In this document: piece after piece, positions 1 to 64,000 of the stretch | How the letters are laid out: each line of letters begins with the position of its first letter | Position numbering within the stretch: the first letter of the stretch is position 1 | Source of the DNA: Hyphomicrobium methylovorum | GTDB lineage: Bacteria > Pseudomonadota > Alphaproteobacteria > Rhizobiales > Hyphomicrobiaceae | Assembly (NCBI RefSeq): GCF_013626205.1 | Contig: NZ_QHJE01000001.1 | Coordinates: 992,001-1,056,000, forward strand | Direction: 5' to 3' | Length of the DNA stretch: 64,000 bases | The notes under the pieces: generated by a model | Databases searched by the model: none | What the model was told of the DNA's origin: nothing | The model's input: only the letters and a program-made list of their open reading frames with translations | Program-made: the position numbers and the translations under genes

Positions 1-1173
1 GGACGAGCTTTTTCCTGCGTCGCCCAACGGCTGTGTGTCGACGACAACTGGTCGCTCGCTTCTGGCGAGCGTCACGCAATCCTCAACGAATCTCGACATG
101 GACCGCTCGGCTTTCGTTTCTTTGAGATAATTGCACATCCCGCTATATAGCTGGGAATTTCCAATCATGCGCTTGACAGCGTCTGCCATTGAATCAGCAT
201 CAACACGCGCAGCTAATAGCCCGTTGACACCATCCTTCACTTGGTCAACGAGGCCGCCGACAGGTGTGGCAACCACGGGCAACTCAGCGCCGAAAGCAGT
301 CGCAGCGACTCCCGACTGGCTTGCCTCGATGTGGGACAATACGACGGCGTGATAACGCTTCAGCATCGCTCCAATCTCAGCCTCCGTGAGCCAACGGTTG
401 ACAACCTCGGCTCCCAAAATCGCAAGGCGCGCGACGTTTGGCCCGAGCGCACCCTCGCCGAACACGCCGACCTCGATCGCGATGCCTTCGTTGCGCAACA
501 GTTCGACCGTATCCAAGAACAGAGCCAGCCCTTTGTAAGGCATGATGCGGCCGAAGAACGCTAACCGCACCGGATCGCCTTTGTTCGGTAGCTGGCGCGT
601 GGCAAGCCCTCCGAAGTCGAGGTCGGGGTGGAACAAGCGGGCGATCTTTGTACGCGGAACCCCGGCTGCCGCGAGACGCCCGGCCACAGTCTCGCTCAGA
701 GTCAAAATGACATCGGCTTGGGTTATCGAGCGCTCAACGAGCAACTTGATTGAGGATGATCTGTAGTCGCCAGGATGGGTATCGGCATCGTGCACGACGA
801 CAGCGTAGCGAACTCCGCGCGCCTTTACGACCGGCATAACGAATGATGACCACGCGTGCGGCATCAGTTCGATAACCATCTCAACGCGATGGGTTGTCAC
901 GTAGTCGATTAACTGACGCTGCAATTGCGGTATACGCCATGCGTTCGTAAGCGCGCCCGCGTTAGTCTCGAACGTATCGACCAGTAAGAGACGGTCGCCC
1001 AGCTCTGCGAAAGCCGGAAGGCTTTCGTTCTGACGAGAAACACTGATGGCAGCATCTAAGCGATCATTGGACAAAGCCGCATGTGCCAGATCCAGTGCAA
1101 AGCGCGACAGCCCTCGCCGCCCCCAATAAAGAAAAAGAATGCGTACGGGCACGCTTACATCTCTTCCCAGCAT
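1..1173 (-). CDS. Glycosyltransferase family 4 (GT-B), 3' end cut by window edge
   Basis: Reading the minus strand from ATG at 1173 gives 391 codons without a stop up to base 1, so the C-terminus is outside the window. The protein begins with a Rossmann-like strand (VRILFLYWGRRGLSRF), has a central linker, and ends with the usual donor-site half: a strand/glycine segment RLAFFGRIMPYKG near residue 210 and the segment GAELPVVATPVGGLVDQVKDG near 315-335, typical of nucleotide-sugar binding in family 4. It likely adds a sugar to a cell-surface glycan in the cytoplasm. In-frame ATGs exist upstream at 1251 and 1284; 1173 was chosen because the first beta-strand follows it closely. It is transcribed away from the wecB-wzm-wzt operon. 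Sugar specificity cannot be told. Confidence 0.8.
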   Translation of the reverse strand, partial: MLGRDVSVPVRILFLYWGRRGLSRFALDLAHAALSNDRLDAAISVSRQNESLPAFAELGDRLLLVDTFETNAGALTNAWRIPQLQRQLIDYVTTHRVEMVIELMPHAWSSFVMPVVKARGVRYAVVVHDADTHPGDYRSSSIKLLVERSITQADVILTLSETVAGRLAAAGVPRTKIARLFHPDLDFGGLATRQLPNKGDPVRLAFFGRIMPYKGLALFLDTVELLRNEGIAIEVGVFGEGALGPNVARLAILGAEVVNRWLTEAEIGAMLKRYHAVVLSHIEASQSGVAATAFGAELPVVATPVGGLVDQVKDGVNGLLAARVDADSMADAVKRMIGNSQLYSGMCNYLKETKAERSMSRFVEDCVTLARSERPVVVDTQPLGDAGKSSS

Positions 1174-1794
1174 CGCAATAACCTTGGTGCCCCAGATCAC
1201 CCCGCGAGACCGGGGAGCAGCGTTCAAGATGATGAATTTCGCGGCCTCCATATTCGAGATTAGACAGCTTAGGAATCCCGCCATTTCGACGACTTGACAA
1301 TTTCGAGCGGCGTTGCCGAGTGCAATGTCGATTGCTGTAAGACAGGTCACCCTACTGGCGCTGAGGCCGGTGCCATGACAGCATGAGCCATGCCTTTTCT
1401 TCCGCTCGTCCAGTTTGACAAGGCCCACTCAGCAGGGTGTGCGCTTCGTCTAAAGTAGGAGAGGTATGTGACGCTCCAGTGACTCTAGAATTATTCCCGA
1501 GGCTTGCCTTAGCCCTCCATCCGAGGGTGCTCCGATTGTCAAAGGAGCTCTGCGTTCCTCGCGATAAGCTCATTCAGTCACATGCGGAGAGCCTCGCCGA
1601 ACGGCTATGTTGCAAGCGAAGCGGCCCAAATCTAAATAGTCGCGGCGACGGGTTGAGTATTGCGGCGGGCTGGAACTTGCGCGCTTAACTTCTTCGATCC
1701 TGGAGAACGTTCTTATCTTCGCCTGTGCGATTAACAGGGGTATCCGTCCTGCGCCTCGCGAAGAGCAGAAAACTTAAGCAATGCCGAGAGAAAC
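1174..1794. other. Intergenic region between divergent polysaccharide genes
   Basis: About 620 bases between the leftward glycosyltransferase and the rightward wecB operon. It should hold both promoters, but I see no convincing -35/-10 pair, operator or RNA gene. The short open frames here have no recognisable motif or good ribosome binding site. Confidence 0.5.
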
Positions 1795-2931
1795 ATGACG
1801 GCACATCGACCCAAGCGACTTGTTGTGGCGGCCGTGGTCGGTACTCGACCAGAAGCCATCAAGATGGCTCCGGTTATCAAAGCACTCCAATCTGCTAACT
1901 GGTGCGAATGTATTGTTGTTGCCACTGCTCAGCATCGCCAAATGCTGGACCAGGTGCTCGATCTATTTGGCATCAAAGTCGACATCGACCTTGACGTGAT
2001 GCGCGAGCGGCAGAGCTTACCAGCATTGACTGCGCGCTTGTTTGAAAGTCTGGACGCAGCTTTTCAAAAACAGAAGTTAGACCTTGTGCTCGCGCAGGGC
2101 GATACTACGACAGTAATGGTAGCGGCGATGATCGCGTTTTATCATCGTATACCGTTTGGTCATGTCGAAGCTGGATTGCGCACCGGCGACCTTAATAATC
2201 CCTTTCCTGAAGAAATGAATCGGGTTGTCGCTAGCCGGTTAGCCGCCCTGCATTTCACTCCGACAAAAAAAGCCGCTGATGCGCTTCTTAGGGAAGGCGT
2301 GCGTGAAGCAGATATCATTGTCACCGGTAACACCGTCATTGACGCTCTGCTCGAAGTGGCGAAGAGAGCGCCCGATCTGCCAATGACCTTGCCGGCAGGA
2401 CAGCGCTTAATTCTTCTTACCGCACATCGGCGAGAGAACTTTGGCGCCCCGAACGAACGTATCTTCTCCGCTATCAATCGGCTTATTAAGCGCCATCCGG
2501 ATATCGAAGTAATTTACCCGGTGCACTCCAATCCCAACGTCAAGAGAATTGCGCACGAGCGATTGGGTTCGACCCCGCGCGTGCACCTGCGCGATCCCCT
2601 CGATTACAATCAGCTTGTGGCGGTGATGAAGGCATCCGTGCTTATTCTAACCGATAGCGGCGGCATACAGGAGGAGGCTCCGGCGCTCGGAAAGCCAGTT
2701 CTGGTGCTACGTGAGCAAACTGAACGGCCAGAGGCAGTGGAGGCGGGGGTGGCGAAGCTCGTAGGTACGGATGAGGATACAATTGTCGACGAAACGACCC
2801 GGCTCCTTGAAGACGAAACCGCCTATCGTGCTATGGCGCAGGCAATTTCGCCATACGGGGACGGCAAAGCAGCTGGACGTATCGTGACGCGCATCTGGGA
2901 GCGATATGGTCGCGATGGGGACCAATCTTGA
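1795..2931 (+). CDS. wecB: UDP-N-acetylglucosamine 2-epimerase (non-hydrolysing)
   Basis: Interconverts UDP-GlcNAc and UDP-ManNAc in the cytoplasm, supplying ManNAc-type donors for surface polysaccharide. The 378-residue length fits the WecB/MnaA family. Visible family motifs are GTRPEAIKMAPVI near residues 17-29, the segment GHVEAGLRTGDLNNPFPEEMNR near 120-140, LLTAHRRENFG near 205-215, the HSNP segment, and the C-terminal LTDSGGIQEEAPALGKPVLVLR with REQTERPEA. The start is ATG at 1795 with a GAGAGAAAC stretch just before it. It is the first gene of a tightly packed operon; its end overlaps the next gene by 26 bases, so translation is probably coupled. The non-hydrolysing type is inferred from the intact family motifs. 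Confidence 0.93.
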   Translation: MTAHRPKRLVVAAVVGTRPEAIKMAPVIKALQSANWCECIVVATAQHRQMLDQVLDLFGIKVDIDLDVMRERQSLPALTARLFESLDAAFQKQKLDLVLAQGDTTTVMVAAMIAFYHRIPFGHVEAGLRTGDLNNPFPEEMNRVVASRLAALHFTPTKKAADALLREGVREADIIVTGNTVIDALLEVAKRAPDLPMTLPAGQRLILLTAHRRENFGAPNERIFSAINRLIKRHPDIEVIYPVHSNPNVKRIAHERLGSTPRVHLRDPLDYNQLVAVMKASVLILTDSGGIQEEAPALGKPVLVLREQTERPEAVEAGVAKLVGTDEDTIVDETTRLLEDETAYRAMAQAISPYGDGKAAGRIVTRIWERYGRDGDQS

Positions 2932-3835
2932 CCAAAATCCTACAACTAGTGATGCGTCCGACGCCATACCGGACAAGAGCCGCACTGTGATTGATCGCCA
3001 ACCGAAATCCTACGCGCGTTGGAATCCACTCAGCATGGCGAGTGACCTTTGGCTGCGCCGCCATCTTCTTATCGCTATGACAAGACGAGAAATTGAAAGT
3101 CGCTATAAGGGATCGTACGGAGGTGTAGTTTGGTACGTAGTCAATAATCTCGCGCTACTTGCCATCTATTCTTTCGTATTTGGAGTAGTTTTCAAAGCCC
3201 GTTGGCAGTCAGTTGGCGTGGATTCCAATCAGTCGAACACAAGCTCTGCGTTGTCTCTTTTCGTCGGCTTGCTCGTTTTTAATATTATTGCCGAAACCGC
3301 TAACCGCGCTCCAAATCTTCTCGTTGCCCAAGTTAATTACGTCAAGAAGGTCGTTTTCCCGCTGGAGATTCTGCCCGTAATTTCACTAGGGGCTGCGCTT
3401 TTCAACGCCGCGATCGGGCTGGTTGTACTTATCGTCCTCGGCTTGGTTTTGGGAACACCCGTGTCATGGAAGATCATTTACTTCCCGGTGATTGTGACCC
3501 CAGTGGTGTTGTTCTCACTGGGCCTGTCTTGGTTCCTTGCCTCGCTTGGGGTTTATGTTCGCGATACAGCGCAGATCGTCGGACTCGGAGTTACGATGCT
3601 AATGTTCCTTACGCCAATATTCTATTCAGTTAGCATGCTTCCCGACGGCTGGAGCACATTGCTCAACGCCAATCCGCTTACTCTCCCGGTGGAGGAGATG
3701 CGCGCTGCCATTCTCTACGGCCGCGATCCGGATTTTTCTGGTCTTGCCATCCTCACAATCGTCGGCCTCATAGTGGCTTGGCTTGGACGGGTGTGGTTTG
3801 AGATGACCCGACAAGGTTTTGCCGATGTCATCTGA
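2906..3835 (+). CDS. wzm: Polysaccharide export ABC transporter permease (Wzm/KpsM type)
   Basis: Inner-membrane permease of an ABC-2 type exporter that carries a lipid-linked or completed polysaccharide across the cytoplasmic membrane. The 309-residue protein has a hydrophilic N-terminus of about 55 residues, then the family segment MTRREIESRYKGSYGGVVW, and about six hydrophobic segments (roughly residues 75-95, 110-130, 150-180, 190-220, 225-245, 280-300). It lies inside a wecB-wzm-wzt arrangement and overlaps its ATPase by 17 bases. ATG at 2915 is an alternative start. The transported glycan is unknown. Confidence 0.88.
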   Translation: MVAMGTNLDQNPTTSDASDAIPDKSRTVIDRQPKSYARWNPLSMASDLWLRRHLLIAMTRREIESRYKGSYGGVVWYVVNNLALLAIYSFVFGVVFKARWQSVGVDSNQSNTSSALSLFVGLLVFNIIAETANRAPNLLVAQVNYVKKVVFPLEILPVISLGAALFNAAIGLVVLIVLGLVLGTPVSWKIIYFPVIVTPVVLFSLGLSWFLASLGVYVRDTAQIVGLGVTMLMFLTPIFYSVSMLPDGWSTLLNANPLTLPVEEMRAAILYGRDPDFSGLAILTIVGLIVAWLGRVWFEMTRQGFADVI

Positions 3836-5120
3836 AGTGGCGATCGAGGTCGAGGGACTCGGAAAATCGTACTTCATCTACGAACGCCCCGAGGATCGTC
3901 TCAAGCAGATGATCGTGCCGAAGCTCCGGCGGCTTATCGGGAGAGCACCCCGATTGTATTACAGCGAGTTCTGGGCGCTAAAAAACATCTCCTTTTCAGT
4001 TGGACGCGGCGAGACGGTTGGCATCATCGGCCGCAACGGTTCGGGCAAATCGACCCTTCTGCAGCTAATCGTCGGCACATTGTCAGCAACCACGGGAAGC
4101 GTGCACTCTCGCGGTCGCATCGCCGCGCTCCTCGAACTTGGTGCAGGATTCAATCCGGAATTCACGGGCCGTGAGAATGCTCTATTGAATGCGACCATCC
4201 TTGGCCTTTCCAATAGTGAAGCCCAAGCGCGCATGGCGGAAATAGTGGCGTTCGCTGACATCGGTGAATTCTTCGATCGGCCCGTGAAAACATACTCAAG
4301 CGGCATGTTCGTGCGTGTTGCTTTTGCTGTGCAGGCGTGCATTGAGCCCGATATTCTTGTGGTCGACGAAGCACTGGCCGTAGGTGATGAGAAATTTCAA
4401 CGTAAGTGTTTTGATCGTCTCGAAAAGCTGCGGAAGAATGGAACATCGATCCTTCTCGTTACTCATTCAGCGACTACGATCGAACGGTTTTGCCAGCGTG
4501 CGCTTTTGCTGCATCAAGGCGAACTGCACAATATCGGGCCCAGCAACCAAATCGTAGATCAATACCATGCGCTTCTCTACGCCGATCGTGTGGCCTATGC
4601 CTCGCTCCGCGCGAAGGGAGCGGCTACGCTAACTCCACCTGTATCTGATCCCGAGTCCACACAAGCAGATGCGGAAACAAGCGAGTCGCGCGCTACTATT
4701 CTCTCGGTGCGATTGTTGAATGACTCGGGCATCACCTGCGAGCATTTCACGCCCGGCCAAAGCGCCCGAGTCGAGCTAAAGATAAAGTGCAGCAGTTACG
4801 TCCCCGAGATGCAAATCGGAATCAAAATCAGAACCGTGGAGGGTGTTTTTGCTTTCGGAACCAGTACACTTTACCACGCTCGCAATGTCGTTGCAGTGGA
4901 GAGTGACGAAGTTATTGGTGTCGTATTCCAAATTGCACTCAACCTTTGCGAGGATGCCTACTTCATAAGCGTGGCTGTTGCCGGTGCTTCGATCTCCGGT
5001 GACATGCGGTATCTCGACAAACAGACGGATGTTCTGTTCTTTCGGATCGCTGAGCCGAGGGTGAGAGCTGGAGGCATCGCTTTTCTGCCGGTCAACATAG
5101 AAATTGAGAGGCGAGCGTAA
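3819..5120 (+). CDS. wzt: Polysaccharide export ABC transporter ATPase with C-terminal glycan-binding domain (Wzt type)
   Basis: Powers the Wzm permease. Walker A (GRNGSGKST) lies near residues 71-79, the signature region is the SSGMFVRVAFAVQ stretch near 160-172, and Walker B is ILVVDEALAVGD near 178-190. After the nucleotide-binding domain (about 1-255) comes an extra domain of about 150 residues (roughly 285-433), rich in beta-strands. In the Wzt family this extension recognises the non-reducing end of the finished O-polysaccharide; its presence here suggests chain-end-dependent export, which is inference. ATG at 3825 is an alternative start. The next gene begins two bases after the stop. 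Confidence 0.9.
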   Translation: MPMSSEVAIEVEGLGKSYFIYERPEDRLKQMIVPKLRRLIGRAPRLYYSEFWALKNISFSVGRGETVGIIGRNGSGKSTLLQLIVGTLSATTGSVHSRGRIAALLELGAGFNPEFTGRENALLNATILGLSNSEAQARMAEIVAFADIGEFFDRPVKTYSSGMFVRVAFAVQACIEPDILVVDEALAVGDEKFQRKCFDRLEKLRKNGTSILLVTHSATTIERFCQRALLLHQGELHNIGPSNQIVDQYHALLYADRVAYASLRAKGAATLTPPVSDPESTQADAETSESRATILSVRLLNDSGITCEHFTPGQSARVELKIKCSSYVPEMQIGIKIRTVEGVFAFGTSTLYHARNVVAVESDEVIGVVFQIALNLCEDAYFISVAVAGASISGDMRYLDKQTDVLFFRIAEPRVRAGGIAFLPVNIEIERRA

Positions 5121-5122
5121 CG

Positions 5123-8100
5123 ATGCGCCTATTGACGGTGTACGATGATTTCAGCCGGGGAGGGTTGGAAAGTCAGATAGAGGGCCAAGCGCGGGCGCTT
5201 GCTTCACACGGGGTGGAGATGTTCCTCGCCAGCGGAGGATCAGTCGATGAAGTGAAACCCGGACTCTTCAAAGCAAGTATAGGAGGACTATTTCTCTCTA
5301 GCTCCACGTCGTTCCGGCAACTGCGCGAAACACTAACGCAGATGGCCGAGTTTATTTGCGCACACAATATAACGGCGATTCATGCGCATCCATTCTACAG
5401 CAACGTCGTCGGAGCGTTAGTCGCGCAGGCTACACAACTGCCGTTTGTGCTGACACTCCATGGCCCTGTTTCGCTAACCAGCATGAAGGGTCACGTTCTT
5501 GAACTATTATTTCGCGGGGTTGTTTTGCCTGCGGCCGGCAACGTTTTCTGCGTCTCACGCGAGGTGGAACTTATTTGTCAGGCCAATGCGGTTTGCCGGA
5601 CCCACATTCTACCCAACGCAGTGCAGATTCCGGAACAAGCGATTGAGCGATGCAGCTCGCTCGATGGACCCTGGATGTGGGCGGGACGGATCGATAGTTC
5701 CAAGGTGGTGGGTCTCATGGATCTCATTACCAAGATGGACAGTGCACGGAGGCAGTTACACATTTACGGCGATGGCCCGGCGAAGCCCTATCTTTTGGAC
5801 TTTTTGAATAAGGGTGGTTTTGATTTCGTCGAGCTGCGCGGATGGAATAATTCGCTGCCGGAAATTATGCGGGACTATTCGCTTGTCGCGGGTATGGGAC
5901 GCGTAATCCTGGAAGCAGCGGCACGGGACCGAGCCTGCCTGTTGGTTGGCTACGACGGTGTCAAAGGACTCCTTGACCGCCAACGGTTGGAGCAGGCCGG
6001 TTTCTGGAATTATTCCGGCCGCGGGTTCGCAACCGTAAATCGGGAGCAATTGGAGACCGAACTCGATAAAGGGCAGGACAAGTTTGGCAATCGCGAATTG
6101 TCGGAATGGGTGCGGAGCGAGCGATCGGAAGCTGCTGTCTGGCAGCAATTTTTAACCGCATTTCCTGTCGAACCGACACGCGAGCCAACGCTTGCCGTGA
6201 TTCTCGAAGCGTTGCGTATGAAGGGTGTCAGCGACGCTGAGGTTTGGAACTCACTTGAGTTTGCGGAACTGCTCGAGGGGCTGCTCAGTAATTCTCACAT
6301 CGCTGGGCAAAATAGTATTCAAGTGGCGCAGCAGAAGCGGGACCGACGGCTCTCCGCAGCTGAACACGCCTTGCAGCAAGAGATGGAAGGTTCTGCCGCG
6401 CTGAGAACCGCTCTTGCGAAAGCTGAAGAGCTGAACTCTACCCTCGCCGTGCGTCTCGCAGACTTCGAGCTAACGCAGCAAAAGGATGCTGCACAAGCAG
6501 CGGCCTTAAAGGCCTCACTAGCGACCGCGGAAAAAAAGAATTCCGATCTTGCTATCCGCCTAGAAAATGAAGCCGTGTCCAACGCCCAGCTTCGCGAGCA
6601 ATTTGCGAACACCGATTTCGAAAGAAATCAGTGGGAGTTCCAATGTAACGAGATGGCAAGATCGACATCGTGGAGAGCGACGCACCCTTTTCGGTTGGCT
6701 TCCAGTGCGGCGCGGCTGTTGGCGTCGAAACCGCAAGCAACGCGGACGCGCCTCTCGCACGTTATCCGTCTGATCCGTCGGGACGGGCTAATTGGCGCTT
6801 TGACCTGGACGCATAACCGACTGTCTCTTGGTTCTGTAACCCCAAACCAATCCTCTGCAAGCCTTAGCGGCGGGCACGAATTCACAGCGGGTGTTCCGCA
6901 ATCCGCTTCGACGCTTTCGTCGGCCTTTACGATGATTGAGGAGCCGTTCGATCCCTACGCACTGATTGATCCACTCAAGCCCATCCGTTTCGACGTCATC
7001 AACAAGCCGTTCAGCGGATCGTGCCTTCCATTCAGTTGTGTGACAACCGTTAGGAATGAGGCGGAATCAATTGTCGAATTTCTGGATTCTCTAGCAAAGC
7101 AGACAGTTCGACCGCACCAGCTTGTCGTGGTCGACGGCGGCAGTACGGACAGAACAATCGAATTGGTGAGACGCTGGAGTGTCTCCGCTCCCTTCGAGGT
7201 AAATCTGGTCGAGGCCGGCAAGGTCAACATAGCGCGGGGGAGAAATATCGGAGTCGAGAAGGTCGCGACGGGCATCATCGTATTTATCGACGCCGGCTCG
7301 GTGTTGAAGCCAGATTTTTGCAAGGAATTGGTCGGAGCCTTCAGCACAGTTCGAGATCTCGATGTCGCCTGTGGTCTATACGAGGCTTCCATTCAGAACG
7401 AGTATTCCAAACAATTCGTCTGGGATTTTGACACGATCGACTTCTCGACATTCCTACCATCGGCGCGGGCATTCGCGGTGAAAACCGAAACTTTTCGAAT
7501 GACGAATGGCTTTCCCGAATACCTCACCAAAACCGGAGAGGACACGCTCTTTGCGATTCAGTTGCGACAAGCGTCGAAGCATTGGGCAGTCTGTAGCCTA
7601 GCGCGGGTGATATGGGACGCACCGTCCAACGCCGAACAAGCCAGTCTGCTCTCTTATCAATACGCTAGTGGCGATGGCGAGTCCGGTTATGGCGACTTCA
7701 GGGCTTACCCAATCGCGCTCGCCCGCGATGCCAGCAACACTTGGCTCCCACAAACCTGGATCGACGGCTACCTTGCGGGGCGCTCGCAACGTGCCCTGAT
7801 TGATGTGGAGCGCCGGGGAATCGACCAGCTAGTGGTGATATTGTCCGGCGTTCCCTTCACCGATTCTGGTGGCGGTCAGAGATGCAGCCAGATGGCAATG
7901 GCGTTCGCTCGCCGCAATTGCAAGGTGGTGTTTGTCAATATCTACCCCAGTTTCGAAGAACGCCGCAAACTCTACTTCGACATCGATTTATCGCTTTTCG
8001 AGTTTTATGCACTTCGGGATTTCAGTGCAGATAATTTGGCGGATCGCTATGATCGGTTCGAGAACCTATCTGTAATGGTGATTTCGGAATTTCCCCATCC

Positions 8101-9754
8101 CAGTCTGTTGCCGGTGATCGACGTTCTCAAGTCGAGGTTCAAAGACAGAATCACAACCGTCTACGATTACATCGACAACTGGCAGACTTCACTCGGATGG
8201 GAATGGTACAACGAAGCGATTGAGCATCGTTTCATCCGGCAATCCGACGTTCTCGTTGCTTCGGCAAAAACGCTTCAAGAGCGCCTTGTGGAGCGCAGCG
8301 GTCGCAATGTTGCACTGATTGAGAATGCCGTAAACGACCGGCTATTCTTTCGGCAATCGTCGCTCGAACGTCCTAGTGATTTGCCGAAGGGTCGCAATGT
8401 TGTTCTCTACACTGGCGCCATGTGGGGCGACTGGTTCGACTGGGACCTTTTGTGCGCCTGCGCCAAGAGATTGCCGAGTTTTGATTTCGTAATGGTTGGC
8501 GGAGTAAATCCCGAACGACAAACGGAAATCTCCCAAGAACTAGAGAATGTCCATTTTCTCGGACTTAAGCCTCAGCGAGAGCTGCCAGCTTATCTTCTCC
8601 ACGCCAATGTTGGAATTATCCCGTTCATTCCAGGAGACGTCACCAACTTTGTAAATCCTTTAAAAGTTTATGAGTACGTCGCCATGGGCCTGCCTGTGGT
8701 CGCCACGCAAATGGCTGGGATTCCAAACATTCCTGGAGTGAGTATTTCGCCATCCGTCGACGGATTTGCCGACGCCATAAAGAGTTGGATGGAAATCAAT
8801 CCACCTCGCGAAGAGATGGAACGTTTCACAAAGTCCAACAATTGGGACACACGCATTCTAGACCTACTCGGCCTCGGCGGCATCGCAATTCTAGACGACA
8901 TCACGAACTCGGCACCAGCTAATCCGAACGACAACAAGAAGTGCTGGCCAGGTGTCCTAGATCTGTCAGCGCCTGTCTCCCAGGCTGCTGCCACCGCATT
9001 GTCGCGCGTGGGCGCAAGTCCACTCCACGAAGCTGAGTTCGAGATCTTTCGCTATTTCACGAGGCACAACGATCTCATCCTCGACGTAGGTGCGAATAGT
9101 GGTCAGTCGATCGTGTCTATACGGACTGTCGCCCCTTTCACTCCCATCAAGGCATTTGAGCCCAATACCTTGCTTGCGCCTATTCTAGAGGAAGTAGCGA
9201 CCAAACTCGGCTCTGTCGAGATCTTCGACTTTGGATTAGGGGCGGAAGAGTCGGAGCGGACACTTTTCACTCCGATAATCGATGGCTATGCGATCACGCC
9301 TCTGGCTTCGATGGATCTACCGACGCTGAAATCTAGTCAGCAACTCAAATATATGCGCGACATGGCGTCCGATGGTCGAGTCATGTTTCTGCGCTCCAAC
9401 TCCGTCGTCAGGCCAGGGGATAGTCTCGATCTAAAGCCGACTGCGATAAAGATTGACGTAGAAGGTTTCGAAAGAGAGGTGGTTCGAGGGCTGATGAGGA
9501 CATTAAGAACTTCCAAGGCGCTTTTGCTAGTTGAAAAAAGCCGGTCGATTCTTGATGTTGGGACAATACTGCGGGAAATCGGCTATATTGCAATGCAGCT
9601 GCAAAAAGATGGGATGTCCGCGCATGTCCTCGAACTTTCTAACGCGCCGACGATTCCCTTAAATGTAGTATTCGCGCACGAAGATCAACTTGATGAGTTG
9701 GCTTCAAGAGGCTTGCGCATCCAGTATACGAAGCAAAGTGTTGCACGCTCATGA
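5123..9754 (+). CDS. Giant multidomain protein: GT4, coiled coil, GT2, GT4 and FkbM methyltransferase
   Basis: A single 1543-residue reading frame with five recognisable parts. Residues 1-350 are a family 4 glycosyltransferase (starts RLLTVYDDFSRGGLESQIEGQ; donor-site half at 180-300). Residues 400-505 are a charged Ala/Gln/Glu-rich coiled coil. Residues 635-830 are a family 2 glycosyltransferase (CVTTVRNEAES, then VVVDGGSTDRT, then FIDAGSV). Residues 895-1250 are a second family 4 domain (VVILSGVPFTDSGGGQR; FVNPLKVYEYVAMGLPVVAT). Residues 1300-1480 are an FkbM-type methyltransferase (DLILDVGANSGQS; IKIDVEGFE). It probably assembles and O-methylates, perhaps caps, the polysaccharide exported by the adjacent Wzm/Wzt. 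The next gene overlaps its stop by four bases. Domain calls are strong; linkages and order of action are unknown. Confidence 0.88.
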   Translation: MRLLTVYDDFSRGGLESQIEGQARALASHGVEMFLASGGSVDEVKPGLFKASIGGLFLSSSTSFRQLRETLTQMAEFICAHNITAIHAHPFYSNVVGALVAQATQLPFVLTLHGPVSLTSMKGHVLELLFRGVVLPAAGNVFCVSREVELICQANAVCRTHILPNAVQIPEQAIERCSSLDGPWMWAGRIDSSKVVGLMDLITKMDSARRQLHIYGDGPAKPYLLDFLNKGGFDFVELRGWNNSLPEIMRDYSLVAGMGRVILEAAARDRACLLVGYDGVKGLLDRQRLEQAGFWNYSGRGFATVNREQLETELDKGQDKFGNRELSEWVRSERSEAAVWQQFLTAFPVEPTREPTLAVILEALRMKGVSDAEVWNSLEFAELLEGLLSNSHIAGQNSIQVAQQKRDRRLSAAEHALQQEMEGSAALRTALAKAEELNSTLAVRLADFELTQQKDAAQAAALKASLATAEKKNSDLAIRLENEAVSNAQLREQFANTDFERNQWEFQCNEMARSTSWRATHPFRLASSAARLLASKPQATRTRLSHVIRLIRRDGLIGALTWTHNRLSLGSVTPNQSSASLSGGHEFTAGVPQSASTLSSAFTMIEEPFDPYALIDPLKPIRFDVINKPFSGSCLPFSCVTTVRNEAESIVEFLDSLAKQTVRPHQLVVVDGGSTDRTIELVRRWSVSAPFEVNLVEAGKVNIARGRNIGVEKVATGIIVFIDAGSVLKPDFCKELVGAFSTVRDLDVACGLYEASIQNEYSKQFVWDFDTIDFSTFLPSARAFAVKTETFRMTNGFPEYLTKTGEDTLFAIQLRQASKHWAVCSLARVIWDAPSNAEQASLLSYQYASGDGESGYGDFRAYPIALARDASNTWLPQTWIDGYLAGRSQRALIDVERRGIDQLVVILSGVPFTDSGGGQRCSQMAMAFARRNCKVVFVNIYPSFEERRKLYFDIDLSLFEFYALRDFSADNLADRYDRFENLSVMVISEFPHPSLLPVIDVLKSRFKDRITTVYDYIDNWQTSLGWEWYNEAIEHRFIRQSDVLVASAKTLQERLVERSGRNVALIENAVNDRLFFRQSSLERPSDLPKGRNVVLYTGAMWGDWFDWDLLCACAKRLPSFDFVMVGGVNPERQTEISQELENVHFLGLKPQRELPAYLLHANVGIIPFIPGDVTNFVNPLKVYEYVAMGLPVVATQMAGIPNIPGVSISPSVDGFADAIKSWMEINPPREEMERFTKSNNWDTRILDLLGLGGIAILDDITNSAPANPNDNKKCWPGVLDLSAPVSQAAATALSRVGASPLHEAEFEIFRYFTRHNDLILDVGANSGQSIVSIRTVAPFTPIKAFEPNTLLAPILEEVATKLGSVEIFDFGLGAEESERTLFTPIIDGYAITPLASMDLPTLKSSQQLKYMRDMASDGRVMFLRSNSVVRPGDSLDLKPTAIKIDVEGFEREVVRGLMRTLRTSKALLLVEKSRSILDVGTILREIGYIAMQLQKDGMSAHVLELSNAPTIPLNVVFAHEDQLDELASRGLRIQYTKQSVARS

Positions 9755-11076
9755 GAGGTGAGCAGGCACCGATTCGCTCGTTTCTCGATCGCGCTCCTAA
9801 ACGGCTAGCGACTGCAATCAACATTATTAAGCAAGAGGGTTGGCAAGCCTTATTGCGTGTTGCAGTGAACCGATTTCTTCTGCCTGGCGTCAGCAAAATT
9901 ACTAAACCACTGTGGTTCTCCAAACTGCGTGCCGCAATTGACAACAGCCCGGCTGATCGACCACCGGTTCTAATCCTTGCGACTTGCGATTATCGCTTTC
10001 CCTATCGGCAACGCTGCCAGCATCTTGCTAAGGCAATAGCTTCGCTAGGGCATGTTGTCGTCTATGGTTCGCCGCTCACCGGTTATGACAGCGTGCTAGG
10101 GTTCTGGAGCGCCTCGGAACGGCTCATCGTAGTAAACTACCGGACACGCTGGCAGGACTTGCTGCCCGGGAACGCCATCGTTTTGGTCATGTCAACGGAC
10201 AACCAACTCGGCACGAATTTTTTGCCAGAAGCGCAGGCACAACAATGGAAGATTATTTATGACTACATTGACGAGATTGATCCGAGGATCAGTCTCGGGC
10301 CTATTTCTGAGAACCACTTAATGGCCCACTCAGACCTTCTTAAAGAGGAAAGCGTTCTGGTTGTATGCGTGGCGCCAAATCTGATGCGAGAAGCGCGGAC
10401 TTATCGGACTAAGAACCTTGCCCTCGTACCTAATGGGGTGGATTGCGCGCACTACAAAACTGTTCGTAACTACAGCGTTCTGCCGCAAGAGATGCGTGCG
10501 ATTGTCGATTTAGCTAAACCCATAGTCGGCTACTTCGGCGCTTTGGCCTGCTGGCTCGACTTTGACCTCGTTTCTAGCGTCGCTCGCGCCCGGCGCGATT
10601 TTAGCTTTGTTCTAATAGGTCCTGACTTCGATGGCTCGCTCGCAAAGTGGAGGCGTGAGAACAGGGCGTTGCCTGAAAACCTTTTTATCCTGCCGCCGTT
10701 TCCCTATCATACACTTCCAAACTTAGCGGTGTGGTTCGATGTCGGCATGATACCGTTTGTGGTCAATAAAATCACGGCGGCCACATCGCCTCTTAAGCTA
10801 TACGAATACTTCGCTCTCCAAATACCAGTCGTATCCTCGCCGTTACCCGATTGCGAAAGATATGCGGATGTTGTCGCGGTTGCTGACGGCTCCGAGAACT
10901 TTGCTCAGGCGGTCGATTCGGCTGTCGCGCGAAGCTCCAACACTGACATCCGGCAGCGCCTTTCCAGCTATGCGGCGAGGAGCGATTGGCAAAGCCGCGC
11001 CAGCGAAATATTGAAGCTATCGACGGGCTTGAAAACAGAATTATGCCGTACGGTTGCGGATCGAGACGCGACGTAG
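9751..11076 (+). CDS. Glycosyltransferase, GT-B fold, family 1/4-like
   Basis: A 441-residue cytoplasmic glycosyltransferase. After a basic N-terminal stretch of about 65 residues it shows an acceptor half (PVLILATCDYRFPYRQRCQH; YDYIDEIDPR near 170) and a donor half (IVGYFGALACWLDFDLV near 255; ATSPLKLYEYFALQIPVVSS near 345-365). The YDYID element and the SPLKLYEY/PLKVYEY element also occur in the second GT4 domain of the preceding giant protein, so the two are probably related by duplication. The start overlaps the preceding stop (ATGA), indicating translational coupling. It is the last gene of the polysaccharide operon visible here. Confidence 0.85.
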   Translation: MRGEQAPIRSFLDRAPKRLATAINIIKQEGWQALLRVAVNRFLLPGVSKITKPLWFSKLRAAIDNSPADRPPVLILATCDYRFPYRQRCQHLAKAIASLGHVVVYGSPLTGYDSVLGFWSASERLIVVNYRTRWQDLLPGNAIVLVMSTDNQLGTNFLPEAQAQQWKIIYDYIDEIDPRISLGPISENHLMAHSDLLKEESVLVVCVAPNLMREARTYRTKNLALVPNGVDCAHYKTVRNYSVLPQEMRAIVDLAKPIVGYFGALACWLDFDLVSSVARARRDFSFVLIGPDFDGSLAKWRRENRALPENLFILPPFPYHTLPNLAVWFDVGMIPFVVNKITAATSPLKLYEYFALQIPVVSSPLPDCERYADVVAVADGSENFAQAVDSAVARSSNTDIRQRLSSYAARSDWQSRASEILKLSTGLKTELCRTVADRDAT

Positions 11077-11244
11077 GGAATCTCGTCCACGAGCGCGCCG
11101 TCGAATAAGAATATTCCCTCCCAGAATTAAGCAGGCATGAGCCCGCCATCGGTTCAAATTGATTTTGCGGCAGTGAGATAGATCTCGTATTTATTGATCA
11201 GTCTTCTTTCGGCCTCCGCTCTTCACATAATGTCCGATCGAGAT

Positions 11245-11682
11245 TTACTTCGGGCAATCGCCGACCCGGCGGCCAGATTGGGTTTCGCGCATGGTCATGT
11301 TCTTGCCTCCCATGCGCATGACGTACCGCCCCTCAAACGCATCAGGTTCGAGCGTATAGACGGCGGAGGCGCGTCCGGCGTCAATTCCATCGCAGATGAT
11401 GTAGAACGTGATCTGCTTATCGCCCTTGACGACGTTCTTCACTGGGCAGTGGGCAAGTTGGATGTTGTCCGTCAGCAAAAAGAATCCGTGCGCATGATCT
11501 GGCGTGTCGGCACGAACGCAGATCTCAGTCGTCTTGCGCGCATTGAGGTCCTCGGTCTGGCCCATGTCGAGCATCACCGACACTTTGTAGAGGCCATCCT
11601 GCAGGCTGTCCGCCCAAGCGCCTTGCGCCCATAATGGAGACGCGCCGATTACCAGGAGCAGAAAACGTCGAGCTGCCGTCAT
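11245..11682 (-). CDS. Secreted DUF3617-type protein
   Basis: A 145-residue protein with a signal peptide (about residues 1-25, ending near AQGAWA-DS). The mature part begins with a DGLYKVSVMLDM-like strand, has three to four cysteines, and ends with MRMGGKNMTMRETQSGRRVGDC. That tail, with MGGKNM and a terminal Cys, resembles DUF3617 periplasmic proteins, whose function is unknown. A ribosome binding site (GGAGAATCAC) precedes the ATG. A paralogue with the same tail is encoded divergently at 11886-12314. The lower-case family name is a motif-based call, not a search result. Confidence 0.7.
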   Translation of the reverse strand: MTAARRFLLLVIGASPLWAQGAWADSLQDGLYKVSVMLDMGQTEDLNARKTTEICVRADTPDHAHGFFLLTDNIQLAHCPVKNVVKGDKQITFYIICDGIDAGRASAVYTLEPDAFEGRYVMRMGGKNMTMRETQSGRRVGDCPK

Positions 11683-11885
11683 GTGATTCTCCGATGGTTT
11701 TCTCCAACGAAGCGGTTGCGCGACGATTGTTGGCTATCCGTTTCTTGCCGTCGAATTTTCTTACTTCTCCAGGGGCTCGGCGACGAGCGATGGACGTTGG
11801 CCTTCCGAATTCAAAAGCAAGAAACGGGTCGCAGCGCCCCGTCTGACATGGTGAAAGCTGATGCGCGCAGCAGGGAGGAATACGC

Positions 11886-12314
11886 ATGCGCTTTCTACAT
11901 CTCATGACGTTGCTCGTCATTCCCGCTGCGGCAAGCGCGGAAGACGCCGTTCTGCAGCCCGGCGAATATGAAGTGCAGATGCGCCTGGAGCTTCCGCACG
12001 TCGAGGATATGGGCGTGCAAAAGACTGCCAAAGTCTGCATCACGGGTGGCGACACGCACGGCATTGTCGTGCTGAGCGAAAACAATCCGTTGGCGCGGTG
12101 TCCCGCCTCTAATGTCAAACTGTTGGATCAGACTCTGAGCTTCGACCTCGTCTGCGAGGGGCACAATCAAGCGGTCGCGTGGGCCAAGTTCCAGCTTTGG
12201 CCCGATCGTTTCTCGGGCGTGTTCGATATGAAGATGGGCGGTAAGAACATGACCATGAGCGAACGGCAAACCGGCAAGCGCGTCGGCGTCTGTAAGGACC
12301 CGCCGCATTCTTGA
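11886..12314 (+). CDS. Secreted DUF3617-type protein, paralogue of the divergent gene
   Basis: A 142-residue protein with a signal peptide (residues 1-19, ...AAASA-ED). It shares with its divergent neighbour the layout 'x-GEYEVQMRLEL... KVCI ... CPASNVKL ... MKMGGKNMTMSERQTGKRVGVC', so the pair clearly arose by duplication. It has a strong ribosome binding site (GGAGG seven bases before ATG). It is followed by the 2OG-oxygenase gene after 45 bases and may be co-transcribed with it. Role unknown; periplasmic location inferred from the signal peptide. Confidence 0.7.
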   Translation: MRFLHLMTLLVIPAAASAEDAVLQPGEYEVQMRLELPHVEDMGVQKTAKVCITGGDTHGIVVLSENNPLARCPASNVKLLDQTLSFDLVCEGHNQAVAWAKFQLWPDRFSGVFDMKMGGKNMTMSERQTGKRVGVCKDPPHS

Positions 12315-12359
12315 AAGAGCGGGCCTGTTGGACCGCAAGGCAGAAGCCGGAGACAACCG

Positions 12360-13088
12360 ATGAGACAAGCCGCTGCCCTGGAGACAACGCCGTCGTTTTC
12401 GCCGAACGTCGATTGGTCAGATGTTGCAGCCAGTCTCGACGCGAAGGGCTTCGCAGTCATGCCGGGGCTGCTGACGGCGAAGACCTGCACGGCAATTGCC
12501 GGCATGTATCCTGAGGACGCGTCATTCCGCAGTCGTATCGTCATGGCGCGGCACGGCTTCGGCAAAGGAGAATACAAATACTTTGCCTATCCGTTGCCTG
12601 AGCCCATCGGGACGTTGCGCACGGCGCTCTATCCGGAGCTCGCCCGCATCGCCAACCGCTGGAACATGGAAATGGGCATCGACGTGCAATATCCGAAGGC
12701 GCACGCCGAATTCCTCAAACGTTGCCACGATGCGGGACAGACGAGGCCGACGCCGCTTCTCCTGCAATATGTTGCGGGCGACTACAATTGTCTGCATCAG
12801 GACCTCTATGGGGATCATGTCTTCCCGCTTCAGGTTGCGATCCTGCTATCCGAGCCCGAACGTGATTTCACCGGCGGCGAGTTCGTGCTGACCGAGCAAC
12901 GGCCGCGCATGCAATCGCGCGCCGCCGTCGTGGGGCTGCGGCAAGGAGATGGCGTTGTGTTTGCGGTTCATCATCGTCCCGTCCGCGGCACACGCGGGGT
13001 CTATCGCGTCAACCTTCGTCACGGCGTCAGCGAGATTCTAAGCGGCCGCCGTCACACGCTTGGCATCATCTTCCACGACGCAACATGA
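12360..13088 (+). CDS. 2OG-Fe(II) oxygenase superfamily protein
   Basis: A 242-residue predicted non-haem iron, 2-oxoglutarate-dependent oxygenase. The iron-binding triad looks intact: HQD at residues 146-148 (YNCLHQDLYGD), a distal His at about 203-204 (VFAVHHRPVRGTRG), and a following Arg in VYRVNLRHG that would bind 2-oxoglutarate. The FTGGEFVLTEQRPRMQSR segment is typical of prolyl-hydroxylase/AlkB-like folds. The next gene, 15 bases downstream, is an alkylguanine-DNA methyltransferase, which suggests a role in alkylation damage repair; that link is contextual. Start chosen at ATG 12360 with GGAG upstream. Not AlkB itself by sequence. Confidence 0.78.
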   Translation: MRQAAALETTPSFSPNVDWSDVAASLDAKGFAVMPGLLTAKTCTAIAGMYPEDASFRSRIVMARHGFGKGEYKYFAYPLPEPIGTLRTALYPELARIANRWNMEMGIDVQYPKAHAEFLKRCHDAGQTRPTPLLLQYVAGDYNCLHQDLYGDHVFPLQVAILLSEPERDFTGGEFVLTEQRPRMQSRAAVVGLRQGDGVVFAVHHRPVRGTRGVYRVNLRHGVSEILSGRRHTLGIIFHDAT

Positions 13089-13103
13089 GTTGAGACCTCG
13101 CCG

Positions 13104-13700
13104 ATGGCGCACGCCGATCCGCTCTTTGACGACCACCAGGAAAATCGGGCGATGGACCGCGAAGATACGGCTGATGTATTGACGTCTATGAACTCATATA
13201 GCCTCGTGCCGTCTCCTGTCAGGGAGCTGAAGCTGGTGGCGAGTCCTTATGGACTCGTTGCGATCCTGTGGCCGCAGGACAATCCCAAGCGGGTGATGCT
13301 TGATGAGCAGACATTCGATCCGGATCATCCGATCCTGCGCGCGACAACGGTGCAACTAGCAGAATATTTTGCCCGCACGCGAACTGCCTTCGACATACCC
13401 CTCGCGCCTAGAGGTACCGAGTTTCAGCGCAAGGTTTGGCAGGCGTTGACGCGCATTCCCTATGGCGAAACGCGCAGTTATGGAGATCTCGCCAGGGAGG
13501 TCGGCGTGCCGAACGGTGCGCGGGCCGTGGGGGCAGCAAACGGGCGCAATCCGATCTCGATCATTGTGCCTTGCCATCGCGCCATCGGCGGCAATGGCGC
13601 GTTGACGGGGTTCGCCGGTGGCCTCGATGCGAAGCGCTTTCTGCTTGCATTGGAGGGTGGGGCTGAGCTCGAGCAATCGCAGGCCGAACTCCCACTTTAA
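13104..13700 (+). CDS. ogt: Methylated-DNA--protein-cysteine S-methyltransferase
   Basis: Suicide repair enzyme that takes the alkyl group of O6-alkylguanine onto its own cysteine. The 198-residue frame contains the diagnostic C-terminal domain: FQRKVWQALTRIPYGETRSYGDLA, the GARAVGAANGRNP helix and the active-site motif IVPCHR with Cys at residue 157 (counted from 13104), followed by GFAGGLDAKRFLLALE. There is no N-terminal Ada regulatory domain. ATG at 13152 has a better ribosome binding site (AGGA) and may be the true start. Likely co-transcribed with the upstream 2OG-oxygenase, forming a small repair unit. Confidence 0.92.
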   Translation: MAHADPLFDDHQENRAMDREDTADVLTSMNSYSLVPSPVRELKLVASPYGLVAILWPQDNPKRVMLDEQTFDPDHPILRATTVQLAEYFARTRTAFDIPLAPRGTEFQRKVWQALTRIPYGETRSYGDLAREVGVPNGARAVGAANGRNPISIIVPCHRAIGGNGALTGFAGGLDAKRFLLALEGGAELEQSQAELPL

Positions 13701-13858
13701 CCGGGACGAGCACATCGATCCGAACCGCTTTGATCGACCAAGTAGTCGCTCGCCTGTAGCGACTGATACTCGTCGATTGTCCACCTGGAGCCTAATGGCC
13801 TAGGCTTGAGCAATCGCGGCGCGCCGAGTCCTTCCAGGCTTTTTGTCCTCCCACAAGG

Positions 13859-13903
13859 GCTTTGCATGTTAAAAGCCGCATCACTTTTTTAACAAAGCAA
13901 AGC
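13859..13903 (+). promoter_or_regulatory. Hairpin in the cstA leader next to the start codon
   Basis: GCTTTGC (13859-13865) pairs with GCAAAGC (13897-13903) and TGTTAAAA (13867-13874) pairs with TTTTAACA (13887-13894), separated by a small internal bulge: 15 base pairs and a 12-base loop. It ends 12 bases before the cstA ATG at 13916, where no strong Shine-Dalgarno is seen. It could act in translation control or be a protein-binding palindrome. The T-run is inside the stem, so it is not a standard terminator. Confidence 0.5.
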
Positions 13904-13915
13904 TGAGCGTTACCC

Positions 13916-15967
13916 ATGCAGAGCATTCGAGCCTACGTGCTGTGGTCCGCGGTCGCCGTCACTGGCGCGGTATCACTTGGAGTGGTCGCGCTATCGCGGG
14001 GCGAGACGATCAACGCCGCCTGGCTCGTGACGGCTGCAATATGCACCTATTTTCTCGCTTACCGCTTCTACGCCCTGTTTATCGCGGAGCGGGTGTTAAA
14101 GCTCGATGGCAACCGGCTGACGCCAGCGCGCCGCTTTAACGACGGCCTCGACTATTGTCCGACGAATAAGACTGTTCTGTTCGGCCACCACTTCGCTGCG
14201 ATCGCGGGGGCTGGTCCTCTCGTCGGGCCGGTGCTCGCCGCGCAGATGGGGTATCTGCCCGGAACGCTGTGGCTGATCATCGGTGTCGTCTTCGCTGGCG
14301 CCGTGCAGGACTTCATCGTTCTCTGGGCATCCACACGCCGCGACGGACGCTCAATGGGCGACATGATCCGCTCCGAGATTGGCGAGTTCGCCGGTACGGT
14401 CGCCATGGTCGGCGTGCTCTTGATTATGGTCATCCTGCTTGCCGTGCTGGCGCTCGTCGTCGTCAAGGCGCTGAAGCAAAGCCCATGGGCGACGTTCACG
14501 GTTTTCATGACCATTCCGACCGGGATTCTGATGGGCGTCTGGGGGCGCTATATCCGGCCCGGCCGCGTTGGCGAGATGTCGCTGATCGGCCTCGTACTAC
14601 TGATGGCCTCGCTCATTTACGGGCGCCACGTCGCGGAAGACCCGGTGCTCGGGCCGATGTTCGATTTCACGGGCGAACAACTGTCGATCATGCTGATCGG
14701 TTATGGTTTTGTCGCGTCCGTGCTGCCGGTTTGGATGCTGCTGGCGCCGCGCGATTACCTTTCGACGTTCCTGAAGATTGGAACCATCGCCGGTCTCGCG
14801 CTCGGAATCTTTTTTGTGCTGCCTGATCTTAAAATGCCCGCGGTGACGAAATTTATCGACGGTACTGGTCCGGTGTTCTCCGGCAGCCTCTTTCCATTTC
14901 TTTTCATCACCATCGCATGTGGCGCGATTTCAGGATTTCACGCGCTCGTCTCGTCGGGAACGACACCGAAGATGCTCGACAACGAGATCAACGCGCGATT
15001 CATCGGCTATGGCGGCATGTTGATGGAGAGCTTCGTTGCGATCATGGCTCTGGTCGCAGCGACAGCGATCGACCCTGGACTTTACTTCGCACTCAACAGT
15101 CCAGCAGCGTTGATCGGCAACACGCCGGAGTCGGCGGCGGCTGTGATTTCCGGCTGGGGATTTGCCATCACGCCGGAGATGCTTAAGGACGCTGCAAAAG
15201 ATGTCGGCGAGGCGACGATCCTGTCGCGTACCGGTGGCGCACCGACTCTCGCCGTCGGCATGGCGGAAATCCTTTCGAGCGCGGTCGGCGGCAAAGCGAT
15301 GATGGCCTTCTGGTATCATTTCGCAATTCTGTTCGAGGCGCTTTTCATTCTCACAACCGTCGACGCGGGAACGCGGGTGGCGCGCTTCATGATTCAGGAT
15401 CTCATCGGATCGTTCAGCCCACGCTTCAAAGATACGCGCTCCTGGACCGCTAACGTCGTCGCGACGGGCATCGCGGTGTCAGGGTGGGGGTATTTCCTTT
15501 ATCAGGGCGTTGTCGATCCGCTCGGCGGCATCAATACGCTTTGGCCGCTGTTCGGGATCGCCAATCAGATGCTCGCGTGCATCGCGCTCATTCTTTGCAC
15601 CGTCATCCTGTTCAAGATGAAGCGGCAGCGCTACGCGTGGGTGACAATCATTCCGGCGTTTTGGGTTGCATTGTGCACGCTGACGGCCGGATGGCTGAAG
15701 ATTTTCAGCTCCGATCCGGCAATCGGCTTTCTTGCGCATGCCGAGAAGTTCGGCACGGCATTGAGTGCCGGACAGTTGATCGCCCCCGCGAAGACGCTGG
15801 AGGACATGAGCCGGATCGTGTTCAACGATCACGTCAACGCGACGATGACCGCGCTTTTGATCGGGCTCGTCGTCGCGATGATCGGATTTGGTATTTCGGC
15901 GATCGTCAAAGCGCTTTCCAACCCCACGGTCACGGCGCGCGAAGCCGTGATGGTTGCTGCGGAGTGA
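13916..15967 (+). CDS. cstA: Carbon starvation protein A (CstA), pyruvate/peptide transporter family
   Basis: A 683-residue inner-membrane protein with about 16-18 hydrophobic segments. Family motifs include the N-terminal AYRFYALFIAERVLKLD, TPARRFNDGLDYCPTNK, LFGHHFAAIAGAGPLVGPVLAAQMGYLPG, and the central FHALVSSGTTPKMLDNE. CstA members take up pyruvate or peptides under carbon limitation. The gene directly downstream encodes the small partner YbdD, as in enterobacteria. Start is the ATG after the leader hairpin. Substrate in this organism is not shown by sequence. Confidence 0.95.
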   Translation: MQSIRAYVLWSAVAVTGAVSLGVVALSRGETINAAWLVTAAICTYFLAYRFYALFIAERVLKLDGNRLTPARRFNDGLDYCPTNKTVLFGHHFAAIAGAGPLVGPVLAAQMGYLPGTLWLIIGVVFAGAVQDFIVLWASTRRDGRSMGDMIRSEIGEFAGTVAMVGVLLIMVILLAVLALVVVKALKQSPWATFTVFMTIPTGILMGVWGRYIRPGRVGEMSLIGLVLLMASLIYGRHVAEDPVLGPMFDFTGEQLSIMLIGYGFVASVLPVWMLLAPRDYLSTFLKIGTIAGLALGIFFVLPDLKMPAVTKFIDGTGPVFSGSLFPFLFITIACGAISGFHALVSSGTTPKMLDNEINARFIGYGGMLMESFVAIMALVAATAIDPGLYFALNSPAALIGNTPESAAAVISGWGFAITPEMLKDAAKDVGEATILSRTGGAPTLAVGMAEILSSAVGGKAMMAFWYHFAILFEALFILTTVDAGTRVARFMIQDLIGSFSPRFKDTRSWTANVVATGIAVSGWGYFLYQGVVDPLGGINTLWPLFGIANQMLACIALILCTVILFKMKRQRYAWVTIIPAFWVALCTLTAGWLKIFSSDPAIGFLAHAEKFGTALSAGQLIAPAKTLEDMSRIVFNDHVNATMTALLIGLVVAMIGFGISAIVKALSNPTVTAREAVMVAAE

Positions 15968-15972
15968 TGGTG

Positions 15973-16203
15973 ATGAGCAAGCCCAATTCCTCCTCCGGCA
16001 TCTCCACGAGCCTGTTGCTCTGGGGCAAGGATATCGTCCAGACCGCGCGACTGATGATCGGCCTGCCGGACTATGATGGCTATGTTCGGCACCGTCAGGA
16101 AGCTCATCCTGGGGAACCGGTTATGTCGTACGAGGAATTCTTCCGCGAGCGGCAGGCCAATCGCTATGGGGAAGGCACGGGCAAAATCAGCCGCTGCTGT
16201 TGA
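15973..16203 (+). CDS. ybdD: YbdD/YjiX family small protein (CstA partner)
   Basis: A 76-residue protein (MSKPNSSSGI...) with the family segments MIGLPDYDGYVRHRQEAHPG, VMSYEEFFRERQANRYG and the C-terminal SRCC close to the usual RCC ending. YbdD-type proteins are encoded after cstA/btsT-type carriers and are needed for their transport activity. The gene starts five bases after the cstA stop; GGAG at 15961-15964 is well placed for ATG 15973, while ATG 15967 would overlap the cstA stop. Certain assignment from size, motif and position. Confidence 0.88.
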   Translation: MSKPNSSSGISTSLLLWGKDIVQTARLMIGLPDYDGYVRHRQEAHPGEPVMSYEEFFRERQANRYGEGTGKISRCC

Positions 16204-16219
16204 GCTGGCCTGCGTGACT

Positions 16220-16340
16220 GCTGGCAACTTCCTTCGTCGAGCCGGCCGAAGCCTCCCTTGGGCGCTGGCAACTCTCCTTTGTCAAGCCGGCCGAAGTCTC
16301 CCTTGGCGCTGGCGACTCTCCTTCGTCGAGCCGGCCGCCA
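16220..16340. repeat. Tandem repeat, 44-base period, about 2.7 copies
   Basis: Three consecutive units begin with GCTGGC at 16220, 16264 and 16308. Each carries the core CCGGCCGAAG or a close variant and a CTCCCTTGG segment; the third is incomplete. The period is not a multiple of three, which argues against coding use. It lies between ybdD and uup, inside a stretch that could be read in frame with uup but has no reason to be translated. Confidence 0.75.
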
Positions 16341-16414
16341 GCGCTGAGGCCAGCGCTGTTATAGCTGAGGGAGATGGGATTGCGTCTCGCGTCCGTCACG
16401 GCTACGAGGGCCGC

Positions 16415-18232
16415 ATGGCACCTCCTCTCATTACCCTCAAAGATATCCAGCTGACTTTCGGCGGTACGCCGCTTCTCGAAAGCGCGGAACTGACAGTCGC
16501 AGCCGGCGATCGCATCTGCCTTGTCGGCCGAAACGGTTCAGGCAAATCGACGCTGCTTAAAATCGCTGCCGGGTTTTTGGAGCCGGATCACGGTGAACGC
16601 TTTCAGCATCCCAATGCAAGCGTGCGCTATCTGGCTCAGGAAGCGGACTTCAGTGACTTCGCGACCGTTCGCGATTACGTCGTCGCGGGGCTCGGGCCGA
16701 CCGACGACCATTACGCTGCCGATTATATGATCAGCGACCTTGGTCTCAACGGTACCGACGACCCGGAGCGGCTTTCGGGTGGCGAAGCGCGCCGGGCCGC
16801 TTTGGCGCGCGCGCTGGCTGCGAGGCCCGACGTGCTGCTGCTCGACGAACCGACAAACCATCTCGACCTCACCGCGATCGAATGGCTGGAGAACCATCTC
16901 AAGTCCACGCGGTCGGCATTGCTTTTGATCAGCCATGATCGTCGCTTCCTCGAAACGCTTTCGCGCTCGACGGTTTGGCTCGATCGCGGCCGGACGCGAC
17001 GTCTCGAAGAGAGCTTTGCTTCGTTTGAAGACTGGCGCGACAAGGTGCTCGAAGAGGAAGAACTCGAGCGTCACAAACTCGACCGGAAAATCGTTCGCGA
17101 AGACCAATGGATGCACGGCGGCGTTACCGGCCGTCGCAAGCGCAACGTGCGGCGCGTTCGCGAACTGCGCGCGATGCGGCAAGAGGTGCGCGATCAGCGC
17201 CACTCCGTCGGCAGCGTGCGCCTCGACGTGGCGGAAGGCAGCCAGTCCGGCAAACTGATTGTCGAGACGAAAAATCTTTCCAAAGGATACGGCGAGACGG
17301 ACCTTATCTCCGGCCTCAATCTGAAGATCATGCGCGGTGACCGCCTTGGCGTGATCGGTCCCAACGGCGTCGGGAAAACGACACTGCTCAAATTGCTGAC
17401 CGGGCAGATTGAGCCCGACAGCGGCACCATTCGCCATGGCGCAAGCCTTGAGGTCGTGACGCTCGATCAGCGGCGCGATGAGCTTGATCCCAACTGGACC
17501 GTATCGGATGCGCTGACGGGCGGGCGCGGCGATCAGGTCGTCATCAACGGAAAGGCTCGTCACGTCGCGAGCTACATGAAGGATTTTCTGTTCCTGCCGG
17601 AGCAGCGCCTATCACCCATCCGCGTCCTTTCTGGCGGAGAGCGGGCCCGGCTCATGCTCGCGCGTGCGCTGGCAAAACCATCGAACGTCTTGGTGCTCGA
17701 CGAGCCGACGAACGATCTCGATCTCGAAACGCTCGACCTTCTGCAGGAGCTGCTATTCGATTATCCGGGCACACTTCTGCTCGTCAGCCACGATCGCGAT
17801 TTTCTCGACCGCATCGTTACGAGTGTCATCGCGCCGACCGGAAATGGCGAATGGACCGAATATGCGGGTGGCTATTCCGATATGCTGGCCCAGCGCAAAG
17901 GCGAGGAATTGACGAAGCGGCGCAAGACCGAAGCGGATTCGTCCGATAGGAAAGCCGCGACCGCGCCGTCCGAGCCGTCTCGCGGCGCGTCCAAAGGAAA
18001 GCTTTCATTTAAGGAAAAGCACGCGCTCGAAACGCTTCCTGGTGAAATTGCGAAACTCGAAGCTGAAATCGGGGCGCTCAGCAAGAAGCTGGGAGACGCC
18101 GAATTGTTCACGCGCGACCGGGCTCAGTTCGACGCTGCAAGCGCGCGTATCGCAGAGGCGCAGCAGCGGCTCGAGGATGCCGAAACGCGATGGCTGGAGC
18201 TTGAAGAAAAGCGCGCCGCACAAGTGGGTTGA
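16415..18232 (+). CDS. uup: ABC-F family ATPase, Uup type
   Basis: A 605-residue cytoplasmic protein with two nucleotide-binding domains and no membrane part. Domain 1: Walker A GRNGSGKST (about residue 34-42), signature LSGGEARR, Walker B VLLLDEPTNHLD. Domain 2: Walker A GPNGVGKTT, signature LSGGERARL, Walker B VLVLDEPTNDLD. A charged C-terminal coiled coil (about 525-600) is the mark of Uup within ABC-F; it binds DNA or structured RNA in known members. ABC-F proteins act on the ribosome and Uup affects transposon excision. The start at ATG 16415 follows GAGGGCCGC; the frame is open further upstream through the tandem repeats, but that part is not protein-like. Confidence 0.9.
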   Translation: MAPPLITLKDIQLTFGGTPLLESAELTVAAGDRICLVGRNGSGKSTLLKIAAGFLEPDHGERFQHPNASVRYLAQEADFSDFATVRDYVVAGLGPTDDHYAADYMISDLGLNGTDDPERLSGGEARRAALARALAARPDVLLLDEPTNHLDLTAIEWLENHLKSTRSALLLISHDRRFLETLSRSTVWLDRGRTRRLEESFASFEDWRDKVLEEEELERHKLDRKIVREDQWMHGGVTGRRKRNVRRVRELRAMRQEVRDQRHSVGSVRLDVAEGSQSGKLIVETKNLSKGYGETDLISGLNLKIMRGDRLGVIGPNGVGKTTLLKLLTGQIEPDSGTIRHGASLEVVTLDQRRDELDPNWTVSDALTGGRGDQVVINGKARHVASYMKDFLFLPEQRLSPIRVLSGGERARLMLARALAKPSNVLVLDEPTNDLDLETLDLLQELLFDYPGTLLLVSHDRDFLDRIVTSVIAPTGNGEWTEYAGGYSDMLAQRKGEELTKRRKTEADSSDRKAATAPSEPSRGASKGKLSFKEKHALETLPGEIAKLEAEIGALSKKLGDAELFTRDRAQFDAASARIAEAQQRLEDAETRWLELEEKRAAQVG

Positions 18233-18249
18233 CGTGCGTCGCATTAAAA

Positions 18250-18279
18250 AAGCGATGGCTGATCTCTCAGCCATCGCTT
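18250..18279 (-). terminator. Rho-independent terminator of pqqA
   Basis: A perfect 13-base-pair stem (18250-18262 with 18267-18279) and a four-base loop. Read on the minus strand the stem runs into a TTTTTT tract, as expected for a terminator 33 bases after the pqqA stop. It may also stop transcription from uup on the plus strand, where the T-tract is missing. Confidence 0.75.
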
Positions 18280-18311
18280 GAAGTTCGACCTAAACGGCCA
18301 ACCTCTTCTTA

Positions 18312-18401
18312 TCAGATGAGATCGATTTCGGCCGGGAGGTAGCTGGTGACTTCGAGACCAACTTCCTGCTCACGAACTTCAGGCTTCGACCACGTTTTCA
18401 T
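18312..18401 (-). CDS. pqqA: Coenzyme PQQ precursor peptide PqqA
   Basis: A 29-codon gene. The peptide starts MKTWSKPEVREQEVGLEV and ends TSYLPAEIDLI; it contains the conserved Glu-x-x-x-Tyr element (E17-V-T-S-Y21) whose Glu and Tyr are cross-linked by PqqE and become pyrroloquinoline quinone. Length (22-29 residues in the family) and the EVTSY core make the call firm. A strong ribosome binding site (GGAGGA) lies five bases before the ATG, and a terminator follows. No pqqB, C, D or E is adjacent, so this is a free-standing copy. PQQ would serve XoxF, encoded 22 kb away in the same window. Confidence 0.92.
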   Translation of the reverse strand: MKTWSKPEVREQEVGLEVTSYLPAEIDLI

Positions 18402-18443
18402 TGTTTCCTCCAAAATGAGACGTGTAGCTTCACTACGGAGTTT

Positions 18444-18473
18444 TATTTAGAAGCAAGTTGTAATGAGAGCCAA
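18444..18473 (-). promoter_or_regulatory. Possible pqqA promoter
   Basis: On the minus strand TTGGCT (18473-18468) and TAAATA (18449-18444) are spaced by 18 bases, about 43 bases before the pqqA ATG, in the AT-richest part of this spacer. The match to a sigma-70 consensus is moderate and alphaproteobacterial promoters vary, so this is tentative. Confidence 0.35.
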
Positions 18474-18547
18474 TTGTATTTGCGATTGGATCTCATAAGC
18501 GCCTCTAATAACATTGTAACAGTAAAGGTTTGTGCAGTGCGGCCGGA

Positions 18548-19222
18548 CTAGCGTTTCGACGCCCACTCGTCCTTTACCTCGTCGCATTTCTTTGAAGCGA
18601 ACTCATTGACCTCTTCGACAATCGTGCTCGAGAGGATATTGACGGTATTGTCGGCCGCTGTAGCCGTCCACAATGCGCTCTTGATCAAGGTCGGCGCTTC
18701 AATCTTCCCCCAATTGGCGTGCGCGGAAGCGGCCTTGCCATTCTCGAACTTGATCTTCGGCGATAACTCGAATTTGAACTCGGTCGCGTCTTGCTCCTTC
18801 CTCGCGACCGAACACGTTACCGTGTGCTTGTCGAGAACAAGCTCAGCCTTCGGTTCAGACATCGCTTTTGCCAGATCGCTGCCCTTGACGCTGACGTCGG
18901 TTGCGCAATGCACGCCCTCATAGGGCCATTTGACCTTCAGCTTGCCGACCAGCTTCACCATCTGTTCCTGCCGCCAACTCTTGACGACGTGACAGGCAAC
19001 GGTGCCCGCGTTCGCATCCTTGGCGTGGAGGCCTTTGCAGAGAGCAACCTTGCAGGCCCGTCGCGCTTTCTTTTCCGCTTTCTCCTCAGGCGTGAGGACA
19101 ACTTCGGCTTCGGTCGTGGCGGCTGCCGATCCGTCTTTTGGCTCGGCGGCGGAGGCTTGGGAAAGAGACATCGCTGCGCTCGACGCCACCATCAGCAGCG
19201 CGAACACGGGTCGCAGGATCAT
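18548..19222 (-). CDS. Secreted protein of unknown function
   Basis: A 224-residue protein with a signal peptide (about residues 1-26, ...SLSQASA-AE), then a charged Ala/Glu/Lys-rich stretch and five or six cysteines (CKVALC, VACHVV, VHCATD, VTCSVA, KKCDEV) that could form disulfides in the periplasm. I recognise no family. ATG 19222 follows GGAGATTGCCG and was preferred over an upstream TTG. The gene is tail-to-head with pqqA on the same strand but is probably a separate unit. Confidence 0.7.
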   Translation of the reverse strand: MILRPVFALLMVASSAAMSLSQASAAEPKDGSAAATTEAEVVLTPEEKAEKKARRACKVALCKGLHAKDANAGTVACHVVKSWRQEQMVKLVGKLKVKWPYEGVHCATDVSVKGSDLAKAMSEPKAELVLDKHTVTCSVARKEQDATEFKFELSPKIKFENGKAASAHANWGKIEAPTLIKSALWTATAADNTVNILSSTIVEEVNEFASKKCDEVKDEWASKR

Positions 19223-19352
19223 CGGCAATCTCCGTCTTAGAGGTGAAGCCGCTCTCCATCGCCTCCCAGACCGGCAGGACTAAGGCAGATCGCCCCGTGC
19301 CGCGGCGGACAGATCGCTCCCTGGTTGTATGACAAATGTGGCGGCGACGGAG

Positions 19353-19380
19353 CTTGAACGTACGTCAGCCGATCCCATAT
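19353..19380 (+). promoter_or_regulatory. Heat-shock (RpoH, sigma-32 type) promoter of hsp20
   Basis: CTTGAA at 19353-19358 and CCCATAT at 19374-19380, separated by 15 bases, match the sigma-32 consensus (CTTGAA, then CCCAT-T) very closely. The position, about 94 bases before an Hsp20 start codon, supports it. It leaves a long leader that carries the thermometer-like structure described next. Confidence 0.75.
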
Positions 19381-19387
19381 CGTTATC

Positions 19388-19473
19388 AAGCGCCGGGCGA
19401 TTTCGACGGTGCCTGAAGAGCGGCCCCCGGGCGCTCCAATCCGATTGACGGTCGCTTGATAGAGGACCTTCGC
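19388..19473 (+). promoter_or_regulatory. ROSE-like RNA thermometer in the hsp20 leader
   Basis: The last hairpin pairs GGTCGCT (19450-19456) with AGGACC (19463-19468), leaving one bulged G (19454) and a six-base loop. It buries the Shine-Dalgarno AGGA (19463-19466), seven bases before the ATG. UCGCU against AGGA with a bulged G is the conserved U-Y-G-C-U feature of ROSE elements, which control small heat-shock genes in rhizobia. An upstream stem (AGCGCC near 19395 with GGCGCT near 19430) would extend the structure. Melting on heating would free the ribosome site. Function is inferred. Confidence 0.7.
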
Positions 19474-19929
19474 ATGACACGCATGACTGCCCTCTCTAAT
19501 CCGCTTTTGCTGGGTTTCGAGGACATTGAAAGGCTGATCGACAGGGCCGCTAAAGGCGGCGGCGACGGCTATCCACCTTACAATATCGAAAGGATCGCGG
19601 ACCCAAACGACGGTTCCGTGTCGGATTTGCTCCGCATCACGCTCGCCGTTGCGGGATTTTCACGTGACGATCTTGAGATAACCCTCGAAGACAAGCAACT
19701 GACGATCCGAGGTAAACAGCAGGACGATAAAGCGCGCGATTTTATCTATCGCGGAATCGCATCCCGGCAGTTCTCTCGAACGTTTGTTTTAGCGGACGGT
19801 ATCGAAGTCAAAAGCGCCGACCTTGCAAACGGACTTCTGGCTATCGATTTGCAACGGCTAGAGCCCGAGCGTCTCATCAGACGGATCGAAATCGGAAGGA
19901 CGACTGGAGCAAAAGCCAATGGCACCTGA
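19474..19929 (+). CDS. Small heat-shock protein, Hsp20/IbpA family
   Basis: A 151-residue ATP-independent holdase chaperone. The alpha-crystallin domain spans about residues 35-130 (YNIERIADPNDG, LRITLAVAGFSRDDLEITLEDKQLTIRG, RGIASRQFSRTFVLADGIEV, and ANGLLAIDLQR, the variant of the usual G-x-L motif). The start at ATG 19474 is chosen because the thermometer hairpin holds its ribosome binding site. Control is probably double: an RpoH promoter and the RNA structure. A DUF1150 gene follows, as often in Rhizobiales. Confidence 0.92.
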   Translation: MTRMTALSNPLLLGFEDIERLIDRAAKGGGDGYPPYNIERIADPNDGSVSDLLRITLAVAGFSRDDLEITLEDKQLTIRGKQQDDKARDFIYRGIASRQFSRTFVLADGIEVKSADLANGLLAIDLQRLEPERLIRRIEIGRTTGAKANGT

Positions 19930-20064
19930 GTCTTTCCCGTTACAGCCCTCGCGACCGAATCGTCGGAGGATCGGAAAACGCGCAGACATCCCTACGGCCA
20001 CGATTGGCCGCAATTTTCGGATACTCGCAGAGAGCCCGACCTCAAGACATGGAGGAAGAGCGTC

Positions 20065-20343
20065 ATGAAGCACACTACAACGAAATCGGTTGACCACGTG
20101 ATCGCGCCTATAATGAGCGAGTTCGAACTCGCGCATCTGGGCGGCGGAGAAGTCGCGTACATCAAGACGCTGACCTCTGATGAGGCGACCACCATGTTTC
20201 CTCAGATCCAGGGATTGCCGAAAGGTATTCCACTCTTTTCACTGCACGCCGCGGATGGCACCCCGATCGCGCTGACAGATACGCTTCAGGCGGCTATCGG
20301 CCATGCGCAGGAAGATGAGCTGGCGATTGCCCCGCTGCACTAA
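20065..20343 (+). CDS. DUF1150 family protein
   Basis: A 92-residue protein with the family core LAHLGGGEVAYIKTLTSDEA and the C-terminal DGTPIALTDTLQAAIGHAQEDEL. The family is small, alphaproteobacterial and uncharacterised; it often follows an hsp20 gene, as here after 135 bases. A strong ribosome binding site (GGAGG) precedes the ATG. A role in the heat-shock response is inferred only from position. Confidence 0.82.
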   Translation: MKHTTTKSVDHVIAPIMSEFELAHLGGGEVAYIKTLTSDEATTMFPQIQGLPKGIPLFSLHAADGTPIALTDTLQAAIGHAQEDELAIAPLH

Positions 20344-20386
20344 AGCGGCCGCCATCACATCGTCGGGTTGCAGATCGACTCTTAGC

Positions 20387-20425
20387 GAAGCCGTCCGGCG
20401 ATGCCGGGCGGCTTCATTGTTTTTC
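20387..20425 (+). terminator. Rho-independent terminator after the DUF1150 gene
   Basis: GAAGCCGTCCGGC (20387-20399) pairs with GCCGGGCGGCTTC (20403-20415) apart from one G-T pair, with a short loop, and is followed by ATTGTTTTTC. It lies 44 bases after the stop codon. Confidence 0.75.
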
Positions 20426-20449
20426 GAGGATGTGTATTCGCGGGGCCGG

Positions 20450-21424
20450 TTAGGCGCGATAATGCGCGTATTGGCCCTTCGGCTTGAAGCGTTCGAGATA
20501 TTGCGGAACGATCAGCTCGATTGCTGCCGGGTGCGCGACGCCGAGTGACGTGAGTGTGCGCCCTTCGCGCCGTGCCGCTTCCGATACGACATTATCCGAC
20601 TTCAACAGCCGAACCTGATCGACCGTGATAGGTCGAATTGCGTTCGGCAGAGGCCATGTTGCCAGCGCCTGCAACTGCGCCATCCAGAACGGCACCGGGA
20701 TGAGCAGCCGACTGCGATCGGCATAGCGTAATGTGGCTTCGAGAAGCTGCTTGAAGGTGAGAACTTCTGGACCACCGAGTTCATAGACAGTACCGGGCGT
20801 ACCCAGGCCCGTCGCGGCATTGACCGCGGCCGCCCCAACGTCGCCGACGAACACCGGCTCGAACTTCGTTCGGCCGCCGCCGATCAGCGGTAATGCGGGG
20901 CTTAAGCGGGCAAGAGCCGCGAAGCGATTGAAGAACTGGTCTTCCGGACCGAATACAATCGACGGCCGCAGAGCAACAGCGCTCGGAAACTCCTGGAAGA
21001 CGGCTGCCTCTGCCGCAGCTTTGGTGCGCGCATACTCGGCCTTCGCGCCCTGATCTGCGCCGATCGCAGATATATGCACCAGGTGCTTCACACCGAGTTC
21101 GCGAGCTGCCTTGGCGACGTGACGTGCGCCTTCGGTATGTACGGCATTGAATGTCTGGGCGCCTGTTGGCGCAAGAATACCAACGGCGTTGATCGCGATG
21201 TCGGCACCTTCCAGGGCCCGTGCAACGGAGTCGGCGAAGCGCAGGTTCGCCTGCACGGCGTGGACTTGCCCGACAACCCCCATCGGTTGCAGGAAGCCCG
21301 CCAGATCCGGGCGGCGGACCGCCGCTCGAACACGCCATCCGCGCTGCGCCAAGCTGCGCACGATGTATCGGCCGACAAAGCCGGAGCCTCCGAAGACCGT
21401 TGCCAGTTTCCCGCTGTCTGCCAT
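20450..21424 (-). CDS. NAD(P)-binding protein, complex I NDUFA9/39-kDa subunit type
   Basis: A 324-residue atypical short-chain dehydrogenase. The nucleotide-binding motif GGSGFVGRYIV lies at about residues 11-21 and a conserved HISAIGAD segment follows near 115; the YxxxK dyad appears as YARTK. Full length matches the NDUFA9-like family, of which the mitochondrial member is an accessory subunit of complex I; in alphaproteobacteria it is a common single gene. Start at ATG 21424 has AGGAG nearby; a TTG seven codons upstream is less likely. Whether it binds complex I here is unknown. Confidence 0.82.
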   Translation of the reverse strand: MADSGKLATVFGGSGFVGRYIVRSLAQRGWRVRAAVRRPDLAGFLQPMGVVGQVHAVQANLRFADSVARALEGADIAINAVGILAPTGAQTFNAVHTEGARHVAKAARELGVKHLVHISAIGADQGAKAEYARTKAAAEAAVFQEFPSAVALRPSIVFGPEDQFFNRFAALARLSPALPLIGGGRTKFEPVFVGDVGAAAVNAATGLGTPGTVYELGGPEVLTFKQLLEATLRYADRSRLLIPVPFWMAQLQALATWPLPNAIRPITVDQVRLLKSDNVVSEAARREGRTLTSLGVAHPAAIELIVPQYLERFKPKGQYAHYRA

Positions 21425-21647
21425 GCCGCTCCTCTGCTCCGTCAAGCACTGCTTACAAACATGTATCGTCGTGGAATCGACAAGGGAAGCGGCACCATGT
21501 CCTTCTGGGGAAAAATTGCCGTCAGAACAGCGATATCATCATCCGGATGCCCCCGAGGGCAGGATGCCGCGATCGCGCGGCCCGATCATAGCACCGTGGC
21601 GATTGACTTCCTGCCCCGCTCAATTTACCTGACACGCGAAGCACATC

Positions 21648-21733
21648 GCCCAGATGGCGGAATTGGTAGACGCACTGCTTTCAGGTAGCAGCGCTCAAAA
21701 GGCGTGGAGGTTCGAGTCCTCTTCTGGGCACCA
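21648..21733 (+). tRNA. tRNA-Leu (anticodon CAG)
   Basis: An 86-base gene with the acceptor stem GCCCAGA/TCTGGGC, a D arm with GGCGGAATTGGTAGACGC, anticodon stem CTGCT/AGCAG holding the loop TTCAGGT (anticodon CAG), a long variable arm typical of leucine tRNAs, the T arm GTTCGAGTC, discriminator A and an encoded CCA end. Reads CUG codons. Confidence 0.95.
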
Positions 21734-21939
21734 TCCCCTCACTAATTTAGAAAAATCGGGCTAGGCCGGGTTTCGGCGAGCGGCTGGGTCTTACCTACTC
21801 AGCCGTGCGTGCACAGACGACCGAGCGCACGTGGGAGTAGCCGTCTCGGCTCCGGCCGGATGGCGAATGCAACCGCCCAGCGCGCAGGCGAGCGGCCGGC
21901 GGGATGAGCGGCTCGCTTCAGGTTGATGACGCGCGATGC

Positions 21940-23931
21940 TTAGGTCTGCGAGGCTTCGCGCTGCTTCTTCTTGTGGGCATATTTAGACACTGGCTTGTGA
22001 GCGCCGTGTGATTTCGGCGAGCCATCGTGAGGCTTTGAAGCCTTGGATTGGCTTTTCGCTCCGTCGCCCTTGCGATGGGGATGACCTTCGCCCTTCCCCT
22101 TCTTTCGATCTTGCCATGGCTTCTTGGCGTAAGATTCCGAGTGCCGATTAGACGAGTTGGCACCCTTGGGCTCGCCGTCTTTCCGCGCCGGTCTCGTGTG
22201 GTGGGCCGGACCATCCCCCATCCCCGTATCGTCGCCCATGGACGCGCCGAGCCGCGAAATCCGCCCCTCATTGGGCTTCATCGAACTCGCGGCCTCTGCG
22301 AACTTGTCCGCGAATTCGGCGGCGACCTGAAAGCGCGTGTCGCGGCCGAAAATCTTAATCGCGCCGATCTCAGACTTCGTCACATCTCCGGCACGGCAGA
22401 GAAGCGGAAGGAGCCAGCGGGGATCTGCTTTGCGCTCGCGGCCGATGTCGACGCGGAACCACACCATTTCACCGCCATGATCTCTCACGGGGCGCGGCGG
22501 ACGGCGATCACCCCGGCTCGCGCCGTTGTCTCGATCTTGTGGCGCATGACTGCGATCATCGCGATTCTGGAAACGGTCCCGCGCTCCCCGCGATTGACCA
22601 TCGCGCCGCGGCGGCGGACCGGTATCCTCGGCCAAATCTTCTGGAGCCGGTAATTGGGCGCGATGCGCCCGCACGAGTGCGAGGGCGATCTCATCCGCTG
22701 TGCGTCCGGCCTTGAGGGCCTCCGCGAGCTTCGCGTCCTCTTCCGTCGCGGGATCGGTGAAGACGGAACTGGCGAGGAAACGCTCCTGATCGCGCGCACG
22801 AATCTCGTCCGCTGTCGGAGCCGGACCCCATGTGATTTTGAGTTTGGCACCGGCTAACAGCGCATCGGCTTTGCGCCGGCGGTTGAACGGCACGATCAAC
22901 ATGCACAAGCCCTTGTTTCCCGCGCGGCCCGTGCGGCCGGAGCGGTGAAGCAGCGTCTCGGCATCGTTCGGGAGGTCGGCGTGAATAACGAGAGCGAGTG
23001 CGGGCAAGTCGAGCCCGCGCGCTGCCACGTCCGTCGCGACGAGAACGCGGGCGCGGCCGTCACGTAGAGCTTGCAGCGCGTGCGTACGCTCGTTCTGGGT
23101 CAGTTCACCCGAAAGCGCCACAGCGGAGAAGCCACGCTCTACGAGGCGCGCGTGGGTCCGCTTTACGGCTTCACGCGTCGAGCAGAACACGATCGCGGCA
23201 CCCGCTTCGTAAAATCGCAATACGTTGACGACAGCATTCTCGACATCGCCTGGAACGACGCGAATGGCGCGATATTCGATATCGGCGTGCTGTTCGTTAC
23301 GCCTCAGCGTCTCGATGCGAACAGCGTCGCGCTGGTAGCGTCGCGCAAGTGCTTCGATATCGCGCGGCATGGTGGCGGAGAACAACAGCGTCTGGCGTGT
23401 CTCAGGCGTTGCGTCGAGAATGAATTCGAGATCCTCGCGGAAGCCGAGATCGAGCATCTCATCCGCCTCATCGAGAACGACGGCGGCGAGCTTGGTTAGA
23501 TTGAGACGCTGCCGTTCCAGGTGGTCACGCAAACGGCCGGGCGTGCCGACGACGATATGCGCGCCAAAGCTGAGTTGGCGCGCTTCTGCACGGGCATCCA
23601 TGCCGCCGACACAGGTGACGACGCGGGCGCCCGTGTCCTTGTACAGCCAGTCGAGTTCGCGCTGCACTTGCAGAGCGAGTTCGCGGGTGGGCGCGATGAT
23701 CAGGGCGAGTGGTTCGGCGGCCTGGGGCAACCGCTCAGCTTCCCCCAGTAGCGTCGTGGCGATCGCCAGCCCAAAGGCCACGGTTTTACCGGAGCCGGTC
23801 TGAGCCGACACCAGCAAATCCCGCCCCGCAGTATTGGCTTCGAGAACCGCAAGCTGGACGGCGGTCGGAACCGAATAGCCGCGCGCGACAAGGGCGCGCC
23901 CGAGCGTGGGATGGGCTGACGGGAAGGTCAT
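21940..23931 (-). CDS. DEAD-box RNA helicase with DbpA-type RNA-binding domain
   Basis: A 663-residue ATP-dependent RNA helicase, probably for cold adaptation, ribosome assembly or RNA decay. Helicase motifs in order: Q motif (about 21-27), AQTGSGKT (43-50), PTRELA (near 82), VLDEADEMLDLG (near 150), SAT, ATDVAARGLDLPALALVIHADLP and HRSGRTGR. A linker rich in Arg/Asp follows, then a DbpA-like domain (about 495-560, WFRVDIGRERKADPRWLLPLLCRAG) and a long Lys/His/Ser-rich tail. It resembles DeaD/CsdA proteins but is not DbpA itself. No strong ribosome binding site is visible. Confidence 0.9.
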   Translation of the reverse strand: MTFPSAHPTLGRALVARGYSVPTAVQLAVLEANTAGRDLLVSAQTGSGKTVAFGLAIATTLLGEAERLPQAAEPLALIIAPTRELALQVQRELDWLYKDTGARVVTCVGGMDARAEARQLSFGAHIVVGTPGRLRDHLERQRLNLTKLAAVVLDEADEMLDLGFREDLEFILDATPETRQTLLFSATMPRDIEALARRYQRDAVRIETLRRNEQHADIEYRAIRVVPGDVENAVVNVLRFYEAGAAIVFCSTREAVKRTHARLVERGFSAVALSGELTQNERTHALQALRDGRARVLVATDVAARGLDLPALALVIHADLPNDAETLLHRSGRTGRAGNKGLCMLIVPFNRRRKADALLAGAKLKITWGPAPTADEIRARDQERFLASSVFTDPATEEDAKLAEALKAGRTADEIALALVRAHRAQLPAPEDLAEDTGPPPRRDGQSRGARDRFQNRDDRSHAPQDRDNGASRGDRRPPRPVRDHGGEMVWFRVDIGRERKADPRWLLPLLCRAGDVTKSEIGAIKIFGRDTRFQVAAEFADKFAEAASSMKPNEGRISRLGASMGDDTGMGDGPAHHTRPARKDGEPKGANSSNRHSESYAKKPWQDRKKGKGEGHPHRKGDGAKSQSKASKPHDGSPKSHGAHKPVSKYAHKKKQREASQT

Positions 23932-24345
23932 GGTTACAAGGCTTTTCGCAGAAAGGCGTCGCCCCCGGCTTCAATGATGAAGTTGACGGTGCATACTGCC
24001 AAGGATGTCATATTTGCGGATGCGTAGCCGGTTTTCCGGGTTCTCACTAGCGGACATGTTGGCTCGCTTCCCGGGTTGGTTAGGCGGCCGCTAATATCAG
24101 AGTCCGCCCGGCTTGCCGCATTTCATCCTGGAAGCGGCTGCTGGCCGATCGTCGGGCGACGGTCGGATGGTTGTGGCGGACGCTTCGGAGATCCCATTGC
24201 ACGCTGGGACAGAGCCGGTCCCTTTTCGATTTTCAGAGGGGGCGGAGCTAAGAAATGTGGGCTGCATGTTGCCCAAGCGCGGCCAGAACTCTTTCGCGCT
24301 TGGGACGATCTTCTCGCGGCAACTCAATAGTCGAGTATCGCGGAC
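23932..24345. other. Intergenic region upstream of the helicase gene
   Basis: About 410 bases between the helicase start and the amidohydrolase stop, both on the minus strand. It should contain the helicase promoter, perhaps with a long leader as is common for cold-shock helicases. I see no clear signals and no convincing gene; the short frames have no family features. Confidence 0.45.
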
Positions 24346-25221
24346 TTAGGCATCAACGGTGACACCGAACAGCCGCTGTGCGTTCTTGAACGTCGCCGCT
24401 TCATAAGCGTCTTCCGAAAGCCCTAGAGCCTGGAAATCTTCTACGCCCTGCTTCATCGGCCGGAACGGGTAGGAGCTGCCAAACAGAAACTGATCTTTCA
24501 TGAATCCGTTTGCCGCTTCTACGTAGAGGCCGCCGCCCGGCGAGAAGGTGTACATATCGGGCGAGACGAATACGTTCTCGTTCCGAAACGCGACTGTCAC
24601 GATGTCTGCGATGCGCGGATAGAAGCCATGGCAGCAAACGATCTTCAACTTTGGAAATGTCTTCGCAACGACTTCCACTGCGAAGGGATCGTTGAACGAA
24701 AGATCCGGCGTCGTCGGGCCCGACATCACAAATGCCGGCACGCCGAGCGTCTGACACAGCTCATAAAGCGGCATCAAGCGATCGTCATTGGCTTTGAGTG
24801 GCTCGGCATAGAACCCCGCGTCGACGTTGATCCCCTTGTGGCCAAGAACCTGAACAGCGCGTTTTGCTTCCGCAACAGCAGCCTCAACGCCGATTTCGAT
24901 CGGATCGACCGATGCAACGGCAAGAAGCCGGTCGGGCGCGGTTTTCGCGACTTCTGCAAGTGCATCGTTCGTGACGCGGACGCCGGGCACGCTTCTCGCA
25001 ACCATCGTCGCGGCGGTGATTCCAGCTGCGTCCATTTCCGCGACGAATGCTTTTGCGTCCGGTGCGCGTGTGAAATGATCGACGTCGCGGCTACCAACGC
25101 GTTTGTTGAGCCAGCGCACAACCTCATATTCCGGAGTGGAAGGTGTAGATCCAAAAAATTTATGCAAGAAGGCCGGGCGGCTCCGCATGTCAAAAATCGG
25201 CCGAGCACTGCGAGACAGCAT
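24346..25221 (-). CDS. Amidohydrolase family protein (ACMSD/Amidohydro_2 type)
   Basis: A 291-residue TIM-barrel metal-dependent hydrolase or decarboxylase. Family features: VASVDPIEIGVEAAVAEAKRA, LGHKGINVDAGFYAEP, the metal-region KIVCCHGFYP (near 200), and the C-terminal FLFGSSYPFRPMKQGVEDF, where an Asp usually binds metal but here the motif reads SSYP. The N-terminal HxH motif of the family is also not evident (DMRSRP), so the metal site may be altered. AAGGAAAACAAA precedes the ATG. It is divergent from the TauE gene of the methanesulfonate region. Substrate unknown. Confidence 0.72.
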   Translation of the reverse strand: MLSRSARPIFDMRSRPAFLHKFFGSTPSTPEYEVVRWLNKRVGSRDVDHFTRAPDAKAFVAEMDAAGITAATMVARSVPGVRVTNDALAEVAKTAPDRLLAVASVDPIEIGVEAAVAEAKRAVQVLGHKGINVDAGFYAEPLKANDDRLMPLYELCQTLGVPAFVMSGPTTPDLSFNDPFAVEVVAKTFPKLKIVCCHGFYPRIADIVTVAFRNENVFVSPDMYTFSPGGGLYVEAANGFMKDQFLFGSSYPFRPMKQGVEDFQALGLSEDAYEAATFKNAQRLFGVTVDA

Positions 25222-25655
25222 TTTGTTTTCCTTTATTACAGCATTTCCGTTGTCCTAACCGCAGGCTGACGCCGCTACCCCTTGGATGCGACGCTGTCCT
25301 TTGATCGCCTTTGTCGGCAGTCTGCGCGAACGCGCACCACTCTTCGCGGTAACGGACGTAAAAAAAATTTGAAATTTCGGATCAGGCCATAGTCCGATCC
25401 TAATTCGAATTATTCCGTGCTCTTGAATTCGAACGAGACGCAGCAAACATCTCGCGAAGTAAGGCGCGAGCGATTCATTTATAGCTTCTACCAATGTTGA
25501 GTGGCTCGCTTCGAATAGCTTCGCAGTGGCGAGCCATGCGGCTTGGGAAAATGCTTGTTCGCCGCGACTAAGATGCGCCGAACTTTGATATTGAGACATC
25601 CAATCCAAATCTCATGCGGGGTCGTCTATGCTGCCACCGAGACCGGGGGCGGAAC
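25222..25655. other. Intergenic region between divergent amidohydrolase and TauE genes
   Basis: About 430 bases. The centre has an AT-rich tract (AAAAAAAATTTGAAATTT near 25360), suitable for divergent promoters. A 117-codon minus-strand frame covers much of it but has no recognisable features or ribosome site, so I do not call it. Confidence 0.4.
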
Positions 25656-26402
25656 GTGACGACGATCGTTATTATCGGGCTGGTTGCTGGCTTCTTGATT
25701 GGGAGCGTTGGAATTGGCGGCGTGATTGTTGTGCCCGCTCTGACTTACCTCATGAGCATTGAGATCCAGATGGCAATCGCCGCCGCTCTGATGGGTTTCA
25801 TCCTCACGGGTATCGTCGGAACGATTCAATACTCGAGACAGGGCTCGATTCAGTGGAATTCGGCGCGCGTTCTCGTTGCCTCCGCAGTTCCGGCGGCGCT
25901 CCTCGGTAGTCTCGCCGTTCAGGCGGTTTCACCGCTGGTACTGAAATGTTTGATTGGCGCACTGGCGGCGCTGTCAGGGCTGCAAACGATCTTCGGCAAG
26001 GCTTATGGAGACCACCCGTCGGGCGCTCCGCTATCATCTGGGCGTCTAGCTACGGCTGGGGCGTTTACAAGCTTTTTGTCGACGGCCAGCGGCACGGGCG
26101 GCCCGTTGCTGTTTGTTCCTCTTCTTATGTGGCAACAGCAGCCGCTTCTTGGCGCGATCGGTCTCAGCCAAGTCATCCAGCTTCCGATTTCGATCGTCGC
26201 CACGCTCAGCAATCTGGCAATGGGCACAATCAATCTTTACCTCGGCGGAGCGCTAGCGATCGCGTTGGCTATCGGATGCTGGTTTGGCGCACACCTCGCC
26301 CATCAGGTGCCAGCGACGACACTCAAGATCGGTGTTTCGGTACTGCTCGTGCTGGTGGGTTTCGTGATCGTTATTGACGTCGCCTGCCAACTTCTTTCGT
26401 AA
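25656..26402 (+). CDS. Sulfite exporter TauE/SafE family permease
   Basis: A 248-residue inner-membrane protein with about eight hydrophobic segments in two repeats; the glycine-rich GLVAGFLIGSVGIGGVIVVPAL at the N-terminus and TSFLSTASGTGGPLLFVPLL in the second half are the family's paired motifs. TauE members expel sulfite or other organosulfur anions. It lies upstream of msmABCD, on the same strand, where sulfite is released by MsmABCD, so sulfite export is a reasonable inference. The GTG at 25656 starts the first membrane segment; an ATG at 25614 is an alternative. Confidence 0.82.
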   Translation: MTTIVIIGLVAGFLIGSVGIGGVIVVPALTYLMSIEIQMAIAAALMGFILTGIVGTIQYSRQGSIQWNSARVLVASAVPAALLGSLAVQAVSPLVLKCLIGALAALSGLQTIFGKAYGDHPSGAPLSSGRLATAGAFTSFLSTASGTGGPLLFVPLLMWQQQPLLGAIGLSQVIQLPISIVATLSNLAMGTINLYLGGALAIALAIGCWFGAHLAHQVPATTLKIGVSVLLVLVGFVIVIDVACQLLS

Positions 26403-26717
26403 TTCATCACGCGTTGTACAGCCGCGCTTCAACCAATTTCAGAACGCCTGCGATTGGCATTCCGGCCAATATAGAAAGCTCCACTTTATATATGCTTGTC
26501 GCGGCAGCGCATCGCGCCGTCTAAAGCCTAAAAGCAATCGCAGGGCGGAATAGGTGCAACGCATAAATGGCGTACGAACCGTGGGTCCTGCCTATATATG
26601 CATAACGAACTTTAATCGCCCCAAACCTCCTCAGTCCTTATCCGGACTGCTATTGCTTGATGAAGCGCGTTGAATGACGCGGATCGTTCAGGACAAGACC
26701 TATAAGGAGGCCCGAGG
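26403..26717 (+). promoter_or_regulatory. Leader region of the msm operon
   Basis: A 315-base gap before msmA. It has AT-rich pieces (TTTATATATGC near 26490, TATATATGCAT near 26605) that could be -10 regions, and the strong AAGGAGG (26704-26710) just before the msmA ATG. A proper operator cannot be assigned. A -24/-12 sigma-54 signal was sought and not found. Confidence 0.4.
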
Positions 26718-27977
26718 ATGGCTGCACGAAACCACAATCAGTGGATGGCCAAGCCCCCGCTCGAACAAGGCGAGTGGATCGACAGCCGCGTTTACACCGA
26801 CCATGAGATTTTTGAAGAAGAGAACGAGAAGATCTTCAAAAGCACGTGGATTCCGGTCTGCCACGAGTCGGAGCTTCCGAAGCCTTATGATTTCCGCACG
26901 TCGTCAATCGCACGCGAACCCATCATTGTTTGCCGCGGTCCGGACAACCAGGTCCGCGCGTTCCTGAACGTTTGCCCCCATCGCGGGATGATGATCGAGC
27001 GGCGCCCGTCCGGCAGCTTCTACGAGGGTCAGCCATCCGGCAATCCGAAGCGCATGACTTGCATGTTCCACGGCTGGCAGTTCGACATGAAGGGTAGCTG
27101 CGTCTACGTCAGCCGTGAAAAGGAAGGCTACCAGGATCGTTTATGCAAAGACGATGTCGGCCTCCGTCGCCTTCGTTGCGAGGTGAAGTTCGGCGGGTTC
27201 GTTTGGGTCAACCTGAATGATAAAGCGCCGGATTTGGAAACCTGGGCTGGCAAGCCGTTCGAGTGCCTTCGCAAGTCACTCGAAGCTGAGCCGCTGGAAG
27301 TGTTCCACTACCATAAGGCCATCGTCGATACGAACTACAAACTGTGGCACGACACGAACTGCGAATTTTATCACGACTTCATGCACTACCATAACCGCGT
27401 CACGGGATTTAACGATGCGTACTTCGCGCGGAAGAACGAAGCATTCGACAATGGACACATTGTCGTCGGCACGTTCGAAGTGAACTATGACAAGTACGAA
27501 GGCTTCGAAAGCCGCGCGGCGCTGTCATTCCCTCATCTGCCGCCTAACCAGTGGTACATGATCGATCTGTTCCCTGGCATCAATTTCAATCTGCGCGGTT
27601 CGGCACTTCGGTGTGACGTCGTCACGCCGCTCGGCCCGAACAAGACGATGATCGAGTTCCGCGGATTGGGTTTGAAGAGCGACTCCAAAGAAGACCGCAT
27701 GACCCGGATCAATCATCACAACTCGATCTGGGGACCATTCGGCCGAAATCTGCATGAGGATCTCATCGGGGTTCAAGGTCAGGGCAATACGATGCTGCCA
27801 GGAACTGAAGCGCGTCGCGTGCTTCATGGTCGCCAGGAAAATCAGACGATCCACGATGAGAACGGTATGCGCCACTATTACGACGAGTGGGGTCGCTGGC
27901 TGAACAGACTTCCGAGTAGTCCGGACAAGCCGTATTCGGCGCCGAAGGAAACGGAAGCCGTTACGGCCGCGGAATAG
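26718..27977 (+). CDS. msmA: Methanesulfonate monooxygenase hydroxylase, alpha subunit
   Basis: Rieske non-haem iron oxygenase (419 residues) that, with NADH and oxygen, turns methanesulfonate into formaldehyde and sulfite. The Rieske motif reads CPH at 86-88 and CMFH at 115-118, with 26 residues between: the unusual CXH-X26-CXXH spacing known from MsmA, whereas ring-hydroxylating dioxygenases have shorter spacing. The mononuclear-iron region is the Asn/His/Glu-rich DTNCEFYHDFMHYHNR near 214-229. It has a perfect AAGGAGG before the ATG. The following small subunit, ferredoxin and reductase complete the expected four-gene order. A Rieske oxygenase for another sulfonate or amine is the alternative. 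Confidence 0.87.
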   Translation: MAARNHNQWMAKPPLEQGEWIDSRVYTDHEIFEEENEKIFKSTWIPVCHESELPKPYDFRTSSIAREPIIVCRGPDNQVRAFLNVCPHRGMMIERRPSGSFYEGQPSGNPKRMTCMFHGWQFDMKGSCVYVSREKEGYQDRLCKDDVGLRRLRCEVKFGGFVWVNLNDKAPDLETWAGKPFECLRKSLEAEPLEVFHYHKAIVDTNYKLWHDTNCEFYHDFMHYHNRVTGFNDAYFARKNEAFDNGHIVVGTFEVNYDKYEGFESRAALSFPHLPPNQWYMIDLFPGINFNLRGSALRCDVVTPLGPNKTMIEFRGLGLKSDSKEDRMTRINHHNSIWGPFGRNLHEDLIGVQGQGNTMLPGTEARRVLHGRQENQTIHDENGMRHYYDEWGRWLNRLPSSPDKPYSAPKETEAVTAAE

Positions 27978-28059
27978 GAAAACCCAACCGTTCCCAGTGA
28001 CAAAGGTGGGAGGATGACGGCTACGGCCTCGTCCTCTCCCAACGATAATCTTTGGAGAG

Positions 28060-28548
28060 ATGACAGTGTCAACCTGCGAGACCGTTCGCGACGCAATCTA
28101 TCAAGCAACGATGTTCCTCGATGCTCAGAAGTGGAACGATTGGCTGTCGCTGTGCGACGAGAGTTTCGAATATTCGATCACGTCGTTCAGCCCTGAAATC
28201 AATTACGACATGACGTATCTCGCAGCGAACAAGAAGGATCTGCATCATCTTGTGGACCTTCTTCCGAAGCACAACACAGATCACTCGCCGCTGCATCGGC
28301 ACACCACGGTCTACTCCGTGCAGCCCTCTGAGGATGGGAAGACGGCAACGGCCGTCAGCTCCGTGCTTATTTTTCAGAACATGCTGGATGGAACGCATTC
28401 GCACATCGATGCGGGCGAAAGCCGACTGTTCGTGATCGGCAGATACATGGACACCCTGAAGATAGAAAACGGCAAAGGCATCTTCTTGAAGCGCGAGCTC
28501 AAGCTAGACAATCGCCGGCTCGACAAGGGCTCTCACTGGCCGCTCTAA
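28060..28548 (+). CDS. msmB: Methanesulfonate monooxygenase hydroxylase, beta subunit
   Basis: A 162-residue ring-hydroxylating beta-subunit-like protein (SnoaL fold), lacking metal motifs, with VRDAIYQATMFLDAQKWNDWL at the start and a long central curved-sheet part. It forms the structural partner of MsmA in the oxygenase core. The gene lies 82 bases after msmA. GGAGAG sits directly against ATG 28060, so GTG at 28066 may be the real start. Size agrees with known MsmB (about 20 kDa). Confidence 0.82.
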   Translation: MTVSTCETVRDAIYQATMFLDAQKWNDWLSLCDESFEYSITSFSPEINYDMTYLAANKKDLHHLVDLLPKHNTDHSPLHRHTTVYSVQPSEDGKTATAVSSVLIFQNMLDGTHSHIDAGESRLFVIGRYMDTLKIENGKGIFLKRELKLDNRRLDKGSHWPL

Positions 28549-28567
28549 TTACGGGACGAGTGTCGCA

Positions 28568-28939
28568 ATGACGTGGAAAAAGATTTGCGACGTTGGGGAC
28601 CTGGCGGTGAACACCGCGAAGCTCTTCGACGTCGAAGGGGTGAACGTTCTCGTTACGAACTATGGCTCCGGTTTCAGGGCTATTCCACCGGTCTGTCCGC
28701 ATATGGAAGAGCCGCTCGATGAATCAGGAATTGTCGCGAATTGCGTACTGACATGCTCGAAGCATCTTTGGGCTTGGGATCTCCGTACCTTGGGCATGCT
28801 CGGCGAAACCGAAAAGCCGCTGAAGGTTTACGAGACGCGTCAGGAAGACGGCGCGTTGTTCGTGAACATGGTCGAAGAACTCGTCTACGATTTTGAAAGC
28901 GAGGATGAATTCGACGATGACTTCTTTAGCCAAAGCTGA
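28568..28939 (+). CDS. msmC: Rieske-type ferredoxin of methanesulfonate monooxygenase
   Basis: A 123-residue [2Fe-2S] Rieske ferredoxin that carries electrons from MsmD to MsmA. The motif is CPH (near residues 44-46) and CSKH (64-67), with 17 residues between, as in soluble Rieske ferredoxins. The acidic C-terminal tail (ESEDEFDDDFF) may help docking. It overlaps msmD by 23 bases and is the third of four msm genes. Confidence 0.87.
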   Translation: MTWKKICDVGDLAVNTAKLFDVEGVNVLVTNYGSGFRAIPPVCPHMEEPLDESGIVANCVLTCSKHLWAWDLRTLGMLGETEKPLKVYETRQEDGALFVNMVEELVYDFESEDEFDDDFFSQS

Positions 28940-30020
28940 GTGCCTGGCGCCACGGGCCGCCTCGCACGCCGAAGATATCGTGACAGTCACCATTCAGACG
29001 CCGACGGGTGCCTTTGAATTTCCCTGCCAGCCAGGGGAAGCACTTCTGCACGCGGGGCTGAATGCCGGCGTCTCCCTTCCCTACGAATGTGCAACTGGAA
29101 CCTGCGGTAGCTGTCGCGGCCGTCTGATGACCGGCGAGATCGACATCGGTTGGGAGGCATCTCCCGCGCTTGCGAAACTCAAGCGAGACAAGGGCGACAT
29201 TCTGTTGTGTCAGGCGCGCCCGAAAACCGATTGTCTCGTGCGGGTGCCTGCAAAGATTACGCAAACCGCGGACGCCGCCACGCCAGCAAAAACCAAAGGA
29301 ACGATTAGCGACAGCCGAAGATTGACCCACGACGTCGTTGAGTTTGCGGTCAATCTGTCAGAGCCGATGGCATTTCAAGCTGGGCAGTTTGCGATCCTCA
29401 CCACACCCTCCGTGATCGGTGCGCGCGCCTATTCGATGGTCAACTATGAAGCCGAGACGAACCGCATCGTTTTCCTTGTGAAACGCAAGCCGTCGGGCGG
29501 GTTTTGCGATTGGCTTTTCTCCAACGAGATCGACGGCGCAGAGATAGACGTGTACGGCCCGCTCGGCCGCGCAACGTTCGATACCAGCGAAGACAAAGAT
29601 CTGATTATCGTGGCTGGCGGGTCGGGTATCGCCGGGATGATGTCGATCCTCGAGCGCGCAACGCGATCCGAATATTTCAAGCGCCACCGAGGGCACGTTT
29701 TCTTCGGGGTGCCAACATTGCAAGACGGCTTCTATCTCGATGAGCTTGCAAAGTACGTCATCGAGTCCGATGGCGGTCTGGCCGTAACGCTTGCCCTGTC
29801 TAACGAAACTCCGCCGCAGGAGCGTCATCCCAACTACGAGCAGGTGTTGCTTACCAGCGGGTTCGTTCACACGGCGATGGCCGCTTCGATGGCTAATCAG
29901 TACCAGAATGCGATGGCTTACCTCGCCGGACCGCCTCCTATGGTGGATGCCGCTCTCCGCGTTCTGATCACAGAAGGGCAGCTGTCACCGCAGGCCATTC
30001 GCTACGATAAGTTCGGCTGA
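28917..30020 (+). CDS. msmD: NADH:ferredoxin reductase of methanesulfonate monooxygenase
   Basis: A 367-residue reductase that feeds NADH electrons to MsmC. Its N-terminal plant-type ferredoxin domain has cysteines at 58, 63, 66 and 98 (YECATGTCGSC ... LLCQA). The FAD-binding motif RAYSMVNY and the NAD-binding GGSGIAGMMSILERA follow. In this layout MsmD resembles other oxygenase reductases with an N-terminal 2Fe-2S domain. ATG 28917 lies inside the end of msmC and gives translational coupling; ATG 28905 and TTG 28893 are alternatives. Confidence 0.87.
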   Translation: MTSLAKAECLAPRAASHAEDIVTVTIQTPTGAFEFPCQPGEALLHAGLNAGVSLPYECATGTCGSCRGRLMTGEIDIGWEASPALAKLKRDKGDILLCQARPKTDCLVRVPAKITQTADAATPAKTKGTISDSRRLTHDVVEFAVNLSEPMAFQAGQFAILTTPSVIGARAYSMVNYEAETNRIVFLVKRKPSGGFCDWLFSNEIDGAEIDVYGPLGRATFDTSEDKDLIIVAGGSGIAGMMSILERATRSEYFKRHRGHVFFGVPTLQDGFYLDELAKYVIESDGGLAVTLALSNETPPQERHPNYEQVLLTSGFVHTAMAASMANQYQNAMAYLAGPPPMVDAALRVLITEGQLSPQAIRYDKFG

Positions 30021-30635
30021 GGCGGCTTCTATCTGTTCGCCTCATGCCGCTCCGCGCATCGCACGCGGAGGCGAACCCGACACCGCGCGCCGAATGGAAC
30101 TTAGGTTTTCAACAAAAAGTGGCGCATCAGGACCGGCGAAATAAGGCCGACTTTGTGAGTTGCGGCACAAAATTATCCCCGCGACTTGCTGTCGGCGCGT
30201 TTTAGATCACCAGCACATTCAATCGTCAGAATTGTGCGCCGCAGCAGCATGCGGCCCGTGGCGTTATCCCGTCACTTCCGCGAACACGGGCCGATTTTAT
30301 TTGGCTGCGTTTCTCTAATTAAACCGGGCTTTCTGCTTAGCGATTTGCCGAGCTATTGATTCGCTCGCGCGCACTTCTCATTGCTTCTCTAGGCGCCATC
30401 TCGGATCGGTCTTCTCGCAGCATTGGCCGCATACTGCGTATTTCATCGCGCATGGATGTTGGTCGATTTTGAGAAAGAAAGTGGGCCTCTCGGCCGCCTC
30501 GAATGTAGGGGCGGCAGATTATAAAATAGAGAGAAACTATCACACCGACCTATCGATCTATGCCATTTATTAGAACAGATCTTATGTGGTGCCTTCGTCG
30601 GGATGGTAGCTCGCTGCCAGTGAGGAGACTGCTCA
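30021..30635. other. Intergenic region between msmD and the LysR regulator gene
   Basis: About 615 bases. It has a short hairpin (30035-30043 with 30068-30076) just after msmD, a second, longer hairpin (next entry), and then an AT-rich region (30520-30600) that should carry the lysR promoter. The region between 30350 and 30520 has no gene I can support. Confidence 0.5.
30252..30301 (+). terminator. Possible terminator of the msm operon
   Basis: CGGCCCGTG (30252-30260) pairs with CACGGGCCG (30285-30293) over nine base pairs with a 24-base loop, followed by ATTTTATTT. The loop is long and the T-tract broken, so termination is likely but not certain. Confidence 0.45.
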
Positions 30636-31739
30636 ATGTTCTTGAAGCAATTTCAGTATCTGATTGCGGTTGCCGAGGAGGGGCATTTCGGACGCGCGGC
30701 TGAGAGATGCAACGTTACGCAACCGAGTCTTTCGACCGGCATTAAGCTTCTCGAACTTGAGATTGGCGCTCCGATCTTCCTGCGGGGCCGGGGACAGAGG
30801 TTTCGCGGACTGACGCCGGAAGGCGAGAAGGTTGCCCATTGGGCGCGCAGCGTGGTCTCCAACTGTGAGGCGATGCGCGATGAAATCGCTTCGATGTCAA
30901 ACAATCTTCAGGGTCGCCTCCGTATTGGCGCGATGCCCTCCATGTCGCCTGTTCTGCCTTCTCTTCTTCGTCACGTGAGAGAACGGCACCCAGGCATCAT
31001 CATCGACGTGCAGTTTATCGGTAACGATGACATGCGGCTGGGGCTGAATGAATTCTCTCTGGACGTTGCGTTCACATATCTCGAAGCGTCCGACATGGGA
31101 CGGCGGAATACGCTCCCCATCTACAGTGAGAAACTGAGCCTGCTTGTGCCGGACACCGACGACTATCGCGGGCGCACTTCGATTACTTGGGAAGAGGCTG
31201 CGCAGCTCCCGCTCGCAATGCTTCGGCCCCGGCTGCGCGAGCGCGTCTTCGTCGATAAGATGTTTCAGAAGGTCGGATGCAAGCCGGTTCCCAAGATCGA
31301 ATCCGAATCCATTCTGCATCTGATGTTCCAGGTACAGTACACGGAGCTATGCACGATCATCCCGTCGCATTTCACCAAGATGCCGGGATTGCACGCCGGA
31401 GTTCGCGCTCTTGATCTTGTCGAACCTGTTGCGAGTCAGGACGTTGCAATTTTCTGGGCAGAGGGCGAGACGACGATGCCGATGGCGAAAGCACTCATCA
31501 AAATCGTCCGCCAGATGAACAAGACCGGTGAGCTTGCAGCGCATCTCTCGGATGACACCGACACGACCGTCATGAAAGGACCGGGGCGAGATCGTGTAGA
31601 TGTGCCTATTCCGGCGAACGCCGTCGAACGTGAGACTGTCGGTGCTGAAGTTCATGTGCCAGCGAAGCGAGCAAGACCGCCCGCGTCTCGTGGCAAGGCA
31701 CTATCGACCCGTGCCAAAGCGATTATGAGTGAAGCCTAA
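30636..31739 (+). CDS. LysR-family transcriptional regulator
   Basis: A 367-residue regulator with an N-terminal winged helix-turn-helix (residues 1-60, FQYLIAVAEEGHFGRAAERC and QPSLSTGIKLLE) and a substrate-binding-like sensor domain (about 90-300). It carries a basic, proline/alanine-rich C-terminal extension of about 60 residues (to KRARPPASRG...), beyond the usual LysR length of about 300. It follows the msm operon on the same strand, with no other regulator nearby, so it could control msm or yeiH; that is inference. A good ribosome binding site (GAGGAG) precedes the ATG. Confidence 0.83.
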   Translation: MFLKQFQYLIAVAEEGHFGRAAERCNVTQPSLSTGIKLLELEIGAPIFLRGRGQRFRGLTPEGEKVAHWARSVVSNCEAMRDEIASMSNNLQGRLRIGAMPSMSPVLPSLLRHVRERHPGIIIDVQFIGNDDMRLGLNEFSLDVAFTYLEASDMGRRNTLPIYSEKLSLLVPDTDDYRGRTSITWEEAAQLPLAMLRPRLRERVFVDKMFQKVGCKPVPKIESESILHLMFQVQYTELCTIIPSHFTKMPGLHAGVRALDLVEPVASQDVAIFWAEGETTMPMAKALIKIVRQMNKTGELAAHLSDDTDTTVMKGPGRDRVDVPIPANAVERETVGAEVHVPAKRARPPASRGKALSTRAKAIMSEA

Positions 31740-31832
31740 AACAACGCGAACACAGCGCGACTTTCGCTCTGATCGCAAAACGAATTGCAGTCGACTGGCG
31801 CATGTAAGCTTCAGCCGACTGCGGATGACGTC

Positions 31833-32651
31833 TTACTGGGCTGCCAGCTTTTGCAGCTTCGCAACTGCATCGGCGATTTTCTTCGCAACCTTCGCTCCGG
31901 CGATCTCGTCGGCCGTCGTTCCCGATACCTTTATGATCTCGAAGATATCCGGTGCCGTCGCTGTGGGCTCGGTTCGAGATACGAGATAGTGCGGATCCAC
32001 TGCGCCTGCTCGCAGCGGATAGAATCGTACGCAAATCTGCCGATCTCCAGGCGACGGTTGCGCTTGGCCGAGCAGCGCAACGCTTGCGTCGAGTGAGAAA
32101 TCCTTTGTGCGCAGCGTCAGCCTCGACGGATCATCATCCTTTCCGCTCGATTTACGCGCAATGTTCTTCAGGAGATCTGCCGCCGCCGTGAACCAGGCGA
32201 GGATTTTCTTCAATTCTCCCTCGCGGAACTCCGGAGAGTATTCGACATTGTCTCCAGCCATCGCGTTGGGAATGTCATACGGCAGATCCTTTGAAAAGCG
32301 GCTGCGGTCCAATCCGCGATGCAGCAACTCGACAAGAAGCCAGGCTTCCACCTGCGCGGGCGAGCGTCCTTCCATTTGCAGTTCATGCTTGACCGGTTGA
32401 CCGTGTTCCAGAAATTGCAACGTCAGCTCCGGAAGCCGAAGTTCCATCTTGAGGCCTTCGGCAAATTCATCAGTTACAAAGGCTTTCCGCTCGTCGTCCC
32501 AATGAAGCGCAACATCTTCGCCTGCATTTACGCTTCGAAAGCTGCGTACCATTCTCGCAAGCCACTGCACCGCGTTGTGCGATTGCGAAAATGCATCCCG
32601 CAATGAGTCGATGGACGCTTCTTCCGGAACAGCGGTTGGGCTTGTCGACAT
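31833..32651 (-). CDS. Hypothetical protein
   Basis: A 272-residue protein with no signal peptide and no membrane segments. It begins MSTSPTAVPEEASIDSLRD and has a long alpha-helical part and a C-terminal Ala/Lys-rich helix (AKKIADAVAKLQKLAAQ). I recognise no family. It is convergent with the LysR gene and divergent from the yeiH gene. GGAG precedes the ATG by eight bases. Confidence 0.6.
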   Translation of the reverse strand: MSTSPTAVPEEASIDSLRDAFSQSHNAVQWLARMVRSFRSVNAGEDVALHWDDERKAFVTDEFAEGLKMELRLPELTLQFLEHGQPVKHELQMEGRSPAQVEAWLLVELLHRGLDRSRFSKDLPYDIPNAMAGDNVEYSPEFREGELKKILAWFTAAADLLKNIARKSSGKDDDPSRLTLRTKDFSLDASVALLGQAQPSPGDRQICVRFYPLRAGAVDPHYLVSRTEPTATAPDIFEIIKVSGTTADEIAGAKVAKKIADAVAKLQKLAAQ

Positions 32652-33020
32652 TCAGCTTGCTCCATTTGTCGTCGGATGCGCGCAATGCGATCGCGGCATT
32701 CGCAGGTGGTTTCCCGAATATCTCTAAGCGGTCGCGGCGACAATCGGAACAGAGTTGTCTGACTTAAGGAATTGATACTTCCTATTTATTATTTTGCATT
32801 TTGCCACGAATGGCGAACGCGTCATTTATAGAGAGCGACGATAGAAGAGAAGCGAACCTCAAATAGATAGCCGACCTGTTGATTGCTAGTCGTTTTGCCG
32901 TGGCCGCCGCTTCCTCGTGGCGTCCGATTTCAGACTCCGAACGCGAGATTGAAATTCGCGTTCGAGCTTCGGCAACAGCAATCGACACACGCGTGCCGAA
33001 GGCACTGCAGGGACGGCACT
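32652..33020. other. Intergenic region between hypothetical and yeiH genes
   Basis: About 370 bases between divergent genes; the first half (32760-32870) is AT-rich and likely holds both promoters. Upstream reading of the yeiH frame continues here but is not protein-like. I see no operator I can define. Confidence 0.45.
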
Positions 33021-34076
33021 ATGGAAGGTTCTATCTCGGCTCGTGCACAACATGGTGCGCGTGCTGCGGAGTATCGGAATGTCGTAGCGGGCGTTGCGCT
33101 CGCAGCATCGGTATCTATCGTCGCTGTATTGCTTGCGCCACATATGCCAAAGGCGTTGCCACTACCGGCAATGGTGATTGCGCTCGTTCTTGCTATCAGT
33201 CTGCACAGCCTTTCTCGTAACGAGTTGTTCAAGCCGGGCCTGACGTTTTGCGCCAAGCCGCTGTTGAGATGGGCCGTCGCTCTACTTGGAATGAGAGTCG
33301 CCTTCGGTGACATCATCGATCTTGGCGTGCCGGTGGCTCTGATGGTCGTTGTCTCGATGGCGGCCACCATCGTCACCGGGCTCGTGCTGGCGAAGGCTCT
33401 CGGGCAGAATGTCTTCTTCGGGATGCTGGTTGGATCAGCGACGGCCGTCTGCGGCGCGTCTGCCGCGCTGGCGACTTCGACCGTTCTTCCGAATTATCAA
33501 AACCGCGATGCCGACGTTGCTTTTGTCGTCGTCGGCGTCAATCTTCTCGCTACGTTGGCGATGCTCTTCTATCCGCCGCTGTGCATGATTCTGGGATTTG
33601 ACGACAAAACCACTGGCATCATGCTCGGGGCAACCATTCACGACGTCGCTCAGGTGGTGGGCTCCGGTTACGCGGTTTCCGATACGGCCGGCAATGCCGC
33701 AGCGATCGTGAAACTGTTTCGAGTATTTTTGCTCCTGCCCGTCGTGCTGATCCTTGGATTCTATGTCAGCCGCCTCGGTAGTGCGCGCAGCGAAGCGCGG
33801 GTGGCGATGCCGACTTTCGCCATAGTCTTTCTCGTCCTGTGCATCGTGAACAGTATCTGCTCCTCGATACCTGCGATTGCGGGTGGCTATCAGGTCATCA
33901 AATCAGCGACGGTGGAGCTCAGCACATGGGGACTTCTGCTCGCCATCTCTGCCATCGGTCTCAATACGTCGATCAAAGCCATGGCGGACTTGGGTTGGCG
34001 TCACATCGTCAATCTTCTAGGTACGACGCTTGTGATTTTGACCGTGATGACCTTGGGTCTGGCTTACATTCACTGA
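33021..34076 (+). CDS. yeiH: YeiH family putative sulfate/sulfite exporter
   Basis: A 351-residue inner-membrane protein with about ten hydrophobic segments. Family features are LGMRVAFGDIIDLG, SATAVCGASAALATS, and ATIHDVAQVVGSGYAVSD near residue 210-225. The family (UPF0324) is tied to sulfur metabolism and is often controlled by LysR proteins; here a LysR gene and an msm operon lie within 4 kb. Export of sulfate or sulfite is inferred. ATG 33021 was chosen over an upstream in-frame start because the protein becomes hydrophobic only after it. Confidence 0.8.
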   Translation: MEGSISARAQHGARAAEYRNVVAGVALAASVSIVAVLLAPHMPKALPLPAMVIALVLAISLHSLSRNELFKPGLTFCAKPLLRWAVALLGMRVAFGDIIDLGVPVALMVVVSMAATIVTGLVLAKALGQNVFFGMLVGSATAVCGASAALATSTVLPNYQNRDADVAFVVVGVNLLATLAMLFYPPLCMILGFDDKTTGIMLGATIHDVAQVVGSGYAVSDTAGNAAAIVKLFRVFLLLPVVLILGFYVSRLGSARSEARVAMPTFAIVFLVLCIVNSICSSIPAIAGGYQVIKSATVELSTWGLLLAISAIGLNTSIKAMADLGWRHIVNLLGTTLVILTVMTLGLAYIH

Positions 34077-34447
34077 TAGTCGAAAGCTCCGATTGGTGCT
34101 CAGAGCGATCGGATGGCGTTTGGACAGCGCGTGATCTACCCTCTTGTTTTTTTCCGCTGATAATCAGCAGGCGCCCCATTTTGCAAATGCTGGATTTGCA
34201 GCCTGTCTGACGGAAAATTTGTATTATTCACTCGACAAATAAATCTGACTTGACCTTGTTCGCTGCATCGCAATGTTCAAATATTCAATAGCTTGACGTG
34301 AGAGAAAACCGATGTTTGCCACCTCGTTGTCTTCTCACTTTCCTCATGAGAAGCTATTCCTAAATTTGGGATATTGATTTTACCAGCGGCTCGTCTTGGG
34401 CGGTAATGCTTCCCTCAAAAATAGAAAAGAGTAGGGAGCTTCACACC
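34077..34447. other. Intergenic region upstream of the MFS gene
   Basis: About 370 bases, with an AT-rich stretch from about 34200 to 34400, probably the promoter region of the MFS transporter. No clear consensus pair and no gene can be supported. Confidence 0.45.
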
Positions 34448-35797
34448 ATGCTGGGACCACTAGCGACTGAAGAGTCGCGGCCTGGAAAAGCGATTGTCCA
34501 AGCGCAGAGTGCAGGACCGCCGGGGGACGGCCTGAGTGTGGAGAATTCTCAGACACCATCCGGCGAAACGATTCCGTTCAAGCAGGCTTTTCTTGTCTCG
34601 ATTGCTGCGGGGTTAGGATACGGCTTCGATTCATACGCCGTGAATATCTTCGGAATGTTGAGCCCTGTGATGATGAAGGAGCTCGACATCAGCGTGACCG
34701 CGATCGGCGTCATCGGATCGCTTTTCCTCGTTGGGTACACAATCGGCACAATCTTTTTCGGATATCTTGCCGATCGGGTGGGACGGCAGAAGTCTCTCAA
34801 ATTTTCTATCGCGCTCTACGGAACGACGACTGTTCTAGGCGGGATGGTCAGCAATTTGTACGCGATCACGGGACTTCGATTTCTTACCGGCGTTGGTGGT
34901 GCCGGTGAGTTGGCCGTTGGGGCGCCATATACCGCCGAGATGTGGCCGCCGAAATATCGCGCCCTGGGTACCGGCGGCATCATGTTTTCTCTCTATTCGC
35001 TGGGCTACATCGTGGCGGCGATAGCCGCGCTGGCGATCGTTCCGGTTTACGGTTGGAGGTGGGCGTTTATCTTCGCTGCTGTTCCCGCTGCCCTCGTTTA
35101 CTGGCTGCGCAGCTCAGTTGAGGATTCTCCCCGCTTTCGCGAAGCTCAGGTCGAAATGGAACGGCTCGTTGCCGAGCAGGGAATTGCTCGTCCGAAGGAG
35201 AACATCTGGAAAATCCCGGGGGCGAAAAAGCGGATCGTGATCGGCTGGCTTCTCTATACCGCGAACGCATGCGGATATTGGGGCATCACCTTCTTCCTGA
35301 CCACGTTCATGATTCAGAAATTCAATGTCACGCTGTCGGAATCGATCTTTTACGCCATGCTGTTTTACATGGCGCAGTTCTTCCTTTCCTTCGTTGGGAC
35401 CGGTCTTTCGGATCTCATCGGGCGGCGGCCAGCGGGAATTCTGGGTGCGCTGATTATGATTGTCTGCACGATCATGGCGACCACGGCGGAAACTCTCGAC
35501 GTGTTCCTCATTTACGGGGCTGTGATGATCGGTATGCTCGGATGGCTGTGGGGTGTGGGCGATACCTACCTCAGTGAGTTCTTCCGGACATCGCTTCGCG
35601 GAACTGGATTTGGCATCATGGTTGGTGGCGGCAGGGCCGTATCGATCTTGGCTCCCTTGCTTGTCGGCTGGGGCATTCACGAGTTTGGCCCAACCGCGCC
35701 GTTCCTCGCGACTGCCGCCTTATGGGTGTTGACGATCATCGGCTACTACATTGGGCCGGAAACCGCAGGTAAAGAACTCGAGGAAGTTCAGCTTTAA
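34448..35797 (+). CDS. MFS transporter, aromatic acid/sugar-porter type
   Basis: A 449-residue inner-membrane protein with twelve hydrophobic segments. The major-facilitator signature GYLADRVGRQKSLK lies near 92-105 (loop 2-3), with a matching LSDLIGRRPAG in the second half. The segment GYGFDSYAVNIFGML is typical for organic-acid symporters. GGGAG stands nine bases before ATG 34448. Position after the msm and yeiH genes suggests an organic anion, possibly methanesulfonate or a related compound; this is only context. The gene ends at a strong bidirectional terminator. Confidence 0.82.
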   Translation: MLGPLATEESRPGKAIVQAQSAGPPGDGLSVENSQTPSGETIPFKQAFLVSIAAGLGYGFDSYAVNIFGMLSPVMMKELDISVTAIGVIGSLFLVGYTIGTIFFGYLADRVGRQKSLKFSIALYGTTTVLGGMVSNLYAITGLRFLTGVGGAGELAVGAPYTAEMWPPKYRALGTGGIMFSLYSLGYIVAAIAALAIVPVYGWRWAFIFAAVPAALVYWLRSSVEDSPRFREAQVEMERLVAEQGIARPKENIWKIPGAKKRIVIGWLLYTANACGYWGITFFLTTFMIQKFNVTLSESIFYAMLFYMAQFFLSFVGTGLSDLIGRRPAGILGALIMIVCTIMATTAETLDVFLIYGAVMIGMLGWLWGVGDTYLSEFFRTSLRGTGFGIMVGGGRAVSILAPLLVGWGIHEFGPTAPFLATAALWVLTIIGYYIGPETAGKELEEVQL

Positions 35798-35827
35798 GCG
35801 CTGCAAATTTCTCGCGATTGCACATTG

Positions 35828-35857
35828 AAAACGGCGCAATCATTTGCGCCGTTTTTT
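35828..35857. terminator. Bidirectional Rho-independent terminator
   Basis: AAAACGGCGCAA (35828-35839) pairs perfectly with TTGCGCCGTTTT (35844-35855), loop TCAT, with T-tracts on both sides. It separates the converging MFS and beta-propeller genes. Confidence 0.9.
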
Positions 35858-35889
35858 ATTTCCGTGAGCCGGATATGCGTTGACGTTTT

Positions 35890-36867
35890 CTAGTTGGGTT
35901 TGACGGCGACGCCCCAAGGCAGGCGACCGACGGGAACAGACTTTTCCGCCTTCTGCGTCGCGATATCGATGACGGAAAGATCATTCGTCATGCCGTTGGC
36001 GACGTACATCTTCGTACCGTCCGGCTTTATCTCAAGATGCCAGGGTCGCTGACCAACCAAGATGTAGCTCTTGACCTCGTGCGTCGCGGCGTCGACCACG
36101 GCCACACGGTTTGACGGGCCTAATGCGACGAATGCCGTCTTTCCGTCCAGCGTGAAGCGAATACCGATCGGTTGCATAAGCTCGGGACGCACGCCGGGAA
36201 CATCGAACGTCAACTTCTTCTTTGTTTCATACGTCTTGGTGTCGATGACTGCGACCGTGCCGCCGACCTCGGCCGAGACCCATACTTCGCTTCCGTCCTT
36301 GCTGAAGGTGGCCTCGCGCGGGCGGGTATCGACGAGAATATTCGCCAAAACCTTGTTCGTCTTTGCGTCGATGAAGTGCGCCATGCTCGTCTGTTCCGAC
36401 GTATTGACGACGAGCGTATCGTCTGGCGAAACCGCCATTCCCTCCGGCTCCACGCCGACCGATATCTCGGTGATCGCCTGCCCCGACGATCTATCCATCA
36501 CCGTTACCAGACTATCGTCTTCGTTCGCGACGTAGATGCGATCGCCTTTGTGGTTGATTGCCAGCAACTCTGGGTCAGGACCTGATGCGGCGAATGATTT
36601 GACGACCTCTAGTTTCTCTGTGTCGATGACGTCGAGACGGTTGTCATCTCCAATGCAGACAATCAGTTCCTTGTAGTCGGGCGTAAGTGCGAGACCGCGC
36701 GGTCGCTTGCCCGTGGGAATCGTCTTGATGATCTTCAGCGTCTCGCTATCGACAACGGTCACTGTGTTGTCGCGTTCATTGGACACAAAAATTTTGTCGG
36801 CGAAGGCTGGCGCCGCGGCGCATAACAGGAGCGTGGCGGCACTCGCGCGCGTCAAACATTTGAGCAT
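35890..36867 (-). CDS. YVTN beta-propeller protein of PQQ-dependent catabolism
   Basis: A 325-residue periplasmic protein with a signal peptide (residues 1-23, ...AAPAFA-DK) and repeated beta-propeller units of the type ISNERDNTVTVVDSETLKI..., VTNETD.. and VANGMTNDLSVIDIAT. Such proteins accompany PQQ-dependent alcohol dehydrogenases (the TIGR family of PQQ-catabolism-associated beta-propellers). It is the last of four co-directional genes after xoxF. Role in the pathway is not proven; it could aid PQQ or substrate handling. Confidence 0.85.
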   Translation of the reverse strand: MLKCLTRASAATLLLCAAAPAFADKIFVSNERDNTVTVVDSETLKIIKTIPTGKRPRGLALTPDYKELIVCIGDDNRLDVIDTEKLEVVKSFAASGPDPELLAINHKGDRIYVANEDDSLVTVMDRSSGQAITEISVGVEPEGMAVSPDDTLVVNTSEQTSMAHFIDAKTNKVLANILVDTRPREATFSKDGSEVWVSAEVGGTVAVIDTKTYETKKKLTFDVPGVRPELMQPIGIRFTLDGKTAFVALGPSNRVAVVDAATHEVKSYILVGQRPWHLEIKPDGTKMYVANGMTNDLSVIDIATQKAEKSVPVGRLPWGVAVKPN

Positions 36868-36889
36868 TCTCTAATCCTTTACGCTGCGA

Positions 36890-38092
36890 TCAACCTGGTA
36901 TCTTGCACGCGGACTCCGGCGCATCGACGCCGAGCGTGTCCGTCAAAAACTTCGGATGGAGAAACCCTTCCTGCGGCGACACCGAAACGAGGGATCGGGG
37001 GCCCGAAAGAATGATCGGCTGACGGAGCTGCCGATCCCAGGAGCGGAATGACAATCCCTGCCCTTTGAAACCGGCCACCTGAAATGGCTTCGACATGATG
37101 TACGCGCGCCAACCCGCGACATCTGTTTTCTGCGAGCGGGTCGCCGCTTCGCCGAACACGCGCACCGCCAGCCACGCCATGTAATCGCGTTCGGTCATCG
37201 CGCGTTTTGCCTTGGCGCGAAATCGCGTTTGCAATTGTACGCCGCCGTATTCTTCATAGACCGGAGACCACGCAACTGCCGTGAGGCCTTGCGTGCCTGC
37301 GACCGGCTTGGGGACAGATGTCCGCCACATCAGATAGTCGCCGAAGGTGTCCGGCGTGTCGGCGACGAAGACGATGTCATGCTGTGGTGGCGACTGCGTT
37401 CGCATCGGGATCTGTGTTTGAATTTGCTGATGCCCCGTCTCGGAGTTTCGATTGCCGGGATCGAAGGTGATCGTTCTCTCTTCGACGATCTTGCTGCCGA
37501 ACTTGGCCGCGGCTTGCTTCATGGCATCGGCATACGCGATGTCGTCCTTCGTATTGCCGCGCAGAAGAAACCATCGCGTCCAACGCTTCCAGGCCATGTA
37601 CTGAGCAAGCGCGTCGGCGCGCATGGCCCAGCTCGGCGCGACATGGAAAAGGTTGTGCCGACAATTTTTTCCACGCAAATCGTCATCGCTGGCGCGCGCG
37701 TTGATGATGATAGCGTCTCGGGCTTCGGGCAGATCTGTGATGCGGAGGAGCGCTTCCGGCTCCAGGTCTGCAACGATCAGGCGCGTCGTTTGAAGAAGAG
37801 CTTTTGCATCCGCCACAACGTCTCCGTCTTGCGGCGTGATTTTCTCCGTCAGGCGATAGGACTGCCCGAGGAATTTCCCGGTCGCGCTGTTGTCGCTTAT
37901 GCCGAGCCGGGCGCCTTGAGTACCTTGATCAGATACTAGCGGCTCGACGAGCGAGATCGGTAATGGCTCGGGATATTCATAGCCGAGGTAACCGATTTCG
38001 ACGTTGAGAGTGCTTGGTGACGGCGCCGGTTCCGCACTGGCCGCAGAGATCACAGCAATCGACAACAGCCAGGCGAGACGCCGCATGCGCAT
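36890..38092 (-). CDS. ABC-type substrate-binding protein of PQQ-dependent alcohol dehydrogenase system
   Basis: A 400-residue periplasmic binding protein with a signal peptide (about 1-20, ...AASA-EP). It begins VEIGYLGYEYPEPLP, like branched-chain amino acid or urea binding proteins, and its family (a PQQ-linked dehydrogenase-associated binding protein) is found beside quinoprotein genes. No ABC permease or ATPase is encoded next to it, so it may have another role. It lies 12 bases after the XoxJ-ankyrin gene, on the same strand. Confidence 0.82.
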   Translation of the reverse strand: MRMRRLAWLLSIAVISAASAEPAPSPSTLNVEIGYLGYEYPEPLPISLVEPLVSDQGTQGARLGISDNSATGKFLGQSYRLTEKITPQDGDVVADAKALLQTTRLIVADLEPEALLRITDLPEARDAIIINARASDDDLRGKNCRHNLFHVAPSWAMRADALAQYMAWKRWTRWFLLRGNTKDDIAYADAMKQAAAKFGSKIVEERTITFDPGNRNSETGHQQIQTQIPMRTQSPPQHDIVFVADTPDTFGDYLMWRTSVPKPVAGTQGLTAVAWSPVYEEYGGVQLQTRFRAKAKRAMTERDYMAWLAVRVFGEAATRSQKTDVAGWRAYIMSKPFQVAGFKGQGLSFRSWDRQLRQPIILSGPRSLVSVSPQEGFLHPKFLTDTLGVDAPESACKIPG

Positions 38093-38104
38093 GTTACGAA
38101 CTTC

Positions 38105-39916
38105 TCACTGCGTCGATTTCGGGCCACCGCCGGATGGCGCAGGCGTAGCACTTGTCAGGAATTTCAACGCGCCAATTGCAGTTTCATTGCCCGCCTCCTT
38201 GGCAATGTCGAGAGCGGTTTTTCCCTGCAAGGACGCTAATTTTGGATCTGCGCCTGCGCGCAGCAAGAGGCCGATCATCGGCGCATTGTTTTGCCCGGCG
38301 GCTATCATAAGCGCCGTTATACCTTCTTTGGTTTGCGCATTCGTGTTTGCGCCGCGCTTGATCAGATCTTCGGCAAGAGCAAGCGGCGTCGGACCGCGGG
38401 CAAGCTGGCTCAAACGTTGTTGCGGCTGAAGTTGCGTTGCGCACACCATCAGCGGCGTCAGCTTCTCCGGGCCGTGCGCAACATTGACCTGCACACCCGC
38501 CGCGAGCAGCGCCTGCGCAGCGAAGAACTTGCCTTCCGATAAGGCGATCTCAAGAGCCGTATATCCTTTTTCCGTTCCCTTCTCGAGATCGGCGCCGCGT
38601 TTTGCCAGCAGTTCAACAGACGGCACATGATTGACGTTGATTGCGTGCTGAAGCGCCGTCATACCGTCGTTGTCGATCGCATCAACGTTCGCACCTGCAT
38701 CGAGAAGGATTTGCATGAGGTCCGTGCGCCGGATGCTTGCGGCTGCACCCAACGGCAGCGCACCGAGCTGATCGGGCTTGTTCGCATCAGCGCCCTTCGA
38801 AATCAAAAATTTGATCCTCTCCGCGTCAGCGCCGACGATGGCGTTCATCAGCTCCGCGTTGACGTCGACGCCGTCCTTCAGCCAAGCCTCAAGGCGTGTA
38901 TTCGTCACGATCTGATCGGGCGTCGCATCGGCGCTGTGCTGATGTGTTTTCTGAACGGTCAGGTATCGATCTTCATAGGCTTGGCCTTGCCGCGCCTGAA
39001 TAACGCCATGTGATGGCAACGTACCTTCGACGATGCAATTCGAACATTGAACGAGCGGCACGCCGTAGTCCGCCAGGATTTTAGCGATCTCGTCCTTTGC
39101 ATCTTCCATCGCCATGTCGATCTTGAGCTTTACAACGACGTCTGTGTTCTGCACGCCCCATCCAATGGAGAATTCCAGCGGCGTATTATCGACAATCGTG
39201 TTGACGGTTTGGATCGTGAGCGGCGCGCCGTTCTTCTTCAGCCATCCGGCAAATGGTCCCCAAACGGCCGCCACATCTATAGCGCCATCCACGACACGCT
39301 GAACCTGACGCCACGGCTGCTGTTCCGGCTTGAGATCGGCTTGGACACTGATGATCTGCAGATCGACATTTTCTTTGATACCGTGCTCCGCCAGAACTTC
39401 TCGCATCGCCGACTGCTGAAACACGCCGACCTTGAGTTTCTGCAGCGCCGGGTCGTCCATGCTCTTGATGTCGATCCCCTTGTCCGACCGATATGCGAGG
39501 ACGTAGGTGGAGCGGTAGAGGGGCACGGACGTTAGGAGGTCGGGATAGTCGGTCGGCATTCCGAGCAGGACCTGGCATTCGTGATTGTCGAACGTCTCGC
39601 GCGTCAGTCCGCGTTCGATGTAGGGGCGCCAGAAGAACGATACGTCCACGCCGAGCTTGCGGCCGACGGCTTCTGCGATCTTGTTTTCGAAGCCTTCCCG
39701 CTTGTTATCAGAAAGCGGCATGTTACCGGGGTCTGCGCAAGCGACGAGATGCGAGAGCTTGTATTTCTTCGCCTCTTCCTTCGCGGCGGAAAGTTCGGCC
39801 GACGTCAATTGATTGAACGGCTTCGATTTCAGATAGCTCAGATCTCGCGCCGGTGCGGGAGAAGTATTCAGGACAAGCAATCCGACAAGCAGGAGAATTC
39901 GCACGCCACGCATCAT
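38105..39916 (-). CDS. xoxJ: XoxJ-like periplasmic binding protein fused to ankyrin repeats
   Basis: A 603-residue protein with a signal peptide (about 1-23). Residues 30-290 look like a solute-binding fold of the MxaJ/XoxJ group that helps mature methanol dehydrogenase (ACADPGNMPLSDNKREGFENKIAEAVGRKLG near 60-90; GVQNTDVVVKLKIDMAMED near 250). Residues about 355-590 are six to seven ankyrin repeats (e.g. GADANKPDQLGALPLGAA, GANVDAIDNDGMTALQHAI, GADLEKGTEKGYTALEIAL, GANTNAQTKEGITALMIAA). Ankyrin repeats bind proteins, so the fusion could hold XoxF, its cytochrome or another partner. Standard XoxJ lacks them. It follows xoxF by 138 bases on the same strand. Confidence 0.82.
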   Translation of the reverse strand: MMRGVRILLLVGLLVLNTSPAPARDLSYLKSKPFNQLTSAELSAAKEEAKKYKLSHLVACADPGNMPLSDNKREGFENKIAEAVGRKLGVDVSFFWRPYIERGLTRETFDNHECQVLLGMPTDYPDLLTSVPLYRSTYVLAYRSDKGIDIKSMDDPALQKLKVGVFQQSAMREVLAEHGIKENVDLQIISVQADLKPEQQPWRQVQRVVDGAIDVAAVWGPFAGWLKKNGAPLTIQTVNTIVDNTPLEFSIGWGVQNTDVVVKLKIDMAMEDAKDEIAKILADYGVPLVQCSNCIVEGTLPSHGVIQARQGQAYEDRYLTVQKTHQHSADATPDQIVTNTRLEAWLKDGVDVNAELMNAIVGADAERIKFLISKGADANKPDQLGALPLGAAASIRRTDLMQILLDAGANVDAIDNDGMTALQHAINVNHVPSVELLAKRGADLEKGTEKGYTALEIALSEGKFFAAQALLAAGVQVNVAHGPEKLTPLMVCATQLQPQQRLSQLARGPTPLALAEDLIKRGANTNAQTKEGITALMIAAGQNNAPMIGLLLRAGADPKLASLQGKTALDIAKEAGNETAIGALKFLTSATPAPSGGGPKSTQ

Positions 39917-40054
39917 TGGACCTCTGTTGGTCGTGTCGGCAGCGCGATTCAGTCCTCGCGCTCGGTGAAGTTCATTCGAGACTTCGAAAACGGAATTGGC
40001 GTCCGGGCCGTATGTGGTCCGGACGCCGTCTTCGTCTAGGGTTCTATTCGCGCC

Positions 40055-41953
40055 TTATGGGTAGACGCGGAAGGTGGTGAGCACGCCGCCCTGCGGGATC
40101 TTGTCGAGGCCGGCGGCTTTCGCCATCGCCGTCGCACCGATCGCGCCGAACTTGTCGTCCATATCAAGACCCGCGGTGACCGGGATGCCGATCCAGCCGC
40201 CTAGGCCCGCGAAGATGGAGATGTATTCCTTGCCTGCCACCTTCCATGCGATCGGATTGCCGATGATGCCCGACGCCAGCTTTCGTTCCCAAAGGATCTT
40301 GCCGGTGTTGCGATCGACGGCGCGGAACTGTCCGCCGTTCGAGCCATAGAACATCAGCCCGCCGTCCGTGTTGAGCGTTCCCGACCAGTTCGGATACGGA
40401 TCCGGAATTTCCCAATCGGTTTTGCCCGAGACGATGTCGAACTTCTTGATCTTACCGGTCACGCCCGGTTTCTCAGGATACATGTAGACGTTGGCGAAGA
40501 CGTACACCGTGCCCTGCTGGGTATGTGTGCGGTCTTGCGGTTCGTCTTCCATGCACCAGTTGTTGGTCGGGCAATAGAACTTGGTTGGATCTTTTGGATC
40601 GACCGAGCACGGCTGCTGGTCCTTGCCGCCCATTGCCGACGGGCATGCCTGGACATTGCGATGGCGCTCAAACGGTGAGTGCTCATAGACCTTGATCGGA
40701 CGGCCGGTTTTGAGATCGACCTTTTCGGCCCAGTTCACAGTCACGAACTTGTTGGCGCGCAGAAGCGTACCGTCATCGCGATTGAGAACGTAGTTGAAGC
40801 CGTTGCGATCGAAGTGAACGAGAATGTCCTGTTTTTTGCCGTCAATATCGACGTCGTCGACAAGGATATTTTCGTTGACACCATCGTAGTCCCATTGATC
40901 GAACGGCGTCATCTGGTAGGCCCAGGCGACCGTGCCATCTTCAACGTGGCGGGCGAAAATGGTCATAGACCACTTGTTGTCCCACTGACCGTTGTTGCAC
41001 TCGTCGTGGGTCTTGGCGCCGCAACGATACGACGGGCTCCAATGTCCGGGGTTGCCAGTCGACCAGTATACGAGTTTGCGTTTTGCATCGTAGCTGCCCC
41101 ACGCCCAGTAGGAACCGCCACCGATCTTCCACTCACCACCATTCGTTGTCGGATAGCTGCTGACGCCGATGTCATGGCCCGCTGTGCCGTATTCGGGATG
41201 GGCCTTGTTGGTTTCATTCGTCAGGCAGACGTCTTTGTCCGGGCCAGTCGAATGGCATTTCCAAACGACTTTACCCGTCTTGAGATCGTAAGCCGTCAAA
41301 CGGCCGCGCGCCGCGAATTCGTCGCCGCCGAAGCCGGCGATAACGAGGTTCTCAGCAACGAGCGTCGGGCCGGTGATCGTCTCGCCGCGTTCGGGATACG
41401 CGTGCTTGACGACCCAAACTTCTTTGCCCGTTGTCGCATCGAGCGCGATCACAAATCCGTCGAGCGTATGATAGATGACTTTGTTGTCGGCATAGTTGAC
41501 GCCACGATGAACCGTATCGCAGCAAGCGCGCGGAACGGCCGTCTCGTCGCGATCTGTCTTCTTGACGTAGTTCCAAACCTGAATCGGGTTATCCGGATCG
41601 GTGAGATCGAGCGCTTGAAGAATGTTGCACTGGGCCATGTTCGGGCAGCCGGATGAAAAGTACATCATCGGCTTGCCGTTATGGATGACCACGACAGGCT
41701 GGCCCTCATGCCCGCGTAGCGCCCCGGTCGACTGCTGCCACGCCATCTGCAGCTTATCGACGTTGTCCTTATTGATATCGGACAGTGGGGAGTGCCGCGT
41801 CAGTTTGTTGTCGCGACCCGGCGCTGGCCACAGATCCGGGTTCTTCACTGCCTGTTCGATCTGCTCATTGGCGAAGCTTGGCACGGCCACGGCGCCGCAC
41901 AGGAGCGCCACCGCAAGCCCGCCCGCCCACAGGAACGATTTCCTGAAGCTCAT
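40055..41953 (-). CDS. xoxF: Lanthanide-dependent PQQ methanol dehydrogenase XoxF
   Basis: A 632-residue periplasmic quinoprotein oxidising methanol (and perhaps formaldehyde) with PQQ and a rare-earth ion. It has a signal peptide (about 1-29, ...PSFA-NE), adjacent cysteines C144-C145 that form the ring disulfide over PQQ, and the WDYDGVN motif, where D355 and D357 give the extra carboxylate for lanthanide binding; calcium-type MxaF has Ala at the second position. Tryptophan-docking propeller repeats follow to the end. A strong ribosome binding site (GGAGAGGAA) supports ATG 41953. The sequence is longer than the usual XoxF5 and may belong to another clade (XoxF3 suspected). Confidence 0.93.
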   Translation of the reverse strand: MSFRKSFLWAGGLAVALLCGAVAVPSFANEQIEQAVKNPDLWPAPGRDNKLTRHSPLSDINKDNVDKLQMAWQQSTGALRGHEGQPVVVIHNGKPMMYFSSGCPNMAQCNILQALDLTDPDNPIQVWNYVKKTDRDETAVPRACCDTVHRGVNYADNKVIYHTLDGFVIALDATTGKEVWVVKHAYPERGETITGPTLVAENLVIAGFGGDEFAARGRLTAYDLKTGKVVWKCHSTGPDKDVCLTNETNKAHPEYGTAGHDIGVSSYPTTNGGEWKIGGGSYWAWGSYDAKRKLVYWSTGNPGHWSPSYRCGAKTHDECNNGQWDNKWSMTIFARHVEDGTVAWAYQMTPFDQWDYDGVNENILVDDVDIDGKKQDILVHFDRNGFNYVLNRDDGTLLRANKFVTVNWAEKVDLKTGRPIKVYEHSPFERHRNVQACPSAMGGKDQQPCSVDPKDPTKFYCPTNNWCMEDEPQDRTHTQQGTVYVFANVYMYPEKPGVTGKIKKFDIVSGKTDWEIPDPYPNWSGTLNTDGGLMFYGSNGGQFRAVDRNTGKILWERKLASGIIGNPIAWKVAGKEYISIFAGLGGWIGIPVTAGLDMDDKFGAIGATAMAKAAGLDKIPQGGVLTTFRVYP

Positions 41954-42836
41954 GGGATTTCCTCTCCATCGTTTTTGATACAAACGCTTGCCTTCGCCGC
42001 TGATGCTTGGGGCATCAGTTCGCGTTTAACCGCGGCCACGCAAACAAAGGCTATTGCGCTGTATCCATTGGCGGCATGCGAGTGCTCGTGAGCTTGTAAA
42101 ACAGCTTTGGAGCTCGCCTGACAAAGGTGCGGAGGGTGGTGTGAAATTCAGGAGGAAGTGCTTTCGCACCACCCCACCGCAAGCGTGGCAAGCGCGACCT
42201 TAGGTGCCAATTACCCACGCCTCCACGGGACGAATTCCCGATGTTTTTCGACGGTCTTCCCATAAAAATTCCGACCGGAGACGGATGCTCACGTCGTCAG
42301 CGCTTCGAGCTTCTTAGAGGCCACGTTCGTCTCGCACGAAGATGCAAGTCCGGGTTTCGTGTCGCCGAACGTAGTCGCGATAGCCTTAAGACGCAGACTG
42401 ACTGATCGGGATATTCGTATCGCGAAATCCCTCCGTATCAGTGAGCTCGTTTATCGAACTTTGGATCGCGGACTCACCGGCGCTTTTCGTCTACGAAAGC
42501 TGTGCCCTCTGTGAGACCCGATATCGTTGCTGGTATGGCTTGTTGTGGCTGTCCCGAGCCATGAGCGCGGTCGCCCCCTCCCCTGGCCGCGCGCTCAAGA
42601 ATTGCTCTCGTCAGTTAAATTCTGTGCTCGCAGTATATTTCGCACCGCAACCGGAAGGCATGTTCACGCGTCATTCAACTATTGGATGCAGGAATGATCC
42701 CCCCGCCCTGCTTGCGCCTTAGAGGGGGCGGAGTACGCAGGTGCGAAATGGACATTGATCGCAATCCATCACACGGTATGCCTGCCCTATCCCGTGGTGA
42801 CGCGGGGACACATCCCTCCAAGGTGTCTGCTGCGAC
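41954..42836. other. Long intergenic region upstream of xoxF
   Basis: About 880 bases between the divergent xoxF and the membrane sulfatase-fold gene. It should hold the xoxF promoter. It contains a small palindrome TGATGC/GCATCA (42000-42018) just before xoxF, and a long inverted repeat (next entry). I find no gene with a recognisable family in it. Confidence 0.5.
42134..42174. promoter_or_regulatory. Inverted repeat upstream of xoxF
   Basis: GGGTGGTGTGAAA (42134-42146) pairs with TTTCGCACCACCC (42162-42174) over 13 positions with one G-T pair and a 15-base loop. It lies about 180 bases before the xoxF start, on its 5' side. It could be part of a leader RNA or a protein site; there is no T-tract. 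Confidence 0.4.
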
Positions 42837-44567
42837 ATGACCACAGAACTTATCGGCACTCCCGAAAAAGGTCCGATACTGCGCGCTGACAAGAGCGCAG
42901 CGGGTACACTTTCGCAGGCGAACATCCGGTACGCGACGATCGCGATCGCGCTCGCGCTGGCCTACTATCACCTGCAGTACGAAGGCGCGCTGTACACACT
43001 GGTTTTCGCAAGCTCGATCACGACGGCGCTCGTTCTGGCGCTGACGTTTCTGTCTCGCCGGATGCTGTTTTCCATCACCCTCATCGGGTTGATGGTTTTC
43101 ACCATCGTCGTCGCGGCGAGCGTCAAGCACCATTACCTTGAGATGGTGCTGCATGCGTACGACGTCGTCTTCTATATGACTTCGTGGTCGACGATCGTCT
43201 TTCTCTGGAGCAGCCAAAAGGTGATGCTGCTCGCGCTCGTGGGTATGCTGGCGCTCAGCGTGGTTGCCGGGATCGTGCTTTGGCGTGCCGACACTTCGCG
43301 CGTTCCCAGACGGATCAGCGCAGTTCTTTTTATTCTCTGCATCGCTGCTGCGGCATGGGCCAACAACGGCAAGGGCGAGCGGAAAAACACGCTCTTCTAT
43401 TGGGACAATCTCTATCTTTCGTCGTTCTATGCGTCATGGTCTGAAACGGCTGAGACGCTATGGAAAGGGCAGTTGCTCGACGCGGCGCGCTCGCAATCGA
43501 TGCCGCCCTTCAGCATTGCCGGTTGCGAACTTACTGAGAAGCCGCCGCATATCATTCTGATTCATCAAGAGAGCGCGGTTCCGCCGTCGTTCTTCCCGCA
43601 GATCGACTACGATCACGCTCTCGACCCGTTCTTTCTTTCGTTCGATGGGCAATTGCACAAGCTGCGGGTGGAAACTTACGGCGGCGCATCGTGGCTGACG
43701 GAATTTTCCGTGCTGGCCGGTGTTTCGACCTATTCTTTCGGCGGAATGCGAACGTTCGTGCAATCGCTCATGCAGGGCAAGATTCACGACGCCGTTCCGC
43801 AGGTTCTGGCGCGCTGCGGTTACAAGAACAGCGTGTTCTATCCTGTGCCGCAGGCGTTCGTTTCAAACGGGCGCTTCTACTCGACGGTCGGGATGCCACA
43901 AATTTTCGATTACCGTGCGCAGGGTGCGAAGCGCTTCAATGAGCGAGATCAATTCTATTACAACAATGCGCTGAACGACATTGGGCGCAACCTTGCGGAG
44001 TCGAACAGTCCGATCTTCACGTTCGTCATCACGTCGGCAACGCACCTGCCGTACAACAATACGTTCGAACCCAACATGCAGGTTTCCGGCGGAGGGCCCG
44101 GCACCGATCCTGAGATGCACGAATACCTCCGGCGGCTCTCGCTGGCGCATATGGACTACGACGAATTTCGCGCCAATCTCGAAAAGCGCTTTCCGAACGA
44201 GCGCTTCCTGATCGTGCAATATGGCGACCACCAGCCGGTTGCGACGCGCACGCTCCTCGGCTTCGACGAAACGGCGTATGCCGAAGACATCAAATTGACG
44301 CCCGACAGTCCGGGAATGCTGACCTATTACTCGATCAACGGCGTGAATTATGATCCGCCGCCGATGCCGGCAATCGATACGCTGGAAGTGCCGTATCTTG
44401 GAACGGTGATGCTTCGTGCGGCGCGCATTCCCCTACCGGAAGCCTATCAGGAGCGGCTTCGCCTCATGGAGCTGTGTCAGGGTCGGTATTTCACCTGTTC
44501 GAAGTCTCAGTCGATCCTCAGCTTCCATCGCAGGCTGATGGACTCGGGATTGATCGAAGCCCGCTGA
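42837..44567 (+). CDS. LTA synthase/MdoB-like membrane phosphotransferase
   Basis: A 576-residue inner-membrane protein with about five transmembrane segments (residues 35-190) and a C-terminal alkaline-phosphatase-fold domain. Motifs: HIILIHQESAVPPSFFPQID near 235-254 (first metal region), ASWLTEFSVLAGVSTYSFGG near 282-301 where the usual Thr nucleophile lies, and the C-terminal QYGDHQPVATRT. Such proteins transfer phosphoglycerol or similar groups to glycans outside the cell membrane; a role in periplasmic glucan or surface glycan modification is inferred. It is the first of a second glycan-related block. Confidence 0.75.
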   Translation: MTTELIGTPEKGPILRADKSAAGTLSQANIRYATIAIALALAYYHLQYEGALYTLVFASSITTALVLALTFLSRRMLFSITLIGLMVFTIVVAASVKHHYLEMVLHAYDVVFYMTSWSTIVFLWSSQKVMLLALVGMLALSVVAGIVLWRADTSRVPRRISAVLFILCIAAAAWANNGKGERKNTLFYWDNLYLSSFYASWSETAETLWKGQLLDAARSQSMPPFSIAGCELTEKPPHIILIHQESAVPPSFFPQIDYDHALDPFFLSFDGQLHKLRVETYGGASWLTEFSVLAGVSTYSFGGMRTFVQSLMQGKIHDAVPQVLARCGYKNSVFYPVPQAFVSNGRFYSTVGMPQIFDYRAQGAKRFNERDQFYYNNALNDIGRNLAESNSPIFTFVITSATHLPYNNTFEPNMQVSGGGPGTDPEMHEYLRRLSLAHMDYDEFRANLEKRFPNERFLIVQYGDHQPVATRTLLGFDETAYAEDIKLTPDSPGMLTYYSINGVNYDPPPMPAIDTLEVPYLGTVMLRAARIPLPEAYQERLRLMELCQGRYFTCSKSQSILSFHRRLMDSGLIEAR

Positions 44568-44700
44568 CGCTTCACTTTCGAATGGCCTATGAGCGCCTCT
44601 GACAGCCCCATGCAGGCTTGCCGGTGTAGACGCGGATAATCGCGCGGACCGACTCACGGCCGGTCGACTCGCGCGCGCCGCAACGGTGCCGGAGGACCAC

Positions 44701-46044
44701 ATGCAGCCGCTTTCTGAATTCGCCCTGCCGCCAGTCTCCGGCGAACTCAACCTTGATGATCTTGCCTCCGCATCGGCTGCAGAGCTTCTCGAACTTGGGT
44801 TGCAGAACGCGAGGCTGGGACAGCTCCATCCCGCTGCGGAAGCGCTCGCTCAATCGATCCTTATGGATTCGAAGTCTGCTGAAGCGCACGACGCGCTGGC
44901 AACCGTCATGCTCGCGCTCGACAACATCGAATTTGCCTGCAAGGCCAAAGCGAAAGCCGTAGGGCTCGGCAAGAATTCGTCGGCTGATTGGGACATGCTG
45001 GGCGATATGTTCGTTGCGCTTGGACAGGCGGACGACGCCGCTCAGGCATTCGGAACAGCGCTGGCACTGGCGCCGGATTCGCCCGATATCAAACATAAGC
45101 TGCGCATTACGACTGAGGCCGCCAAGGTTTTGAACTCTGGCGTCGTTGAACAGCCGTCCGCAGACCAGCTTCCCCTCGCCTGGCGCGTCGTCAATCTCGT
45201 GACGATCGTACCGGAGAACAATCCGCATACAGCCGCGTTCGACGACCTCATTTCGGGATTCGAATCCGCGCTTACAGCACTCGGCATCACGGTTCGCAAA
45301 CGCCGGAACGAGGCGAGCCTTGAAGGAATGAACCTTCTGTTCGGCGGCCACCTCATCGCCACGCAAGAGCATGCAGCGCGCATTCCGCACAACACGGTGA
45401 TCGTCAATCTGGAACAGCTGCGCGGCTTCAACATCGGCGCGCGGCCGATTTATACCGGGTTGCTGCGGCGGCTCGCCGTCTGGGACTACAGCGCGCGCAA
45501 TATTCAGCAGATCGAAAGGCTGATCCGCAATCCGCACGTCAGCCGGTTCCAGATCGGATACGTGCCGAGCATGACGCGGAAGCTCTTAGCACCGCAGACG
45601 ACGGACGTCCTTTTCTACGGCAGTCTCAACGGACGACGCAGCTCGATCCTGACCGAACTGACCCGTGCTGGATTGAACGTGCGGCACATCTTCAGCGTTT
45701 ATGGCGCAGAGCGCGATCGGGCGATTGCGGAAGCGAAAGTGGTGCTCAATCTGCACTTCTACGAAGACAGCATCCACGAGATCGTGCGGACATCTTATCT
45801 TCTGGCGAACGGCAAGGCGGTCGTCAGCGAATGCGGGCCCGACACGGAAATCGACGAGGATATTCGCAGCGCGATGGCAGCGGTGCCTTATACGGACGTC
45901 GTTTCTGCCTGCGTGGCGCTGGTGAAAGATGATGCTGCGCGGCATTCGTTGGAGCAGCGCGCATTCGAGGTGTTCTCGCGGCGCGACCAATCGGCGATCC
46001 TGCGCGATGCCATCGGGGCAACGCGGCTACCGGTCTTCGAATAG
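44701..46044 (+). CDS. TPR-containing glycosyltransferase-like protein
   Basis: A 447-residue protein. The N-terminus (about 15-140) holds TPR repeats with Ala/Leu-rich pairs of helices. The C-terminal part (150-447) has GT-B-like features: VLFYGSLNGRRSSILTELT near 300, a VLNLHFYEDSIHEIVRTSYLLANGKAVVSE segment near 345-375, and a donor-side Glu. It probably transfers sugar or links glycan proteins; specificity is unknown. ATG 44701 has GGAGG five bases before it and was preferred to GTG 44686. Confidence 0.7.
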   Translation: MQPLSEFALPPVSGELNLDDLASASAAELLELGLQNARLGQLHPAAEALAQSILMDSKSAEAHDALATVMLALDNIEFACKAKAKAVGLGKNSSADWDMLGDMFVALGQADDAAQAFGTALALAPDSPDIKHKLRITTEAAKVLNSGVVEQPSADQLPLAWRVVNLVTIVPENNPHTAAFDDLISGFESALTALGITVRKRRNEASLEGMNLLFGGHLIATQEHAARIPHNTVIVNLEQLRGFNIGARPIYTGLLRRLAVWDYSARNIQQIERLIRNPHVSRFQIGYVPSMTRKLLAPQTTDVLFYGSLNGRRSSILTELTRAGLNVRHIFSVYGAERDRAIAEAKVVLNLHFYEDSIHEIVRTSYLLANGKAVVSECGPDTEIDEDIRSAMAAVPYTDVVSACVALVKDDAARHSLEQRAFEVFSRRDQSAILRDAIGATRLPVFE

Positions 46045-46058
46045 CGGATAAGCAGCAG

Positions 46059-46835
46059 CTAGGCCGTCAAGCTCAACGCATTGCTGAGCGGCGCGAGCTT
46101 CGCCCAGCGGCGATCGAGTTCATCGATGTCCGCCTGATGTTGAGCACCAAATCCGTTTTTGACGTCGAAGGTATCGCGTCGGTCCGAGATCTGAAGCTTG
46201 CGTGCCTTGAACGCATTTGTCCACGGGCTGTAACCGTACCAATGGATCGAACCGAGATCGCGGCTACCGTTTACCTGGCGCGGCAGTTGTGACGAGTGAC
46301 GCCCTGGCGTGTACGCGCCAATCTCGTAGCGATGATAGAAGCGGCTGCGCGTTGGGAACGTGAGGCCGGGAATCTGCAGCCCCTTGAAGTCCATCTCGCT
46401 TTCCCAAATGCCGCTCGACTTCTGCTGCACGAGCGGCAGCGCCGGATCCGGCGCAACGTCCGGCTCCGTATCGATCATCACCGCGCCAGGTAAGCGGACG
46501 CCCGTCATGTCATGCTGAACGAGAAGGCGCTCCATCTTCTCCAAGCCTGGCGCCACGAAGAATTCGGTGGTGTTGAGCACCAGCTTCCAGGCACCCGGAA
46601 AGCGCTGTTCGTGCTTCATAACTTCGAAGTCGCACATGATCGCAGCGAACGATGCGTTTTCGGACTGAACGACTTCCCAGCCGGGCACGAGGCTGCGGCA
46701 GATGTCAGCCGATCCGTCGGTCGAAGCGTAGTCGATCAGGACGCCGTGGTCGAAGATATCGCGATGATGCTTCAGCCACCACGGCAGCAGGTACGCTTCA
46801 TTGAAGAAGTGCGAGATGACAACCCGGCGAACCAT
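46059..46835 (-). CDS. Glycosyltransferase family 2/92-like protein
   Basis: A 258-residue protein with the start RVVISHFFNEAYLLPWWLKHHRDIFDHGVLIDYASTDG that fits the GT-A fold of this family. Where relatives have Asp-x-Asp-Glu-Phe, it reads NTTEFFV (near 90), so the usual acidic metal motif is partly lost. It ends the minus-strand set 46059-48964, next to a sugar C-methyltransferase and an epimerase; it faces the TPR-glycosyltransferase tail to tail. Activity is uncertain. Confidence 0.65.
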   Translation of the reverse strand: MVRRVVISHFFNEAYLLPWWLKHHRDIFDHGVLIDYASTDGSADICRSLVPGWEVVQSENASFAAIMCDFEVMKHEQRFPGAWKLVLNTTEFFVAPGLEKMERLLVQHDMTGVRLPGAVMIDTEPDVAPDPALPLVQQKSSGIWESEMDFKGLQIPGLTFPTRSRFYHRYEIGAYTPGRHSSQLPRQVNGSRDLGSIHWYGYSPWTNAFKARKLQISDRRDTFDVKNGFGAQHQADIDELDRRWAKLAPLSNALSLTA

Positions 46836-46838
46836 GGC

Positions 46839-48080
46839 TTACCCAATCTCAGCAAGCTTTGGGAAATACATGACGAACTTTGGATCGACGGGCTCATTGA
46901 GCGCTCTGATCTTTCGCATGAGTTCGTCGGCAAAGTTCCAGGCGCCGATCAGGAATGTCGTATCCGCGGACAGTCCCGCGGCGGACTTCAGCGGCATGAT
47001 CTCCTGGCTTGTGCCGGGCACGTGCAGACCGACCTTCAGCGGCGCTTCGTCGATGTACATATCTGGTGACATTCCGGCCGCGCGGATGAACGTCAGCGCT
47101 TTCGCGGCCACGCCGACCAGCGCCACGCGGCGGCCTGCTGACTGATGGGCGGCGACGAGTTCTTTCGCGGTCTTCATTGCGGACCGTGCGCCCTCGGCGA
47201 AAGACGTGTACGCGGCAAGCGCGTCCGCAGGCGCGAGATCCTTGCGGAGGAATGGCGGTGTCGGTTCGGGCCAAGCGACGGCAAAGGGTGCCGTGTCGGC
47301 GAATGGAAATTCTGTATTCGCGTCTTCTGCACGCCGCAGGAAGAACAGCAGGCTCACGCCGTGAACAGAGACAAGGCGCGTTGCGTCGAGCCTCAGTCCG
47401 GCATTTGCTGCCAAGCGCGCCATCGAGGCAACCGTGTAGAACGAGTAGTGCTCGTGATAGACGGTGTCGAACTCGCCGTTCGCGATCATCATCGCTTGGC
47501 TGGTTTGGATAATGGCCGTTCCGCCCTCGGAGAGGCTGTTGCGCACGCCTCGCATGAACGCGGATGGATTGGGCGTATGCGCCGCGACGTTCATCGCAAC
47601 GATGATATCGAACGTTCCTTCGGGCCGAGCGTCAGGAAAGAAGCCCGTTACGACCTTGCGTCCTGCATCGCGTGCGATGGCGTTTAGATTTTCAGCGGGA
47701 TCAACGCCGGTTGCGTCGAAGCCTCGTGCGTCGAGAGATGCCAGCAGTGAGCCGTCGTTGGATGCGATTTCGAGCACGCGCGCTTTTGGTTGAACAGCGG
47801 CAAGCGCGTCAGAAAACCAATCGAAATAGGCTTTCAGGGTGCCGCTCGTACCGCTCGCATAAAGATAGTGTTTGAAGAGTCGTTCGGGGTCGACGAAGTG
47901 CGTGAGCTGGCCGTGGCTGCATGACGGGCAAACGGCAAATCCCAGTGGAAAGGCTTCGTAGGGCTCGTTCGCGTCGCTGAGAAGCAAGTTGGCGGGGGGC
48001 TGCACATCAAGATCGAGCAGCGGCGTGACGGCGGCATCGCACACCACGCACGTCCTTTGCGCAACGCACGGCGCGGTCAT
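46839..48080 (-). CDS. NDP-sugar C-methyltransferase-like SAM-dependent methyltransferase
   Basis: A 413-residue protein of the sugar C-methyltransferase type (related to TylC3/NovU-like enzymes). The N-terminus has the zinc-binding pairs CVVCD and CPSCSHGQLTHFV (about 11-65), the middle has the SAM motif VLEIASNDGSLLASLDARGF (about 105-125), and the C-terminal third is the Rossmann-like domain RRVALVGVAAKALTFIRAAG. Likely acts on a keto-sugar nucleotide in a deoxy-sugar path. The start overlaps the upstream epimerase stop (ATGA). Confidence 0.8.
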   Translation of the reverse strand: MTAPCVAQRTCVVCDAAVTPLLDLDVQPPANLLLSDANEPYEAFPLGFAVCPSCSHGQLTHFVDPERLFKHYLYASGTSGTLKAYFDWFSDALAAVQPKARVLEIASNDGSLLASLDARGFDATGVDPAENLNAIARDAGRKVVTGFFPDARPEGTFDIIVAMNVAAHTPNPSAFMRGVRNSLSEGGTAIIQTSQAMMIANGEFDTVYHEHYSFYTVASMARLAANAGLRLDATRLVSVHGVSLLFFLRRAEDANTEFPFADTAPFAVAWPEPTPPFLRKDLAPADALAAYTSFAEGARSAMKTAKELVAAHQSAGRRVALVGVAAKALTFIRAAGMSPDMYIDEAPLKVGLHVPGTSQEIMPLKSAAGLSADTTFLIGAWNFADELMRKIRALNEPVDPKFVMYFPKLAEIG

Positions 48081-48964
48081 GATGCCACTTTGAGATTGGA
48101 GCTGTAGATGCTGCGGAAGCGATCACACCGCTCGGCCAGCGTGGCTTCGGGCGGCGCTCCACAGAGCGCATGAATTTTATTGCAGTTCATGCGGAACGAA
48201 TATGTTTTCGATCTGCCCTTATCGACGACGGGCACGCCATGGAAGGCCGCGATTGCATCGGCGAGATCGCCTATGCTCGTGTTCAAAGACCCGGTGTTCA
48301 GGATTGGCGGCAGTTCCTGTTCGATCTCGACCAAGCGCAGAACGTAGTGCGCAAGATCTTCCAGGAAGAGCAGGTTGCGGTGCGAGTCACGATTGCTGAC
48401 CTCAACGCAACCGTTCCGCATTGCGGCGAGGTTCATTGCATTGAAGACCAGTTCGGCGCGCAACAGCGGACTCTCACCGCATACAGTGCCGAGGCGCAAT
48501 CCGGTCATGCCATTGGTGAAGCAGCGGGCGAGCGCATCAATTGATATTTTCGAACAGTCGTACGGATTGACCGGATCGAGGCGGGTCTCGGACTCGTCCA
48601 GCGCGGGCGGTATTTCGCCGTCGGTCAAGACCGAGTAGACGCTGGCGGTGCTTGCGTAGATGAGGCGTGCTTCAAGCGGCTTGCGGCGCGCGAAATGCAA
48701 AAGATCGAGGCAGTTGTTGGCGAGCGCGCCGTCAGGATCCTTGAGCGACATCGGCACGCTCGAATGACCCGCGAACCAGAGAATGACGTCGAAATTGGCG
48801 AGATCCGCGATCGTCAATTCTTGATAGCGGCAACGCAGGGCATTCGGGATGCCGGCCAAGCGATCCGGGTTCTGGTCGCAAACAGCCACGTCGAGGCCAG
48901 AGCCGATCAGGAGCGGCCGCAGGTAAGCCCCGACGTAACCGTGTCCGATCAATAGAATTTTCAT
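48077..48964 (-). CDS. NAD-dependent epimerase/dehydratase
   Basis: A 295-residue SDR-type sugar nucleotide enzyme. The NAD-binding motif GHGYVGAYL lies at residues 8-16 and the catalytic Tyr-x-x-x-Lys appears as YDCSKISID near 134-142, with an upstream IYASTASVYS. It probably makes or reduces a deoxy-sugar nucleotide in step with the downstream C-methyltransferase, which it overlaps by four bases. Start is ATG 48964. Confidence 0.8.
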   Translation of the reverse strand: MKILLIGHGYVGAYLRPLLIGSGLDVAVCDQNPDRLAGIPNALRCRYQELTIADLANFDVILWFAGHSSVPMSLKDPDGALANNCLDLLHFARRKPLEARLIYASTASVYSVLTDGEIPPALDESETRLDPVNPYDCSKISIDALARCFTNGMTGLRLGTVCGESPLLRAELVFNAMNLAAMRNGCVEVSNRDSHRNLLFLEDLAHYVLRLVEIEQELPPILNTGSLNTSIGDLADAIAAFHGVPVVDKGRSKTYSFRMNCNKIHALCGAPPEATLAERCDRFRSIYSSNLKVAS

Positions 48965-49136
48965 TGCAGATTCCGGACGGATTTCATCGTCTCCGGACTG
49001 TTTCTGCTTCGCCTTGCACGTGGCTTGACGGTGGGACAGCCGCGCAGGCGGCTTCGCATCGTCTTGACAGATGGGAGAAAGCCACGCACCTCAACGTCTC
49101 CCCATGTCCGGGCGCAACGAAACCAGGAATTCGCGG

Positions 49137-49757
49137 ATGAGCGGCCCAAAGATCAAATTGCATAAGGGCGACCTGCCCGCCGGTCTGACGTTTCCGAAAG
49201 GCGTTGCGATCGATACCGAAACGCTCGGACTGAAACCGCATCGCGACCGGCTTTGCCTCGTCCAGCTCTCGGGCGGCGACGGCACGGCGCACCTCGTACA
49301 ATTCGACGGCAAGTCCTATGAGGCGCCGCGTCTGAAAGCGCTGCTGGCCGATGCCGCAACTCTAAAGATTTTCCATTTCGCCCGGTTCGACGTGGCCGTG
49401 CTTCAGCAATATCTCGGTGTCACCACTGGGCCGCTTTACTGCACGAAGATCGCTTCGAAGCTCGCTCGCACTTACACGGACCGGCACGGACTGAAGGATC
49501 TGGTTGGCGAACTGCTCGGCATCGAGATTTCGAAGCAACAGCAGAGCAGCGACTGGGCGGCGGCTAACCTCAGCGACAGCCAGAAGGCATACGCGGCGAA
49601 CGACGTGCTGCACCTGCATGAGATCAAGACGAAGCTGGATGCAATGCTGGCTCGCAGCGACCGTCAGGAACTCGCTGAATCGGCGTTCAGCTTCCTGCCG
49701 ACGCGGGCGCGGCTCGATCTTGCGGGCTTCGAGGATGACGACATCTTCGCGCATTAA
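49137..49757 (+). CDS. rnd: Ribonuclease D-like 3'-5' exonuclease
   Basis: A 206-residue protein with the DEDDy exonuclease core: VAIDTETLGL (about 20-29, with the Asp-x-Glu), HFARFDVAVLQQYL near 75-88, and the YAANDVLHLHEI (Asp-Val near 155). It is short: the HRDC domain of full RNase D is missing, as in many alphaproteobacteria. It trims tRNA or other RNA 3' ends. ATG 49137 puts the typical IKLHKGDLP at the start; 49104 is possible. Confidence 0.87.
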   Translation: MSGPKIKLHKGDLPAGLTFPKGVAIDTETLGLKPHRDRLCLVQLSGGDGTAHLVQFDGKSYEAPRLKALLADAATLKIFHFARFDVAVLQQYLGVTTGPLYCTKIASKLARTYTDRHGLKDLVGELLGIEISKQQQSSDWAAANLSDSQKAYAANDVLHLHEIKTKLDAMLARSDRQELAESAFSFLPTRARLDLAGFEDDDIFAH

Positions 49758-49883
49758 GCAGTTTTCGGCGGAGAACCGGCACCCACGGCTCCGGATTTCC
49801 GTGATCTCCAGCCTCCCGTCCCAAAGTCTCCCCATTTCCGGCTGAGATTGAGGTTTCCTCGGGGAATAGTTGCATGGGCCTCA

Positions 49884-51818
49884 ATGGCTGCCACATCTGA
49901 CAGCGCCACGGCGGGCGGGCGCTCGCGTTCGTCTAACATCGTTTTTGCCGGTGACCGCACGGTGAGCCGTCGTTTGGCGCACCGCCATTCGCGTCATGTT
50001 CGGCTGCTCAAGATCTCGCTGCCGCTCCTTGCCCTCGTGACTTCCGGGCTTTTCCTTCTGGTTGTTCTCGGCGGCAAAGGCGTCGGCCCCGCCATGCCGT
50101 CGCTGCAGATCCCGCAGATCGTTGCCGACAATCTGAAAATGAAGAATCCGCACTACGAGGGATTCAATGCGGACGGCGGGCGCTACTGGGTGAAGGCCGA
50201 GACCGCGCAACAGGATCTGAAGTCGCTGACGCTGGTTCATCTCGAAGGCATTACCGGCGACCTGCTCGATGCGAAGAAGCAAAAGACTCATCTCGTCGCG
50301 GCGCGTGGCATCTTCGACAACAAAGCGAGCACGCTTGAGCTGCAGGATTCGATCCGCGTTACAGGAGACGGCGGCCTCAACGCGACGCTGACGCACGCAA
50401 TGATCCAAACGAAAGAAGGGATCATCACGTCGGACCAGCCATCGACCATCGCGATGGGTGCGGGCACGATCCTCTCGAACCAACTGACGATCCGCCAGAA
50501 GACAAAGGAATATACTTTTGTCGACAACGTGCGCGCGCACATGAAGACGAAAGCACCTGTGGCGGCGGCCGCAGAGGATCCTTCGGCACCGAAGGCAATG
50601 CCGTTTGGAAAGCCCGGCGAACCCGTAGATGTCTCCGCCAACCGGCTCGATGTGGACGACACAAAGAAAACGGCGCTCTTCACCGGCAAAGTGGTCGCGA
50701 CGCAAGCGGGTGCCACGCTCTCCGCGCCTGAAATGTCGGTGAGTTACGAAGGCGAGGTTGCGCCGACGGGCTCGGAGACCGCAGAGACGGCGCAGGCCAA
50801 GACCGAAGAGCCGGGCACGAAGGTCAAGTCGATCATTGCGCGGGATTCCGTCGTTCTGGTGCAAGCGTCAGGTGAAACTGCCACCAGCCAAACCGCGCAA
50901 TTCGATGCAGCGTCTCAGGTCGCGGTGCTCGACGGTGACGTGGTTCTGACGCAAGGCGACGATAAGAAAGCCGTTGGTGACCGGGCCGAATACAATCAGG
51001 CGGCGCAAACCATGGTTCTGACCGGGCCGGTTGTCGTTACGCAAGGCGCGAACGTGCTGAAAGGGCGTCGCCTCGTGTTCAATCAGACCACCAACAAAAT
51101 GCAATTGACGGCGCCGACGGACGCAACGGCGGGCCGGATTTCAGCACACTTCGTGAAACCCGCTCAGTCTGCGACGAAAGCAAGCGAAGACGATGCCGAC
51201 CCGTCGGCAGGCGGCATTCCGTTCGGCGCGACGTTCAAGACCGATCCGAATGCGCCGTACGACGTGACGGCGATGCGGCTTGATGTCGATGACAACGCCA
51301 AGACTGCGTTGTTCAGCGGCGATGTCATCACGCTGCAGGGTAACTTCACGATCCGGTCCGCGGAAATGACTGCCTATTATAACGGCAAGGCGGGCCTGGG
51401 CCGCAGCGCAGACGGCGACACCTCCGCGGGTGCGTCACTGACGCAAATCCGCGCGAAGAAGAACGTATCGATCGTTGCAAAGGATGGTCAGAAGGCCACT
51501 GGCGACTGGGCCGAAGTGAACGTTAAGACCAACCTTGCGACGCTTGGTGGCGCGGTGGTGCTGACCCAGGGCAAGAACATCGTCAAAGGCAATAAGCTGC
51601 TCATCGACTTGAATACCGGCCAGGTTACGATCAAAACCGAACCCCCGGCCGGAACCGCGAAGTCGACGGCATCGGCTGGAGGCGTGAGCACCGACAGTGA
51701 CGGCAATTTGAAGCTGGATCGGCCCAGCGCCGTTTTCTATCCGGGACAATTGATGGGCAAGAAACAGAAGCCGGCCGCACCTGAAGTGGACGGCTGGCAA
51801 TCGCGGACGGCGCCCTGA
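49884..51818 (+). CDS. lptC: Fused LptC-LptA (two OstA-like domains) LPS transport protein
   Basis: A 644-residue protein. The N-terminal half has one transmembrane segment (about residues 40-63, LLKISLPLLALVTSGLFLLVV) and an LptC-like beta-jellyroll (about 65-225, PHYEGFNADGGRYWVKAE). Two OstA/LptA-like parts follow (about 230-425 and 465-600), each starting with V-D-V-S-A-N-R-L-D-V-D-D-like and V-T-A-M-R-L-D-V-D-D-like stretches and 'KTALFTGKVVATQ' / 'KTALFSGDVITLQ'. LptA and LptC form the periplasmic bridge for LPS export. LptB follows, with rpoN next, as usual in Rhizobiales. Start is ATG 49884 rather than an upstream TTG. Confidence 0.82.
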   Translation: MAATSDSATAGGRSRSSNIVFAGDRTVSRRLAHRHSRHVRLLKISLPLLALVTSGLFLLVVLGGKGVGPAMPSLQIPQIVADNLKMKNPHYEGFNADGGRYWVKAETAQQDLKSLTLVHLEGITGDLLDAKKQKTHLVAARGIFDNKASTLELQDSIRVTGDGGLNATLTHAMIQTKEGIITSDQPSTIAMGAGTILSNQLTIRQKTKEYTFVDNVRAHMKTKAPVAAAAEDPSAPKAMPFGKPGEPVDVSANRLDVDDTKKTALFTGKVVATQAGATLSAPEMSVSYEGEVAPTGSETAETAQAKTEEPGTKVKSIIARDSVVLVQASGETATSQTAQFDAASQVAVLDGDVVLTQGDDKKAVGDRAEYNQAAQTMVLTGPVVVTQGANVLKGRRLVFNQTTNKMQLTAPTDATAGRISAHFVKPAQSATKASEDDADPSAGGIPFGATFKTDPNAPYDVTAMRLDVDDNAKTALFSGDVITLQGNFTIRSAEMTAYYNGKAGLGRSADGDTSAGASLTQIRAKKNVSIVAKDGQKATGDWAEVNVKTNLATLGGAVVLTQGKNIVKGNKLLIDLNTGQVTIKTEPPAGTAKSTASAGGVSTDSDGNLKLDRPSAVFYPGQLMGKKQKPAAPEVDGWQSRTAP

Positions 51819-51888
51819 TCTTGACGATGGCTGCCGTTCGAGACATTTCCTGGCCGCGGATTTTCGCGAGCCGTGCGGAGAAACGATA

Positions 51889-52752
51889 GTGTTCAGAGCT
51901 CTGCCATTCCGCCTGAAGTCAAAGGCCAGCGGTGCTCCGCAAGGCTCGAACGGCCACGCGCCGCAAAACGGGGCTGCGGTCAACGGGCAGGCGAGCGACC
52001 AGGACCCGCATGCCATTGGCGCGGAAGGCTGGCTGACGGCTTATGGGATTAAGAAATCCTATCGCAAGCGCATGGTCGTCAAAGGCGTCAGCCTAGCCGT
52101 CGGCCGAGGTGAGTCCGTTGGACTTTTGGGGCCGAACGGCGCGGGTAAGACAACCGTTTTCTACATGATTACCGGGCTCGTAGCCGCGGACGATGGGCGC
52201 ATCACGCTTGATGGCGAGAACGTCACTAAGCTGCCTATGTATCAGCGCGCGCGCCTTGGCGTCGGGTATCTGCCGCAGGAAGCCTCGATTTTCCGTGGAT
52301 TGACGGTCGAGCAGAACATCATGGCCGTGCTTGAGCTCATCGAGCCTGACCGGAAGGCGCGGAAAGAGCAGCTGGACGCACTTCTTGAGGAATTTTCGAT
52401 CACTCGACTGCGTAAATCACCGGCACTGGCACTTTCCGGCGGCGAGCGGCGGCGGTGCGAAATTGCCCGGGCCTTGGCCTCCCGGCCTTCGTTTATGTTG
52501 CTGGACGAACCATTTGCCGGTATCGACCCGATAGCGGTCGGCGATATTCAACAACTCGTCCGGCATTTGACGGAACGCGGAATTGGCGTTTTGATCACGG
52601 ACCACAACGTTCGTGAAACGTTAAGTCTCATCGACCGCGCGTATATCATCTATGATGGTCAGGTTCTGACACAAGGCAAACCTTCGGAAATCATATCGAA
52701 CGAAGACGTTCGGCGAGTGTACCTTGGCGATATGTTCGTTAACACGCCTTGA
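51889..52752 (+). CDS. lptB: LPS export ABC transporter ATPase LptB
   Basis: A 287-residue ATPase of the LPS exporter. Walker A GPNGAGKTT lies near residues 80-88, signature LSGGERRRCEIARA near 183-196, Walker B FMLLDEPFAGIDP near 204-216. It has an extra N-terminal tail of about 45 residues, rich in Gly/Asn/Gln. The start is GTG 51889, with GGAG before it. It lies between the fused lptC-lptA gene and rpoN. Confidence 0.92.
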   Translation: MFRALPFRLKSKASGAPQGSNGHAPQNGAAVNGQASDQDPHAIGAEGWLTAYGIKKSYRKRMVVKGVSLAVGRGESVGLLGPNGAGKTTVFYMITGLVAADDGRITLDGENVTKLPMYQRARLGVGYLPQEASIFRGLTVEQNIMAVLELIEPDRKARKEQLDALLEEFSITRLRKSPALALSGGERRRCEIARALASRPSFMLLDEPFAGIDPIAVGDIQQLVRHLTERGIGVLITDHNVRETLSLIDRAYIIYDGQVLTQGKPSEIISNEDVRRVYLGDMFVNTP

Positions 52753-52798
52753 TTATTGCTCTCCTGAGGATTTGACCGACGGAGCGGCGGGTTAGCGC

Positions 52799-54334
52799 AT
52801 GGCGCTTTCTGCAAAACTTGAGCTGAGACAGGGCCAGCAGCTGGTGATGACACCACAGCTGCAGCAGGCGATCCGTCTTTTGCAGCTGTCGAACGTCGAA
52901 CTCGGCGAATTCGTCGAGGCTGAGCTTGAGCGCAACCCGCTGCTGGAGCGAGAAGAAACCACCGCCCAGAACGCCGAAGCTGTACCCGAGAAAGCCGACG
53001 ACGGCAGCGGCACGGACGGGGGCGAAGACGACAATTGGCTCGACCTGCGCGAACCGGTTCAAGATCAGAGCGGCGGGCTCGACGCGGATTTCGGTAACGT
53101 CTTTCAGGAACCGGGTACGGGCGAACCGTCATATGACCCCTCGGCATCCGGTCTTGGATGGGCGAACGTCACCCAGCGCATGCACAACGGCGGCGACGAG
53201 GACAATGACCTCGAAGACTATGTCGCCAATCAGGTGTCGCTGCGTCAGCATCTCAGCGAGCAACTGCCGCTGACCGTCTCCGACAGCGTCGAACGGATCG
53301 TCGGGCAGTATCTGATCGATCTCACGGATGAAGCGGGTTACATCCCGGCAGATCTTGCGTCTCTTGCCGATCGGCTCGGCAAGTCTCTGGAATTCGTTGA
53401 ATCCGTACTGACCAAACTGCAGACCTTCGACCCGCCCGGTGTATTCGCGCGATCGCTCGCCGAATGCCTCGCGCTGCAGCTCAAGGATCAGAACCGTTAC
53501 GATCCGTTGATGGCGAAGCTGCTGGCCAATCTCGATCTGCTGGGAAGTCGGAACCTTACAGCGCTCAAGAAAGCCGTCGCCGTCGACATGGATGAACTCG
53601 CGGACATGATCCGCGAAATCAAATGCCTCAATCCAAAGCCCGGATTGAAGTTCGGTTCCGTGCAGATGCAGCCGGTCGTGCCTGACGTGATCGTTCGTGC
53701 GGCTTCAGATGGTGGCTGGCATGTTGAACTCAACAGCGAGACGCTGCCGCGCGTTCTCATCGACCGCACCTACTACACGCGTGTCGCCAAGACGGCGAAC
53801 AACGAACGGGACAAGGATTACCTGTTCGAATGCCTGCAAACGGCGAACTGGCTTGTAAAAAGCCTCGATCAGCGTGCACGGACGATTCTGAAAGTGGCGG
53901 ATCAGATCGTGCGTCAGCAGGACAGCTTTTTCGTGTACGGCGTCCAGCATCTGAGACCGCTCAATCTCAAGACGATCGCCGACGCTATTTCGATGCACGA
54001 GTCGACTGTTTCGCGCGTGACGTCGAACAAGTACATGGCGACGCCGAGGGGCATCTTCGAACTCAAGTATTTTTTCACGTCCGCGATCGCATCATCGAGC
54101 GATGGCGAAGCCCATTCCTCGGAATCGGTGCGTTATCGAATCAAGCAACTGATCGATGCGGAGTCGGCTGACGGCGTATTGTCGGACGACCAAATTGTCG
54201 ATCGGCTGCGGGCTGAAGGTGTCGATATTGCCCGGCGCACTGTCGCCAAGTATCGCGAAGCCATGCGCATTCCATCATCGGTTCAACGGCGCCGTGATAA
54301 ACGACTTTCAGAACACTTGAGTGGAACTCTTTAG
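52799..54334 (+). CDS. rpoN: RNA polymerase sigma-54 factor
   Basis: A 511-residue sigma-54 factor. Region I is the Gln-rich start (LRQGQQLVMTPQLQQAIRLLQ, residues 10-30); an acidic region II (about 50-110) follows; the core-binding and DNA-binding domains lie in the middle (VSRVTSNKYMATPRGIFELKYFF near 405-427); and the RpoN box ARRTVAKYREAMRIPSS is near 480-496. Usually controls nitrogen and other assimilation genes. It is next to hpf and ptsN, the nitrogen-PTS group. Confidence 0.95.
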   Translation: MALSAKLELRQGQQLVMTPQLQQAIRLLQLSNVELGEFVEAELERNPLLEREETTAQNAEAVPEKADDGSGTDGGEDDNWLDLREPVQDQSGGLDADFGNVFQEPGTGEPSYDPSASGLGWANVTQRMHNGGDEDNDLEDYVANQVSLRQHLSEQLPLTVSDSVERIVGQYLIDLTDEAGYIPADLASLADRLGKSLEFVESVLTKLQTFDPPGVFARSLAECLALQLKDQNRYDPLMAKLLANLDLLGSRNLTALKKAVAVDMDELADMIREIKCLNPKPGLKFGSVQMQPVVPDVIVRAASDGGWHVELNSETLPRVLIDRTYYTRVAKTANNERDKDYLFECLQTANWLVKSLDQRARTILKVADQIVRQQDSFFVYGVQHLRPLNLKTIADAISMHESTVSRVTSNKYMATPRGIFELKYFFTSAIASSSDGEAHSSESVRYRIKQLIDAESADGVLSDDQIVDRLRAEGVDIARRTVAKYREAMRIPSSVQRRRDKRLSEHLSGTL

Positions 54335-54543
54335 ATCTTATGTAAGATGCTGTTTTTAATTGTTTTTATTCGCCTGGAAGACGCCAAGAGTGATTTGACA
54401 TATTCGCGGCTCGGCCCATAATTTCAGTACCTGAAGGTCCGGCTTGCGGCGGCCACACTCGTTTGTCATCGTAATCCGCCCAAAGGTAAAAGCGCACACG
54501 TGTGCTTTTCGTCCACCACCATTTGCAATACAGGCAGGGCGGC

Positions 54544-55173
54544 ATGACCATCCAAATCACTGGAAAAAACCTCGACGCTGGCGATGCATTCAAAACGTAT
54601 GCGGGCGATAAAATTACAGCGGTGTTGCAGAAGTATTTGGGTCGAGTGCCGGACGGCCACATCCGGCTTGAGCGTGAACGCGGGCTTTTTAAGACTTCGT
54701 GCTCCGTGCGCCTCACCAGTGGGTTACTGCTCGAAACGCATGGTGAATCTGATGATGCTTATTCCAGCGCAGATTCCGCCGCTCATAGACTTGAAACGCG
54801 CGTAAGACGCTATAAAAGCCGCATTAAGAACCATTCTTCCGCGGAAGCGGCCGCCCGGCGCCGTACTGGCATTGAGGCGCGCGACTATGTTGTCGGCGTC
54901 ACTGAAGAAGACGGCGAACAGGAGCATCGAGAGGACGCGAATCCGCTTATTATCGCCGAAGGCCAGCGCAATATTGGCCACATGACGGTGAGTGAGGCTG
55001 TTATGCAGCTTGATTTGTCGGAAGCATCCTTCATGATTTTCAGGAATGCCGCACACGGGGGACTGAATGTTGTCTACCGTCGCAATGACGGCCACATCGG
55101 GTGGATCGACGCTGAATCTCAAGCTGCTGCGTCGGCCGCTGATGGAACGCGCGTGGTGCAAGGCGCGGGCTGA
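54544..55173 (+). CDS. hpf: Ribosome hibernation-promoting factor, long form
   Basis: A 209-residue HPF. The N-terminal domain (1-100) starts MTIQITGKNLDAGDAFKTYA and binds the 30S decoding centre; the C-terminal domain (about 145-205, VSEAVMQLDLSEASFMIFRN ... GLNVVYRRNDGHIGWI) makes 100S ribosome dimers. ATG 54544 was chosen because the hallmark N-terminus starts there. It follows rpoN, as in other alphaproteobacteria. Confidence 0.92.
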   Translation: MTIQITGKNLDAGDAFKTYAGDKITAVLQKYLGRVPDGHIRLERERGLFKTSCSVRLTSGLLLETHGESDDAYSSADSAAHRLETRVRRYKSRIKNHSSAEAAARRRTGIEARDYVVGVTEEDGEQEHREDANPLIIAEGQRNIGHMTVSEAVMQLDLSEASFMIFRNAAHGGLNVVYRRNDGHIGWIDAESQAAASAADGTRVVQGAG

Positions 55174-55208
55174 AGCTACCAGACGTTTTTAAAATAGAAT
55201 TCACTGAA

Positions 55209-55235
55209 CTGCTGACGCTTACAGGGCGTCAGCAG
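55209..55235 (+). promoter_or_regulatory. Hairpin between hpf and ptsN
   Basis: CTGCTGACGC (55209-55218) pairs perfectly with GCGTCAGCAG (55226-55235) around a seven-base loop. It lies 25 bases before the ptsN ATG and has no T-tract, so it looks more like a processing or regulatory element than a terminator. Confidence 0.45.
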
Positions 55236-55260
55236 CACCGACCAGTGCATCGGAGATGCA

Positions 55261-55725
55261 ATGAACATCGAAGACATGCTTGCCCGTGACGGGATCATTT
55301 CGCGGCTCCATGCCGACGACAAGAAGCAAGCTCTGCAAGCACTCGCGCTGAAAGCCGAACAGGCGACCGGTATGCAAGCGCAGGAGGTCTACGCGGCTTT
55401 GCTGCAGAGGGAGCGGCTGAGCTCGACCGGGCTCGGTCGCGGCATCGCCATTCCGCACGTGAAGCTTTCCGGCGTGAAAGCGATTACGTGCCTGTTCGCG
55501 CGCCTCAACCAACCGGTGCAGTACGATTCCCATGACGGTGAGCCGGTCGATTTGCTGTTCTTTTTGCTCGCTCCGGAACAAGCCGGTGGCGATCACCTCA
55601 AGGCGCTGGCGCGCATTTCGCGTCTCGTAAGAGATCCGGCGACGCTGGAAGGATTGCGTAGCGCGAAAGATGCCGACGGTCTCCGGCGCGTTCTCACCAA
55701 GCCGATCGCGTCGCACGCCGCTTAA
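55261..55725 (+). CDS. ptsN: Nitrogen-PTS EIIA component PtsN
   Basis: A 154-residue EIIA-Ntr protein. The phosphorylated His is in RGIAIPHVKLSGV (His66); other motifs are LLQRERLSSTGLGRGIA and the LLFFLLAPEQAGGDHLKALARISRLVR segment. It receives phosphate from NPr and controls potassium transport and other processes. Position after rpoN and hpf is the usual one. Confidence 0.94.
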   Translation: MNIEDMLARDGIISRLHADDKKQALQALALKAEQATGMQAQEVYAALLQRERLSSTGLGRGIAIPHVKLSGVKAITCLFARLNQPVQYDSHDGEPVDLLFFLLAPEQAGGDHLKALARISRLVRDPATLEGLRSAKDADGLRRVLTKPIASHAA

Positions 55726-55825
55726 ATCTCCGGCGGCTGGCAAAAGACGGCCGTCTATTCATCCACGCGATCGTCGCCCTCGGTCGAGCGCGACGCAGTT
55801 GTGTCGACGGCTACGCCGAGTCTTG

Positions 55826-55876
55826 CGCTGGATCCCCGGACTGCATTCGCTTTGCTCATTGGTCCGAGGATGACGG
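55826..55876. repeat. Possible repetitive extragenic palindrome
   Basis: A GGATCCCCGGAC...GTCCGAGGATGACG arrangement lies between the ends of ptsN and uppP. Similar 'GGATCC...GATGACG' palindromes are frequent in intergenic regions of Hyphomicrobiales. Only one copy is clear in this window, so repetitiveness is not shown here. Confidence 0.35.
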
Positions 55877-55895
55877 TGCTCTGGAGGCGCCAGCG

Positions 55896-56693
55896 TTAGT
55901 GCAGGACGGCGAGCGCGCCAAGGCCTATGCCGCCGACAAGAAGGCGCCACCAGCCGAAGAACGACAGGCCGCGGCGGGAGATGAAGTCTAGCGCATAGCG
56001 CACCACGATCACGCCCGTGACGAACGCTGCCAGAAAGCCCAGCACAATGTTGCCGACGTCATCAGGGCTCAGCAGGTTCCAGTTTTTGTATAGATCATAG
56101 GCGAATGCTCCGGCCATCGTGGGCATCGCGAGGAAGAACGAGAACTCGGCAGCGGTGCGCTTATCGGCACCAAGGAACATCGCGCCGACGATGGTCGAGC
56201 CGGAGCGCGAGACGCCCGGAATCATCGCCAAGCACTGGCAAAGGCCGATTTTGAACGCTGTCGATGGAGAAATATCCATCACGTCATGGTGGCGTGGGCG
56301 CAGCGGCATGCGATCTACGATCAATAGAATGATGCCGCCGACTATCAACGCGATGCAGATGATCAACGGAGATTCGAACAGGTATTCCTTGATAATCTTG
56401 TGCGCCAGCGCACCGATCACCGCCGCCGGTAGAAAGGCGACCAGGACCGCGAAAACGAAGCGGCGCGTTCGCGCATCGCTGGGCAGATCGCGGGCAAGCT
56501 GCCACAGCCGACCCGAATAGACGGTCAGCAGAGCCACGATGGCGCCGAGCTGGATCAGAACTTCGAATGTTCTGCCCGGCGAGCTGACGCCCAGCAGCTG
56601 TTCTGTCAGGAGAAGATGAGCGGTGGAGGATACGGGCAGATACTCGGTCAATCCTTCGATCAATCCGAGCAAAATGACTTGCCAAGTCTCCAT
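55896..56693 (-). CDS. uppP: Undecaprenyl-diphosphatase
   Basis: A 265-residue inner-membrane phosphatase (BacA family) that recycles the undecaprenyl carrier used for peptidoglycan and other glycans. Motifs: the N-terminal [14 protein letters not shown] (about 14-27) and the central [10 protein letters not shown] (about 155-164), with about eight transmembrane segments. A good ribosome site (GGGAGCGAGGG) precedes the ATG. It is convergent with ptsN. Confidence 0.93.
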
Positions 56694-56828
56694 GATCCCT
56701 CGCTCCCCTGTCGCGGCGCGAGAGCGTTAGCAGAATTCCGCCCACCATTATAGCGGCGCTTTGGCATAGCGCCTTCGAATCGGCCGATGACGAAGGTATA
56801 GTCGCCGCTTCAACAGCCAAGCGAACCA

Positions 56829-57536
56829 ATGTCGTCCCCTCCCCGTCTCACACAATATCGGCTTTGCCCACGGTCTCGTTCGATACGTCTCGCGCTTGCG
56901 GAGTATGGAACGGAGATCGCGCTGCTCGACGAGAACCCGTGGGAGTGGCGCAAGGATTTCCTCGCCAAGAATCCGGCCGGTGAAATGCCCGTGCTGGAGT
57001 ACGACGGCGGGCCAACGCTCTGCGGTGCCTATTCGATTTCGGAGTACATCGCAGAAGAAGTGATGCCGCCATCGCGTGCGACGGCGACGCGGCCTCCGCC
57101 GCTCTTTCCCGGAAATCGCGAAGGCCGCGCAGAAGTGCGGCGGCTCGTCGATTGGTATCACGGTAAGTTTGACCGCGAAGTGTCCCGCGAGTTGCTGAAC
57201 GAAAAGGTTTACGAGACGATGCGGCCAACGCACGGCTCGCCAGACCCGAGCATTCTGCGGACTGTGCGCACGAACCTGCGCTATCACCTCGCCTATACCG
57301 GTTATCTTGCTGACGCGCGGCGCTGGCTTGCGGGCGATGACCTCAGCTTCGCCGATTTTGCGGCGGCTGCGCATATATCGGTCGTCGACTATCTTGGTGA
57401 GATGCCGTGGAACGAATACCCGGCCGTCAAGATCTGGTATCAACGGATCAAGTCGCGGCCGTCGTTTCGGGCGCTGCTTGCCGATCGCGTGCCAGGCTCG
57501 GCTCCATCGGCGGTCTATTCCGATCTCGATTTCTGA
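56829..57536 (+). CDS. Glutathione S-transferase family protein
   Basis: A 235-residue GST-like protein. The N-terminal thioredoxin-fold domain starts LTQYRLCPRSRSIRLALAEYG with CPRS in the usual catalytic place, followed by NPAGEMPVLEYDGG and SISEYI for glutathione binding. The C-terminal helical domain ends with LSFADFAAAAHISVVDYLGEMPW. It is 17 bases before queG. Substrate unknown. Confidence 0.85.
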   Translation: MSSPPRLTQYRLCPRSRSIRLALAEYGTEIALLDENPWEWRKDFLAKNPAGEMPVLEYDGGPTLCGAYSISEYIAEEVMPPSRATATRPPPLFPGNREGRAEVRRLVDWYHGKFDREVSRELLNEKVYETMRPTHGSPDPSILRTVRTNLRYHLAYTGYLADARRWLAGDDLSFADFAAAAHISVVDYLGEMPWNEYPAVKIWYQRIKSRPSFRALLADRVPGSAPSAVYSDLDF

Positions 57537-57553
57537 GACAAGCGCAGTGTATC

Positions 57554-58705
57554 GTGTCGCAATCCGTCCCTCTTCCCGCTGATCTGAAAGCGCTGCTTCG
57601 CCGTGAAGCGCGTGCGCTTGGCCTCGACGCGATTGGCTTTGCGCGCCTTCATCGCGATGACCGTCTTTCGGAACGCCTGAAGTATTTCCTTGCCGCTGGT
57701 CGGCACGGTGACATGGACTGGATGGAAGAGAACGCCGACCGACGCGGCGACCCGCTGACGCTTTGGCCGGATGCGCAGACTGCGATCATGATCGGGCAAT
57801 CGTATGCGCCTGAGGACAATCCGCTCGACGCACTCGAAACGCGCGATGAAGGCATCATTTCGGTCTATGCGAAGGGCCGCGACTATCACGACGTGGTCAA
57901 GAAGAAGATCAAGGCGCTGGCTCGCGCGTTCGCGGCGAAGTCAGGCGAAGACGTCAAGGTGTTCGTCGATACAGCGCCACTGATGGAAAAGCCGCTGGCG
58001 GCGAAAGCTGGGCTTGGCTGGCAAGGCAAGCACACGAACCTCGTTTCGCGCGAGCATGGCTCCTGGCTTTTCCTCGGTTCCATTCTGACGACCGCAGCGC
58101 TTGAACCCGACGCACCCGAGACGGATCATTGCGGCTCGTGCCAGCGCTGTCTGGATATCTGTCCGACGAAAGCATTCCCAGCGCCTTATCAGCTCGATGC
58201 GCGGCGCTGCCTCGCCTATCTCTCGATCGAGCATCGCGGGCATATTCCGGCCGAGTTTCGCAAACCGATGGGAAACCGCGTATTCGGCTGCGACGACTGT
58301 CTGGCGGTTTGCCCGTGGAACAAGTTCGCCGAGGTAACGACAGAACTGCGCTTCGCTGCGGCCGGGGGAAAAGGAAATCCGCCTCTTGCTGAACTGCTCG
58401 CGTTGGACGATGCCGCGTTTCGCGTGCGCTTTGCGGGAACGCCCGTCAAACGCACGGGGCGAAATCGCGTCATCCGCAACGCGCTGATTGCTGCGGGCAA
58501 CTCCGCGGATCGCTCGTTTCTTCCGCTGGTTTTACCATTTCTGAAGGATGACTCTCCCCTGGTGCGCGCTATGGCCGTCTGGTCGGCACGGCGCTTGATG
58601 GACGAAGCTGAGGCCGCGCGCTTGCGGCTTGAGCATGAACCTCATGAATCGGATCCTGAAGTCGCCGCGGAATGGACAGCAGCATTCGACGAGGCGACGG
58701 CATGA
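57554..58705 (+). CDS. queG: Epoxyqueuosine reductase
   Basis: A 383-residue cobalamin and iron-sulfur enzyme for the last step of queuosine synthesis in tRNA. Two [4Fe-4S] binding motifs are clear: CGSCQRCLDICPTKAF and CDDCLAVCPWNKF. The N-terminal region (LKALLRREARALGLDAIGFA ... GDMDWMEENADRR) fits QueG; the C-terminus has a HEAT-like region. GTG 57554 is the probable start; longer in-frame reading overlaps the upstream gene. The next gene overlaps by four bases. Confidence 0.92.
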   Translation: MSQSVPLPADLKALLRREARALGLDAIGFARLHRDDRLSERLKYFLAAGRHGDMDWMEENADRRGDPLTLWPDAQTAIMIGQSYAPEDNPLDALETRDEGIISVYAKGRDYHDVVKKKIKALARAFAAKSGEDVKVFVDTAPLMEKPLAAKAGLGWQGKHTNLVSREHGSWLFLGSILTTAALEPDAPETDHCGSCQRCLDICPTKAFPAPYQLDARRCLAYLSIEHRGHIPAEFRKPMGNRVFGCDDCLAVCPWNKFAEVTTELRFAAAGGKGNPPLAELLALDDAAFRVRFAGTPVKRTGRNRVIRNALIAAGNSADRSFLPLVLPFLKDDSPLVRAMAVWSARRLMDEAEAARLRLEHEPHESDPEVAAEWTAAFDEATA

Positions 58706-59565
58706 GCCATCTTTTTTGTTTCGGCCTTGGCTATTCGGCGGGCGTTCTTGCGCCGCGTCTCAAACAGCTTGGTTGGACGATCTCGGGCACAGCGAGAACG
58801 CCTGAGGGTGTCGAAGCGCTCAAGCGCTCCAGTTATCAGGCGCATCTTTTCGACGGACGCACGAGAGACGACGCATTGGCTGAAACTCTCGCCACGGCAA
58901 CGCACGTTCTGCAGTCGATCCCGCCGGACGAAGCGGGCGATCCTGCTTTGCTTGTCTACGGAAATGACATTGCTGCGGCGGGCACCATCCGCTGGCTTGG
59001 ATATTTCTCATCCGTCAGCGTCTACGGCGACTCTGGTGGAGAGTGGGTCGATGAGACGACACTCGCCAACCCTGGCAGCGATCGTGGCATGCGGCGCCTC
59101 AAGGCGGAGATTGCGTGGTCAAAGCTCGGCACAGACTCGCACAAGGCTGTTACCATCTTCAGGCTACCCGGGATTTATGGCCCCGGACGAAGCGCCATCG
59201 ATCAGTTGAGAGCGGGCACCGCGCGGCGCGTGTTCAAGCCGGGGCAGGTCACGAACCGCGTGCATGTCGACGACATCGCGACGGCTGTCGAAGCGGCGCT
59301 TGATCTCCGTGATGGCACGCACATTTTCAACGTGACCGACGATCTTCCCGCGCCGCCGCAGGACGTGATCGAGTACGGCGCAACGCTGCTGAACGTACCC
59401 TGCCCGCCAGCGACCGACCCGACGGACGCCGGGCTCAGCCCCATGGCGCGAAGCTTCTATGCGGAGAGCAAGAAGGTATCGAATGCCCGGATGAAGTCAG
59501 CGCTCGGGGTTAACCTTGCGTATCCTACTTATCGCGAAGGGCTTAAGGCGATCGCCGGGCTGTGA
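58702..59565 (+). CDS. NAD(P)-dependent SDR-like protein (YeeZ type)
   Basis: A 287-residue epimerase-like protein, starting MSHLFCFGLGYSAGVLAPRL, a Rossmann GxGxxG variant at residues 8-13. The segment YFSSVSVYGDSGGEWVDETT and IFRLPGIYGPGRSAIDQLR fit YeeZ-type sugar-epimerase-like proteins of unknown reaction. ATG 58702 overlaps the queG stop, so the two are translated together. Confidence 0.8.
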   Translation: MSHLFCFGLGYSAGVLAPRLKQLGWTISGTARTPEGVEALKRSSYQAHLFDGRTRDDALAETLATATHVLQSIPPDEAGDPALLVYGNDIAAAGTIRWLGYFSSVSVYGDSGGEWVDETTLANPGSDRGMRRLKAEIAWSKLGTDSHKAVTIFRLPGIYGPGRSAIDQLRAGTARRVFKPGQVTNRVHVDDIATAVEAALDLRDGTHIFNVTDDLPAPPQDVIEYGATLLNVPCPPATDPTDAGLSPMARSFYAESKKVSNARMKSALGVNLAYPTYREGLKAIAGL

Positions 59566-59701
59566 GCCAGCGGGTGGTGTGTCCATTCTTTTACCGTCAC
59601 ACCATTTCCGTCATTCCGCCCGAATGCGATGCCGCTCCTTGAGGTATAGGGTGCAGGCGGCATGTTTCCACGATGGCCGTGGATGCCCAGGGCGAACTCT
59701 C

Positions 59702-60745
59702 ATGACACCCCGAATTGTGCTGTTTGCTGCTGCTCTTGCCGCTCTCGCGTCAGCCGCGAGCGCCGAGCCCGTCAATCCGGCGCAGGCCATTGCGCAAAAA
59801 TTCTCCGAAGCCAGCGAGCCGAATGTAGCGCCGAAGAAGCCAGCAGCGGTTGTGAAAGCCCCGCCCGTCGCGAAACCTCTTCAGGTTGCAAAGCCCTTCC
59901 AGGCGGCCAAACCTGTCCAAGTTCCGCAGGCCACTCAGGTGGCAGACCCGCCCAAGCCTGGCGCCGACTACGAAATTGAAATGCTTGAGGAAGCGCGCGC
60001 TGAGAAGATCGAGCGGCAGAAGGCGTTTGCCGTCGGTCCTTCCGCTCAATTCATTCGGGCAGTCTCGACTACCGGCATCGAGAACAACGCGCTTCCGGCT
60101 CAGCCGGTTGTTGCGCGCGAGCCGGAGCAACGGCCCGCCCCGTTGACTGCAGCACCGGCTCGCACCGCGCCGATGCCCGCCGTCGCTGAAGCCCCAGCAT
60201 CTGCAAGCAGCGCCCCAAAAAGTTCGCCTGCGCCCTCAGCCCAAACGTCTGAAAACAAGGGCGAGCGCGCCACTGTTCTCGTCGTTCTGGATGACCTCGG
60301 AGGAAATCCCGGCGTCCGGCCTGATCCGATCCTCTGTTTCGATCAACAATGTTGGATCTCGAACGGGCTTGAAGCGCCTGCCAAGCCGATGCCGCGTTCA
60401 AACGCTCTCGCTCTGAAGACGACCGCAACGCCGATGGGCGATTCCTGCAGTGGAAAATCGGCATGCGCGTTCCGCAATATTCCGATTGCTCCCGACGCAC
60501 CGGTTGAACTCGTCGAGGTTGGCGAGAGTCGTGGCGTGGGCAAGGGCGGCTACACAATCGCGGCCGACACGACGTGCCGCAAGGATGGCGATGACCTCGT
60601 TTGTAACAATCCCCTCGTCACGCACGAATTCAGAATGTGGATCGTGCCCGAGAAAACCGCGCAGGCGGCTGGTCCGGCGCTACTCGAAAGCGCCATTGCG
60701 GACAGCCTGCCTGACGGCGACGATCGCCCCGACGACGGGAAGTAA
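59702..60745 (+). CDS. Secreted proline/alanine-rich protein, unknown function
   Basis: A 347-residue protein with a signal peptide (about residues 1-20, ...ASAASA-EP). Residues 30-220 are rich in Pro, Ala, Lys and Gln with repeated VAKPLQVAKPFQAAKP-like pieces. The C-terminal part (about 220-330) has paired Cys residues (CFDQQCW, CSGKSACAF, CRKDGDDLVCNN) that may form disulfides. I recognise no family. A longer upstream reading is not protein-like. Confidence 0.65.
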   Translation: MTPRIVLFAAALAALASAASAEPVNPAQAIAQKFSEASEPNVAPKKPAAVVKAPPVAKPLQVAKPFQAAKPVQVPQATQVADPPKPGADYEIEMLEEARAEKIERQKAFAVGPSAQFIRAVSTTGIENNALPAQPVVAREPEQRPAPLTAAPARTAPMPAVAEAPASASSAPKSSPAPSAQTSENKGERATVLVVLDDLGGNPGVRPDPILCFDQQCWISNGLEAPAKPMPRSNALALKTTATPMGDSCSGKSACAFRNIPIAPDAPVELVEVGESRGVGKGGYTIAADTTCRKDGDDLVCNNPLVTHEFRMWIVPEKTAQAAGPALLESAIADSLPDGDDRPDDGK

Positions 60746-60767
60746 TTCAACGACGATCGCCGCAGGG

Positions 60768-61571
60768 TTAGCTGAGCTTCTCCAATTCAGAGAACAGCAG
60801 ATCGAGATCCTGCGGGCGCGACAGGCGATGTCCCGCGTCGGCGACTTCGATCAGCTTCGTATGCCCACCCGTTAGAAAGCCGGTCAGCTCGCGCGTGTGC
60901 TCGATGGGCACGTCTTCATCCAGTCTGCCTTGAAGAATGACGACCGGCCGGCCCGGATCGAACGGTTGGCGTGCGAGTAGATGTGCGCGCCCATCCTCGA
61001 TCAACGCTCGCGAGATGGTGTAGGGCGCGTCATACGCCGACGGACGTTCGAAATATCCGCGGGCCTCGATCTCGGCACGTGCGTTCGCGTCGAACTGTTT
61101 CCACATCAGTTCTTCGGTCATGTCCCACGCGGGCGCAATCAGAAGCAATGCCTTGATGCGCCGGGCCGCAGATGGGTCGTACCGCATCAGCCGTCGCAGA
61201 AGAAGAAGGGCGATGTAACCGCCCATGCTCGATCCTACGATGATCTGCTCGCCCTGCGTCGCCGATTTGAAGACCGCGACAGCTTCATCGAGCCAGCGTC
61301 CGATCGTTCCGTCGACGAAACGTCCGCTCGAGGCCCCGTGACCGGAGTAGTCGAAAAGCGTTGCCCCGCGGCCACGCTTTTCTGCCCAGTCGATGAGTGC
61401 CGTTGCCTTAGTCGAGCCCATATCCGACATGAAACCCGAAAGCCAAAAGAACCCGGGGCCCGACGATTCGCCTTTCGAGCTGGCTCGGTATGCAATGAGG
61501 CGGGCATTTTCGCCTTCGCCAACGATCAAAGTTTGCCGTTCCTGTTCCGTCACCGTAAACAACCTCGCCAT
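60768..61571 (-). CDS. Alpha/beta hydrolase (ABHD10-like thioesterase type)
   Basis: A 267-residue serine hydrolase. The nucleophile motif GSSMGG lies at residues 113-118 with Ser115; the Asp region is LQGRLDEDVPIEH and the His region is EVADAGHRLS. The layout FDYSGHGASSG and WLSGFMSDM fits the ABHD10/palmitoyl-protein-thioesterase-like group. It is divergent from a glycosyltransferase 17 bases away. Substrate unknown. Confidence 0.85.
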   Translation of the reverse strand: MARLFTVTEQERQTLIVGEGENARLIAYRASSKGESSGPGFFWLSGFMSDMGSTKATALIDWAEKRGRGATLFDYSGHGASSGRFVDGTIGRWLDEAVAVFKSATQGEQIIVGSSMGGYIALLLLRRLMRYDPSAARRIKALLLIAPAWDMTEELMWKQFDANARAEIEARGYFERPSAYDAPYTISRALIEDGRAHLLARQPFDPGRPVVILQGRLDEDVPIEHTRELTGFLTGGHTKLIEVADAGHRLSRPQDLDLLFSELEKLS

Positions 61572-61588
61572 CCAATCGGAGTTCTCGC

Positions 61589-62818
61589 ATGGGCCTTTTG
61601 CGCCCCACCATATTGCAGATCATTCCAGAGCTTGAAACCGGCGGGGCCGAGCTTTCGACGATTGAGATCGCCGAGGCGGTTGTTCGCGGAGGTGGTCGCG
61701 CGATCGTGCTGAGCGAAGGCGGGCGTATGGCCGGACGGATCGCAGAGGTTGGCGGTGAACTCGTTACGTTTCCGGCAGCAACGAAGAACCCGGCTCGGCT
61801 CTGGGCGAATGCAAAGGCGATTGCAACGATCGCACGCACTGAGAACGTCAATCTCATTCATGCACGCAGCCGCGCACCAGCGTGGAGCGCACTCGCGGCC
61901 GCACGGCGAACGAAGCTGCCGTTCGTGACGACGTATCACGGCATCTACAAAGAAGCGGGGCGCGCAAAGCGGCTTTACAACAGCGTGATGGCGCGCGGTG
62001 ATATCGTAATTGCAAATTCGCGCTACACGGCCGATCTCGTCGCTTCGCGCTATGGAACTTCGAGGGATCGAATGCGCGTCATCTATCGCGGAGTTGATCT
62101 TGCGGCATTCGATCCGGCGAAGGTTCCAGCGGCGCGCATCGATGCGCTGCGCCATGCTTGGGGCGTAGCGCACAATCAGCGCATTGTACTGCATGCAGCG
62201 AGGCTGACGCGCTGGAAAGGCCAAACCGAAATCATTGCAACAGGGGCCCGGCTTCGCGAGCGTTTCCCCGATTGCGTGTTCATTCTTGCGGGTGATGCGC
62301 AGGGGCGCGACGACTATCGCGCTGGTCTCGTGCAACAGATCGCGGCGCTCAATCTCGAAGACTGCGTTCGACTCGTTGGACATGTTGACGATATGCCGGC
62401 AGCGTTTGGCGCGGCGCATACCGCGTTCGTCGCGTCCAGTGAGCCGGAAGCATTCGGCCGCGCGGCCGCTGAGGCGCAGGCCATGTGCTGCCCGGTGATT
62501 TCGACGAACATCGGAGCGCCGCCGGAGACAGTTCTAGCACCGCCACGCGTCGCCGCCGACGCACGCACTGGCTGGCTCGTTCCGCCCAAAGATCTTGACG
62601 CTTACGATGCGGCTTTGAGCGAAGCTCTTTCGCTCGACACCAGCGCACGCGCCGCTATGGGCAAGCGGGCACGCGAGCATGTGACCACAGCTTTCTCGAC
62701 GTTCGCCATGCAGCGCTCAACGCTTGCTGTTTACGATCAACTCCTCGGTAGCCGTCTCGAAGAGGCCTTCGCCGGTACGGAGCACACGAATTCCGCCAGT
62801 TCGGATATGGAAAGCTGA
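61589..62818 (+). CDS. Glycosyltransferase family 4
   Basis: A 409-residue cytoplasmic GT-B enzyme: acceptor half PTILQIIPELETGGAELSTIEIAEAV (4-29), donor half RIVLHAARLTRWKGQTEIIATGARL near 195-220 and the EPEAFGRAAAEAQAMCCPVIST segment near 285-306. It likely builds a surface glycan. It is followed after three bases by a second glycosyltransferase, so the two are probably co-transcribed. Confidence 0.87.
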   Translation: MGLLRPTILQIIPELETGGAELSTIEIAEAVVRGGGRAIVLSEGGRMAGRIAEVGGELVTFPAATKNPARLWANAKAIATIARTENVNLIHARSRAPAWSALAAARRTKLPFVTTYHGIYKEAGRAKRLYNSVMARGDIVIANSRYTADLVASRYGTSRDRMRVIYRGVDLAAFDPAKVPAARIDALRHAWGVAHNQRIVLHAARLTRWKGQTEIIATGARLRERFPDCVFILAGDAQGRDDYRAGLVQQIAALNLEDCVRLVGHVDDMPAAFGAAHTAFVASSEPEAFGRAAAEAQAMCCPVISTNIGAPPETVLAPPRVAADARTGWLVPPKDLDAYDAALSEALSLDTSARAAMGKRAREHVTTAFSTFAMQRSTLAVYDQLLGSRLEEAFAGTEHTNSASSDMES

Positions 62819-62821
62819 TCC

Positions 62822-63553
62822 ATGCAGACCATCATTTGCATCAAGTGGGGACAGAAGTACGGTCCCGACTACCTCAACCGTCTTGCATCGATGATCCGGC
62901 GGAACACGGCGCGGGAAACGCGCCTCATCTGCTTCACGGATGACGCGACGGGTGCCGATCCGGGAATAGAAATTCAGCCACTGCCACCAATCAATCTCCC
63001 CGAACGCGTTTCGTGGACGCCGTGGCGCAAGCTCTCGCTTTGGCAGCAACCGTTGCATGACCTCAAAGGCGACGTGCTCTTTTTTGACCTCGACGTCGTC
63101 ATCACCGGGCCGATCGACGATTTCTTCGATTTCTTGCCGGGGCGGTTCTGCGTGGCGCAGAACTGGACACAGCTTAACGAGCGCGTCGGCAACACCTCCG
63201 TTTACCGGTTTCCGGCGGAGCGGATGGCGTACATCTACGACATCTTCAATGCCGATCCAGAAGCCGTTCTCGCGCGCTACAGGATTGAACAGCAGTACAT
63301 TTCTGCGGTCAGCAAGGACACTGTGTTTTTCCCGAAGGAGTGGTGCCTGAGTTTCAAGCATTCCCTGCTCCCGGTGTGGCCAATTCGGTTTTTCAAGGCG
63401 CCGGAACTGCCGCCGGCCACGAGGGTTGTGGCCTTTCACGGGAAGCCCGATCCCGACGAGGCGCGGGACGGCATCTGGCCCGTTACATCGGCGTGGAAAC
63501 GGCTCTATAAGCATGTGCGGCCGACGCCCTGGATCGCCGAGCACTGGCGCTAA
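62822..63553 (+). CDS. Glycosyltransferase-like protein (GT-A, GT8-like)
   Basis: A 243-residue protein. The segment GDVLFFDLDVVITGPIDDFFDF (about 80-101) contains Asp-Leu-Asp, matching the metal-binding DxD motif of GT-A enzymes, and VVAFHGKPDP near 202 resembles the C-terminal HxxGxxK of this group. It starts three bases after the family 4 gene and probably works in the same pathway. Confidence 0.75.
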   Translation: MQTIICIKWGQKYGPDYLNRLASMIRRNTARETRLICFTDDATGADPGIEIQPLPPINLPERVSWTPWRKLSLWQQPLHDLKGDVLFFDLDVVITGPIDDFFDFLPGRFCVAQNWTQLNERVGNTSVYRFPAERMAYIYDIFNADPEAVLARYRIEQQYISAVSKDTVFFPKEWCLSFKHSLLPVWPIRFFKAPELPPATRVVAFHGKPDPDEARDGIWPVTSAWKRLYKHVRPTPWIAEHWR

Positions 63554-63722
63554 GTGACACCTCTGGGCCAAATCGGATCGAAATCCGCCGTAGAATGCTT
63601 ATATTCGTAAGCCTGCCGAAGTCTCCCGCTTGACTTGACGACCGCTTTTTTTTCAATGTCCGGCTCGACCGGGCGGGGCGACTCAAACCCGGCTCAATTG
63701 GAACAACAGAAGGAATTCACCC

Positions 63723-64000
63723 ATCCGTAGACCTATGCGACCCGAGCCGCCGAGCCGGGAAAACCAGGGGCCCCGCATCAACGATCAAATCAGGGCCCGG
63801 GAAGTCCGCCTCATCGATGAGACCGGCCAGAATGTTGGCGTGATTGCAAAATTCGACGCGCTAGCCCGTGCGGAGGGCGTTGGCCTCGACCTCGTCGAGA
63901 TTTCACCGGATGCCGAACCGCCGGTGTGCAAGATTCTCGATTTCGGCAAATACAAATTCCAGGAACAGAAGAAGGCTGCCGAAGCGCGCAAGAACCAGAA
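63723..64000 (+). CDS. infC: Translation initiation factor IF-3, N-terminal part (cut by window edge)
   Basis: The first 92 codons of IF-3 ([49 protein letters not shown]), cut at the right edge. AAGGA at 63710-63714 is eight bases before ATC 63723 (I-R-R-P-M-R-P), but 20 bases before the first ATG (63735). A rare ATC start is therefore likely; IF-3 represses its own translation through such rare start codons in other bacteria. The N-terminal domain binds the 30S subunit. Confidence 0.9.

Follow-up and report, generated by a model that had tools for sequence, protein, structure and literature searches.

Which part of a single protein builds a polysaccharide, which part measures it and which part ends it? 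This question is raised by a 64,000-nucleotide stretch of the Hyphomicrobium methylovorum genome (contig NZ_QHJE01000001.1, positions 992,001–1,056,000; hereafter the window), in which one long gene beside wzm and wzt joins three glycosyltransferase (GT) domains, a coiled coil (CC) and an FkbM methyltransferase (Table 1). An earlier note on this DNA had proposed that the encoded protein may polymerise, measure and cap the polysaccharide seen by the Wzt C-terminal domain, with the terminal methyltransferase supplying the cap. Here, we examine the integrity of the gene, its neighbours, its coil and its relatives, and weigh which of its domains is the candidate terminator.

Table 1. Features of the apparent operon, in window coordinates; residue numbers are those of the large protein.
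Feature	Position	Strand	Evidence
wecB-like UDP-GlcNAc 2-epimerase, 378 aa, first gene of the apparent operon	1795..2931	+	PF02350, 385.5 bits
wzm, ABC-2 permease, 309 aa	2906..3835	+	PF01061, 91.3 bits
wzt, ABC ATPase with Wzt_C carbohydrate-binding domain (~4680-5078)	3819..5120	+	PF00005, 83.6 bits; PF14524, 67.1 bits (cut-off 30.4)
Whole large gene, 1543 aa, GT4 - coiled coil - STSWR element - GT2 - GT4 - FkbM	5123..9754	+	ORF; Pfam
N-terminal GT4 domain, residues ~1-350	5123..6172	+	PF13439, 57.0 bits over two stretches of the full chain, best 13-167 (cut-off 28.5); motif stretches in alignment
Coiled-coil helix (predicted), residues 398-513	6314..6661	+	AlphaFold helix; heptad register test
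STSWRATHPFR element (letters 6662-6694) and short helix after it, residues 514-535	6662..6727	+	Profile; AlphaFold model
GT2 domain, residues ~630-880	7010..7762	+	PF00535 at 638-765, 60.7 bits on the full chain (cut-off 23.3); core pLDDT ~90
Second GT4 domain, residues ~900-1255	7820..8887	+	PF13692, 68.2 bits over two stretches of the full chain, best 1092-1222 (cut-off 27)
FkbM methyltransferase match, residues 1321-1488 (domain ~1300-1530)	9083..9586	+	PF05050; DVGANSGQ and IKIDVEG stretches
Separate GT4 gene, ATGA overlap with the stop of the large gene	9751..11076	+	PF13692, 25.7 bits, just below cut-off 27

One unbroken gene in a Wzm/Wzt operon

The large gene is a single ATG-started frame of 1543 codons with no internal stop in the window, and the chain appears again in the whole-genome sequence as an unbroken frame of 1548 codons (contig positions 997123–1001751). 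Both GT4 matches and the GT2 match exceeded their Pfam cut-offs on the full chain, and the N-terminal 383 residues scanned alone gave 44.4 bits for PF13439 against the cut-off of 28.5. FkbM scored 21.3 bits on the full chain, below the cut-off of 22.7, but 25.6 bits when the C-terminal 281 residues were scanned alone, with a match covering positions 1–171 of the 173-position profile. Together with the predicted helix described below, these results bear out the description of three GT domains, a coiled coil and an FkbM domain in one chain. Alignment of the N-terminal GT4 revealed the stretches GGLE, HAHP, GRIDSSK, YGDGPA and GRVILEA. The first Glu of E-x7-E, a motif that is common in GT4 enzymes but not defining, is absent (AGMGRVILEA); this may be a subfamily trait, since the region looks alike in the Alicyclobacillus relative L134 (GTGRVALES) and in L181 (ATGRSAIEA).

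The earlier note had named separate genes joined by error as the case that would refute it. A fusion of several genes by sequencing or assembly error would fit the finding that no whole-chain orthologue turned up in the collections searched, but it is very improbable because GC3 stays fairly even in 100-codon windows (0.48–0.66), near the value of wecB, wzm and wzt (0.55–0.58). One frame also crosses all the joints, comparable fusions occur in other bacteria, and the genome consists of 4 contigs with completeness given as 100. By domain, the large gene has a GC content of 0.51–0.58 and a GC3 of 0.55–0.62. It also contains five in-frame starts with a loose resemblance to ribosome sites, at residues 485, 924, 985, 1056 and 1223.

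The apparent operon runs from the wecB-like gene through wzm, wzt and the large gene to a GT4-like gene that is 30% identical to residues 1012–1252 of the large protein. PF01061, PF00005 and PF14524 all scored above cut-off at 2906–5120, placing Wzm and a Wzt with a cap-reading Wzt_C domain in the cluster; the large gene follows directly, in agreement with its earlier assignment to an operon with these transporter genes. The GC content is 0.51–0.55 and GC3 0.55–0.58 in wecB, wzm, wzt and the GT4-like gene, and 0.60–0.61 and 0.69–0.75, respectively, in two genes farther downstream; such a contrast is also seen in many transferred polysaccharide clusters. The product of the cluster could possibly be a lipopolysaccharide O-antigen, because the same genome has three Wzy_C-family (ligase/polymerase) matches and two matches to priming-enzyme families elsewhere. 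An attempt to read the cap type from Wzt_C was given up: among 59 other Wzt C-regions compared with that of the window, the best, L068 (other loci are cited by L numbers), scored 28.5 bits, and the matches were too weak and mixed.

Inspected by eye, the surroundings upstream of the cluster contain a GT4-like gene of opposite orientation at window positions 1–1428 (−), and then genes for an RND efflux pair and a two-component system (L023 7382–13801). Two convergent small proteins at window positions 11245–11682 (−) and 11886–12314 (+), both with MGGKNMTM and RRVG/KRVG, are probably paralogues.

A predicted coiled coil followed by a conserved element

AlphaFold, run with a 6-row alignment, predicted one unbroken helix at residues 398–513 (pLDDT 65–88 from residue 401 on), followed by a break and a helix at 515–535. 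At 0.148 nm per residue, a coil of these 116 residues would be ~17 nm long. The best heptad a/d register takes 15 of the 24 L/I/V/M/F residues of 398–513, which was matched by 2 of 5000 shuffles; a Fourier test for heptad periodicity on 404–511 was not significant (1127/5000). The helix at 515–535 is a candidate for the membrane-associated amphipathic helix that chain terminators of the WbdD/WbbB/ORF6-O7 kind carry next to their coil; its hydrophobic moment is modest (0.33–0.45). The models are weak: mean pLDDT was 48.8 for the one with the coil helix, which has low confidence for the GT4 part, and 53.0 for the one with the GT2 domain, which has high values in the GT2 core. Against solved structures, the N-terminal 580 residues had no match at E 0.1, and the remainder of the chain matched 15 sequences, all in the GT2 region.

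At the end of the coil helix sits STSWRATHPFR, an instance of a conserved element, STSW(R/K)xTxPLR, that in several phyla immediately follows the coiled coils of glycan enzymes. A profile of the element region made from nine other proteins, with the window left out, recovered the large ORF at E 3e-5, the next window ORF scoring E 0.63. At E ≤ 0.001, a 10-row element profile matched in 24 of 240 genomes of the class, the source genome included. A contig scan with the pattern STSWRL[TA][AES]PL returned 148 stretches, 76 of which were confirmed (L176–L251); their titles name Proteobacteria, Actinobacteria, Planctomycetes, Chloroflexi and others, and many are metagenome-assembled genomes (MAGs). 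The frame was located at all 76 loci; 66 have a coil no more than 60 residues ahead of the element, and in 45 the protein end is at most 35 residues from the element Trp. STSWR loci are not independent of one another: L209 and L219 are near-identical, and L176, L243 and L249 look the same as L095, L098 and L166. A literature search with six spellings of the element found no paper.

The enzymes joined to the element are diverse. Pfam assigned the N-terminal parts (n = 60; families overlap) to, among others, Methyltransf_23 (13), Methyltransf_24 (7), Sulfotransfer_3 (7), GT2 (7), FkbM (6), PIG-L deacetylase (5) and GT4 (4), and the C-terminal parts (n = 25) to GT2 (20), PF13692 (9), FkbM (1, L202) and another methyltransferase (1, L200). 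FkbM is the N-domain of the wzt-linked STSWR proteins L066, L204, L217 and L245. An FkbM–coil–SLSWRLTRPFR–GT4 chain of 1281 residues, with two more FkbM-like genes alongside, is encoded at L163 3703–7545 (−); here FkbM leads the chain, the opposite of its place in the large window protein. An STSWR-type tail is also found on stand-alone GT2 and GT4 proteins (L158, L161, L181, L203 and L205). Among these, L181 is a stand-alone GT4-CC-STSWR protein whose GT4 weakly matches the N-terminal GT4 in a single comparison (26% over 85 residues, E 8e-5); it was not recovered when the N-terminal GT4 was used as query against 709 ORFs. Near wzm/wzt genes at L187 626–1684, a polysaccharide pyruvyl transferase is followed by a coiled coil and an STSWR tail, and a pyruvate cap is possible there.

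Where a strong Wzt-ATPase match (E < 1e-30) lay near an STSWR locus, the N-domain was a methyl-, sulfo- or pyruvyltransferase in 14 of 15 cases and a GT in none, whereas at loci without such a match it was a GT in at least 14 of 45, two of these 14 also carrying a methyltransferase. The association had a Fisher p of 0.013, calculated after the fact on hand-assembled labels and flanks of at most 8 kb.

Coiled-coil enzymes at other Wzt_C loci

Wzt_C was present in 30 of the 103 family genomes and 42 of the 385 class genomes, the source genome being included in both. The comparison set comprised 69 loci: every one of the 29 remaining loci of the family, and 40 stretches from the class that took in 41 of its 45 other places; many of the contigs are short. 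A home-made scan for a long coil or an STSWR-like pattern flagged 40 of 933 ORFs, against 11 after shuffling, and Pfam was run on 37 of the 40, leaving out three that run off their stretches (L087, L116 19220 and L128 0–1193). A methyltransferase or sulfotransferase-like domain was found in 17 flagged coiled-coil ORFs at 16 of the 69 loci: FkbM in L066; other methyltransferases in L074, L075, L084, L094–L098 and L110 3812–5479; and sulfotransferase-like domains in L068, L100–L102, L109, L110 (from 10809) and L111. Among the sulfotransferase-like domains, the cut-off was passed only by L102 and L111, with L068, L101 and L109 below it, and the call for L100 and L110 rests on a shared GMHR(S/A)GTSA stretch. 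L094 has a short coil, of just 32 residues.

In all but one of these 17 ORFs, the enzyme precedes the coil. GT domains follow on the C-side of the coil in the same chain in 11 of the 16, and an STSWR-type element, in some cases degenerate, stands at the coil's end in 10. The rule is not absolute, because in the 556-residue protein of L110 3812–5479 (−) the coil (residues 71–222) is followed by a zinc-ribbon match and then by the methyltransferase (357–451). Judged by eye, the N-terminus of this protein looks like a short hydrophobic helix, in which case the enzyme may still lie far from the anchor. Outside the 17, L065 has a weak GT4 followed by a coil, and the unflagged L080 has methyltransferases, two short coils and a GT4, an arrangement that would agree with the 16 N-side ORFs. 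An L110 frame of ~25,000 codons was considered as a giant protein and rejected: after a sulfotransferase–coil–GT2 start, it is mostly a run of N.

The order of a sulfotransferase-like domain and then a coiled coil was seen at ten loci, L068, L100, L101, L102, L109, L110, L111, L164, L167 and L214, the first seven being Wzt_C loci; eight of the ten have an STSWR-type element and six have GTs. Such proteins possibly make sulfate-capped polysaccharides. Literature searches found no paper joining a sulfotransferase with coiled-coil, Wzt, O-antigen and termination, and none joining FkbM with Wzm; sulfotransferase and Wzm never occurred together among the matches listed.

Known systems and the novelty of the domain order

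Several known polymerase and terminator proteins share parts of this plan, among them WbbB of Klebsiella pneumoniae O12, the terminator of which is a Kdo transferase. In coiled-coil chain terminators of the WbdD/WbbB/ORF6-O7 kind, glycan length follows coil length, and growth is stopped by the end group. WbdD of E. coli O8/O9a is separate from its polymerase WbdA and carries a methyltransferase or kinase-methyltransferase on its N side; its product is exported by Wzm/Wzt, according to an excerpt of PMC3482155. In the published single-chain systems, as an excerpt of Kelly et al. (2024; PMC11231755) describes them, the terminator occupies the coil end distal to the polymerase. There, the single WbbB chain carries a terminating GT at its N-terminus, then a coil, and two polymerising GTs on the C-terminal side, much as in the large protein; the three GTs of WbbB founded families GT99, GT102 and GT103, in contrast to GT4-GT2-GT4, and FkbM is not mentioned for it in the excerpt. 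ORF6 of K. pneumoniae O7 is likewise a single chain with a middle coil, GT2 modules (two) on the C-side and a cap enzyme on the N-side, but this enzyme is a methyltransferase-kinase, whereas the large protein has GT4 in that place and its methyltransferase at the C-terminus (same excerpt). WsaE of Geobacillus stearothermophilus, encoded in a wzm/wzt cluster, also unites a methyltransferase and two GTs; its methyltransferase is N-terminal of the GTs, unlike the C-terminal one of the large protein, its GTs are rhamnosyltransferases, and no coil is named in the excerpt of PMC2943079.

The GT4-CC-GT2-GT4-FkbM order had been described as unfamiliar, which holds for the full order and not for its parts. 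The five-part order was absent from the collections searched: a contig scan with the full protein gave 6 stretches matching the pattern and none confirmed, and 60 genomes (the source genome included) gave domain-level matches only. The N-terminal 580 residues had matches in 11 of 289 class genomes and 15 of 299 phylum genomes (the source genome included), none of the others extending beyond the GT4. Each half is known elsewhere. GT4-CC-STSWR-GT2-GT4 occurs in L237 (a Lysobacterales MAG, 1523 residues) and L188 (a Sterolibacterium MAG, 1619 residues), which differ in having no FkbM match; their N-terminal GT4 was not recovered with that of the window as query, and tblastn with the window wzm and wzt found no match in their flanks (≤8 kb). 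L202 (Methyloceanibacter marginalis) is GT-CC-STSWR-FkbM. Within the family of the source genome, L068 has an X-CC-GT2-GT4 protein at a Wzt_C locus, X being sulfotransferase-like (Sulfotransfer_3, 19.3 bits, below the cut-off of 27); no FkbM and no STSWR element were seen in it. The L068 wzt scored best against that of the window (45.4% identical); its wzm is 45.6% identical, and the L074 wzm is slightly closer (47.6%).

Discussion

By analogy with WbbB and ORF6-O7, the best reading of the large protein is a scaffold that joins polymerase and terminator in a single chain, serving a polysaccharide exported by an ABC transporter. Polymerase-type GTs, a ruler-like coil and possible end-marking enzymes stand beside Wzm and Wzt_C and match the single-chain polymerase-terminators in the excerpt of PMC11231755; to this extent, the idea that one protein polymerises, measures and caps holds up. 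The part of it that is not supported is FkbM as the measured cap, as FkbM shares the side of the coil with GT2-GT4, and the N-terminal GT4 occupies the distal place.

Could FkbM nonetheless methylate the non-reducing end, thereby stopping growth and licensing export, with all three GTs building the chain? Wzt_C domains read a modified end, the caps being methyl, methylphosphate or a special sugar, and methyl is a known cap bound by a Wzt_C domain (both from an excerpt of PMC9445017). FkbM as the N-domain of wzt-linked STSWR proteins and the C-terminal methyltransferase of L110 3812–5479 at a Wzt_C locus agree with this possibility, yet we consider it somewhat unlikely: the comparable enzymes at Wzt_C loci are, with that one exception, N-terminal of the coil, and the FkbM of the large protein looks by eye, in the alignment, like another subtype than those of L066 and L163. 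Since FkbM is on the polymerase side of the coil, the coil could not be its ruler; it could cap without one, as may happen with WsaE in the excerpted account (PMC2943079). Alternatively, there may be no ruler, the coil and STSWR element serving only to tether or dimerise the protein and so bring GTs together at the membrane, where the three GTs make the repeat, FkbM decorates it and length is set elsewhere. The same tail on stand-alone GT2 and GT4 proteins, and the GT4-CC-GT2-GT4 chains of L188 and L237 with no wzm/wzt match in their flanks, would suit such a tether. A gene directly behind wzm and a wzt with cap-reading Wzt_C, encoding a long and unbroken predicted helix, argues against it, and we regard it as likewise somewhat unlikely.

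We turn to the distal GT4. The published placement of terminators across the coil, always so in WbbB and ORF6-O7 as excerpted (PMC11231755), makes the N-terminal GT4 the terminator candidate, as in WbbB, and GT2-GT4 the presumptive polymerase. The domain anatomy and the Wzm/Wzt_C neighbours are consistent with this, as are the predominance of N-side enzymes with C-side GTs at other Wzt_C loci, the same plan with a different X in L068 and the stand-alone GT4-CC-STSWR protein L181. The candidacy is weakened because GT N-domains occur at STSWR loci without a strong Wzt-ATPase match, none being seen at the 15 loci with one. The methyltransferase C-terminal of the coil in L110 3812–5479, the absent first Glu of E-x7-E, the low AlphaFold confidence for the GT4 part and the modest moment of the post-coil helix also count against it. 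On balance, we give a probability of roughly 40% to the reading that the N-terminal GT4 adds a measured terminal sugar, the protein being polymerase and terminator in a single chain, docked at the membrane and making an O-antigen-like polysaccharide.

Based on these findings, we propose a plausible mechanism for the GT4-terminated chain. The C-terminal GT2 and GT4, with or without the GT4 of 9751–11076, would extend a lipid-linked chain near the membrane, where the STSWR element at the helix end would anchor or dock the complex. The ~17 nm coil would keep the N-terminal GT4 away from the polymerase, such that only chains long enough to reach it would receive the terminal sugar. This sugar would stop growth and be read by Wzt_C, and the adjacent Wzm/Wzt would export the product. 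FkbM, which lies on the polymerase side, may methylate sugars within the chain or the one that ends up terminal.

Beyond the large protein itself, the broader finding is the element with its exchangeable enzymes. The STSWR element provides a sequence handle for finding coiled-coil glycan machines, and searches with it uncovered versions with a sulfotransferase-like or a pyruvyltransferase domain close to Wzm/Wzt genes. We think it unlikely that the coil and STSW(R/K)xTxPLR form a general docking cassette for plug-in end-modifying enzymes (methyl, sulfo, pyruvyl, deacetyl or glycosyl), of which the large protein would be a double-marking version that adds a far-end sugar and a polymerase-end methyl in one chain that also polymerises, its end group being read by Wzt. 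With its methyl-adding enzyme at the end opposite to the usual site of the end-marking enzyme, the protein is an unusual arrangement of a known machine type. With a GT across the ruler and a methyltransferase beside the polymerase, such a protein would split the measured stop from the methyl mark, which are joined in WbdD, and single-chain polymerase-terminators of this kind make the ruler idea directly testable, by changing the coil and following the length of the sugar chain.
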